Assembly: GCF_002775205.1 (NCBI RefSeq)
Contig: NC_036462.1
Coordinates: 27,469,084-27,533,083 of the forward strand
Reading direction: 5' to 3'
DNA: 64,000 nt
Origin: Xiphophorus maculatus
Taxonomy: Eukaryota; Chordata; Actinopteri; Cyprinodontiformes; Poeciliidae
In this document: one piece after another, positions 1 through 64,000 of the stretch
How positions within the stretch are numbered: the first letter of the stretch is position 1
How the letters are laid out: each line of letters starts with the position of its first letter
Position numbers and translations under genes: made by a program
Notes under the pieces: model-generated
What the model was told of the DNA's origin: nothing
Seen by the model: only the letters and a program-made list of their open reading frames with translations
Database searches by the model: none

Positions 1-2641
1 AACCAGACGGTCCTGGAAAACCCGGCAGCTTTCGTGGTACCACAGGCGTAGCAGCTCAAACTTATCCTTTATATACAGCCCAAAAAGAAAAATGCAATAT
101 ATATTAGATTGTTTTTTAGCTACATACAACCTTGCTTAATGCATTACAACAAATCTGAAATTCATCCCACAGATGTAGAATCAATTCAGTAATTAATATG
201 TGACATGGTAATCTCTAAAAAGATTTAAGCACCTTTATAGTGTACGCCTCAGCCAACAGTATGCCCTGAAAGACCTTGGACAGGTCTCGGAGGCTGAAGA
301 TGTAATGGCACTTTGCTGGAGTTGGAAGGAGGTGATGAGTTACAGTGGTGTAAACTTTAATAGTGGCATCAACAAGAGACTCCTGCAGCCCCTGGGCAGT
401 TAGAGTAGGTCCTGATAGAAAAAAAATAAAGGAAAAACCTTTCAAATCTGCACAGAGTAGTTATAAAAGGCACTGAGATGAGATTAGGAGGGAGTCATAT
501 TAGTTGTGACAATTATCCTACATATGCAGTTAGAACTGCAACTAACTTATTTTAGTAATTAATTATGTTCAGAACATAAAAAAATGCCCACAGACCAGAG
601 TAACTACTTTTAATCATGGTTTAAAATGTATTGATGTTTATTAATCCTCTCATTGAACAGACATCGAAAAAAATAGTAAAAAAAATAACATTCCCAACAA
701 TATGAAGAGTTTTTTTTTTAAAAAGCATCAATATTGGAAATTTCTAACAACAATAAATAAAAAATCTTATGATGATGGAAAATTTATCACGACAAATGAT
801 AACACAATAAATGCCTACTCAGTATGCATGTGCATAACTATATGCATGTTATTATATTACAAATAGTAATTTGTTGGGTGTGTGTTTGAAATTGTATTCA
901 ATTTAACATAAACGTAAATCTGAGGTTTGACTCACCCATCCAGCTCCCGAGAATGGTCGAGAAAATTGTTTTCATTGAGTCCTCCAAGCCATTAAGGGAC
1001 AGGATGTTGAAATGCCGCGTGAAGCGTTGAGTAAAGAAATTCCTGTCTCCTTTGGAGGCACTCATGGCACAAGCTAAATTTATATCCACCAAGTAATTGA
1101 ACGTTCCTGAGCAGAAGTAGCAAGAACACAGAGGAGAGAGTAAATGCTATCTCTCTCTCTCTCTCTCTCAGTCTAATTTCGTTCACTGGACAAATATCTG
1201 AAGAGCTAAATCCATAGTCATCTAAATGTTCTCAAGAGTACCCATATAGAGTTAAGAAAACATACCTATCTGATCTCTGTCATACCAGCCACCATGGCAG
1301 AGCCACTGCCTGAGAAGTTCAAAAGGAGTATGATCTCTACACATTTCGGACATGGGCATGTGGAGGTCATCGATGAAGAAGATGAAGTTATCCCCCATTT
1401 TGGGTCCAAACACTCCTTTTCGCCTGAAACGGATTGACAAGTCAAAGCCACAGGTTATGCATCTGATAAAGAAGTGGTTGTGAACGGTGCAAGTTCTTCC
1501 ATGTGTTTTGTTTTGTGTAATCGTCGTTAGTTTAACTTAGGGTGTCAAAAAGAAAGCGGACAGTTACCTTGATACCTGAAAATCTGTTCAGTTTTATAGG
1601 AAGAAAACGTTTTGTTTATACCACAAAGATTTTAAATGTACTAAAGGTTTATTACCGAAGCCTACCTTTTGCTTAGTTTGCTTTCAAAGAAATCTTGAGT
1701 CTGACTTGCCGAGGTGCTGGCAGAGAACATGAACGCATGTGTGGTGAATTCTGCAGGCATGCTCCTCATCAGCTTGTTTGTCATGGTCAGGGTCTTTCCT
1801 GCACCGGAAGGCCCGACACACAGCAACTGGATCACACAGACAGCAGAAAAAAAAATACAAGTTAAATGCATGATCTGATGAAGTTTGTTCTATTTGCTTT
1901 AGAATTTTTATGTTTTCTACCAAAAAGGCTTCAAATTCTGCTGTAGTTTGAGAAGCACACTAACAGGTTTCTTGTTGGTCAGCAACAAATCCATCAGGTA
2001 AGACATTCTCTCTGTGTCAAGGGTTGGAATAAATATCTCCTCATAGCTCATGTGTGTAGTGATGACAGCACTTTTCGAATGTTTCATCCAGTTGGCCCAC
2101 TGCACCTAAGGCACAGGAAAATCAGATAATTGGAGAAAAATGGTTCTTTTTCTGTCTAGTTATTAGAAATTCAGGGTTTAGACATATATGTACTTTTTTG
2201 TCCTCGTCTTCAACATCAAGCCTGTAGTCGTAAACTAGACCTTCCTCGGGAAAAGATAGTTTGATCTAAAAAAAAACAAAAAACAAGTATAAAACATCTA
2301 TATTTATATATAATTTCAATATTAAAACCCACCACAGTCATAGTGACAATTCAAAATAAATTCTGGGAACACTTAGCTTTGTAATACCAGTAGCACGTTC
2401 TTCATGTTTACTTTTAGATTTAGTGTTTGCTTTTTTTATGATGTTTTCACTCTCCAGACAAAACAAGACAAACTAATATGACCTGTTCTGCTGCCATTTT
2501 GTTTCGGAGCCAGTCGCTAAAGCCTTGTCGGCTGGCTCCGTCTCCAGTGGCTCCAACGCTCCAGACCAGTGAAAAAAAGAACCAGGGTTCTATCAGCTCC
2601 TCAACATCAGCCAGTTCCTTTTGATAAGGTTGCATCTCGCC
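1..2641 (-). other. dnah1: dnah1 AAA3 domain and start of the following region, exons 38-45
   Basis: Exons: 2641-2483, 2265-2194, 2105-1965, 1826-1666, 1423-1266, 1106-936, 411-233, 66-1 (continues outside). The P-loop is GPSGAGKT (near residue 2148) and Walker B is FIFFIDDLHMP, so the nucleotide-binding core is present. Downstream motifs that are nearly invariant in axonemal dyneins are altered: YGAQPPIELLRQW has become CRDHTPFELLRQW, and GPPGGGRNTVTPR has become SASKGDRNFFTQR. The segment LPTPAKCHYIFSLRDLSKVF and the edge exon LLRLWYHESCRVFQDRL match DNAH1 closely. Confidence 0.86.
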
Positions 2642-5600
2642 CTAAAATAAAGCAAAGACAACACAGAGAGCCATAATCAAAAATACTCAGGCATGCAGGA
2701 CAATCAAATAGCAATTAGTGAAACTGGATTTGGAGAAGTATTCACACCACTTTACATTTTTTTCACCTTGCACCTCTATGTTGATTTTATTGGGATTTTA
2801 TCAGACAGTTCCAATCCATAATGATGCCACTGACATTGGACAAACTGTTATTGGGGCCTCCCATAGGAATGCATAGGAGAGCACTGCTTTGCAAGGCATT
2901 TCAAGGCCTCCATGCAATGCCTGGAAGGCACCTATTATTCTACACCTCAAAATAACTGACTCTTCCTTTCACCATTAATGCGGCTTGTACTGCCCTCTCA
3001 CAGTATATATATTTCAAAATGCGAGGCTCGATCCCGTGAGGGATGCTACTACTTTTGTTGGCATTTCAAGTAACCATGGCAAAAAACGAGCCAAATTCAA
3101 ATACAAATAAAAATTCTAACTGACTCCGTTTTGTGTCAGTTAGGCTCAAAACAGAGATAGAATTTTGTTTGCCCCTCTGTGTCTCACTGATATGTGGCAG
3201 TTTTCAGAGAGGATTAATTACCATAGCAACAGAACACTGAGGAGGGCAGAGATGTAGAGAACTACAGAGATAGCGGAGCAAAATTTTAGGACTACTACAG
3301 TGATTGTAGTTCTAAAGCTACAATCACCGTAGTTTCAATCAATTCCGAAATATTGACAATTCCATCAATGTGGCGGAATTGTTCCGCCACATTGACGGAA
3401 CAATTAATACAGATAAGAGCAGAAAAGCAAAAAAAAAGCAAGTTCCATATGACTCATGAAACTTGATGCTCACGAACAAACTTTGAGCTGTCAAAATAAG
3501 AGCATCACATCTTATGTTTTTTGAAAAATAACAATTTTTGTTGTTAATCTGTTGCTAAGAGATGAGCGTTTTTTTTCTGGTAACGAACTGCCACGAAGTA
3601 TAAATCTGATTTGTACTTTTGCTATGATTGTCTGTGTTATACTGTCAATCACAAAAAGAAAAAACATTTTCTCTTTTCTGCAAGATTCACCAACTGCAGG
3701 ATTCTTAGTATAAGATAAGTAGTGTTTCAAAAGAGCAGAAGAAATCTTATGAATTTTGAACAATAACAATATTTGTTGTTAATCTGTTGCTAAGAGATGA
3801 CCGAGTTTTCTGGTAACAAAGTGGCACGAAATAAACATCTGGTTTTTACTTTTGCAATATTTACCAACTCTAAATTTGTTGTGTCTAAGCAGATAAGCTG
3901 TATTTCAAAAGAGCTTATGTTTTATAAACAATATTATTAATTTGGTGTTAAGAGATGAGCGGGGTTTTTTTTCTGGTAACGAACTGCCACAAAGTCTAAA
4001 TCAGATTTTTACTTTTGTGATGAATGTCTGTTTTATAATATATTGTTATATATTGTATCGCTGGGTTACAACCGACGAGCACACTTTGGCAGGCCCGGTT
4101 GAAATTTCTTCAGAAACTTTCTAGTTTTGTATAAAGTGCAACTTTTAACATAATGAATAGGTTTTGAATCTGTGCATTTCTGACTGATTTTATGATTTAT
4201 GTTAGCGTGTATTTAAAGACATAACTAAAAAAAGAAAAAAACAATATCTCATAAACTTCAGCTTTGTGCGTACAATGCCACAGGATAAGATGTGGAAAAC
4301 ATGTAAGGGGAATGAATACTTTTGTGAGACACTGTTTTGTGGATGGAGACTGTCTGTGCGATGTATAAGAAGATACTCTGCCAAATATATTTTCAAAGAC
4401 TGCTGCTCAGCACAGAAAAACATTTTTTTCTGCAATTGTCTGTCGTCAAATATGGCTGAGGATTTACAAACCTCTTTAACGTGGTAGGAGCTAAAAAAGC
4501 AATCCATCAGTTTAAGAAGACTACAAATAAGGTTGCTATCCAGAGAAGGGATGATCTCGTTCACGGATGAGCGCACAAATGAAATCGAGTCCTGTACACA
4601 TAGGGGGGGAAAAAGGGCATGAGATGGCTTTAACTATCATTAGGTGCTGTAATAAGAGTGTTAAAACAACTCCGCTCTCACCGGCAGGAACCTGGAAAAC
4701 AGTGAGTTTAGGTGCTCTGCGTATTGTGTCAAAGCCTCAGGAATATGCTTCAGCCAGGAATCTGTGAAGTAGGAGAGCTCTAACAGATTGGGCTCCAAGT
4801 AGACCATACCACAGCGAGACGCAGTAGTCGGAGATGCTCCTGCCAGGTCCTGCACCTCAAACATTATAGTCATTTCCTGTTGGGTGGCGAAAACCAGGGG
4901 ATGTGTTAATGAAAGTAGAAGGAGAAAAACAATGTGGGAGAAACTCCACACTTAAAGAAAGTCGAAAAAAAAAAACTTCGTACATCAGTGAGATTTATCA
5001 CTTCCCCACAACTAAGGCACAGTTTCTTGTTGTCATCCAGAACGGTGTTCAAGCCATCCATCCACCCAGCTTCCAGAGGTCCGTCTAACACGTACCACCG
5101 TTTCTTTTTGTCCGCCGCCGCTGCTCCTTCACGGAGAATAGCAGGGAGGATACCATCCTTCCTACATGATTTGAAATAAGTCAGAGTTTGAGTCAATTTT
5201 TCTTTAATTATTTGTAGCGTATGCTGTGTTTAACGGACAATGTTGCTACCAGTGCTGGTTGTGAGTCTTGTAGTTTCCATAGAACTGCGGCATCGTGATG
5301 GATTTGGGGTTGAGGACATGAATCTGGACAGCCTGGTAAACGCCGCCCCGGGAAGAGGGCTTGCCTTCCAGAGCCGTTAATGCAGCAGCCAGAACCTCGT
5401 AGCACTAAATAAAGAGTTCATGAGAAGAATTAGGTTCAGCTTTTAATGCGTGTGTCCATTTGCAATCACAAACCCAAAAAGGTTTATGGGGAAAATATAC
5501 AAACTAATAGCTGTTTGCAATAAGCTAACCCAACAAATGACTCAACACAACGAATAATATAAGTGGTTTCTCCAAATTCAACTCAAAGCATCACCTATAA

Positions 5601-8600
5601 TTACTGCTGAGGTTTCATAGTTTTTCCACCTCTTCATGTCAAGCATCATCAGTTCTCAGTAGAGCAGCCTAAAAGTGATTTATAGTCAGTCTTCAGCTTC
5701 TAGCAGCAAAACTGAAGAATCTTAACCCACTGATGATGGTCAAAACCGTCTGGACAATATTAAATATTCTATAGTTTGAATGTTGCAAACCCAGATTTTC
5801 AATGAAGCAAGTCAGGGAACTATGATCAGTTCCTCCGAGATGTTGAGATGTTTTTTGTAATTGTTGCGGCACCTTCTTCAAAAATTTGCAGTCGAAGTTG
5901 CAAATTGTTTAAGTTTTATTTTTGCCATAATTACAAAAAACTTTAAATTGTTGCGCATAACCTTCCAAAAAAAGACATGATTTTAACAGTTAATATTTAA
6001 TATACAAATAACATTTTCAAGTACATTCTTGAAATAGCGCCCTTAGTACAAAAAAAGAAATCTTGTTCGGATGGGGGAGCCAAAGTCCAAAAGAAGACTT
6101 CAGGTTATGATGAATTGTATAAGCAAATCCTAAAGAACATCTCAAAATGGTTTTGGGTGAAAAAAATTAATTAATTAAATGTTACAATTTTCATCTTGGG
6201 ATTATTGAATATCCAGTGAAGTCCAAGTTTCAGCTTCTTCTCAGAGAGACTGACTTAAGTGAATGAAAGTAGGACTCAGTGTTAAAATTAGAACAAATAT
6301 TTGTAATGTTAAATTTGTTTTCCTATTTAAACTTTTCTCATTAAAATTGTTTGCTGTGTATTGGAATCACCTAAAGAAATTTTAATTCTATAAATAAATA
6401 TGATTACAAAGAGATGACTTTTATTGCCATAAATAAGTGTTCATGCTTATTGAACTTTTCCCCATTTTGTCACATTAGAACCAGAAGCATACATGTATTT
6501 CATTGGCCTTTTTGTGTAGAAGACCAACACAAAACAGGAAACCTGAAGTGGAAGGAATAGCATAGACGGTTTTCAAAATATTTTGACTTCATTAAAAAGC
6601 AGAAGTATGGTGCGCTTTTGTTTTCAGTAACACAAAGATGCTCCAAATTGTATCTCAAAAAAAATTGAACCATCTATTTTCCTTTTATTTCACAATCATT
6701 CACTACTTTGTGCTGGTCACGTAAAATTCCAATGAAATACAAGTTGACGGTTGTAAGGTGACCAAACTATGAAGAATTCAACCCCACAAACCTCTATACT
6801 ATTGGTACTTTTGGAAGGTACTGTACCTTGGTTTTACCAGATGCAGGAGGCCCCACCAGCATTAGACCGTGTCTCACCACAGTGGTCTGATACAACTGAA
6901 TGCATTTGTTGATATACCCTGAAATGACCACAGTGCTGTTACAGACTCGCTCCAAAAAGACAGGACGATCCTTGGAATTTTTGCCAATCGAGACACGAAC
7001 CAAACTCATCTTTGAGGTTCTTTGCTTTGCAGATATCATGCAAGGACTCCTCTAGAACGACATAACCCATGGGCTTTTGTGGTTTCTCATGGAAAAGATC
7101 CATGAGAATGGCATTAACGAGTTCCAGGTCGTTCTGTGAAAACTGTGGTATGCTTATTTCGTGGATGGCCTGAAGGCAGATTGACCCCTGATAACAGAAA
7201 TATTAAGGACAGTCAGAATCTTAGTTCATGGCGAACTAGAGCTACACAAAAGAAAAAAACAAACCTCATTAATGTCGGGGTTGTCTCTCCTCAGATGTCC
7301 AGCTACAGAGATCACAGCCTTCACAGCTCTTATGTCAAAGTAATAGTGGTCCTTCGAAATAAATCCAAAATGAATTTTAATTTATTTCATAGTTGAAACA
7401 AAATAATGAAAATGATATAAATTCATATCTTTTCGAAACTCAAACCTGAGACGCTAGCTGATCAAATAAGAGCCTGAAAAACGTATGAATCTTCTTGGAG
7501 AGGGCATTGGCATTCGAAAAGCCTAACGAATACAAGGAGATCTCCGCAACCATATCATATTCAGGGATCACCATGGATACGGGGCGGAACAGTTTCTGCA
7601 GGGAATGTCAAGTTATTTGTTGGATCCAACGTACTTTTTCTCAGTGATACATAGTTATTTTTATTTCAATCATGATTACACACCTTCAGATTGGCAGGTA
7701 TTTTATTGCAAGGAGTGTGACCAAAGTTCATGGTAAAGAATATGGCACAGGAAGAGACTAAAGGAATCTCCATTCCGCCAAATACAAAATTCTCAGCCTA
7801 GAAAAAAAAACAACAGTCATTTTAGGGTTAGGGTTACTCAACAAGTACCACTGTTAAAGGTGTTACGTTAAACTCAACCCTAACCCTATCCTATTATTAA
7901 CCGAAAAACTAGCCAACAGATTAACTCTAAACTTTACTGATGTTTGTCAAGCAGAAACATCTTAACTTTTCACATGATGATGCAAGAAGCAATTTTTTTT
8001 AGCTGCAGATGCGTCCTTTGCTACAAATGATTGAATTAAGCATACACTAAGGGAATGCTGTTATTGAATTTTAGGAAATAAGATGTTTATCATTTTATTT
8101 TAAAAAACTAATCGAATCACTTGATTATTTGCATTATTAACAAATTTCTAATTTGGTATGAAATGAGCTCTAGTGTTTGTAATAAAAATCCGCAGAATGT
8201 GCCAATTTCTTTCATTCCATCAATCGATTTATCGTCAGAACAAATGGATAGAATTTTCTATTACTGAAATAATTGTTAGCTGCAGCTCTGAACGAGATAT
8301 GATTCTAACAGGAAGTAGAATGTAAATAATCAGGGCATTCGGTCTTTGCCTGTTGCTGTTGGGCCCTTTGTATTGTAGAGATCTGCTGTGCCACGACAGA
8401 GAGAACCTCCACCTGAACGCGAGCGATGTCATCCAAAATAGCCCAAGCACCCGAGCTGTAAAACAAAACAGATAACAAATCTCACGTGAGTGACGGCATG
8501 TGCCGTTCTTTTTCATCATACTCTTTCACACTAGCTCGCTTTTTTCTTTGTTTTTTCTCTTTTTACCTGGCTACCCCTTTAAGAAACCTTTCTACTGCGA

Positions 8601-11600
8601 AGGATTTGAGTTTATCGGAGCAGTTGAAAACCACGGTGTGCATGGCCAGAGCATTTCCGAGTTCTTTAATGGTTTCTGTTTTCCCTGAGCCTGTTGCGCC
8701 TATGACCCCGCCTCCCAGCTTGCGATGCAGCGCTCCTGTAAGGCCGAGGTAGCATCTAGAAGAGCCAGAAGCTGGGTTTCAGTGGTTGCGCTGTGTAACA
8801 AGCAGAGTGCATCGGTAAAAACCATCCAATTCGAGCACTACCTGTTAGTGAGTGGGGTGATCACCATTCGACTAGAGTTGCCAAGATATTCATATCCATA
8901 TAAGAACTCTGCGTTCATTACATGGATGTGCAGCTCCTCATTTGTCCAGTAATATCTGCAAATAAATATAGTAGTCAAATAAATTCTACACAACAATGTC
9001 AAGTGGTAAAAGTGTGTTTGTAAAGTAAAGCAAACCTAAGCTGGCTGATCCACTCAAAGTCGTTGATGGTTGAAACTTTCTGCTCCACCAGTTTGGAAAC
9101 GACATCTTTTGCGTGGACTTCTATCACAATGAGGGACGACAGAACGGCCTGCTGCATCTTAGAGACATCTCCCCTCATTAGCTGCACTAAGTCAACAAGC
9201 TACATAAGCAAAACGATAAAAAGGTCAGAAATAGTCAAATCAAGTCTGCACGATGTTCAGAAGAGCAGTTCATTAAAAGTAATGTAAACTTAAATCAACA
9301 AATTGCGGCTAATCAAACTGGTATGTGGGTTTAGTGCGAGTGAACCTGATTCTGTAGTAGAGGAAGAACTTTATGCAAGAGTCTCTTCTCCAAAGTGGTA
9401 GACACCTCAGCAGTCCAGAAAACCAGAAAGCTAGCAATCGCCACTTGACCAGGGTATGAAAACACCCACTCAACATGTGGTTGCTATGCAGGGAGAGGGT
9501 GAATATGAAGCTTTTAAAAGTGCTTCAGTAAAACTAAAATATCTTGTGAGACACAACAACAAACAAATCAATCAACTTACCTCAGAATAATCTTGGAGAG
9601 CACTTTCAATGCCATCTCTCAAAGTGGTCTTCATGGACTTTTCTAAGTCCCTCAGCCAGTTGTCCACTTTCCCAGCTGCTGATACTGGCAGTGAGAGTTG
9701 GACTTTTTCTTCTTCTTTAGAGTACATATGCGTTATCTGTAGGTCTGACTCAAACTGCAGCTAAAGGCAAACGGAAAACTTAGTCACTAATCTTTTTCTT
9801 CGGTTGTTGTGGAGTACTTAGAGAATCGAGCCAAAGCAAACCTGTGAGATGTTCTCAAAGCATTTGTGCAGTTGTAGTTGTATAGCAGTGGGATCTTTGG
9901 ACTGGGATAAAATCTGCAGAAGCTCAACATCTGACAGGAAGAAATACCTACATACAAAAGTTATGCACAATGCAAACAGAATGATTAGCAGTCAGTATTG
10001 ATAATAAAGTGCAGCATTATGTGAATGCTTTGTTATGACGGAAAGCAATTCTATGAAGTTATTCTCAAGCTCAAGGCATGGATGAATACAAATGCATGTC
10101 ACACTATTTAGATTTATACATCAATAAAAATTGAGATGTATTTTTTCCTCCTTAGCCAAAGCTTTGTCTTGGCCTATACCTGATAATCCTCACAAAATTC
10201 ACCAAAGTTTCTTATTGTAATGTGACAAAATGCTTGCAAAAGTGTGGACAAAAATTACATATATGAAAACAGGTGGTTTAACCTTTAAATGTAAAAAACA
10301 TTTTGAGATGTTCTGTACTGTATATGCAGTTCAAGTTAACTTCAATGACCAATCTGAAATTATGTTTTTGCAGTTTGACCCCACTTCAAGACATCATTTT
10401 ATTTGTATTAAGTGTACTATTCAGGAAGGTACTTTAAAAATCTTATTTGCACTTTAAATATTAACTATGTTAAAATCTTGTCTTCTTTGACAACCAGCAA
10501 TTTGAACTTTCTTGTAAGATCATCTTATGGCAAAAATACAGCATGAAAATTATTTGCAACTCTGACCGTAACTTTATGAAAAAGATGCTGCAAAATCAGT
10601 AATTTTAGGCTGCAACAATCACAAAACATAACATTACAACATCCTGGAAGGACTGACTTATTATGACCAGAAAGAGTTGGGTGCCTCTCCATTTTGATGA
10701 TTTCTTACCTTGGAAAAGAATTTCGTTTTTCCTCCAAGTATTTTTTGAGTCCTTTCTGAGCACTTTGCAAAAACATGTTGTAGCGCTTCAGTTTACTTAG
10801 GAGCTGAACATTTTGGCACATTTCAATCACCTAAAAATAAACACATACATGTTGTCCATTATTAACACTGGTGCTAAGTTGGTGTATTACACGTTTTAGC
10901 TGTGCATTCAAAAAAGGCAAAACATAAAAGTTCAAACATTTTGCTCTCTGTCGACATTGCTCATGACGCTTCTCCAGCGCTGCTCTATGTGCTTGTACGT
11001 ATTTCCTTGCTTGAGCTTATGCTTGACCTCATCGCAGCTAAAGATGGGTTCCAATGTCAACCAAGCACACTGGCATTCCAGCCACTCTTCCAGCACATCC
11101 TGGATTCAAATATGAAAAGGAAAAGGCAGCAATAAAAAAAGATGAGACAGAGGAAAAATATTATGAACCTAATATTTGGTTTTGTTTGTACTTGAGTTAG
11201 CCTGAGCTTTTTCTCCCAGGTGTTGAGGCGGCTCTCAAAGACTTTTTTGACCGGGGACAAGGACAGGTTCTGAGTTTTGGCAATATGGTCATCCAGCCTC
11301 TGGAATATTTCATCTGGGACCTTTAGGATGGATTGTTCAGCCTCCTTGTCGAAAAGCGAATCAAATTCAACTGTCGCCCACTCCTCTTCCATCATTTCCA
11401 GAGCCTAGAGGAAAAGGCGGAGAAAGAGGGGCAACTTCAGTAAAGATATCCCTAGACAGACTAGGAGTTAATATGTAGCTTCTTTGGTAATGTGCACAAC
11501 AATGAAAAATAATTTAAGTTTTAGCAATGGGTCCAATAAAAATGAGCAATCTGACAACAATTTATAGACATTACCTAACAAAGACCTTATGGATCACTAT

Positions 11601-14600
11601 ATGCATCACCTGTTCAATGCTGTATTCTTGTCCGGCAGTCTGGGCCACACTAACTATTTCATCCAAGTGGTCCTGAATGCCAAGCTCAATGTAGCGAGCA
11701 AGACTCATGTTTGCTTTTGGTCGAACTGTTATGTTAATGTTTTCTGAAATCATCTCCCAGTGGTAGCTCTTCATTCCCGGGCTCCTTAGGCACTGAATCA
11801 GAAGGGAGAACGGCTGGAACTCCTTTATCCTGGTAAGCATTACACTTGTCATTGTTTGGACCTCTAATATTGTGTAGGAGAACAGACCATCCCAGAACAC
11901 GAACAAACAAACAAAAAAATAAATAAATCAGACAAGTTAGTCACTTTTTTTTTGCTATTAGAAGATTTTCTAAGGTAACAAATCAGTTGCCAACCAATAT
12001 TGCCCTCGAACTGTTTAATTAAACCACTCATGGTTTGTAGGGCTTCTGTGACAAGACGGTCAAGCGGCTCAGAGTCGATTGAAGTAAGCGGGTCATTGAA
12101 CCAGCCATCTGTCCAACGTAGCCAGTCAGACGTGGTGGTCCAGAGCTTCTCAAAAGGCTTGAAGTCATTCATTAGCTTAATCAGATGATCAAACTGTAAT
12201 AAAAATCCATAATTTGTAGTTTAAAAAAAAAAACAACTAACAACAAAAGCAGGTACTCCCTGCCATATTTTGAGTGATTCCTATCAATTGCACTCTCACT
12301 GAAGCTCTCTAATAAACCCACATTTGAAATTGGTAGACCAAGCAGATGCTCTCTGTTGTTGTAGGTTTCTGACAAACTCTGGCACTGCTTGAATTGTGCT
12401 TTTGCGCGCTTCGCTTTGTTGGCGATCTCATGGGCAAGGTCGAGGTCGTCATATCCCACAAACTCAGCAACGACACTCTGTTCACAAAGGTATATATAAA
12501 GTTAAGACCTGCTTTAAGACATGTACAGTGTGTTGCAAAATATTCAATGTGTAGCACGAGGGGCGGGTGGGTAGGGGTGGACGATATGGGCCTAAAAGTC
12601 CTGTCATGATATTTTGTGGTACTATCATGATAACGATAAAAGGTACAATGACAACTATTTATTGCATCTTTCTTAAGATAACTGTATGATTGTGTGTCAC
12701 AGCAATTAAAGTCCTTAAAGCAATTACTGAGTCCAAAAATAAGGAGAGTTTTGGGGTGTTTTAAACATAACCAATTGTGACAACGATTAATTAAAATTTT
12801 TATCACAATAGTAAATTTATCACAATAAATGCTTTATATATTCTGAAAAGAAGAAGGGGAAAAAGTGTAAAACTGTAGATATGTAGATCTGGTGGAGAAA
12901 CACCTCAAAATACTTGCAACTGTATCTACAGTGAAAAGTGGTTTAACAAAAGCATTGAAATTTGTGTTTTTGTAAGGCAACTCAATGTGGAAAAGTTAAA
13001 GGAGCACTAGTACTTTTCCAGGTCGTTGTAAAATGGGAAGAAGAGTGCGGAACATCTTTAGGAAGCAACCAGACAGTTATCCAGATAATACCTTTTCCGT
13101 ATGGACTCAAAACATATCGTGATTGATAAAAAGAGATAGAAAACCTGCAGTGCGTCAATTTGCTCCTCCAGTTTGTTTTGGTCTGATAGTTGGATCTTGT
13201 TGAAGCGCTTCTCATCTTCCTCATGCTGGGCATGTACTCTCTCCACTTGACAGTTTATCTTTAGTGGCCACCCAACAGCTGTCCACCTGCACAAAAGAGC
13301 CACCGCAACAGGACCAATAACTCCTTAGATCCAGTTTGGGATCTAAGTTACACCTTAGATCCCAAACTTAAAACAGCAAATCAAGTCAAAGCGTAGTCTT
13401 ATGATGGCTTTGCATCTCCATAGGTGTTGCGACAACAACGGGGGCACAGAGCCTCTGTAAGAAGAAAGTCTATTTTTGTAAATGTTTCTAGGACTCACTT
13501 TTACTGTGCACTCATATCCTAAACCATAAAGAAAAAAATCTTTAAATGTAATTAAAGTGAAGAGTCTCCTCATAATCTTAAATTGACCATGTAAGATTAC
13601 TCATAGATTTGAGCAGTTTTTCAAAACTCACCCACAAAACAAACCTCTCCCAATAGAGCAAATTTTGAATTGCGACAAAAAGAAAAGTCCTGGAATCAGC
13701 CACTAAATTTCAAAGAAAGCCATTTTACATTCAGTTTCATGTAATTTCAAAATGCAAAGTACTTTGAAGGACAGACGGACGGATGGGTTGATGGATGGAT
13801 CGATGCATGGATCTTTGTTGGGTTAAATCATTCTACTTTGAGGACCACGTCACAGAAAATAAAGTGTTATGAAGCAGCTGTTTAGCCTTTATCAACTTCC
13901 ATTTCTAAAACTAAGTCAGATCTGCAAAATACTAAAATTCATAACTTTTCCATACTTTTCAGGACTCTGAATAAATCCTGCAAAGTTAATGCATACAATT
14001 TCAGCATAATGAATACACACTTACTTTTTGCTAAAATCCTCGTTTGCAATGTGGAAGCTGAGGTCTTCCAGTACGTCGTAGTCCATCAAGATTTTGGAAA
14101 GTTGCTCCTGTTGTTAATAGGTTGTGAAGATAATTTGTGTAAATCGTAACTTATTATTGAACATAAACATGCTTAAACTCACTAAGGTGTGCAGTTTTGT
14201 ACCTTGTAACTCTTAACCTGGTCAGGGATTTCTTTCATCCATTCCCTCTTTTCAGTCAGTTCCTCAATGCTGTTGGGTCTCTCCTGTAGCATTCTGCTTA
14301 TGAGAATGCACTTTTCACTGGCCTAAATACACACACACACACACACACAGAAAATAATATATGCTTTTCAGTAGAGTGCTACTACTGAACTCTGGCACAT
14401 TACAGCAGCATGTGAAAAGTAAAAAGAAGGGGATTTTTGGCCTCCAAACAAATGACTTACATCTTCAATTTCTTTTGAAAGCATCAGAGCAAGATTTTCC
14501 AGGAGTGCGTTGGCCAAAAACTTCCGCTTCTTAATGAGTGCTTGTCGCACAGCTTGCACACGGACAAAAAATGGACCAATAACAATGTAGGATGGCAGCG

Positions 14601-17600
14601 AGTACTCAAGCTTCTCCATTTTCTTAAGATGATATTCGACCTGTTTCTTCACCTCTTGAGGGGCCAGCTCTGCATTAAGGGTCCTGAGGCATTAATGAAA
14701 TAAGAATTTATCATTCAGAGGACAGAATCACTTCATTTTGAACTAAAGCAGAAATAAGACTGAAATGAATTTTGTCAAATCCTAAAGTCAAACAGGCAAA
14801 AATGGTATCAAAGTTTGAAACAACTCTCCGACCTAATCCATAAAAACGGCAACAACAACAAAAGAAAAACAAGAAAAATAACAAACAATTCAAAATAAAA
14901 TAACTTATTTTGGGCATCATCTCTGAAACATTTTCCATTTTCATTCCAGGCTTATGTGCATATGGAATGTGGAACCCACTCACTATAGCTCTTTGAGTTA
15001 CCTTACTTATTCAGAATCCCCTTTTGCAATGATCTTTCATAGAATATGAAATATTCTATTTTGAAAGATAATTTAACCTGATCTAATGGTCAACATAATC
15101 CCTTTTTCCTGACTGGCTTAGTTTCCTTAATGTTGTGGAGCATCCATTTTCAGTAATCTAAATTGAAACTTTGAACTTGAAAACTATTATAAAGCTTTCT
15201 TTTGAAAAACTGAATCATTTCTTGTGATTGGTTTAAATATATCAGCATTCCAAAGCCCACGTTTGAAATTATATACGCTTTTAATCTGAAAGTCAACATA
15301 TTCTTTGGGAAAGAGTTACTCTTACTTTGGTGGGTAGCAATGACATTTACTTTTAATGTCCACTTTTAAAGGGACATGCCTAGTGCATGCAGAGTAGCTG
15401 GTTGTCATGGTAATTTCCAGTTTTCTGCTTTTTCAACCAAGCTTGCAAAAGATGATGCCATGTTGCTAATGGATCTATAGCTGAGTGACAAAACAGGGAT
15501 CTCAAAGTCTGCTATTTTGCCAGGCACCAATGGAAATCAACTTACTTGAAAGCGTCTATGTCCAAATTGTGTATGTCCAAGTATTTTTTATATCTGGCAG
15601 CGTAGGCTCTGAGAGGTATTGTTGCTTTCTTTAGAACATTCCGGACGTTTTCCTCCAGCTCTGACACTTCTTTATCATAGAAACACATTGGCTCGATTAA
15701 CAAGCTGCCCCTGATGACCAGTTTCTTCATCACAAACTGGTGAGAGGAAGAACCAAGGTAAATCTTTGACGTCACGATGACCTATGTTTATGTCGATATC
15801 AGAGTGTTTGATTTTCAATGTAAATGCGCAAGAAATGTTTGCTTTCTGCTTACCCTATAGAGCTGCGGAATTTTGTGTGTGACCAAAATGGCAGATTTGA
15901 ACAGTTTTGTGACGAAAGACTCGAAATCTTCAAGTGGAGTACTGTAATGAACCCCGGTATGGTCCAGAATCAGATCCACAAGGAACAGAGGATTCTTCCT
16001 TGACCTCAATAAAGATAGATGTAGAAAAATTACTCACAAAGTACTGAATAGCAATCAAAATATGTGCACCTTGCAGATACTTTGTTAGATTTTCATTAAT
16101 ACAATTATTTTATCAGGGAAATGATCATCTGAGTACCTGTAGTTGATCTTACCTGTAGGGGCTACTGATCAGGTCTTTTCCCCAGACCAGGTCCTGAGTA
16201 AACGCCTTGCCACATTGACAAGAGTCCAGAAGGAACTTGCTCAGGTTTTTCAGTGAATCTAACACAAGGGTGCGCAAGGAGTTCCTCATTCTGAAGACCA
16301 CCTGTTTCATCAGTCTGTATATGATTTCGTCGGACTCAAACTCAGGGCGGCCCTTAGAGAGGCAACTGCTAGCGAAGCAGATGCTCTCGCTGAGTGAGAT
16401 GACCCACTTCTCCTGGAGATACATGATTATCTAGAAAAGGTGAAAGCGTGTTGGTCCTTTCTTTTAATCCATTTGATGAAGAATGTGTGTGGCAAAAGAC
16501 AGTTTCAAGCATCAGGGTTTGACAGCTACAGAGTAGGGCTGCCCCTAGCTATTTTTTTTATTTTATTTTATTTTATAAATTCTTCAATCATTCAACAATC
16601 CATTCAACAAAAAGCTCATTTGTTAAATTTTATTTACAAAATGTTCACTTTTTTTTTTTTCCACAGAACATTTCTGTATTTTTATTACAATCACTTTTTG
16701 GAGACATTTTTATTATTACTAACTAGGGCTGTCAATGTTAATACGTTTATGCATGCCATTCATCTATATAGTTTAATATTACATAATGCAGACTAATCAC
16801 ATGATCTATTTTTGACTTAAAAGCCTCTCTGCCACGCAGCGCTACAAAACAGAGCGTTAAATGGTCTTGTACTGCGGTCAACAATTCCGACTTGAAAACG
16901 CAAGTGAAAAGATGAGTGAGGAGAGTCTAACTGGTGTGCTCCATGTCAAATTTCGCTTTAACAAGCACGGCGATGGACGTTTGGATACAACCAAGGTAGA
17001 ATGTAGCCCACTTACTGCAATGGATGAATTACCCTTCCACTGAAATATAACCAGTATAACCAGTTTGTAGTTAACGTTTCTAAATTACGTTTAAAATAAA
17101 AAACTTCTTTTGAACCTTCCTGAATGTGAAAATCTAGAAAACTGAGATGTTTGGTTTTGGGCAATGAAACATTTTTTTTTAAAAACGTGCATGTTTATAT
17201 TTCAAGCTTACAAAGTTAAGCAGAGTGATTAATCAGCGCGTTAGATTTTTAATCCATTGACAGCACTTTTAATAACAGAAGACTGAGATGGAAAAGCATT
17301 TCTGTACTGCGAGCTTACTTACCCCATTTTGAACTTGAGACTGGATGCGTTCAAATTCATCCACTCGCTGTAGTTTGATGATCATCACGTCGAACAGCCT
17401 CATGTCTGTCACTTTGTGGCACGTGTCCAAAATGTCATGTATCACAGCGATCACCTCAGGTAGGTTTAGCAGAGAGCTCTGGGCGAATTCACTTCGCTTT
17501 ACCTGGTAGTGAAGGGGAGGAACTGGAATGCATACTGTACGAGTAAAAGAAGCCAGGGTTTAGTTTCTGAGAGTGTCCCTTCATGTTCATAAAAAAAAAG

Positions 17601-20600
17601 TACATGTTGATTAAAAAAAAGGATCTTACTGTTTTCTGGTATACACTTAGGATCTTTTTGTGGCAATATTATGTCTGAAAACTCCTCTGAGTAGGTCATC
17701 ACAGTATTGTCAAACACCATGCGGTTCATAACACGGTCATATTCCAGCTTGGCCTGGTTCTCCAAGTTTTTTATACAACTCTCAAATCTGCACATGAAAA
17801 CAGAGACTTCTTTTACCCTTTTCTGGGTTCTGCTTTTGATTGATCTGTCATAAAAGCATTGCAAACAGGCAACAACGAAGGGACTGACTAGGAATGACAT
17901 TACTCACAATTTCCCCTTAAAGCCGCAAGCAGACTTTACAAGTTCCTTGATCCGTTGCAGACTGGCATGACTGAGGGACGGATTTGCCTCCCAGATGGGC
18001 ATGCAGTCTACAGACGTGCTGTACAGGAGTTGAATTTCTCCGTCCTTTCTCAAACGAAGAGCAGACTCGATTCGGTCTGCAAAGATTCGAGGATCCTCGG
18101 CTTTGAACAACAGCCTGATCCTCGGGATCCAGTGCTTGGTGCCTCCATACAAAATGGTCAAGTCTGTGGCAAAGTGGTTAGTTTATCAAAAACTAAAAAC
18201 CAAAAAAAAAAAAAAACATACAGCTGTAGTCAGATGTTTTCATATACTGTATATAAAGCCCTGTATTCATCACTCTGACATTAAATAAAACTAAATATTT
18301 CCTATTTTAGGTCAGATGGGATTGCTAAAATTATTGCTGTTTACTCACTGACAGAATTAAAAGCGAGAGAATTGTTAAGATTTTTTTTTCTGTCAAATTC
18401 TAAAGATTAGATTCATTTCATTACTAATTTGTGCAATTGTCAGTTTTTAACTATGTGACTTGTGGGATATGTTTTCACAACAGTTTGGTAGGATTTTGCC
18501 CATTTATCCAGTCAGAACTGGTTTTGGCTGAGTCAAGTTTGTTATCTGACTTCCTAGCACACAATTTTTTACCTATGCTTACGTTTTCCTTTTCTTTTTT
18601 TTTTGTAATAAAATTAGGGTTTTCTGATGGCCACTCCAATACATTGCCTTTGTTTCCCTTAAGTAACCTTGTTTTGGGGAATCCTTAACAGTAGTTGTCC
18701 ATGAAGACATTTTTTTTATTTTCCTTATGATGCCATTTATATAACCAGTCCCTTCTGCTGCAAATCAACATACTGTTACTCCCGTACCTCGCAGTGGGAA
18801 TGATGTTCTCAGGATTGCAGGCCTCCTCCTTTTTCTTCCAAATGAACAATGGTCATTATGGCCACACAATTTAATTTCAGTTTCATGACAAAAAAACAGA
18901 AAAATGTCCCCAAAAATTAAGTTCTTTGTTCCTGAGTGCTGTTGCAAACAATCTGCCTTTAATGTTACTTTTGGCTTCATTAGCTCTAAGTATTTCTTCT
19001 GCTCTTGTTAATGCAAGACCCGTTACCCTGGATAGGGACTTTCTCTTATTAGCACCAGCAGCATATGCACAAGGTCCTTTGCTTTTGCTCAAATTTATAT
19101 ACGCATATTTTGCACCAAGACATGAAATGTTTAAATCAAGTTTATTTGACATTTGTAAGATAAAAACACAAAAATTAAAGAGTAGACTTGAGTTAGAGGA
19201 CCTCAGTGATCTGAATTGTTCTTCAGGTGATAGAAGGCTGAATTTATTATTGTCTTTATGTGTCGCTGAAGGTTAAAGTCTAGCTTCATCGCTACAACCA
19301 GATTTCGGGCCTTATTAGGAAGATCCTAGCTGAAATAAAGGAAGCTGTAGCTGAAATAAAGGAAGCTGTACAAGAACTCTTGATTGTTCTTCTTTACGTC
19401 CAAAGATAACTTCAGTTTTGTTTCTGTCTGTCTGAAAAACGTTATGGCACATCTACGCTTTGATTTGATCTACACAACAACTCCACGCATGGATGCAGAA
19501 CCGTGTGTCATCTGCGTAGTTATATTAACTAATCTTATTATAATCTCAGCTAGCAGGAGAATGTGTATATTAAAAAAGGAGGGCTGCAGAACCTTGGGGT
19601 ATCCCATATGTGACTTCTGTCCGCTCTGATGAAAAGCTACCTACTCACACAAAGAGTCCCTGTTGTTTAGGTAAGACTCTTCTGACTCTGATTAGCCAGA
19701 CAGTGTGAACAAAAGATTGTGTTTATGCAAATATCTCCTGTCAAAAATATATCAAGTACTGTCACTACGCTACACAAGAAAACAAACAAATCAAATGACT
19801 TACTTTTCTTGTGTCTTTTTTTAACAGGTTCAACTTCCTCATCTTCCTGAGGGCTGTCTTCGAGCAAGTTCTCCTCCTCTTTCTCCTCCTCCTCATGTTC
19901 CTCCTCGTGTTCCTCCTCGTGTTCCTCCTCATGTTCCTCCTCATGTTCCTTCTCCTCCTCTTCCTTTTCCTCCTTAAGAACCTCCTCCACTAAGTACTGA
20001 CATTTTTCCGCAGAATAGTCAAGAACCCCAACTAAATGCCATTTGTACTCAGGGTATGAACTTTCTGAATCACGTTGGAAAAAAGACAAAGACACAAATT
20101 GTGACTAAAACTATATAAAAAATCTATTAATTTATATTGTAGAGAAATAATTTTACACCAAAGACAATGTAATCACCAGTAAGCAGCAAGGCCAATGCAG
20201 GAATAGGCTTTCGATTACACCATCCTTTGATTCTGCCCAGAGAGAGCCAGCTTTCTGGTGTCCGGCATTCGAAATCATCATTGTCAAATATCTCATAAAA
20301 TGCAAAAAAAAATACAAAACCCAGATCAAATAAAAAGAACAAGGGGGATGTGGGCATTTTGAAAAACGCAATACATATACAGTATGTGAGATGGTTGCCA
20401 TAGAAGTAGCAGCAGCAACATTATATTTACCTCAAGTGGCAGAAAGGGTGATACCAGCTTGTATGACTTAGGAACAGAATCATCCTGCTTGTCTGGCTTT
20501 ACTGGCATCAAGTTGTTAGACCTTATGCCTTTTGCTGCCAGGAGTTGAAGTAAGTCTAAAATCAAGTATCCTCTACGGAGTCTGTTAACAGAAATAAAAA

Positions 20601-22106
20601 AAAGACTTTAAATTGATTTATTATTTGATAAAAAAGAAGAACATTCTTTATAATATTTACCACAAAAACAGCTCATACCTTTCTTCCACTAACTGTCGAG
20701 GAGCTTGTCCTGGGATGGTTATGTAGGGAATCTGAACTTTGGGTGTGTCGCCACCGACGGCAAAATAAGGATCTTCTTGAAGACTGTTGTCAATGCACAG
20801 GTCCCATGGAGACGTGAAAACTCCAACTATGATAAATAGCGTGGAGAGGAGTTTCTTTTACTGTGACACAATTACGTTATTTTAAGTAGAACTACTGTGT
20901 GCTTATTTGAAACGTACAATCCGTACAGCCGTTTGCAAAAATATTCCTACCTCTTGAAATTTGTTCTTTCAATTTTTATGTTAAACTAAAAAATTCAATG
21001 ACTTTTTATTTTATTTTATAAATTGGTAGACGTTTCAGTCCAAAGCGAGCGTAGGAGATGCCCTCTGAAGAGCTGGGTCTTTATGAGTTTCTTGAAGACA
21101 GACAAGGATGCCCGTCTTTGCAGGACAACATCGCTGACTTAAATTTGATGAATCTAAGGGTAACAGTGGAGCTGGAGAAAAGTGGCGTGTACTTAATTTG
21201 TACTTTATGTGACTGCCGACCACAAAGTAGCATAACATTGTGAAGTGGGAAGAAAAAAAGAGAAAATGTGATTTTCACATTTTTGGCAAAGAAAAAAAAC
21301 CCCTCACATAACTATTTATATAATAAAATTCAGCATAACCCATTGTATTCAAAAGTTATCTACTTATTAAATAGACTCCACTTGCATCCAAGGTTTGTTG
21401 GAGAACATTAGTGAGAAAAGACACAGGATGTTACTTACCTAGAACAGGAAAACACACAAAGTTATTGGCTGGGTTTTGAACCCAGGACCTTTTTTGCTGC
21501 TACTTAGAACTAAACTATAGTTCAGTCCTGCTTAACAGTAAATACTGGAATTGCATTTTGTCATATTTTCAATTAAATTCATAATTACTGATGCTCATGG
21601 AACAAACTATAGGAAAACATGTTCAAACAGTAAAATCCTGCTGTGTGTTTATAAGGTTTGCTCAAATAATCCGTTTATTAAGTATTACAAATCCCAATTC
21701 TTTATGTAATGGCTACATTCCCCCACACATAATATACAATTCCTAAAAGGCATACCAAACTTTCCCAATTTTCTTGTGTGAAAACTTTGGATAAGTATAT
21801 CACTTCCCATCCACCTCACAATTATAGAATACTTTGTGTTGCATTGGAATCTCAATATAATAAAGTGATGTTTGCTGTTTGATGTGAGAAAACGTTCAGG
21901 TAACAGCAATATATCTGGAATGCTCGTATTTGCGTACACATAAATGCTGCAGTAATTCACTTAAAAGCTACAATATCCTCACCCTCTGATGTCTTCTGAA
22001 TAGCAAAATCCAGTCCGGAGGTGAAGGTCGAGTCATGGGTCATTAGTTGTCTAACTCTGTGCCTTACAAAAGCAGGCTTTTCTCCCGGAGGTTTTGTGGG
22101 TAACAT
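1..22106 (-). CDS. dnah1: Axonemal dynein heavy chain, DNAH1-type (5' part, 45 exons; 3' end beyond the window)
   Basis: This is the heavy chain of an inner-arm axonemal dynein, the ATP-driven motor of cilia and sperm flagella. Forty-five exons on the minus strand join in continuous phase to 2,388 codons, ending in the region after AAA3; human DNAH1 has about 4,265 residues. The order is tail, linker, AAA1, AAA2, AAA3. DNAH1 identity rests on matches along the whole length to the human protein as I remember it, for example FDNDDFECRTPESW, SLIVIEVHAKDVVSKL, TVVRHGLMLVGP, NTVLDDNKKLCLS and LPTPAKCHYIFSLRDLSKVF. The start is the ATG at 22106-22104, the first after an in-frame TGA about 50 bp upstream; it gives a shorter amino terminus than human. 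No frame-disrupting change was seen in any exon. AAA1 and AAA3 carry unusual substitutions (see findings), so this may be a diverged paralogue rather than the canonical gene. Domain blocks are listed separately. Confidence 0.93.
1146..1170. repeat. (CT)n microsatellite in dnah1 intron
   Basis: A short CT dinucleotide run in the intron between exons 43 and 42. Confidence 0.85.
2730..4335. repeat. Repeat-rich dnah1 intron: dispersed repeat, hairpins and three tandem ~200-bp units
   Basis: The intron between exons 38 and 37 contains, in order: a Tc1-type fragment (about 2730-2800); a dispersed unclassified repeat (about 2820-2960) sharing its GCACCTA-TATTCT-CACCTC core with 46140; two hairpins (3294-3333 with one mismatch; 3365-3395 perfect); then three diverged copies of one unit (about 3505-3640, 3722-3850, 3904-4040) built around GTTAAGAGATGAGC and CTGGTAACGAACTGCCAC. 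A tail near 4080-4135 matches 47130-47225. Another Tc1-type fragment lies at about 4240-4335. No coding exon is seen. Confidence 0.6.
4472..6918 (-). other. dnah1: dnah1 AAA2 domain, exons 33-37
   Basis: Exons: 6918-6827, 5404-5250, 5161-4984, 4876-4682, 4591-4472, about residues 1773-2019. The P-loop is GPPASGKT, followed by CYEVLAAALTALEGK and LNPKSITMPQFYG. Walker B-type WYVLDGPLEAGWMD and NTVLDDNKKLCLSCGE follow, then FEVQDLAGASP, SRCGMVYLEP and LLKLMDCFF. In dyneins AAA2 binds ATP but does not turn it over; here it looks structurally normal. The intron between 5404 and 6827 is 1.4 kb and contains a decayed transposon. Confidence 0.88.
6425..6765. mobile_element. Decayed Tc1/mariner-type nonautonomous element in dnah1 intron
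   Basis: The stretch contains sequence typical of a very common fish element (CATTTTGTCACATTAGAACC, AGACCAACACAAAACAGG and CACAATCATTCACTACTTTG, followed by an inverted-looking second half). It is heavily mutated. The rest of this intron (5405-6424) holds nothing recognisable. Confidence 0.5.
7001..8955 (-). other. dnah1: dnah1 AAA1 motor domain, exons 26-32, with non-canonical Walker B
   Basis: Exons: 8955-8842, 8755-8567, 8455-8350, 7797-7684, 7595-7446, 7351-7265, 7187-7001, about residues 1458-1773. The P-loop GATGSGKTET (near residue 1513) is intact, and VVFNCSD follows as in all dyneins. The Walker B segment reads GAWAILDDIARV where axonemal dyneins have GAWACFDEFNRI, so the catalytic glutamate is aspartate and FNRI is lost. 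The sensor-1 segment reads TMNFGHTPCNKIP instead of TMNPGYAGRTELP. The flanking sequence (EVLSVVAQQISTIQRAQQQQ, LFRPVSMVIPEYDMVAEISLYS) is normal, so these are local changes in an intact reading frame. The intron after exon 28 appears to use a GC donor. Confidence 0.88.
7822..7888. repeat. Inverted pair of telomere-type repeats in dnah1 intron
   Basis: TTAGGGTTAGGGTTA lies at 7822-7836 and AACCCTAACCCTA at 7876-7888, forming a 13-bp inverted repeat with a 40-bp spacer in the AAA1 intron. Two repeats per side is very short for an interstitial telomeric site. Confidence 0.6.
9036..14322 (-). other. dnah1: dnah1 linker (DHC N2) region, exons 13-25
   Basis: Exons: 14322-14203, 14107-14025, 13286-13145, 12477-12322, 12193-11995, 11863-11610, 11404-11192, 11099-10938, 10830-10709, 9947-9842, 9760-9581, 9483-9346, 9199-9036, covering about residues 778-1457. 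The linker is the mechanical element that swings over the AAA ring. It is the best conserved part of the gene here: LWTTTSDWLRWTDGWFNDPL, HWEMISENINITVRPKAN, EWVFSYPGQVAIA and SLIVIEVHAKDVVSKL all align without gaps to DNAH1. All splice sites are GT-AG and the phases join exactly. Confidence 0.9.
12574..12835. mobile_element. hAT-like nonautonomous element in dnah1 intron
   Basis: The element starts with GGGGTGGACGATATGGGCCT and contains TATCATGATAACGATAAAAG, the signature of a widespread fish nonautonomous DNA element of presumed hAT origin. It ends in repeated TTTATCACAATA. The precise ends are uncertain. Confidence 0.5.
13337..15545. other. dnah1 introns between exons 15 and 11: nothing beyond simple repeats
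   Basis: The intron at 13287-14024 holds a perfect hairpin (13333-13368) and a short GGAT-rich patch (about 13775-13815). A (CA)n run lies at about 14329-14350 in the next introns. The 14684-15545 intron is AT-rich and shows no recognisable element. Confidence 0.45.
16722..17265. mobile_element. Nonautonomous DNA transposon with imperfect terminal inverted repeats
   Basis: The left end AGGGCTGTCAATGTTAA faces a right end that reads, in reverse complement, AAGTGCTGTCAATGGATTAA. About 540 bp lie between them, in the dnah1 intron between exons 9 and 8. There is no coding potential beyond a short chance ORF. Confidence 0.5.
18220..19125 (-). mobile_element. Fossil Sleeping Beauty-type Tc1 transposon in dnah1 intron 5
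   Basis: The sequence follows, in antisense, the well-known salmonid/Sleeping Beauty-type Tc1 transposase: CCACTCCAATACATTGCCTT, CTTATGATGCCATTTATATA, a stretch like CTCCTTTTTCTTCCAAATGA, ATGGTCATTATGGCCACACA and GCACAAGGTCCTTTGC. The left part (from about 18223, ACAGCTGTAGTCAGATGTTT) resembles the terminal repeat. It carries many stops and deletions, so it is long dead. Confidence 0.7.
19280..19640. repeat. Dispersed unclassified fish repeat in dnah1 intron 5
   Basis: Positions about 19305-19640 contain phrases typical of a common fish interspersed repeat (AGAAGATCCTAGCTGAAATAA-like, CAGAACCTTGGGGTATCCCA, ATATGTGACTTCTGTCC). A 19-bp segment is tandemly duplicated at 19327-19368. The class is not known to me. 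Confidence 0.4.
19894..19953 (-). repeat. In-frame 12-bp coding minisatellite in dnah1 exon 5
   Basis: Five tandem copies of a 12-bp unit (plus strand RTGTTCCTCCTC) encode repeated HEEE on the minus strand, embedded in a longer glutamate-rich run. The unit length is a multiple of three, so copy changes keep the frame. Confidence 0.85.
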
Positions 22107-22450
22107 TGGTGGCTTCGGACCTTTCCTGTCTACATTTAAAGGACTGCTGCCACGTCATCAACGGCAGGATTCCAAAGCTAGTAAGCGCAAACTCAACGGC
22201 TGTTAAACGGTTGGCTTTTTCAATTCGTTGCTACGAAATTGTCTAAAAAAAAAAATAAAAAAAAAGAAAAGTTAAATGAAATGAAATAAATACAGTGCCC
22301 TACCGTAAACTGTAACGCCGACCCAACTTATTTTATATAAAAGTCAAAGCTAGCGTCGTGCTGAACGCCACAAATCTCGGCTCAGTTATCCACAGTAACA
22401 GTAAAGTTACTCGCTGTTGCCATGGAGATTCAGTGCGGCCGTATGCTTGG
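22107..22450 (-). promoter_or_regulatory. Presumed dnah1 5' UTR/promoter with an RFX X-box-like half-site
   Basis: This is the sequence immediately upstream of the dnah1 start. At 22416-22429 it contains GTTGCCATGGAGAT, a perfect left half (GTTGCC) and a degenerate right half of the X-box that RFX factors bind in ciliary gene promoters. A short A-rich tract lies at about 22243-22272. The half-site alone is weak evidence; the link to cilia is what makes it plausible. Confidence 0.35.
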
Positions 22451-25400
22451 ACCGTAGGAGGCGCTGTTGCGTATTTACAGCTCAACTTGTCCTGTGTAAA
22501 AGAGGAGCATGCTACGTCAAAAACGTAAGTTTGGTAGGAGATAGTAGTAAAAAAAAATGAAGAAAGAAACCAGAGCAAACCGAGATGTTTGTTGACCTTC
22601 ACTGTTTCCGGTGACGCGCTGCTTCCTCCAAAGTATAAAAAGTATCATCTGAACACGGAATTCATGACTGTACATTGAATATAGAGGGTCACAGAATAAT
22701 TTACTGGGCACTGTTATTTAGTGACCAGTAACTTAATTGAGCCAGACTGTTTCTGGGGATTTATTTTCCCTCTAATAAATAATTTAACCACTACAGCCAC
22801 AAGACTCCATATTATTACAGGTGCATCAGAAAGAAGAACCTTTTGGAAGAAGATGGTGGAGTTTAAATCAGATTATGTTTTTATCAGAAAATAAACATTA
22901 ACATGTAGGCCCGTTTGTTAAGGCATAATAAATGGATAAATTGAATGTAGTGTGAAGTGCTTTGGGGTTCTCTGGACTTTCACTATGTAATCACAGGCTT
23001 TTTTTTTTTTCAGCCAATCAATAATGAAGACATTCTTGGTGAAATGTTTAATGGAGGTCATCTGATCCTTTGTCTGTGTCCCAGCAGAGCTAAATTTCCG
23101 AGGAGATGACTTCACTTTAACAAGATATGAAAATAACACTTTCTCTGAGGATCTAAACAACCCACATCTAATAATGGGAATATTAAATCAGAGCAGCGTC
23201 GGTGCTCAGAACATGCTAACCGCAATAGGTTATTAACAATTGCCACATGCTAGAGCTATTAAATAAATCCATGTAAAACACTGGAGTTCCAACGAAAACC
23301 GCAAGAAAACCACAAGTCTCTGATGAGGTGGCGGTCCTTAAAACCTGGTTTTCTACCAGTTTTTGCCTGACAATGCCTGCATCAACTGTGGAGCCTGGAG
23401 GCCACCATGGAGATAAGACCTAAACATAAAGTTGTGGCTAGCAGCTCTGTTTAAGTCAAACTCGTTAAACCTCAAAAAAAAAAAAAAAAAGAAGAAGAAG
23501 AATTTAAAACAAAACCTTAATCCATCCTGTAATCCTCATTCTTTTCAATCTACAAGCCTGGCTGACTTTCTGCTGGCATTAAGGTCCAACAGAACATCGT
23601 TCTCAAAAGAATGTCAGTGTAGATCGTTTTCATGATCTCTGGAAGCACAAGGCATCATCACATCCCTGATTTTTTTTTTTTTGTGAAAATCACTAACTGC
23701 ACATTAATGACATCAGCATGGGTTGCTCAGTTCACCAGATGTTCACCAACAGGATCAAATGCCAGCCAACCCCCTCTATGCTGTCACAACTTGTGGGCAA
23801 GAAGCAGCTGCACAGAATTCCTACTTAGACCCTCCACAGAAACGTATATTCTACAGTAACCACAGCTGTGCACTGGCGAAGCCACCTGGTACTCTGTGGT
23901 TGAGTCCAGACGCAGGAAAATAAAAGGGTTGTCTCAAAAGATCCTGTGATCTTAACAGTACAGGTTCCATTTATATGGGGTAAAAAATGTGCCCATGTAT
24001 TTTTTTTTTTTTAATAATTAATTTCTCTTCCTTTTTTTCAGATAAAATAGTGGATTGAAAACATATTTATCTTTCCTTTCACTTTTTCACATTAACCAAT
24101 TCAACAACTACAAACGTTGATTTATTTTATTAGAATTTGTGTTAATAGAGTAAGAGGGTAGTGCCTGTTTGTGAAGAGGAAGGAAAATAATGCATGGTTT
24201 CACAACGTTTTTTTTTTTGTTTGTTTGTTTTTTTATTAAAATCTGAAATGTGTGGCATGCTTTTGCACTAGCGCCATTACTGACGTCCCTCAAAGCAAAT
24301 CTATTGCAACAACTTGTCTTCAGAATTCGCTTGATTAAAAAATTAAGCCCACATGTGCACAAGTCGAGCTCAGCAAAGCTACAGAACATCACCGAACAAC
24401 AGGAAGACCAAGAAGCATCACTGACAGATCAAGGATAAAATAATGGTTTAGTTTAAAGGAAGTTTGGGTTATAAATCGACATCTTTAAAAAAAAAAAAAA
24501 AAACAGAATGAAAAAAAAAATGGAAAGAGTCTTGTGCAACTGCAAAACCTACAAGGTCAGATGACATGCTGTTGATGAACAGTGTCCTTCGCAGTTAGCC
24601 AGACGTTTGAACTGTCATTGTGGCTCGGGATGGCACACAGGTGGAGTTGGCGTGCCAGTAAAGAAGAGCTCTGATTGGCTGAGAGGGGCCTCAGAGCCCA
24701 GCAGCCCACTGGATCAGGCAGAAGGAGCCGTCTGGAACCCCCCCTCCAGTCTGCGTCCCTCGACCTCGAGCAGCTGTCTCTGATTTCTCCTCTCATTAAC
24801 TCTACTTCATTGTGTGGCTTTTGGAGCGAAACCAAAGTCAGTACCCAGGGGCTGTAAAAAGGCTCCAAATAGTGAGGAAAAAGCCACATGAGATCAGAAA
24901 ATGAATACTGTTTTGAATTATTAAGGCATCAGATTTGTGTCTGCTCGTCGAAGCGATGCTGAACCCCACTGGAGGAGGACGGGGGGTTAATTTATTATTT
25001 CTCGTTTACCACGTTGACAACGTTGGCTCTTTGCTTTGCATAGGAGGTCTGACGTGATTTGCAATGTGTCAGGCAGTCGGTTTTTCATCGAATACAGTGT
25101 GAGGCAGGAGGGAAAGAAAACAGTGAACGGAGTCTTTAACGCGTGTCTGTTCGTGTTGTCGGGAAAATACAATCTGCACTAGTTTGTTTGAGCGGGAGGG
25201 CGATGAAAAGAGTGATCAAGTGGCTGTGTCTTTATTTGAATGTCTGCCTGCTGATGTATGTTTATGTGAGGTTGCTGGTGACAGAATGAAATCTTGAGCT
25301 CATTAGAAAGTGACAAAGCATAAATGAAAGGGTCCAACAGAGAAAGGACCTGGAGGGGTGCAATGTTTCAAGTTAGCATGAGGGGAGATTAATATGTGGA

Positions 25401-27071
25401 CAAATATTAAACACAGATCCCAACCACCATCTTCATCTCAACTGAAGCCTTGTTTGGCAAAGTAGAGTGAAATGGAAAGTATTCTTATATATATATATAT
25501 ATGTATATAAGATACTTTCACTGATATTGCCGAGAATTGCGCAAGCCAATTCAGGTTCTGTCATCCTCATTAGCATCACCATGTCTGTTGGCCAAACTGG
25601 TCGGAAATGTATTAATCCTTAGAGTATATTTTAATGTATTCATTCTGTAGCTTTTCAGCACCGCCATCGTTACACCAATCCTTTTCCCCCCTCACAGCTG
25701 TTGAATCGCTCTGGCTTCGTCTCGTGATGCTCCTTTTCTGTGTGGCATGTCTGCATGGCAGTTGTCACAAGGAAGGGGACTGAATCAAACTTATGATTTC
25801 CACTGTTTCAATCATTCTTAGGTCAGACTGTGACGGTTAAATGGACTAGAATCAGGAGTAGCAGCTTATTGATCCGACTGTTTCACTAGCATGTTATGCT
25901 AGTGAAAGAACATCCTGGTAGCCTATGTAGGCGAGTAATTGATTTCTAGCAGCTAAAACGTCTCAGTAAAGATACATCTCAACGTTATTAAAAATGGTGG
26001 GGGTGGGGGAATACATTTTTCAACTTGTTCCCACACTAGGACACATGTTGTTTACCCTAGTTTTTACGGTGACTTTTTAAACAAACACTTTATTGCTTGT
26101 GGTTGTTTTTGTACTGCAGTATGATACAAAATTATCCCTAACTACAGCCTCGTCCGCTTAAGATTTAACATGTTTTGCATTTGAACGCCTAAATGAGCTC
26201 TACATAATTTACTTGCACAGACGTTTATCGCACTTGCTGCTCTTAAAAATGTTTAACAGCCCCCCACATTAAACCCTGACCTTAAACTTCGGCTTTAAGT
26301 CAAACGAAACCTGCCATTTGAAAGCCTTTTCAGAAATCAGAAAACACACCAAAGCGGAGCGAAATTCCTTTTAGAGCTCGCCAGACCCACATCCGTGATT
26401 TGATTCTATGTTTTTACCATTACCTCCATCGTTCTTAGACACACAAAGCCACACAGGTCAGACGTAAAAACACGGAAAGCTCATTTCCGTGTTTTCGGGC
26501 CGAGCCAAAAGCGGACTCTAAATCATTTCGAGCCAGCCCAAAAATGTGTCTGTCTGGTGATAAAAATAATGAGCAGCATGCTCACATGTTTTAAACAGGA
26601 ATAACCTGACCTTTCACAAACATGTAGATTTTTATTCGCACATGTGTGAGACAAAAGCAGAACATGCGAGATGTGAGAAGACAAAGTGGTATTTATTGTT
26701 TGGAGCATTTCCAAAAAAATAAGAAGAGAGACAGATGAAAGAAAAACACTCCTTAGATGCCTTAAAATAAATAATCTCACTCTGTGAACGATCTCATACT
26801 GCGTCACATTGCAACCACCAACCTAGATTGAATGTTACATGATTGGCCAACACTGAGGAAAGCTTAGCTGAGAATTGGAAAAGTGAAGGATTTGTGCTTT
26901 TCAGCAGTTTTTTTTAGTGGGAGTAGGACCTTTTTGAGTAGCCGATGCAGATGGGCACGCTTTTTTTTTTTTTGTTTAGTTTTGTTTTTTTAGGGACAAA
27001 TTTAAATGTTTTTGAACTGTGAAATGTCAGGGGCACCACAAAGCATTTGCCCATACCAGCGTTTAATTTAA

Positions 27072-27419
27072 CCCTCTATGGCATGGCGTTGCCCTCAGGC
27101 AACAAACCACATAGCTGTACCTCACATTGCTCCTTTATTTTATTTTTTGGGGGGCATGATTTTTGACATATTTTTGTCCAAAAAATAGTTCTTTTATGAA
27201 TATAGTTTTTGTTTGATTTGTATTTCATTTCTCATAATCAGTGTAGACAATCTTGGTGTTCTAGACCAATGTTACCCTGAGGCAACAAACCCAAATCTGG
27301 TTCCAGGAGGTGTCAGAGTCCGATTTTATGATTGACATGTAATTAGGGACCACCAAGCTCCCAAAGAATGCAGGAAAATATTTCTTCCCCACAAAAATAA
27401 AAAGTCATGCCATAGAGGG
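27072..27419. mobile_element. piggyBac-type MITE (348 bp) with TTAA target-site duplications
   Basis: Perfect 14-bp terminal inverted repeats CCCTCTATGGCATG ... CATGCCATAGAGGG are flanked on both sides by TTAA (27068-27071 and 27420-27423), the piggyBac target site. The interior has no transposase. Two subterminal palindromic motifs, GTTGCCCTCAGGCAAC and GTTACCCTGAGGCAAC, lie near the left end and mid-element. Confidence 0.85.
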
Positions 27420-29036
27420 TTAATAGTAGATGACCCCAAAAATATTCAGTGATTCTGTTTTTTCAAAAGCACATCAGGGCTCAGCCATTGAGGAAACTTG
27501 AAAAGAACAAGTTATCTGTATTCTGCTTTTGTCAGAATTTTCTAGGGAAATTAAAAAAAAAAAAAAAAAGAAACAATTAACCAGACAATTTCAGGGAATG
27601 GTTTGTTTTTCTTTGAACTGGCCAAACGTCTGGGGTAATAACTATGTTTCGCATCTTTATTGACGTTCAACTGTAATGCCACAAAACAATACGAGGACGC
27701 TTAAAGCCACAGCATTAATGTTTTGCTTCTTTTTTTCTTCTTTTAGAAAAGTTTGGGTGGCCAATATGTATTTTTGACTTAATGATGTCTAGACTCATTA
27801 AATTTGTAACAAAGCTCATCCATGTGTTGGAATGGATAAGCCTGACTAAGATGGAGTTGTTTTCATGAGTGGGCAAAATATTTAGCTCCAAAAAACATGC
27901 AGCAGCATTTGTAGCAAAATGTGTAGAAAGCACCAACTCGATATTTGTCAAATATTTTAAAAACCACAAATCATTTTCCTATGGAAAGGGATTAGGGCCG
28001 CTAAAAAAAAAGGAATTCTGACTTAAAAGTCAAAATGCCACTAAACTGACAGCTTCTTCTTAAACATTGTATTTTAAATTCATTAAGTCAGAATTATTTT
28101 TGATTTTCTTCAGTGGCTCTTTCCTCTTCCACATTTTCCTTCTACTTTCCAATTGTAACTTTTTTTTTTTTGGTCTACTACAAAATTTAAATGAATACAT
28201 TCATGTTTATGGTTGTATAGTAAAGTGAATAAAATATATATTAGAAGCATCAACACTTTTTCAAGGGAGTGATGCTGTTTACAAGAAGAAAGTCAACTCA
28301 AGTAGAAAAAAACTTTGATTGATGGCAAAAAGCCAATCAATCAGCTTCTTCTAAAACATTGGATCGATAAGAACAAACCAATTGTCCTCATTTGTTCTGT
28401 CAGCCTTTAGTAATTTTTTTTAATTCTTTTTTTTTCAGGAGACAGGCAGATGGTCAGGTCGGAAAGCAATTTGTATGTCTCTGAGAATGTTTATCAAAAA
28501 ACCATCCCTATTCCACGTGTCCGTTCCAATTTTCTGAGCTCCTTTCTCTCCCAGTTTAAACCATGAATCTGATCTGACAGAGTTCTTCCAGCTCGGTCTG
28601 TGTGAGAGAAAGATAGAAACATCAAACTAGACAAAGGACTATATGTTTCCTGCGGCTGAAATTAATTAGCAAAGAAGGACTGTCAAGACTTTGTGATGTG
28701 ACTTTTTGAAGACTGTTTATGACCCATTGTTACAATAAGGAACAACAAAGAGAGGAGCATATGGGGGGGTGAAAAGAAAAATCCCTTTCTTGTCTGGCTC
28801 ATTTGCATGAAACAGAAAGCTGCCAGATTCCTCTGGTGCCGCAACGCAACAAATCAAGCTACTTGTGACGAACAATTATTTTGTTATTATTATTACTGCT
28901 CAGGTTTCTCTGTGCTCAGCTTCAAAGAAGCTTTCAACTTGGAATTACTGCAGCTGAAAAACAAGTGGGAAGAAGACGATAAACACATTTCGAAGCCTCA
29001 TTATGAGGCCCCGGGTACTGAAGTGACCGCGTTTGG

Positions 29037-29141
29037 ATGGCATGCGCTGTGATGCTGGTCATATTTGCGGTATGGGTGAACCAATGTCAGTCGCGAGTCT
29101 GTCCCCCGCTGTGCTGCGAACCTCTGGAGGAATCTTGTCCT
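29037..29141 (+). other. Orphan first-exon-like ORF: signal peptide plus cysteine-rich segment
   Basis: The 35-residue frame begins MACAVMLVIFAVWVNQCQS, which looks like a cleavable signal peptide, followed by RVCPPLCCEPLEESCP with four cysteines, and stops at a consensus donor (CCT|GTATGT at 29142). A second exon was not found before the netrin gene. It could be a small secreted-protein first exon or chance. Confidence 0.3.
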
Positions 29142-29179
29142 GTATGTATGACAAGGAGAAAACAAGGAAGTTTTACTGT

Positions 29180-29470
29180 GGTCCAAAAAAAAGTGAGAAT
29201 ATATATTACATTTATATATGGAAACAATTGAGAGACCACTTCACTGAACCCCATTGAGAACTTCCTGGTTATTCCACCAAATATTGATTTCTGAACTCTT
29301 CCCGAGTTAAAAACATCAGTATTGTTGTTTCTAAATGAATATGAACTTGTTTTCTTTGCATTATTTGAGGTCTGAAAGCGCTGCATCTTTTTCATTATTT
29401 TGACCATTTCTCATTTTCTGCAAATAAATACTAAATTTTTCCTTGGAATTTTGGAGAAATGTCAGTAGTT
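29180..29470. mobile_element. DNA transposon remnant
   Basis: Positions about 29330-29470 match a common fish element (ATGAACTTGTTTTCTTTGCA, TTATTTGAGGTCTGAAAGCG, TTGACCATTTCTCATTTTCT, TGCAAATAAATACTAAA). It is truncated and followed by AT-rich microsatellite. Confidence 0.55.
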
Positions 29471-29513
29471 CATAGAATAATAATAATAATTATACTGTAT
29501 ATATACAGTATAT

Positions 29514-29551
<38 letters not shown>

Positions 29552-30260
29552 AACTTTATCTCTTAGGGTTACATTTGTATTATTAATATTTAACACCTTG
29601 GATGGAGTAGCTTGTCAACTAATAAGCGATTTCACCTTGGCGATCAATAAAGCATATTCCCTTCTATTCTATAACAGAATGGTGATGGAGGGGGAGGAGG
29701 AGGCAGTCTGTTGGTGCATTTTCAGGGTCGGACCCCCATTTGGGGCGCCACTGGGCGTCATTCGCTCAAGGACTGCCACTGCCTATGTACTGTATAAATA
29801 GAGCGTAAGCTCCTCTGCTGAGCCAACACGCTGAGAGCGCACATTGACAGGACGATTAATATTTTAGGCTTGCTACTAAATGAATAATAGAAGCGTTTGC
29901 ATGTTTTTTCATGTATATATTTTCTACGACAGAACGAGGTTAGTTTCTCTATGAGCAAAATGAAAGACCAGTAAAATAAAAGAAAACAGAGTTGGAGCGT
30001 TCCCTTTCCTTCCATCTTCTCGACCTCCCCCGCGATGAACCATCCAGCTCTGCCCAGGATCCCTTGATGGTGCGTTAACTTTGACCTTTACTTCCACCGG
30101 GCGGTGGAAGCAGAACGCCGGCTAAATTCTCCCGGATTTGCCTGGACCTGGACGCGCGTTGCGTAACCCGCGGAGAAATGTTCTTTAACTGGGGTAGACG
30201 CGATGCAGTGACCCGTTTTTGCGGGATTGCATGTACGTTGTAACCTCAGAAGGAACAAGG

Positions 30261-33200
30261 ATGACGGTGGTTTACGTGCTGGGCAGAGGAGGGCAGAGCA
30301 TGCTGGTGGCGCTCGGATGGCTTCTCTTAATCGGGACGCGCAGCGGAGCAGGTGAGGAGCGCCCGTGTGTTTGTTGCGCCGATGCTGTTCATCAGTTCCT
30401 TCTTTCCCAGGAGAGAAACTAAAAGCCATCACGCTGCAGTCATACAGCTTGCTGATAAATCGGACCTCTTTCCATTCAATGGAACCTGAGAAACCCTTGA
30501 TGCTGTCACTGAGTGAGCAGCAGCAGTGATGTCATGGTCATTCAGATTAATAATTCATGGAGAACACGAAGAGGTTGACTTTGGGTTTTTTGTCCATGAT
30601 GTCAGCAGAGAAAAGCACCTAATTTCACTGAGGGAATGTTAGTCTACTGACACGCTAAGCATTTTGTGTGAATTCTATCAGCACCTTCTTCCACATGTAC
30701 GCTGTGTTGACAGCGAGTAAGAGGTCAATATGACTTACCTTCAGCAATGGCTGTCATCTTGTACCTCTTTACTTTTTTTTTTCTTCAGTTGCGCTGGGTT
30801 CTATTTACAGGGATTAGTGTAAAGGGGGCAGAAAACAAATGTTCAAAACACATAGATACTTTTTGCAAAAGCATGTGGACAGTCGTGCATCACTTTCTTC
30901 CAGTTTATGTGGTTTCTGTCGTTTTCCCGTTGCTTTTTGTTGGTCTGCCACATAAAATCCCTATTAAGTACTCTGAGGTTTGTGGTTATAACATGACGCA
31001 AGTGGAAAACCACAACTGGTTCAAATACTTTTGCAAGGCATTGTATTGCCCAGTTTGTCTTTTCACCAACTCGTTCACACTCTGTTTGTTGCAGCTTCTA
31101 GATGTGTAAACCAAGCCTGCAGTCCACCCATCGGGAATCTGGCTAGCGGCCGGGGACTTCTAACCCGGACAAACTGCTGTGCCAACCATTTCCAAAGTTT
31201 GTGCCCCCATCCTCCAGAGAACCCCCGCTCATGCCAAGAAGACACTCATCCTCCTTCTCTGATGACCGACGACCCGTTTTTGCATCCGGACACCTGGTGG
31301 GCATCGAGAGGAGGCGACATGGAGCAGGACGAGATCCGGTTGGATCTGGAGACAAAGTTCTGTCTGTCTCATGTAGTTTTGGTCTTCAGATCTCCCAGAC
31401 CTGCTGCCATGGTCATTGAGCGCTCCGCTGATTTTGGAAAGACCTGGGAGGCTCTCAGGGTGTTTTCTCACAACTGCAGGGTGGAATTTAACTTGGACGA
31501 TGACCTCAGAGGGCCGGGCTCGCTGTGCACGTCCCGGTATTCTAGTCCTCTCCCTTGTAGCGGTGGGGAGGTAAAGAAGTTTGCACAAAGATGTAAAGCA
31601 TTTTCATAACACCCAACCAGTGTTATTTACCTCTCTCCTTCCCTCTCTACTAGGTAATCGTACGTACTCTGGATCCAAGAAGTGGAAAAACCTTTGACCC
31701 CTACAGTCCAGAGGCCCTTGTCCGCCTTACCATCACAAATCTCCGCATCAGACTACTGAAAGCTCAGACTTGTCCTGCATCTGTGAACTCCTCTGCAACA
31801 TGGACAAACCCCACAGCCACTTCAGAAAGCCCACCCTCAGCACCATTTGCCATTTCCACATTGCTGGCCAGAGGGACATGCCTGTGCCATGGGCATGCCG
31901 AATATTGCTTACCACATAAAATCAGTGAAGACAAAAGACAAGATAGTGACATGGTAAGTGGTGAGTCTTGCATTTGTGTCAGACGAGAAGCTAAAACATA
32001 AAAAAGTGTCTGATGGTTGTTGTAATGTCTGTTCCTTTTGATGGATGTTAAATCTAACAGGAAAAGGTGATTCTTATGAATTAACTGACTTATGAAGATA
32101 AACTCATATATGGCTTTCTTATATGGCATGTTCTCTTTCTTCCTCATTTTAAAGAGTGGGCCTTTGTTACATTTAAACTCATGGGAGACAGTAAAAATAA
32201 TTTTTAAAAAAGATTTTCAAGTTTAGTCAATGTGAAGAATAGCTTCTGCAATAACGGTACATTTACCTTTAAGGCTTTTCACAAAATTACCAGAGGAGCT
32301 GATAAATGCAAAGACAGATTATTTTTGATATTTTGTGCATTTTTGTTCTTTTTCTTGTGCTTGCTTTGTAGTGTACAGTTGGGTGTTTCCAAAAGTACCT
32401 GTTGATAAATGGCTCATCATTAACACTTTCAACTCTTGAACCTTAAACGTTTTTAAGATCAAGTGTGTGTAACAATTAACTGATGTTGGATAAAGAGACT
32501 GAGCAGCATCTCATCTAGGTATTTGGAAAGTGTCTCTGCGTCCATCACACTGATGGGGATCACTGTGAGAGGTGTGCCCCGCTGTATAACAATCGGCCCT
32601 GGAGGCCCGCCAATGGCAGCAGTGGTGAGCCGAACCCATGTCAGAGTAAGTGATCAATAATGGACTGTGTTATCTGACCATTTTAGTCTCAGAGTCCTTT
32701 GTTTCTGTCACTTCTCCGAGTTTTTGTTTATGACCAGTCAATTTCCCTCCTTGCCTCTCTACCACCTATGATGACCTCCCCACCCCTCTGTTTTTGAAGA
32801 GTGTGAGTGCCATGGCCATGCAGAGAGCTGTCACTTCTCTCTCCGGGCGTGGATCTCCACGGATGGAGTCAGCGGAGGTGTCTGTAACGACTGTCAGCAT
32901 AACACTGAGGGCCGCAGGTGTCAGCGCTGCCGTCACGGTTACTATCGCCACCGGCCCATGCCCCTTAAGTCTCCCTACGCCTGCACACGTAAGAGTCTAT
33001 TGATCACGAGTTAATAAGAATTTAGGGTTATTACATTATGACCTTGTAATCATGGTTTTACTGATTTAATGACCGTCCCCTCATTCATGGATGGATGGAC
33101 GATTGGCTGGATAGATGGTTGGTTTGTTGGATCGACAGATTAATTTACAGATGGATGATTTGTTGGATGGATCCATCTGCCTCCGTCATTGTGTCCTTGG

Positions 33201-35354
33201 CTAAGACACTTCACCCGCCTTGCCTGCCGGTGGGGCTGAGAGGGCCTGGTGGCGCCGGTGCATGGCAGCTTCACTTCTGTCAGTCTGCCCCAGGGCAGCT
33301 GTGACTACTATCCAGTAGCTTGCCACCATCACAGTGTGAGTGTGTGTATGAATGACTGACTGTAGTGTGAAGTGCTTTGGGATCCTTTGGACTCGATAAA
33401 GCGCTGTACAAGTACAAACCATTTACCATTTTATCATGGATGGTTTGTTGGATGAGTAGATGGCTGAATGGATGGATGTATTTAGAGATGGATATATTGC
33501 TTGTTAGATTCACAGTTGGATGGATGGCTGGTTGGTTGGATGGATGAGTAATTGGATGAATGGTTAGTTGGATGTAAGGTTTGCTGGATGAGTGTATACA
33601 GTTGAATGGATAGATGGATGGTTTGGATGACTAGTTGGATGAATACGTGGCTTGTTAGTGTCACAGCTGGATGGATTGCTGATGCTCTCAATCTTAAATT
33701 AAAGTCAATCACAGCTTCATGATCACTCTGTTTCTGTTGGCAATGGGTCAAAATGAATGTGTATGAGATTGAAAGATTCTCCCTGCTAACTTATTGAAAA
33801 TCAATCAATTGAACTAGTATAAAACAGTAAGTAGTAAGTGTGCTAATCCTTTCTGTCTCTGTCCATGTTCTAGGCTGCTGGTGTGATCCCCGGGGTTCCT
33901 TGCCTACCCCACCTGGACAAGCGGCACCCTGGTGCGACCCTAGGAATGGCCAGTGCCGGTGTAAGCCTGGCGTAGGGGGCATGAGCTGCAGCCACTGCCG
34001 GCCCGGCTACTGGGGCTTCGGAGAGGATGGCTGCACGCCCTGTGTCTGTCCAAACAGCTGTGATCCAACTACAGGACTCTGTTTGAACAGGTAGACTTCT
34101 AAAGTCATTTTAAAAAATTAAATTGCAATTTGAAAGAAATCTGACTGTAGATTGATCCAACAATGAATAAAAACATAAATACTGTCACATACATTTGCTG
34201 TCAGCACTTTGACTTGACACTTAGTAGAACCACCTTTTCCTGTGTCTATGTCTGCAAGTCTTAAAGGGTAAATCTCGACCAACGTTTGAATAGAACGCAT
34301 CAGTAAAAAGAAACAAAGCAAATCTTGGGAGAAATTCTCAATTGGATTAAAGTCTGGGCTTTGACTGGGACTTTAAAACATGGGCAGTGCTTGTGGTTCA
34401 AAGTTTAAACCATTCGACTGTAACTGGCTGTCCTGCTAAAAGTTTACCCTTCCCTCTAAAATTTTTCAAGTTCCCCTCTCAATAAGTCTTTTGAGGGCAG
34501 GTTTTTATGCTGATTGGTTCAGTGGGCAAAACATGTATTTCCACTTTTACAGCTACCCAAATAATCACATACTAAACGTGCCTATTGGTGGAAAAATCCC
34601 AGATGTGGACGACATGTTCATAGCTGAGGAAGAATGGTCGAAGGAGCTTGCAGTGTCTGCTCTACACCATACAGGTGATGTTTGTTTGCACTGTCGAGAA
34701 TAGTTTTGAAACAATAAAAGCAGAGCATAAGGTACTGTCCTTACACAGGGAAATGCAGGTGTAAGGAGAAAAGTCTGAGAAGCGTCTCTGACCTCTGCAA
34801 GACCAAACATGACTACGGTGAGAAAAGAACTGCTTATGATTGAAATGGCTTCAAAGAACCCTTTTGACCTTCTTCCTTCGCCGTTCATGACAGTGATGAA
34901 GGCGAGCGTGCTGTCGGCGCACGACAAGGGCAGCCACGCAGAGGTACGGGTCAAAGTCCGTAAGGTGATTCGATCGGGTCGGGTGGCGCTGCACTTGGGG
35001 ACCGCCAGCGTGTTCCCTCTGCCCTGGACCCATCGGGGCTGCACCTGCCCCGTCCTCAACCCAGGTAAGCACGTCGCAAAAACTGTGATGGATCAAGCTT
35101 CAGTAAAGTCAATAAGTAATCGTGTTTTTTAAAACGCAGCCCTAACAGATCTTACTTTTACACCGTTACCCCCTTTAGGTGTGAAATACTTGCTTGCTGG
35201 CCCAGAGGAGCCGGGAACGGGTCGTTTGTTGGTCACCATGCAGAGCGTAGCGGTTCCGTGGACGCCTCGACTAGCTTTGCTTTTATCAGAGGCGCTGAGG
35301 AACGGATGTCTACAATACAAACAGGCAGAGCAAAATTTAGAGGACATAACTTGA
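30261..35354 (+). CDS. ntn4: Netrin-4-like secreted laminin-related protein (10 exons, 645 aa)
   Basis: This is a basement-membrane netrin. Human netrin-4 (628 residues) binds laminin gamma chains and modulates guidance and angiogenesis. Exons: 30261-30351, 31095-31570, 31654-31953, 32519-32645, 32800-32988, 33874-34090, 34553-34674, 34749-34817, 34894-35064, 35179-35354 (TGA). Phases agree throughout. A signal peptide (core [11 protein letters not shown]) is followed by a laminin N-terminal domain ([37 protein letters not shown]), three laminin EGF modules ([32 protein letters not shown]) and an NTR module ([28 protein letters not shown]). In-frame ATGs also occur at 30231 and 30300; 30261 was chosen for its context and signal-peptide length. 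The laminin N-domain lacks a CxxC segment of human netrin-4. It could be a netrin-4 paralogue rather than the orthologue, so the symbol is tentative. Confidence 0.9.
30810..31055. mobile_element. Tc1/mariner-type MITE in netrin intron 1
   Basis: The right part reads TTGGTCTGCCACATAAAATC, GAGGTTTGTGGTTATAACAT and ATACTTTTGCAAGGCATTGT, the hallmark of a highly repeated fish nonautonomous element. It ends about 40 bp before exon 2. Confidence 0.6.
33085..33680. repeat. GGAT-type simple repeat tracts in netrin intron 5
   Basis: Irregular GGATGGAT/GTTGGATG tracts flank the LINE tail, making the intron the longest in the gene (32989-33873). Confidence 0.6.
33185..33430 (+). repeat. LINE (L2-clade-like) 3' end in netrin intron 5
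   Basis: The block carries typical teleost L2-like 3' UTR text: GTCCTTGGCTAAGACACTTC, GTGTGTATGAATGACTGACT, GTGAAGTGCTTTGGGATCC and AAAGCGCTGTACAAGTACAA. It is flanked by GGAT-rich simple repeats (about 33085-33175 and 33435-33680). Confidence 0.65.
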
Positions 35355-36543
35355 CGTGAAAGCGGACTACTCAGCAAAAGAAACTTTAAAAGTCTGGAAG
35401 TGACTGAAAAAAACCCCAAGGCTCAAACTCAAAGACGGATGAGTTCACAAATGAGTTTTCCTATGAATGATTCATATTGTGTCATGTTACAACCACAAAC
35501 CTTAATGGATTTTATTGGATGTGTATATATTTGACCAAACTAATGTATTATTGTTTAATTGAAGGAAAATGGTGTTCATCTTTCTTTCGCAGAACGTCAG
35601 AAGAGCATCATGCATTCAGCACCGCAGCCTCAACACTTTGCAGTCCTTCCTTACAGTTACTTTGCTTTTCAGCGTTTCTTTACCAGCTTCGCACATCTAG
35701 GTTGGAAAGGGAAAGAATCATCTAGACAGAATTGATGTAAACTTGAAAAGTTTATTTTTCTTTGTTTATGAATTTGTTTATGGGCTCCTGGCGCAAAAGT
35801 TAGGTCTTCAGATCTCATTCAATCCACACCTTTCATTTATTTGTCAGCTTTCTCTTGTCGGCCAATAAAAACATATTTATTCCATAAAACGTAAGGATAT
35901 TGTTCCTCGTCTTCAACAGAACAGCAGATCAGAGAAAAAAAGATAACTAGTTGACCAGTTTAAGACAGAATCTTTTTTGCTACAAACAGAGACACCCTGA
36001 AAACTTGATGGCGACTTCAACAACCACTTTACGACTTTTTTTTTGCTTGTTTTGACAGCAAGAACATCAATGACAACATTAATTTGTTGTGTGGAGATTT
36101 CTACTGGACAAAGAGCACAGTGACAAACAGAACACGTTTCTTTCATTTTTCCCTCTGTTTTGGTCTCAAGTGATAAAAAGGGAATTGATATTACACATCA
36201 ATAATATCTTGAGAAAAAAAATCAAGCTATTATAGCTTAAACTAATGTCAGTTTGGATTTTAACTAATTTTCTTTAGCTTACATTAACAGACTGACACTG
36301 AAAAAGGCTCTTCTGTCATTCACAAGAAGCAGCGATATAAACTGCTGTTGCATATCATGTAATACAAGTCCAACAGCTCAAGTCCCTGCTAACAACATGA
36401 GGGTAACCTTTCATCATTTAGAGGTTAGAAGACAAATCACTTTTATAGAAAACATATACAGTCCTCTGCTGTTGTTCCACGAAAAACCTTTAAAGACATT
36501 TTGCTCAAGAAGAGTCACTCTGTGATGGTCTGACTGGCTCTAG
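35355..36543. other. Convergent 3' UTR region
   Basis: This stretch holds the presumed 3' UTRs of the netrin gene (left) and chchd4 (right) on either side of the facing poly(A) signals. At about 35465-35530 there is a decayed copy of a dispersed Tc1-type element. No further ORF is supported. Confidence 0.5.
35864..35881. terminator. Facing poly(A) signals of the convergent netrin and chchd4 genes
   Basis: A plus-strand AATAAA lies at 35864-35869, 510 bp after the netrin stop. A minus-strand AATAAA lies at 35881-35876, about 660 bp after the chchd4 stop. Only six bases separate the hexamers, so if both are used the two 3' ends overlap. Confidence 0.5.
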
Positions 36544-37881
36544 CTAGCCGTCCGCAGCCGACACGCTGTCTGGTGAAGCTACTGAAGAAGAGTCATTCTC
36601 AGACAATAAGGCAGAGCCGTCGGCAGCAGGAGAACCGCCCGATTCAGCTGGGGGAGGGTTTTCTTTGTCTTCCTCCTGCGGATAGAGGTCGGGGTACCTC
36701 TGCATGCACTCCTGCATGCTGCGGAACTGCTCGAGGCACTCGGAGCCTTTCACCTCCTCCTGGCTGTAGTGGAAGCATGAAAAGGCCTCCTTGAACTGAG
36801 AGCCGCAGGGCCCGCTGGCCATGCCGCCCAGGCAGGGGCAGTTCCAGTTGATTTCTCCATTGGGCAGAATCAGGCCTTCACAAACAAGACGTTGACACGG
36901 GTCAGTTTGGCTCGACTTAAAGTAATACAAGCATCATTCCTTAGCAACACCCTTTAACTGATTTTAAAAAAACCAAAACATTTGCTTCCAAAAAATATTA
37001 AAACAGTTGACAAATATTTGAGCCTACATAGAGTACATACTTGACTTATCCAAGTTTTACTTGCAAAATAAGTAATTTTTATTATTATTATTATTTACTT
37101 GTTCACAGTCATGCTGACAAGCTTTCGAAATGTGTATTTGTTATGCAAGTTTCTTTCAAATTATTAGAAAAAAATTGCAAAATTTTAACATGGGTGGTTA
37201 CAAACATGATTACCTCTTAGAAATTAAAACTCTAAATGCAGTTTGGACATCAGAACCCATCTGCTTTAATCAGACAGACATGCTTAAATGCCAGAAGAAT
37301 GCAAGTACGATAATACTTTTTCCTGCAGAATACTCACCCTGCTCCTCATAAGGGTCATCAGGGTCATCTGCTATGAGCTCGGCATTGCTGGGAGTCTCGT
37401 GGTCTTCTTTGGTCACGAAGATGATCCGGTCCTTACCTTAAGTAAGAATGAAAAGTCAGCCACAATGACAGTGAATGTGGTTTGCTTGCCAGGTTTTCCG
37501 TATTACAAAAGTTGAAGTGTAACTGTCGCTGCTGTTTCACTGAAAAATGGACAGACAGCGCCCTCTGGTGTCCACACTGATTCAAAGGATTGCCGCGACT
37601 TTGTTAAACAGCACTACAGACAATTTATCCTCTTTGTCTGTTATAGCGGTGCTCAAGGTGTAATTCAGTTAAGCTCTGCAGTTAATTTCCAGTCCAATTT
37701 TACAACTAGAGAAGGCTTCCTTCCTATGCCGGCTATCTACAGCTCGAGGCTGCGGGAAGTTCTCGCTGTTTCTAGACGTTAGCTTAGCATGCAGCATGTT
37801 TGCCCCTTACCTTACCCCGAAATGGACCGAAACATGACACTGAAGAACATTTAAATTACCTTCCTGCTTGCAGTACGACAT
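36544..37881 (-). CDS. chchd4: Mitochondrial intermembrane space import oxidoreductase MIA40/CHCHD4 (3 exons, 150 aa)
   Basis: MIA40 oxidises and traps cysteine-rich proteins entering the mitochondrial intermembrane space, and is reoxidised by ALR (GFER). Exons are 37881-37860 (MSYCKQEG start), 37436-37338 and 36875-36544 (TAG). The protein contains [19 protein letters not shown], the redox CPC motif in [16 protein letters not shown], and the twin CX9C pairs [11 protein letters not shown] and [11 protein letters not shown]. An acidic, low-complexity tail ends in SVSAADG. At 150 residues it is close to the human 142; all catalytic cysteines are present. The gene converges on the netrin gene; its 3' UTR probably runs to a minus-strand AATAAA at 35881-35876. 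Confidence 0.96.
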
Positions 37882-38075
37882 GTCTGCTGCCACTCTTGTC
37901 CGTGGACCTTCGTCCCTCTCGATAAAAGACGACCGAGGCGAGAGGCACCGAGAAACAACTGAGATCTCATTTGACAGAATAGCAGGTGTCACCCGGAGTT
38001 CTGTGACCGGCGGGGTTGACTCCGCCCCCGCGCCGCCCGCCTGCACGGTGACCTGTCCGTGTTAGCGCACAAAAA

Positions 38076-38083
38076 TGACGTCA
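38076..38083. promoter_or_regulatory. Palindromic CRE (TGACGTCA) upstream of chchd4
   Basis: A perfect 8-bp CRE lies 195 bp upstream of the chchd4 start codon, in a short GC-richer stretch (about 37,900-38,070) that looks like the gene's CpG-type promoter. CREB/ATF factors bind this sequence; use here is inferred from position. Confidence 0.45.
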
Positions 38084-38159
38084 CACAAGTCGATTTTGTC
38101 ATTTAACATTTCGGGATAAAATTGCTGAATTTTCAGTTTAATATTGTTTTATTATTATT

Positions 38160-38390
38160 AACTGAACTTTCAACCTTTAGCCACGTTGCAACCGTAAGAT
38201 CTCAGCTTTTGACTGAGATCTTACGTGATAGCCCAACAGGTGTGTGTGTGTAATTTGGATTCAAACTGAACGTTTTGGGCTTCATGCAAAATTATCCTTG
38301 GGGAGAAAATCTAACATTGCGCAAAACACTGAACACATCATCCCCATGGTGAAACACGGAGGCAGTAGCATCTGTGCCAGAAGAGTGTAA
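38160..38390. mobile_element. Tc1-type transposon remnant with internal perfect hairpin
   Basis: CACGTTGCAACCGTAAGATC, TGATAGCCCAACAGG and CATCCCCATGGTGAAACACG are recognisable pieces of a fish Tc1-like element and of the transposase segment preceding its WGC motif. A perfect 13-bp hairpin (38193-38225) sits inside it. Confidence 0.5.
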
Positions 38391-39897
38391 CAGGTTACAT
38401 TTGGTTATTTTTTTTTAAATACATAAAATAAATACTTTGACTAGTTTTACTTTTGAGGAATATTTTAAAGTTACACTACCCTCAGTTGAGTAAAATTTCT
38501 GGCAGCCCTATCTGCCTTGTGTTACTTTCCTGAATGACAAACAAGCAGGTTTTACACAAGTTTCAAGGTTTTGATGCTATTTTTGATCTTCTATGCCTGG
38601 TTTACCATTTGGAGGTCATATTACTTTGTCTTCATGATACGGTTTGTTCATAAACCTCAATGGCCTTCAAACTACAACTTTGGTTAAACAGCATAATGAG
38701 AAGCAGTTTTGATGACTTCCTGAAGGTGGCATGTCATAAACAACAGGAGCTTCTTAAAGAGACAGAAACCCAATTTCAAAGTTTTAAAATACAAAGTCAA
38801 ATGTCATGTTTGATATATATACCATTTGTATAACAATTGTAGGTAAGTTACTAGATGATATAAAATATCACTATGTGCCTAGAAAATAAAGCATAAGATC
38901 TTTTTTTATTTTTCGTCATAATAAAATACATAATACTACCCATATGAGAAGTTCAACAGGTATTAACACTCCATTTTCCATTCAAAGATCAACATCATAA
39001 AAAATGAAACCACAAACTGTGTTGGAAAACATTGTCTTTTTTTAATAACACAATTATGTCTTACATAAAGTAAAAACAAAAATGAACCCCTTTCTCAGCC
39101 CTATCAAACCCACCCTCATCCCGACCATCCCGGCAGTTTTCAGCAGCGATTCAGTCTGGGGATAAAAGAGCATGGCAACGCAGGCAAACATGTTCCGCTG
39201 AGGGCCCAGGGACATTGGACAAACGCTGTGCCCAGCGCAAGACGGCTGTGGATATAAACAGTCTGTAATTTTAAAAAAAAAAAAGAAAGAAAAAAAAAAA
39301 ATGAACATGACAAATAGTTTGTCTGAGACAAACGGAGACAATTACGAGGAGTGCCGGCATATTCTCTATGCTTTCCGCATCCTACTCTGGGCTCCTGGAG
39401 ACCTCAGACATGGTTGACAGAGGATGTACAGCATGGCTTTCTATCAACTCCCCCCAAAATGTCCAAACATAATATTTTCTGGATGAGATCAGGATCAAAA
39501 CGATGTTGCCGTCTTAGTGTTCCTTAAACGCCTACAGTAATAAACAAAAATGCCTGAGGTAAGTCGAAGACAGCCACTCACAAACCGTGTGCTTTAAAGC
39601 GTCAACGGGCTGCTGGAGCAACCAGGCGATTCAGGCAGCCTGCAGAAACCTCTACAGAAATAAAAAAAAACAAAAAACTAAAGAGATGGATGACAACCAA
39701 TACTATGCTCAGCTCTCAATGTAACCAAAACACTTTTCTCAAGCAAGAGCAGTACGGTGGAAAACAAAAATTGTGGAGTTAAAAAAAAAAAAATTACTTA
39801 TCCCTGCTGCGAAATACACCAACAGAAGAAGTTGCAAGAACAAAACAAAAAAACAGGTGGATTCTTTGTATGTGTCAGGAGATTGGCAAATTTGATA

Positions 39898-44469
<4,572 letters not shown>

Positions 44470-44577
44470 GGTGTCCGTGGGCCGACTCCTGCTGTGTAGC
44501 TGTTAACAGTTTTGAGTGCACAGAGGAGTCAGTGTGGCTCCATCAGCCGCTGCGAGAGGAAAGAGAGAGTCGGAGAG

Positions 44578-44610
44578 ACACGTCACCAGACGAGCCGCAG
44601 GCACACGTCA
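44578..44610 (-). promoter_or_regulatory. Two TGACGTGT motifs (UPRE/CRE-like) upstream of sec61a1
   Basis: Read on the gene's strand, TGACGTGT occurs at 44585-44578 and again at 44610-44603, spaced 25 bp apart and about 110-140 bp before the start codon. The unfolded-protein-response element recognised by XBP1/ATF6 is TGACGTG(G/A), so each copy matches 7 of 8 bases. Sec61 genes are known UPR targets, which makes these plausible control sites. Confidence 0.45.
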
Positions 44611-46139
44611 CTTCTCGGACGAACAAACATGGCATGATATTATCCGCCACAGGCGGCGTGCACAGCAGTGCGCAGGCACAGTTAAGCAAGCCTTCCAGAA
44701 TAACTATTTCCATGTGAAAAATTGGTGATTTTTTTAAAAAACGCTTATGTTTTAAACAAGCTTCTGTTATCCGCAAAGACCTCCTGTCCGCTAGAGGGCG
44801 CCCCATTCCTAGAGTAACCAGTGGCTGTGATTTGGAGACTTCAACCAACCTACCCCGCCTCTCTGATTAAAGCTGCAAACCGTTTATTTTGGTTTTTTTT
44901 CTGTCTTTGTTCAAGTAGGGGCAAGGTAACTGCACTCAGGAGAATTTTTAAAACCTAAAATTAGGATTTATAAGACATTTAAGGCCCGCAATCCCTCACT
45001 TTTGTTCATTTTTTTTAAAAAAAATTAAAAATCATGGAGTTCACGTTCAAAGGTTTTACAGATATTCGCTGCTTTCAATTACAACAGGGACACACCAGAA
45101 TAGAATAGAATAGAAATATTATGGACAGAAAATATTTTGAGACTATTTTTTCTCCACAATATATCCATTCCAACACCACATGTGTAGTATAGCAGCAAGT
45201 TAAAGATAAGTGGAAGTATTCAAATTCACACAAAGGAAAACATGTAAAAATAAGTATAAGCGCCTGCACAGTAAATTACAACATAAGACAGTAATGCTGT
45301 ACACGTATTGACAAATAGCACAATCAGATTAAAAGAAACGTGCAACTTGTAAAAAAAAAAAAAGAGAGAGAGATAAATAAAAACAGATATATCTGCACTA
45401 GGCTTTTTAAACAGTAACTTGAATATACTAACAGGTTATGTTATGTCATTATTTATTCAGAAACAAACACAGCAGACAGCAGAAACATTATATTACAGAA
45501 ATAAATTGTTTCTCCTATTCTGCCCCCTTAATCTTGGAAGAGAAGCTATTTCCAAATCATCCAGCAGATGGAGCAGGAGTCATCCCCAACATTCTTGTCC
45601 AAATATTCTTGTCCAATATTTTTCTCTATTTTCTATTTTGCTTCTTTGATTTTACACCAACGACAAAAGTTTGACGATGCGGTCACAAGAAATTAGGAAA
45701 TTATCTTTTAAGTTATGGCTTTGTTGACATAACTTTCAAACTATGAAAGTTTGTGCGTTTGTTGACATGCCTTGTGTGAATTCAGTTTTTCCTGGATTCC
45801 AGACTGACCCTAAATACAAATATTAATGTCTCCTTTAATTCAATTTTACTGATGCTGTAACATAGATAGGTCTAACGTTTTTCTTTCTATTTAAGATCAA
45901 CCACAGATGTAGTCACTGTTATTCTCATGGAGTTAAATAATTAAGAGTGCGCTGAAATGAAAAAAGGAAACAATTAGGTTTAAAAATTTTAGGCTGGAGA
46001 ATAAACGCTTCAGATGAAATTTCAGAAGTACAGAAATTAAATTTCAGTAGTAATATTACTTCTAGTCACTAGAGGTAGTTGTTGCCCAAATGGTGTATGA
46101 AATGATTTTTATTTATTTACTCATTCATTTATTTACATT

Positions 46140-47230
46140 TATTAATTGGGGCCGTAGCAATGCATATTGGCACCTACTATTCTCCACCTCTTAAAGAAAC
46201 TCTTTATTATGTATTTATTTATTTTTATTCTGTCACCATAAAAGTTACATACACCATCTGGTGTATGTAACTTTTATAAAAAAAAATGTTTTTACATTTG
46301 TTAAAACTGTCACTGTGCTGTGACAGTATAATAAGAGACACATAATCTATGAAACAAATCAAGCTGCTACTGTACACCACTCCTGGTTGAAAACAACCAA
46401 TTAGAGCCACGAGGAGGGTTTCTTGCGCTGTCAATCAATCCTGTGAATGCGCTGCTCAGTATGCTAATGGTGGAGAAACAACTTATTGTTCCAAGAAAAC
46501 CTTTTATCTGCCATCATAGGTGGCCACGCTAACTAGCCTGAGCAGTCATGGCAGGCTCTGGTGATTGAGAGAAGCTGCAGCATAGCAGAAAGCATGGAAG
46601 AGGCTGTGAGAAGTGCATACACAAGCATGATTGATATGCTTGAAACATTTTTCAGATACTTCTTACAGTTCCTACCTTATGATGGTTCATTCTCGTAACA
46701 TCAGACATTCTAATGCTATCAACATGCTGGTAGCTCAACATTCTAGTGATCGTTCACAGACTAACTCTAGCATTTAAGCTAACATTAAAAATTTTGCTAT
46801 TTTTTATATCAAAGCTAATCTTTACATATTAAATTAGCCAATGCTAGTCAGCATGCTGGTGACAACCCACATTCTACTGGTAGTATCAACATGCTAGCTG
46901 CTCAACATGCTAGTGATAGCCCTCATGCTAATGTTAGCACGATGATTCACAGACATGTTAGTCAACAAGCTAAACTTAGCTATTTTTTTTAATAAAAATG
47001 CCTAAGCTTAGCATAGTGAATGGAGTGAGTCAATGTTAGCCAACATGCGAGTCATGCTATCGATTACATTTTAGCTAAATTTGGCATTGCTGTTAATTTT
47101 CAAAATCAGAAGGTGTGGTTTGGGTCTGACCAATATGCACACTTTGGCATTCCCCTTTTAAATTTCTTCAGAAATGTTATAATTTATTTATTTATTTTTT
47201 GCCTTGTAAAGAGCATAATTTAAATCCGAA
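46140..47230. repeat. Unclassified dispersed repeat (related to 2820-4135 and 62335-62560)
   Basis: Shared segments with other sites in this window: TTGGCACCTACTATTCTCCA with about 2925-2950; ACTGTCACTGTGCTGTGACA and GAAAACAACCAATTAGAGCC with 62380-62500; GCACACTTTGGCATTC and TTAAATTTCTTCAGAAATGT with about 4078-4120. These show one mobile or dispersed family in three places. A perfect 19-bp inverted repeat sits at 46238-46277. Confidence 0.6.
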
Positions 47231-50200
47231 TTAATAACTTAGCGCGAGTGGAGACATGATTTATAAGGAGGGATTTATCCTCTCTAATACATGTTTAATT
47301 CATGATTGCTGTGCGGGTTATTAACTTAATACAGGTGGTGGTGGTAACGCTTTCCCTATGGCCCAGACTATAATAATGCAGCAGAACAAACACATACACA
47401 CACACACACCCACACCCACACACACAGAGTGAAGAGTGGTCTGAAGGCCATTCATCTTGATTTAGATAAAGAGATACTTGTTTGCGTGGTTACATAATGA
47501 CCAAAGAGCTGTGAGCTAACACAGAGGTGAGGACAAGCAAACATCACAAAGAAACCCTCCAGTCTCTGCTTTTCACAGTACTGTGAATAGTCTGCCGTAT
47601 TGTGGCTTGAATTCAATAAAGTCTCGACTGTCGGCTGTGTAGGAATTCTGTCGAACTCTGACTTAAACATCACATTCACTTTGTCTCTTAATGGACTGAA
47701 AGGTAAATTAGGAATGAAACAGGTAAGCAGCAATGATTTAACATTTTATTGAAGAATTTTCTAAATGCAAATGACGCTATTTTTTTGGCGGGGGGGGACA
47801 AAAATGAAAGATAGACGAATAAAGAAGTGAGAGCGATGTGGCTTTCCAATGACCTGCCTCCTCCATGCAGGTGGACCTGCGTGTCCTTGCAGATGTTCCG
47901 TGTGTCCATAATATGTGCTTTATGTAACACATTGTACTGCGAGCAATGAAGAACAAATGCAGAGCACTGTTTACATTTACAAGTTGCAAGTACACTAACA
48001 AGATAAGAGCAGAGACTGTGCCTCGGGCTAGGGTGCTCCAAAGCTAACGAGCTGTAGGGGTCATCTGAAGAGACGGAGCAACAAGCGCTGTGGGTCATTG
48101 GTCAGCACTGTCCTTCAAGTGACCTGTGCTTTTTTCATTATTTAGTAAAAGAAAGTGAGCAGAAAGCAAACTGAGCTGTTGTTCAGTAGCTCAGATGTGG
48201 CATTGATCTGATGTGGCGCCTGGAGAACATGTCTGATGGATCCGTGGCTCAGGCTGAGCGAACGCTCTTATCCAACATCCAACTTTATTAAACCAGGTTT
48301 AATCAAACGGCAGATGTGAGACAAAATCTGGACCAACCATTCTCTGCCATTCAGGCAGCTATACTGATTGATTATGTTTTGAGCAAATTTCAAAAGTCTG
48401 GTCTAGTATAAAATTGTACTTTTTAGTGGCTTTTCTGACAAATGACTCAGTGGAAGGAAATTATTAAACTCACCAAGGCAGACTTTTACCAAAAAAAAAA
48501 AAATCAGATCCTATTTTTAAACATCTACCTAATAGCACTCGGCTTTACAAATTGTTGCTTGACGTACACACTTAGCACACACACATACTGCCGCTGTCAT
48601 AAAATCCATTACATTGGATCTGGCCTCATTTTTACAATAAATTACACACATCACCAGACACGTATGCCTCCACCTACTGATGTAGTGCAGAGTGACACAG
48701 AAGCGCAGCGTGCCTGAGGGGGTGAGGCTAATATGCGAGGAAGATGTGCTGTGATGATGATGATGATGATGCTAACATGTAGATGAGTCATATTTTGTCT
48801 TATTTATTTATAGGAATGAGTGAATGTAAACAGCACAGTTCACCCTGAGGGCCTGAGGGTCATCTGAGCAGCGTTCTCAGCAGATCATGGATGGACATCA
48901 AGACAACTAGCCTGACAGGAGCTGAGAGTAGTTTTAAAGGAGATTCATCGGATTCAAAGGAGATTCTAAAGACTCCTAACCCACGAGTAAAAGGAGTCCG
49001 AAGGTTAACTGGAATAGAAAAGGAAATGAAGTAACACTTCCTGCCTGATGTTGAAACACCATCAGGCTGTGGATGTTTAGGCAGCCGGTTATGACTAGAG
49101 AGATCCAAAAGCCTTTTTGTGTTCATTTTGCGTAGACTTTTTCAAATTTAAATCCAAAACCTCATGTAATCCTCAATTAATCCATTTGCAACATGGCACT
49201 GCAACAAGAAAAAAAAAAAGCCACACCGAAACATAATCCGAGAGAGCAGACGATGTTGTTTTTCTTTCTTTTCTTTTTAGTTTCACCTTCACTTGTGAGT
49301 CTATGTAAAGAGTTCGTCTGGAGTTAATTTATGCCTGTGATGGTTCATTACAGTAATTAAGAGGTCGGTGTAAATAGTTCTGACAGGGTGGACCGATGCA
49401 CGGAGGGAGCCTGCGGCCTGGCTCTGTGTCCCGGACGCCTGGCGGACAGCGCTCTCTGCCCCAAGTTACGTAACACCCTAATTACATCTTGGCTTCAGTT
49501 TGCCTTTCCTCTCCTCTTCCTCTGCTTCTAATGTTTGTTTCTGGATTTTTCTGTGGCTGTATAATCAGTGTCGGGCTCTGAGCCCTGCTGCGTTGACACG
49601 TCACGCTCTTTTGGACGGTCAGTTTGACTGAATGGGATGGATAAATCCTACTGTACATAAAAGCTACTGGTGTAAACAGGAGGAAGGAGAGGAGAACTGA
49701 ATGGCTAAATAATGCAACAGGTAGCTATTTATGTGATTAGCATCATGCTGCAAACACTGTATGTTGCTCCAGTACGATTCATTTCCAAAGTCTTTGCATT
49801 GCTCATTTTTTGATTGGTTTTAATTTTGTGGAATATGAATAATTGATGTTTTATGTGTTGGGAAAATGGTCCTTAAAATGTATCAAATATGAGACGACAC
49901 ATTTGTCACCAGTAGCTGAACTCTAATCAGATCATGGACTGTTTTGCACGCAGGTCAGAAGATTAATCCCCACAATCATAACACATCTTAATCACATGTT
50001 TATCTTCTTAGCTTTAAATATTGTTCATGACAATAGTGGAAAATCAAGAACGAGCATGTCTTCAAAGTCTGTGTGCCGCTTTTGATGTGCCCCCTTTCTG
50101 AATAGTGCAGGCGTACCGGGATCAAGGGTGAGGAAGTCGGCGTGTTTTGTCGCTTCAGGATGGAGTTATTGTTTTTATAATCAAGATTCAACCGATCGCC

Positions 50201-52080
50201 CGACAATAAAATTGCAGTGCTTTATGTGTGACCCTAAATGATTTCATTAGTCAAATTAATTAAAGAAAAAAACGTCAAGCCAACAATTTCACCTTCATTC
50301 TCATGCATCCAGCATGCAGAGATGAGTGAATCGTCATCAGGGCAGACAGGACAGTGCAGCCAGAATGAGATTCAACAATATTATGTAGAGTTGATGTTTG
50401 CTTGCTGCATTCAGGTCGCTTCCTTCTCCCAGGTCTCTGGAGGAATGCAGTAAATACGTTAAGGCAACAGGGCGATCACACGGAAAACTCACCACTTTCC
50501 ATGCGTGGAAAAACAGGCGGAACGTCATGAGTGCGTACGGACGGTTTGAGCGTTCAACAAGATTTAACGCAAATGGACACTGACTGAGCAAATTATCTAC
50601 AGAGTTTATATACGGAAGAGGCAGAAACACCTGACCAGGGTAGTTTCCTAGAACGCACACACAGAGGAATAAATATAGAAACCTCAGTGTTTTCCCCAAC
50701 ATTGCGTGCTGGCTCACACTTATGGAAAGGTCCTTGACCTTTACATACTTTACACTTACTTTCCATAAGTGTAAAGGTCAAGGACAGGTCCCACAGCAAA
50801 CAGACGTCAGCCAGGATGAGTTCCTGAACTGCAGTGTGTTTTCTAAAGACTGCAGAACTTTATAGAAGTTTTCCATTCTTTCCATGCTACTTTGACAATC
50901 AGGAGCAAGCTTTTCAGCAGGATTTCGTTTTGCGTTAGCAGCAAATCCAACAACACTTTCACGTGGCAGCTCACGGCACGCAGCTGTTTGACTCGATTCC
51001 GCTGCAGAGGGGTGAATTTAATGAATGAAGGTACGAGGGCAGACGGTGCGACGTTTTCAAGAATGAGGATGCGACTACAGGGACCGAAAAGAAAAATAAA
51101 AAATTGACACCCTTTTAAATTCGGCTGCTGTTGCCATAGTGACTTTTACCCGCGGTTATGCAAGAGCTCCACTTGTGGTGGCAAACTCCACTGTAGTGAT
51201 GCACAGGCTCGCATGTGATACGGAATAATTCAAGAAATGTGTTTGTATTTATTTATTTATTTTTTCTTTTAAAGGTGATGAAGCTTATTAAATGTACGGA
51301 GCGCAGGCCTGGACGGATGCAGCACACGGAGCGGTGACAGAATGGGATCATTGAGCTGGCTGAGAGCAGCCCACTGACCCCGAGGCTGTTATGTAACTCT
51401 ACTTACTCTCTCCCTCCCTCCACCACTCCTTCCCTGCAGCGTGGCGAGGGAAGAGCTTATCTGCTACCTCTCCCTCCTCTCATCTGTTGTTCTTTCAAAG
51501 CGCAGCCTGTAAACATCAACTTGGCGCAGTTCTTTGCAAAGAACTCGCTTGTCTCGTTGCAACCACAACACAGACGTTGGTGTGTTTTCTTAAGATTTCA
51601 CACAGAAGTCTGTGCACGATTTTGAATTTTTTTTCTCCTACAAATGTAGGTGTGAAGAATGTGCCGTGCGTTTAGATTTCGAACCTTTTCTCATTCTTAC
51701 ACCCCTGAATAAAATCCAGTGGCGTCGGATGTCCTGAGGAGTCAAACTGGATTAGATCAATTAGATTTAATGGCGGTATAAACACACCCTGTTCTGAGCA
51801 GGCCTCGGAGCTTTTCTCAGAAAACTTTATTGAGCGACCGGCGTTACGAGGGCAGTGTTCCTGTTTTAATTTGCAACAAAATGTGAAACACTTTTCCTTC
51901 CACTCCACAGTCGTGAACTACTTCGCGCTTTAGCTGTAATGTGACGAAACACGAGAGACTTCAAAGGGTGCAGTGAAGCCATTTTTATACCAAACCTGCA
52001 CACTTTCTTTTTCTTTTTCTTTTTTTTACAATTGAATACAGATTTGAAACCTTGTGTCTTAAATTAGGTCTCCTGTTTTA

Positions 52081-52082
52081 TA

Positions 52083-52165
<83 letters not shown>
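52081..52165. repeat. (TA)n microsatellite, about 85 bp
   Basis: A nearly uninterrupted TA dinucleotide run. The apparent open frame through it is only repeated tyrosine-isoleucine and is not a gene. Confidence 0.97.
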
Positions 52166-52166
<1 letters not shown>

Positions 52167-53196
52167 GTTTTTAAATCTTTCATGTTTGTCGAAAATAAAA
52201 TGTATCAAAAGCGATATCCGATCAAGGACAGTATGTGCTCTCCCATTGCTGCCCTGACCCGGACTCTCTAAGGTCACAGCCTCTGTCGGGTCACTCATAA
52301 AGGGTTTGACCCACTTCAGCCGAAGGGATTAACGTCTCAGCAAACCAAACTTGTCTCACTGGTGAAGCACATTGCTGTATTACAGTTATCTGACTGGATA
52401 ATTAGAGAAAATGGAGAGATGTAAGACTAGGAATATTTCGTAATATCTTCCTTATTCACTCATTCACACACACACACATTCACTTCGGAGGCTTGACATG
52501 CCAAAATGCACCGACGCAGCAAAAACGTAATAAAAAAACGTAATAATTCTGTTTTCTGACTTATTGGAACACATTGTATAGATGTATAAAATTAAAGATG
52601 ATTATTTTGTCTGGCTTATCTCCAGGCAAAATATAATTTCCATTTTAATACTGGATATGGATTTCTAAACCAAATAAACAGTTTCATTTTTTGTAGGAGC
52701 CCCTGGAAATGGAGGAAAGGCCACTTATGTTGACCTGTTTATGTAGATCCCTACTTTAAAATATGTACATCTATAAAAGTTTTAATTTTACAACTATAAC
52801 CCCAAGGACGTGTACTTTTACACAACAAAAATGTTCAACATGCTGGAGGTTGAGGTCAATATTCAAACCTATTTCCTATTTTCTGCTGCACTTTCTCCTC
52901 ACTGACCCTTTTGTTTTGTGTGATTTCTTTTTATTGAGTCCTTTCATAACAGCAGAGCTTTGTGCTGATGGAAGGAGGATCGGGAATAGAGTAGAGGACC
53001 TGCTGATCTACTGGTTCTAGTAGATTTTATGAATGGTGAGGACTTGATTATGAATTGATCAGAAAGTCTGATTCAGTCTTTCTGTTATTTAAACAGAGAT
53101 TAAGGAATGTGTGTCTGATCATGTGTTGATTCTCCAGCATCACTGAGACAAGACAACAGCAGCCTGTAAGCCATCGGCTCCCTGGGATCAGTCCTC

Positions 53197-53332
53197 ATGT
53201 CATCGTCCATGTATGCTGAGTACGGAGGCCTTTTCCTGCCCCCTGTGGCCCACAATGCAGAGAGCCGGGAGTTTAACCAAAACCTTTCAGTGGAAGACTC
53301 TGATGTGTTTGGGGTGACACATCCCAAGTCAG
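53197..53332 (+). other. Orphan exon-like ORF of unknown function
   Basis: An ATG opens a frame reading SSSMYAEYGGLFLPP and then SVEDSDVFGVTHPKSG, and ends at a good splice donor (AG|GTAAAT at 53333). It is GC-richer than its AT-rich surroundings. The opposite strand is also open over the same interval, so coding direction is unsettled. I do not recognise the protein, and no downstream exon was found. Confidence 0.3.
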
Positions 53333-53636
53333 GTAAATTAAACCAGCTCTTGTATCTCCATAGTTTATATGCTAAAATCTTAGGTGTATATAATATAAGG
53401 CCAACAGCCACAAGACGTTCAGATAAAAATAAGGGTAGTGCAATTTCTAACTATGATTTTCAAATAAAGTTCAGGTTAATGACTAGTAAGATCTAGTCTA
53501 CCTTGATAGTAAACTGGTTTTGGGTTTATTAATCCTATGAATTTAGTAAAAGTTTTAAGTGGATAGTTTTGAGTAGATTTTATTTCCAGAGTGGATCCAC
53601 CAGAGTGGCACGTTTCACAGCACACTAATGGCCTCT

Positions 53637-53722
53637 GCACCCTGTTGACACAAGCCCTCATCTGCTCATGAGCTGTTTTTTATTTATTTATTTATATATA
53701 TATTTTTTTTTCACGCAGACAA
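53637..53722. repeat. Direct duplication, copy 1 (copy 2 at 55029-55110)
   Basis: An 80-86-bp block beginning GCACCCTGTTGACACAAGCC and ending CACGCAGACAA recurs at 55029-55110. The copies differ mainly by one base near the start and by the length of the TA/T run. Confidence 0.9.
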
Positions 53723-54374
53723 CTGATGCGCATGTGACTCCCAGAGCAGATGAGTGGCCTTCGTGGCGCCGTCTGCCTCAGACCAGCTGGCGATGGCTGA
53801 GACTGGCTGAGGCGGCCTGGGGATGGAGGGGTGGAACGTCGTCACCAGCCTCCTGCTGGAACAGTCCACAGTTTCTGTCTGCAGTAAAAACTCTTAATGG
53901 CTGAGGGGATAAATGCTTTAGACATATATGAATGGGAGAAGTTTTAATCACCATGCCTGATCAAAATCACAGAAAGAATGATAATCTGGGTTGGTGTGTT
54001 TGCATCACATGTTAAAATGTGTTCCTACTTTTTATAACGCATGCCGCCATAATTGTGCCTGACAGCTGGCGAAATGTTTGACTCCTCAAAACAATCTTCT
54101 TTTTATTGCCAAGCAGCTAAACTTTTATTCCTCATGCACATGGGAAGCTGCAAATTTCAGTCAAGCTTGAAGAAGGTATTGATTTTGGGGAAAGAACCAT
54201 TCTCCTCACATGGTCATGTCAAACTCAGTCCGATGTAGAAAGTGACATTGTTGTTCCAGCATCTTCTGGTTTATGACAAAAAAAATGTCAAACTATTTTA
54301 TGACATTTTTTTGTCATAAAATTAAATTTGATGTCATTTTACTACATAAAAAAAAATAATATATATATATATAT

Positions 54375-54765
54375 ACAGTACAGACCAAAAGTTTGGACAC
54401 ACCTTTCTAATTCAATGGGTTTTCTTTATTTTCATGACTATTTATAAGGCAATAAATCCCACTTATTAACCTGACAGGGCAACACCTATGAAGTGAAAAC
54501 CATTTCAGGTGACGACCTCTTGAAGCTCATCAAGAAAATGCAGAGTGTGTGCAAAGCAGTAATCACAGCAAAAGGTTGCTACTTTGAAGAAACTAGAATA
54601 TAAGGGGTATTTTCAGTTGTTTTACACTTTTTGTTTAGTGCATATTTCCACATGTGTTATTCATAGTTTTGATGCCTTCAGTGTGAATCTACAATGTCAA
54701 TAGTCATGAAAATAAAGGAAACTCTTTGAATTAAAAGGTGTGTCCAAACTTTTGGTCTGTACTAC
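54375..54765. mobile_element. Tc1/mariner-type MITE with ~65-bp terminal inverted repeats
   Basis: The left end (GTACAGACCAAAAGTTTGGA, then CACACCTTT) is matched by the right end in inverse orientation (AGGTGTGTCCAAACTTTTGG). The inverted similarity extends about 65 bp to TTTATTTTCATGACTATT. The 390-bp element retains a short remnant reading frame (near 54490-54600) and sits in TA-rich sequence. Confidence 0.85.
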
Positions 54766-56202
54766 AGTATATATATACAGTACAGACAAAATAAGATAGA
54801 ATACAGGTAAAACTTTGCACTAAAAGTGCCATTATTTACCAAATGACACTTCCTGACCACAGTTGTAAACATTCATAAAGACTCTTTCATGTTCATGAGA
54901 GATGTTATGTCAGATTTATAAAATAAATATGACGTGTCAGTCTTATGCTCACCCCTTCAAATGAAGTGCTAGCGCCGTTCTTAGGAGGATTGGACTGAGA
55001 AGCAGTTCCTATAATGAGCTCAGCAGATGCACTCTGTTGACACAAGCCCTCATCTGCTCATGAGCTGTTTTTTATTTATTTATTTATATTATTTTTTTTC
55101 ACGCAGACAAACATCAGTTCCACCCGATGTTTGCTAATTGCTGCTGCTAGTCTGAAGGAGCGTGAAAGAATCAGAGCATCGCTCGAGGTATTTCTTTGAT
55201 GAGGGCGTAACATAATAGCATCATGTCATTATGTCGCATAATCACACCAACCTGTTTAAAGATCAGATCAACAAAATGCCCAAAATGAAAATGATATTCA
55301 TAGACGATGAGAGTGTTTGATCCTTTGTGAATACAAGTAGATGCTGGAGGTATTTTATTTATTTCTTAAATCTCTAAGTATGTGAGACACGAATGAATGC
55401 GACGTCATAGACTCGCTCTGGTTTCTGGAAGATCTGCATAAAGTTTGATTCCTGCATTCAAATCTACTGAATGAATTTGTTCTCTTACCACCTTAATAAA
55501 CAACAGAAGACATGCTGCTACCACAAAGGTTTTAATTCCCCTCCAACAAATCGTGGACAACACGGGAAAAAACAAATCAAACAAGGGAGAGGTATTCATC
55601 CATGCCAAATAACAATATTAATCAATATCATTACTTTAACATTAATAATATGGAATGTACTAGTCTCCATACATACTCTTTGTTTTTCTTGTTGTCCTTT
55701 ATAGTTTATTTTACGAAACGAATGAAATAAATAAATATCTCTCTATCAACTCTGAGATTTGTTTCGCTTTAGGAGACGACGATGGCAGGATGAGCCGCTT
55801 CTCTCCTCACACTCTGTCCTCTGCTTCTTCCCTGTTTCGAACACACGCCCCCCTTTAAGAGCATGTGTGCGTGCGTGCGTGTGCAAAATGACACTTTCTT
55901 TGGAAATCTGAGATGAGAACACCTGCTGATCTTAGACGTTTCGATGGCTTTGTATCCACGGCCGTCCTCTTCTTCTTATTGGTTGCCTGGGTTAAAACGG
56001 GACGTTCACAAAGACGGTTCTTTGCTGTTACTCTTGGCTGGCTGTCAGTCCCAACGGTAACACCAAAAAAAAAAAAAAAAAGCATCAATGGTGAAAACAG
56101 GAGGAGGTAAAGAAACGGCTACGGCGCTACAGCAGTTCTCTCCGGGGACCGAGGGTCTGAGTCCGCGGCTTGGAGCCTGAATGTGTTTTTTTGTCTCACT
56201 GC

Positions 56203-59200
56203 TCAGTCTGTGCAGTGGTTCTCCAGCTCAGAGATGATGGTGATCAGGTTCTGGATGCCGAAAATGTAGCCGCTGTCCTTGCCCTCGTGGACCACGCTGT
56301 CCTCGCAGTAATGTCTGCAGGTGGTGTGAGCAAAGTCAATCATCCTCACATCCACCGCAGGGCTGCGGAGGTCCGAGCGGGACTGGCTGATGCTGGAGCT
56401 CCCACCGCCGCCGCCGCTGCTACTGCTGTCGCTAGATGGCGCCGGGGTGTGAGGAAAGCCGGACGCGCCCTCCGTTTCGCTCTCCTCCTCGTCCTCGTCC
56501 ATTTTAGGCTCAGCTTCCACTTCTTCCTCGTCGTCCTCCTCCTCGCCGTCAGAGAGCCCGTCTTCGGTGCTGGAGAAGTGTCGTCTGCGCTGCGCCCCGT
56601 CGTAGATGATGAGCAGGGAGCTGGAGTAGAAGCGGTACGACTCGCAGGACTCCAGGGCGGCCTGCACCTCCCTGAGCCGGCTCAGCACCGGCGAGAGCAG
56701 CTCCCGCCTCAGACGCTGGCCGCTGTGGAAGAACTTGAACAGAGCCTCTTTGAATTCTGCCACGGTCAGTTTGTGGCCGTGGGACTTGCTCATGAACATG
56801 AGCTGGCCAGAGTCAGAGTGGTACACCTGCAGAGACCGAAAGATTTTAAAATAAGAAAATTAGAACTTTATGTTTTTTTTCTGTGAATATGCTTTGCAAA
56901 AATATTTTGTTTTCATATTTTGACAGTATTGTTTTTTTTGTTTTATAGCATAATCAAACAACTATTGATTATGTTATAAATCAATAGCATAATCTATGCT
57001 ATAGATTTATAGCATAGATTATGCTATAAATAATCTATGCTATAAATAGTATAGATTTATAGCTATACCTTCAGTTGTTATAAAAAGTGATATATGTATA
57101 TGTATACATCAAATAGGACTTAAAAGAAGTTTCGCTTCCTGATTTATCGTCTTAAAACTGGGCCTCTGTCTCTTTAAAATCTCCTGCTCTTTCTGAAACT
57201 CCGCCTTCAAGAAGCTCAGAGGAGGAGCTGCGCCTTGAAGGCGGGGCTCGGTCCAACGAGGCGTTTTTCACAGCTGAATGGTTGCCATAGGAGATTAAAG
57301 GATTTCTCAAACATGCATGAAAGAACGAAGGCAACACTTCAGATATGTTTTGACGAGGGAATAACATTATGAAAAAGTTGATTTTCCATAATACTGTCTC
57401 GTTAAAAAAATAAAATTAAAACAGAAATAATTAGTTAGATATTGGTGTTCAGAGGATGCCTAATGTAGACCAACGATCTGTTTCTTACAGTTTTAAGGTA
57501 AGATAAGCTTAGTGCTGGTGGCAGACAGGGCCGGACTTAGAAGAATAAGGGCCCCTGGGCTAGAGCAAGTTTTTGGTGTCTTATCCTAGAAAATAATATT
57601 TTTTGATTGTTTAAATTACAGAACATTTGAAGAGTCCGAATTGGTTTAATCCCTCTTCCCCCTTTTTTTTGTTTTTTGCTGGATCAAGAAATATAATAAT
57701 TTTCAAATATTTGAGTGTAGTTTAAAGAATATAAATAAAAACACAACAATATTTTGATAAAAACCCCACATGCTAATTGAGTCCTCCCTCTGTAAGCCCT
57801 TTCTGAAGTCTGGCCCTGGTGGCAGGCACAAAAAAATAAATAAATAAGAAAGAATCAATGAAGTAGTGGTGTCATTTTTTAACAGCAAAAAAACAAAACA
57901 AGTATGACTCTTCACACCTGCATGCCACTGAGGCGGACCCCTAAGGCGGCTGATGTGCTCTGCTGGCACCTGCGGATGCGTATGGCCTTCTTCTCCTCGG
58001 AGATGTCATCTCCGTGCTGCCGCGTTCCCATCTTCAGGTCCAACACGCACGGTATCGTGTGCCGCCAGGTCAGGTTCTCCAGCAAGATGAACTCTGAGAC
58101 ACCGGGTTAAGGAGGATGTAGCCGTAGAACGTAACGCCTGAATAAAAAGAAACTTGCGCCCTCGCTATACGGCTAGATGATAAAAAAAACTAAAGGTTTC
58201 CGATTCATTGCATTATTATAACCAGAACATCGGATCAAGATATTATCAAGTAACTGATGTAACACATCCTTTCTGCTAGGAAACTGGTAGCAGAGTATTG
58301 AATAGGGGGTTCAGGTACAAGCGGAGGCTATGGGTAAACGCAGTGGTGCGCACAGACGCTTTCGGGGGTCGGGTGCTCAAGGAGAAACTGAGGGCACCTT
58401 GAGCGGCACATGGAGCCGCCGGCGGGTTTTTGACGGCTCCTCCTGCACGGCTTGCTAAATCTGACTGCCAATTTCCACACACTCACACGAGAAAATAATA
58501 AATACCTTTGTCTTTGATGCTATCTTTCTTTAAAACAACCAAAAAAAAAGTCAAAGGTAGACTCCAACCTCCAAGTCGTTAATTTACAGACATGCACTGT
58601 ATGCTGTAATAATAAAAAAAGATCTCAGATGGTCACTTTGTTTCTCTTCTCCAAAGGAGAAAAGGACAGCGCCACCCGGTGCCTGTCTGCGCATATTCAG
58701 ATCCGATCTAGAGGCTGGGAAACCTTGCGGCATTGAAGGATACTGTACTGGTTGTGGTGCTTGGCGTTCTCCTTCATGCGCTGCAGATGCTGCTGCTGAC
58801 ACTTGAGGATCAAGGGGTTGTGTTTGAGCTGCGGGGCGGCGTTACTGTGACTGTGCTCCAGGCTGTAGTGGAGCACTTCCGCCTGCTGCGGCTGCTCTAT
58901 CTCCAGGTAGTCCTGCAGCGAGTGCCACCTAAATGAAACACAGAGTTTTAAGTTAACTGGACATGGACACACTTCACGGTAACCGTGCGTCGCTTTCAAT
59001 TTGACGGGCGCCGGCTCCCGCCTCACCTCTTGTCCTGGTCTTTTCGAAAGCGGTGGCCTCGGCCGTCCTTGCTGTAGATTTCGCTTTCCAAAATCTGCGC
59101 GGACGTGACCATTTGGCCCCGGTGGAGCATCTTCCTCTTGGGATCACAATCGGCGGAGGGGTCTTTGTTTTCGACGTCAGCCGGCAGGTCGCTGTGCAGG

Positions 59201-60358
59201 GGGTAGGCGATGAGGCAAAGATTCCCTTCTTCATCCTCCTCGAAGCTGACTGACACAACACCTGAGATGGGGGGAGCAAATTAAAGAAAAAAAGAACATA
59301 AACGTTCCACATCTGCTTCAACGAGTCATACATTCAACAAATAATAAAATAGAAAGAAATATATGCTTGGGACAACTTTCTTGTCCGGTCTTTCGTTGGT
59401 TGACCGGTTGGAAACTCAACAGCCTGAAACTTTCCCGATCACTAAACACATCTGTGTGAGCTCCAGGTGTCACTGACAGAAACACTTCTCAGTGGGGAGG
59501 CTGCTACCGAGTGAAGCAGCGATAGGTGACTCAAAGTCGGCTGTTTTCCTCATCTGCGAGTCTAAAATTAACTCAGAGGACACAGAAATACATACTGAGA
59601 CGTGCCTCAAATGTTCCTCATCTCCAGAACAGTAACCTCGGGACATTTGTGTATTTTCACAACATCCCAACTTTGCTTATATCACAAACAGCTACAACAT
59701 TATCTTTTGCGGTGCCTTTCGCCCAGCAGCTTCATGGATTTTTGTATTGCCAACAAACAACGGCTCCCACCCATTCACCCCGACTTGCCTAATTTATTAC
59801 TAACGGTAATAAACAACAGACGGGGGATAATGGTGCCCAGACGGCTGCCAGCTATGGCACCCTCTTGTGGAGAAACTTAGTAATTTCTGGCAGCCTTTTA
59901 AAAAACAACAATGCTTCTGTAGTTGTAGGAAGTGCCTCACAACAATCTACTGATCCGTCTCTCAGGCAGGACCTGCACCAGCTCGTAAGATGTTTGAATT
60001 AAATAATAAAAAAACAAAAATCCAAAGTCATGCAGATCCACAACATAAGTAAAAGGAGTGTTGCGTTTAAACGACAGTCGCCGTGTAGGTTAGAAGAATG
60101 CTCTCTACCTCTGTACTGTGGGGTGAACTTCCTCATTGCAGCGGGAAGAGTCTTGTAGAACCGATGCTCCCGGGGAATGAGGGGCTTGCAGATGGTCTGC
60201 TCCCCGAAGCGCAGGACGCAGCAATGCCCCCCCACCTGGTGCACAAAGGGCTCAAGCATCACTCCCTTCTCCATGTAGCACGGCTGGTGGTTCTGCTGCT
60301 GCTGCTGCTTCTGCTTCTGCTCTGCATCCGTGGCCTCCTGGGCCTGAGCCGGACTCAT
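56203..60358 (-). CDS. ip6k2: Inositol hexakisphosphate kinase 2 (5 coding exons, 489 aa)
   Basis: IP6K2 phosphorylates InsP6 to 5-InsP7, a pyrophosphate messenger in the nucleus and cytosol. Exons: 60358-60109, 59261-59027, 58928-58744, 58093-57918, 56826-56203 (TGA). IP6K2 is indicated over IP6K1 by the MSPA start, [39 protein letters not shown] and [19 protein letters not shown]. The catalytic PxxxDxKxG motif is PCVLDLKMG in exon 4, followed by [16 protein letters not shown] and the DFAH motif are in exon 5. The protein is longer than human (426) because of a glutamine-rich insert near residue 20 and a long acidic/serine/glycine insert before [10 protein letters not shown]. The 3' UTR may end near a minus-strand AATAAA at 55710-55705. 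Confidence 0.95.
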
Positions 60359-63181
60359 CCTCCTCTGGCACTGGCCACCCTACGGCGGGCATTAGCCTCC
60401 TCACACACTCATGCTCGAATGTGGAGGGGGGGCAACCCTCTGTCTGTTAGGGACGCTCACGGGCTGAAGATCTCCTGATCGGAAGTCCTTGTGTGTCGCA
60501 TTGAGGTTGCGGATTGTTGCAAAAATACTGCCCCGGTGTCCTCAGAGGTTTGACGTTGTGATGATCTGCTCGGCTCTCGGGGGACTCTGCTGGTTCAAAA
60601 CAAAGAAAAGAGGAAATGGAGAGGAAACGGCGCAGAGAAATCAGTCGATTTTTATTCCTCTCAACTTTCTCCCAGGCAGCCCTTGACGCAGGGAAGAACG
60701 AGAAGAGCGCTTTTCAGAGTGTCATGCCACAGACACTTTGCTGCTGCAGCAGACGGGACCAGCAGAGAGGTATCCTGCTCGGCTGCAGACTAAATGCTTC
60801 TGAGAGCCTCTTCACCACTGGTAAAAAACCTCACAAGCCTGACGCTTGGCCCGCCCCGACACCAGGAGTCCACCAATCAGGAGCCTCCAAAGCAGGTTGT
60901 TGGGTGGTAACCCTTCGAGGCGAAGAGGCAAAGCAAACAAAGGCAGTGGGGGAAGGGAGAGAGAAATAAAATCCAGAAGGGAAGCCGAGGCTGGACTCAC
61001 ATGTTTCCGTGTTTTTGTGACGGCAGGGTTTTTAAAGTCTGACAGGACAGGCAACATTGTTTCCCCAGAAAGACGGGTACAAGAAGACCAAGACAAGGAG
61101 CATGCCCAGTAAATCAAAAAGATCTTCCAGATCAGATCATATTTTTAATACTTAAATCGGGTCCTTACATAGTTTAAAAACATAGAAACACATTTCTAGA
61201 GACTATAAAATTTGGGAAGCAACTAAAAGCTGCACCAACTGAGTCCATGTTTGTGGCATTAACTGTGCTTTATTAGTAAATTTGACTTCACTATGAAATT
61301 TGCTCGTGACCTGAAAGAATCATTTTAAATTTGACTGGCCCTGACCAGTGACCAGACAGTTGGAAACACAAAAAGCAACAACACTCTTCGAGGCTGATGT
61401 TGTTACTGTGAAAAGAAGACTCAAAACTAGAACATTTTATGAAGCCATCATCCGGAAATGGTAAAGCGTACGGCACAACTGTAAACCTACCAAGACGAGG
61501 CTGAACAGATCCCAGATCCACAGCTCAGGTGAGGGCTGAGCTGTGGATCCACAAACTCACAGGCCCACTAATGTGGTGTTTATGGAAGAGTGGCGGGAAG
61601 AAAGCCATGGTTGAAAGAAAACCATAAGAAGTCCCATTTGCAGTTTGCCAGAAGCCACGTTGGACACAGCAAACGTGCGAAAGAAAGCACTTTGATCAGA
61701 CCAGACCAAACTTGGACTTTTTGACCAAAATGCAAAGCACCACGTGAGAACTAACACTGCTCACCACTCTGAGCACAGAGTGCACGCTGTCCAACATCAG
61801 AGCGCACCGAAGCGTTTAGCAATTTCGAAAAGATTTTACGAAAGCTGACGAACAGAGCGACATCAGGCCAATAGAGCAATATATTTGCATGCGTGAAAAA
61901 AAACAACCCAATGGTTAGACAATGGGTCTAACCGACATTGGGTGAGACATTGAGTCTAAACCAATGTCGGTTAGACTCTAAAATCGAATGTTTTCATCAA
62001 ACTTTGGGGCAAACTAAGAGGCAAACTGTGGAAAGACCCTAAAAGGTATCAACATACCGTCTTCACGTCTGAACAGAGCACAGATGTGTCTGTAAACTGA
62101 ATGTTGAATAATACTTGTAACTGAAGCTGTGGTGACACAGCAAATAATCAAACATAGTGGATTCAGAACATCCATGTATGTGGTTTTTGACTGATTCTGT
62201 CGCCATGGTTACTCCGAATGGCACTAAAAATATAGCTCCCTACTTGAGATCGAGTGGCAGGTTTCGATGTGTATAACGTGAGGGTCATTGGTACAGTTTG
62301 GGCCGCATTAAAGCTACAGTACAGTTATAGCTACAGTTTGCTATATAAAAAAATCTGATTTTTAAATATTTGTTCAAACTGTCGCTATGTTGTGACAGCA
62401 TGGTATGAGTCAGATAATCTGTGTAAAACTCTAACTGCTCCCACTCCCAGCGATCTGCAAAAATGCACCGCTACTGGTCAAAAACAACCAACCAGAGCCG
62501 GGAGGAAGGCCCTAGCGCTGTCAATCGTCCTCAAGTACACGCTTCTCAATGTACTGCAGGCCAAGGCACAAATCTCTTATCGGTTCGTCTCTAATAGCAA
62601 CGAGAAGAAATTAAAATGTTGCTAATTTTAACCTGAAGTTTGCTTTTTATGCTTTTCTAAACGTGTGTTACTCCCATTCCTGGTGGTCATTTTAAAACCT
62701 TCCTCCAAAGCTGGAGCTGGAGGGCGCTGCCTTAAGCAGGAGATGTGGTGAGCAGTGGTGACGTTCAAGGTGGCTTAGGCTTCGTGTCCTGACCGGAGTG
62801 GAAACTGTAATCCTCATCTTCAACCCTCCTAGCACTTATTGGCACAGATTATCTCAGCAGGCAAAAGTAACGGCAGATCAAGTCGGTCAGTTATTGTTTG
62901 TCTCTATTCAAGTCACTGCTAACAAGTAAGCTTGTTAGCAGTGAAAACAACAACAAAACAACAACAACAACAACAACAAGAAGAAAATCTACATGAACAA
63001 ATAAAATACTGGATGGTACAATTTTATTTCTTAAATATACAGATCAAACTCAAATTCAAAAGTACTCTATGAATCCCAAAGGGGAATTAAATGTTGGTAT
63101 AACTCATTAATTTAGATTATTCAGAGAGTTATTGAAAATTATGATGGCTGTTGGCAGGAAAGATTTTCTGCAGCGAAGCAT
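60359..63181. other. Upstream of ip6k2: presumed promoter/5' UTR, then repeat-rich DNA
   Basis: Positions 60359-61100 are GC-richer and probably contain the 5' UTR exon(s) and promoter of ip6k2; no exact site can be called. Beyond lie three hairpins (61515-61549, 61926-61976, 62914-62943), the dispersed repeat at 62335-62560, an (AAC)n run (about 62945-62979) and an antisense LINE-like fragment (about 63010-63180: ATGAATCCCAAAGGGGAATT, GGCAGGAAAGATTTTCTGCA). Confidence 0.45.
62335..62560. repeat. Second copy of the dispersed repeat seen at 46 kb
   Basis: ACTGTCGCTATGTTGTGACA, GTCAAAAACAACCAACCAGA and GCGCTGTCAATCGTCC parallel 46303-46435 in order and spacing. No coding sequence is evident. 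Confidence 0.6.
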
Positions 63182-64000
63182 ACACCATGTTCCAAATTAT
63201 CAAGTGATATTTTCTCAGATTTTCTTAAATGCAAATGATGATCAGCATAATTTTAAAGTCATGAACTATTACAGTACAAATAAAATTTTACTGAACAAAG
63301 CTCCCCATGAGAACAGTATTTTTTCAAAAATAGAAAACTCAAAATGCACTGTTCCAAATTATTATGCACAGCAGATTTTCTAAACATTTTATGGATTATA
63401 AAGAACTGCAAACGGTCATTCTTTGAATCTGCAGCATTAAGTGGTCACATGTACTAAAATCAAAGCTATTTCAATCAAAAACATCTTAACAGACAGAGTT
63501 ACATGTTAACATAGAACCTTCTTTGATATCACCTGCACAATTCTTGCATCCATTGAACTTGTGAGTTTGTGGATATTTTCTGCTTGAATTTCTTTGCAGG
63601 ATGTCAGAAAACCTTCCCAGAGCTGCTGGTTTGATATGAACTGCATTCCACCCTCAGATCTTCTGCTTGAGGAAACTCCAGAGGTTCTCAATAGGTCAGA
63701 GGTCAGAGGAGGATGGTCACCACACCGTGAGTTTCTCCCCTTTCATGCCCATAGCAGCCAATGACACAGTGGTATTCCTTGCAGCATTCATTGTCATGCA
63801 TGAAGATGATTTTACTACTGAAGGTCTGGCTCTTCTTTTTGAACCATAAAATAAAGTGATCAGTCAGAAAGTCCATATACTTTGCTGAGGTCATTTTCAC
63901 ACCTTCAGGGACTCTGAAGGGGCCGACCAATGATTCTCTCCTCATGATTTCAGCCCACAGCATGACTCCACCACCTCCTTGCTGATGTCACAGCCGTGTT
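63182..64000 (-). mobile_element. Decayed Tc1/mariner-type transposon, cut by the window edge
   Basis: From a TA dinucleotide the element begins CACCATGTTCCAAATTATCA, a terminal sequence typical of fish Tc1-like elements. On the minus strand a broken transposase frame is visible: SLVGPFRVPEGVKMTSAKYM, then DFLTDHFILW and FMHDNECCKEYH, corresponding to the catalytic DDE region near the second aspartate. Stops and frameshifts are present and the far end is outside the window. Confidence 0.65.

Follow-up and report, generated by a model that had tools for sequence, protein, structure and literature searches.

This locus raises the question of whether an axonemal dynein heavy chain whose AAA1 ATPase site departs from the usual sequence is a working motor, a gene in decay or a motor that has become slow. 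Within the window (the whole 64,000-nucleotide stretch of Xiphophorus maculatus DNA that we analysed), spliced alignment to DNAH1 rows places the tail, linker, AAA1, AAA2 and the start of AAA3 of this gene at 1..20761 on the minus strand; the gene runs beyond the window start to about C20:27451470, and its 5' exons above 20761 are outside the alignment. In eight of eight PDB searches, the top three matches were the chains entered as "Dynein axonemal heavy chain 1" (8j07_g6, 9d2f_U and 9fqr_X1, which we take to be human, mouse and bovine), in agreement with the initial annotation of a DNAH1-type dynein. Judged by these alignments, the gene is a DNAH1-type chain and a dnah1 orthologue along its aligned length. 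The tail, linker, AAA1-AAA6, stalk, microtubule-binding domain and C-terminus are all present in an alignment that runs from 9d2f_U residue 152 to the C-terminal end, the domain check covering those stretches from residue 152 onward that have a row (a gap in the rows falls, for example, at about 2333-2539, the end of AAA3). The linker exons (9036..11404, minus strand) are identical to the DNAH1 row at 174/323 positions.

The alignment comprises 3691 codons with no stops and no frameshifts, although the aligner accepts only GT or GC donors and AG acceptors and a stop inside an intron of at least 60 bp could in principle escape it. The codons lie in 74 aligned pieces, 43 within the window and 31 beyond, of which four are shorter than 30 bp and hence doubtful. 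The initial annotation had counted 45 exons, all in phase; the joins are indeed in phase over the aligned codons, but the number 45 was not reproduced. An apparent jump from KNLKDE to GYINKC at 6940-7080 was considered as a frameshift and rejected because a short GT-AG intron accounts for it. For a comparison of gene order with mammals, the frames adjoining dnah1 encode a CHCH domain, a laminin N-terminal domain and an inositol polyphosphate kinase domain. Rfam models at gathering thresholds gave no match anywhere in the window.

Spliced alignment and direct reading of the minus strand, on which the motif coordinates were counted by hand, gave the same sequence for the AAA1 site. The exon with Walker A (8567..8755, GT donor, AG acceptor) encodes the P-loop GATGSGKTET at 8671..8700, where GPAGTGKTE is found elsewhere. 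As GATGSGKT it satisfies the Walker A pattern GxxxxGK[TS]; the P-loop is thus kept, as first described, in its G-K-T core, but three residues of GPAGT (P, A and T) have been replaced. The exon with Walker B (8350..8455, with a GC donor, CAG/GCAAAG, the slash marking the exon end) encodes AILDDIARV at 8416..8442 in place of ACFDEFNRI in the DNAH1 row. The Walker B Asp-Glu pair is absent (ILDD), and the catalytic Glu is replaced by Asp. The exon with sensor 1 lies at 7684..7797, its start taken by sequence reading from the AG after a T-run (the aligner gives 7791), and its loop at 7696..7731 reads MNFGHTPCNKIP where the DNAH1 row has MNPGYAGRTELP, so that NFGHTPC stands in place of NPGYAGR and the Asn is retained. 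The next exon (7446..7595) contains LFRPVSMV, whose Arg is presumably AAA1 sensor 2. All four AAA1 exons are on the minus strand, and the altered Walker B and sensor loop are both as originally reported, the range then given (7684-8755) taking in the three motif exons.

When we compared this site with the other heavy chains of the same genome, we found that 12/12 other motor chains examined have [AG]CFDEFNR at Walker B and NPGY.GR in the sensor loop. The P-loop GPAGTGKTE is present in 11/12; in the 12th (C3b) it is unread, its 5' exon being missing from the data. A 13th chain, C5, is degenerate in P-loop, Walker B and sensor loop alike. At 56 AAA1 positions that are invariant across 11 chains and the DNAH1 row, dnah1 departs at 20, while in a leave-one-out comparison the 12 peers depart at 0-5 each, the top count of 5 belonging to the poorly recovered C3b. 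With looser invariance (at least nine known others), dnah1 departs at 16/51 and the peers again at 0-5. The departures in dnah1 concentrate in the AAA1 motifs, with 13/25 inside the three motifs as compared to 7/31 outside (Fisher P=0.028). At motif positions, 10 of the 12 peers depart at 0/25, C18 at 1/26 and the poorly recovered C3b at 2/23. Within the altered motifs of dnah1, the Lys, Thr, Asp and Asn ligands are all retained (P=0.039 under random loss, for ligands chosen post hoc).

As controls, we counted invariant positions lost elsewhere in dnah1: 2/16 in AAA3 (peers 0-3 of 12-17) and 1/10 in the D6 region (peers 0-2 of 9-12). AAA1 differs from these two regions pooled (20/56 vs 3/26, P=0.033). 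However, AAA1 against AAA3 alone gives P=0.12, and under the looser rule AAA1 against the pooled regions (16/51 vs 3/26) gives P=0.09, both of which count against a change specific to AAA1.

AAA1 has been described as the principal ATP hydrolysis site of dynein (PMC7215579). A second source describes the Walker B Glu as deprotonating the attacking water, the sensor-1 Asn as positioning that water and the sensor-1 loop as touching AAA2 in the closed state (PMC4879348). With the Walker A Gly, Lys and Thr, the Walker B Asp and the sensor-1 Asn retained, AAA1 of dnah1 most likely still binds ATP-Mg. Its hydrolysis is predicted to be slow or absent, because the water-activating Glu is an Asp and the sensor-1 loop that closes AAA1 on AAA2 is rebuilt, and the product may therefore be a motor that moves slowly or not at all. 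Since the chain keeps its tail, stalk and microtubule-binding domain, the arm could assemble and grip the next doublet. Our main reading, with a probability of about one half, is that dnah1 is the sole inner-arm dynein d heavy chain found, with an open frame, and that its product would bind nucleotide, turn it over poorly and serve as an arm that is slow, bears load or regulates, with bending powered by the canonical dyneins. We infer that hydrolysis is weak, that the gene is expressed, that its product enters the axoneme and that it plays this mechanical role. The initial annotation had likewise suggested a slow, regulatory or structural chain. More doubtfully, selection might have made dnah1 a catalysis-poor, ATP-binding motor pseudoenzyme that takes the place of a sperm dynein and, clamped on nucleotide, acts as a brake or spacer where dynein d sits. 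A literature search, judged from abstract openings, found no report of DNAH1 losing its AAA1 Walker B in nature.

The divergence of dnah1 is not confined to AAA1. Identity to DNAH1 rows is 54% overall, 62/107 in the microtubule-binding stretch and 354/607 in the C-terminal part (boundaries of both approximate). In AAA1, 136/210 positions are identical to DNAH1 rows; the counts for the two of the 12 peers that were measured are 204/211 (fish DNAH7) and 192/218 (DNAH2). Against the DNAH1 row itself, AAA1 identity of dnah1 (0.641) is lower than that of the same-genome DNAH7 (0.744), DNAH12 (0.713) and DNAH3 (0.664). Further down the minus strand, spliced alignment shows GPPASGKT in the AAA2 P-loop exon (6827..6918; DNAH1 row GPTGSGKS), GPSGAGKT in the AAA3 P-loop exon (1666..1826; row GPTGTGKT) and FFIDDLHMP in the AAA3 Walker B exon (1262..1423; row FFIDDLNMP). 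The AAA4 motifs are likewise altered, which fits a general relaxation of dnah1.

Because the divergence is gene-wide, AAA1 may not have been a special target of change, and dnah1 could be a fast-evolving yet working motor in which the Walker B Asp and the new sensor-1 loop co-evolved, with adequate hydrolysis and perhaps a different speed. The retained nucleotide-binding residues and the open frame are in line with this. In addition, the Glu-to-Asp change alone is no proof of lost hydrolysis, since the axonemal AAA3 Walker B is already DD, as in the DNAH1 row. In contrast, all 12 of the other motor chains examined retain both DEFNR and NPGY.GR, so these appear not to be freely replaceable in a working AAA1, and the clustering of departures in the AAA1 motifs also speaks against it. 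We consider such a motor possible but rather unlikely.

If dnah1 had instead become dispensable in this lineage, through changed sperm or cilia, the altered site could mark relaxed selection and early decay toward loss. The low AAA1 identity beside the two measured peers, the altered AAA2, AAA3 and AAA4 motifs and the GC donor at the key intron after the Walker B exon are consistent with this. To set against it, we simulated unselected mutation of the dnah1 coding sequence. At 10.5% changed residues, 20 runs gave a mean of 21.6 stops, and at 35% a mean of 69.3 (20 runs). At a rate of 0.02 random substitutions per site, which alters 4.4% of residues, the mean was 9.7 and the minimum 4 in 20 runs, while at 0.01 the mean was 4.5 and some run had none. 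The aligned coding sequence has no such sign of a pseudogene, with the caveat that an intron placed by the aligner might conceal a stop, and most invariant positions of AAA3 and D6 are retained. Old simple decay is therefore unlikely, as originally proposed from the intact frame, since about 10% unselected residue change would bring 21.6 stops on average, and early decay under relaxed selection we regard as unlikely too. GC donors were also considered as a sign of splice decay. They occur at 5/73 dnah1 introns (pieces 9, 28, 48, 62 and 71, piece 9 being where the reference is missing), with only GT or GC donors and AG acceptors allowed; the same method, applied to the AAA1 region of 12 sister genes, gave GC at 2/55 introns, some of these 55 being spurious joins at poorly aligned ends, and this claim was dropped.

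An artefact, whether an assembly error, wrong exon joins or an overlooked canonical alternative AAA1 exon, is very improbable. The in-phase join of the Walker B exon does require the GC donor, and when GC donors are disallowed the AAA1 alignment score falls from 714 to 664 and an extra join is forced. However, the changes are substitutions across three exons with a net length equal to that of the DNAH1 row, and no canonical duplicate AAA1 exon was found at the dnah1 locus or on C20 among the scored AAA_6 candidates or the protein-search matches.

To look for another dnah1, we scanned the genome with domain profiles and scored the best candidates, which gave 14 heavy-chain loci with DHC_N2, 14 with AAA_6 and 13 with Dynein_heavy. 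Neither among these candidates nor in a protein search with the dnah1 AAA1, whose 16 matches off dnah1 are 38-58% identical, was a second dnah1 found, with ACFDEFNRI or otherwise. PDB searches name 4 of the 13 other loci (C1 DNAH12, C7 DNAH7, C13 DNAH3 and C14 DNAH2), among which the DNAH1 chains match the DNAH7 fragment best. In none of the remaining nine is AAA1 DNAH1-like, its identity to the DNAH1 row being 0.34-0.61. Thus, even though duplicate genes are often retained in teleosts, the proposal that this gene is a paralogue and that another locus provides canonical DNAH1 is contradicted and extremely unlikely, barring a copy in an assembly gap or below the candidate list.

Human DNAH1 defects damage the sperm tail. 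If our main reading of a slow, load-bearing or regulatory arm is true, an apparently single-copy dnah1 with an open frame, but lacking the catalytic Glu and the usual sensor loop, would let nature's own experiment separate the arms that have to generate force from those whose presence is enough, a question open to testing in a living vertebrate. An altered AAA1 common to a clade would be a mark of a changed sperm or cilia beat.

DNAH1 is inner-arm dynein d, and its Chlamydomonas counterpart is DHC2. Zebrafish Dnah1 is classed with IAD d in one study (PMC6008050). The gene described here resembles DNAH1 by orthology along the aligned chain, with the three DNAH1 chains as its best PDB matches, and differs in that GPAGTGKTET, ACFDEFNRI and MNPGYAGRTELP of the DNAH1 rows are all altered. 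C5, which we take to be a DNHD1-like chain, is also an open-frame dynein heavy chain with a degenerate AAA1; however, it lacks the P-loop Lys and departs at 29/53 invariant positions, whereas dnah1 keeps this Lys and the nucleotide-binding core and departs at 20/56. One paper mentions an ATP-binding site in human DNHD1 (PMC9916431), so that chain may not have lost ATP binding. Engineered AAA1 mutants with a Walker B Glu-to-Gln change share with dnah1 the replaced catalytic Glu and are deficient in ATP hydrolysis (PMC4879348). In dnah1 the change is a natural one to Asp rather than Gln and comes with a rebuilt sensor-1 loop. DNAH12 is an inner-arm chain without a microtubule-binding domain that is nevertheless required in sperm (PMC11949491), a known case of an inner-arm chain missing a part needed for motor work, as proposed here for dnah1. 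The two differ in which part is missing: the DNAH12 locus of this genome (C1) retains a canonical AAA1, whereas dnah1 has lost residues of AAA1 but kept its microtubule-binding stretch.

The dnah1-type heavy chain gene, on the minus strand, begins at 20.8 kb or upstream of that, reaches the window start and, by spliced alignment, continues for ~17.6 kb beyond it, within a contig of 32.9 Mb. Laminin N-terminal, CHCH and inositol polyphosphate kinase domains occur in neighbouring frames at window 31000-61000, and we presume that these are probably lamb/ntn, chchd4 and ip6k. With successive parts of the chain as queries, the same three DNAH1 chains were the best three PDB matches in 8/8 sequence searches (8j07_g6, 9d2f_U and 9fqr_X1, named Dynein axonemal heavy chain 1, which we take to be human, mouse and bovine), which upholds the DNAH1-type assignment of the initial annotation; the best PDB match of AAA1 is still DNAH1.

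We joined the DNAH1 rows from the PDB searches and aligned them to genomic DNA, placing introns (GT/GC-AG) freely and permitting stops and frameshifts, each at a cost. The best path has 74 pieces (four of them, under 30 bp, are doubtful) and 3691 codons, a count that leaves out stretches where no DNAH1 row is printed, such as ~residues 2333-2539, and it reaches the normal C-terminus with 0 stops and 0 frameshifts, given splice sites that are imposed by the method and introns of at least 60 bp that could conceal a stop. When the coding sequence was mutated randomly, mean stops were 4.5, 9.7, 21.6 and 69.3 at 0.01, 0.02, 0.05 and 0.2 substitutions per site, with 0 in some of the 20 runs at 0.01. 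An old pseudogene is thus unlikely, in line with the earlier claim of an intact frame rather than simple decay. The in-phase join of the Walker B and sensor exons requires a GC donor (CAG|GCAAAG); with GC donors barred, the alignment scores 664 instead of 714 and one extra join appears. Such a donor is uncommon but not odd, because 2/55 introns of sister genes have one by the identical method, and we treat this junction with caution among the predicted splices. After a donor placed at window 19982, a glutamate-rich run (about KEEEEKEHEEEHEEEHEEEHEEEHEEEEKEEE; 19667-19982) continues in the same frame and is either an intron or a lineage-specific insertion.

The AAA1 motif exons (window 7684-8755) read GATGSGKTET, AILDDIARV and, at 7696-7731, MNFGHTPCNKIP, and direct reading together with the spliced alignment confirms all three motifs as first reported. 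For comparison, we recovered AAA1 at 13 other heavy-chain loci in this genome. Of these, 12/12 motor chains share [AG]CFDEFNR in Walker B and NPGY.GR in the sensor-1 loop, and 11 have the P-loop GPAGTGKTE (that of the twelfth, C3b, was not recovered). The thirteenth locus, C5, has no canonical AAA1 motif. At 56 invariant positions, those where 11 of these chains agree with the DNAH1 row, the window gene differs at 20 and C5 at 29/53; the 12 motor peers, each scored against the rest, differ at 0-5. Under a looser rule the window gene departs at 16/51 and the peers at 0-5. The window gene's departures concentrate in the three motifs (13/25 vs 7/31 outside; Fisher P=0.028), where ten peers have 0/25, C18 1/26 and C3b 2/23.

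In the window gene, Walker A retains its glycines, Lys and Thr, Walker B its Asp, sensor 1 its Asn, and LFRP its Arg, which we take to be sensor 2 of AAA1. In Walker B, the Glu of DEFNR is Asp and its Phe and Asn are gone; the sensor-1 loop, NPGYAGR in canonical form, lacks Pro, Tyr, Gly and Arg. Survival of the four direct ligands Lys, Thr, Asp and Asn has P=0.039 if the 13/25 losses were random (a test picked post hoc). According to excerpts of one dynein study, the AAA1 Walker B Glu deprotonates the attacking water, which is positioned by the sensor-1 Asn, and on site closure the sensor-1 loop makes contact with AAA2 (PMC4879348). The residue pattern indicates that nucleotide binding would be preserved, with turnover and closure affected.

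Overall identity to the DNAH1 rows is 54% and fairly even along the chain: with region boundaries that we assumed, tail 0.465, linker 0.539, AAA1 0.643, AAA2 0.559, AAA3 part 0.578, AAA4 0.539, microtubule-binding stretch 0.579, and AAA6 plus C-terminus 0.583. AAA1 matches its own PDB namesake at 136/210 positions, compared with 204/211 and 192/218 for the DNAH7 and DNAH2 loci (2/12 peers measured). AAA1 of the DNAH7 (0.744), DNAH12 (0.713) and DNAH3 (0.664) loci is closer to the DNAH1 row than that of the window gene (0.641). As internal controls, the window gene lost 1/10 invariant positions in D6 (12 peers, 0-2) and 2/16 in AAA3 (eight peers, 0-3, in rougher alignments); pooled, 3/26 vs 20/56 in AAA1 gives P=0.033. 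The divergence appears both gene-wide and local, and the focus on AAA1 is suggestive, not firm, because P is 0.12 for AAA3 alone and 0.09 for the looser AAA1 count. In AAA4, too, both Walker motifs are altered: A reads GHCSGRKT, and B reads FFVEYQ where the DNAH1 row has FLFSDTQ (L041, 9524-9724 and 8743-9018).

The genome comprises 704,300,149 bases in 101 sequences (24 contigs of ~15-35 Mb; six of the other 77 were checked, all <0.3 Mb). Scans, with the best candidates scored, gave 63 DHC_N2 matches at 14 loci, 77 AAA_6 at 14 and 24 Dynein_heavy at 13, and a protein search with the window-gene AAA1 gave 18, two at the gene itself (96-97%) and 16 elsewhere. The search for a second dnah1 found no sign of one among the scored candidates of these scans and the protein search, and off-gene AAA1 matches of only 38-58% speak against a paralogue with canonical DNAH1 elsewhere. 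Best PDB chains at the four of 13 other loci tried were DNAH12 (C1), DNAH7 (C7), DNAH3 (C13) and DNAH2 (C14); no DNAH6-type chain was recognised among these four, PDB DNAH6 chains best matching the DNAH7 fragment, and absence of DNAH6 from the genome is only a question. C5 (26477045-26479315; L034, L043) is a heavy chain whose single open frame spans 1055 codons, its AAA1 degenerate and lacking the P-loop Lys and DEFNR, with a downstream P-loop, GPSGSGKTT, intact; it is perhaps dnhd1-like, DNHD1 being a name we assume.

We give a probability of about one half to an inner-arm chain that is still assembled and gripping, and that cycles slowly or sits in one nucleotide state. The retained stalk, microtubule-binding stretch and C-terminus would let the arm assemble and grip, and loss of the AAA1 turnover residues would slow its cycle or hold it in one nucleotide state, which together would make a slow-cycling arm the simplest mechanism. 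A diverged motor that is still active is rather unlikely; in its favour, the DNAH1 row itself has Asp-Asp at Walker B of AAA3. We consider relaxed selection on a gene on its way to loss less probable still.

The platyfish Xiphophorus maculatus is a livebearer. Altered sperm centrioles have been studied in internally fertilising fish (PMC8909020), and for this gene that work is a lead, no more. Zebrafish and human DNAH1 are listed under inner-arm dynein d (PMC6008050). The slow-cycling arm would resemble DNAH12, which, by excerpts of PMC11949491, has no microtubule-binding domain yet is required in sperm: a known chain that lost part of its motor and is still used, whereas the window gene has lost AAA1 turnover residues instead.
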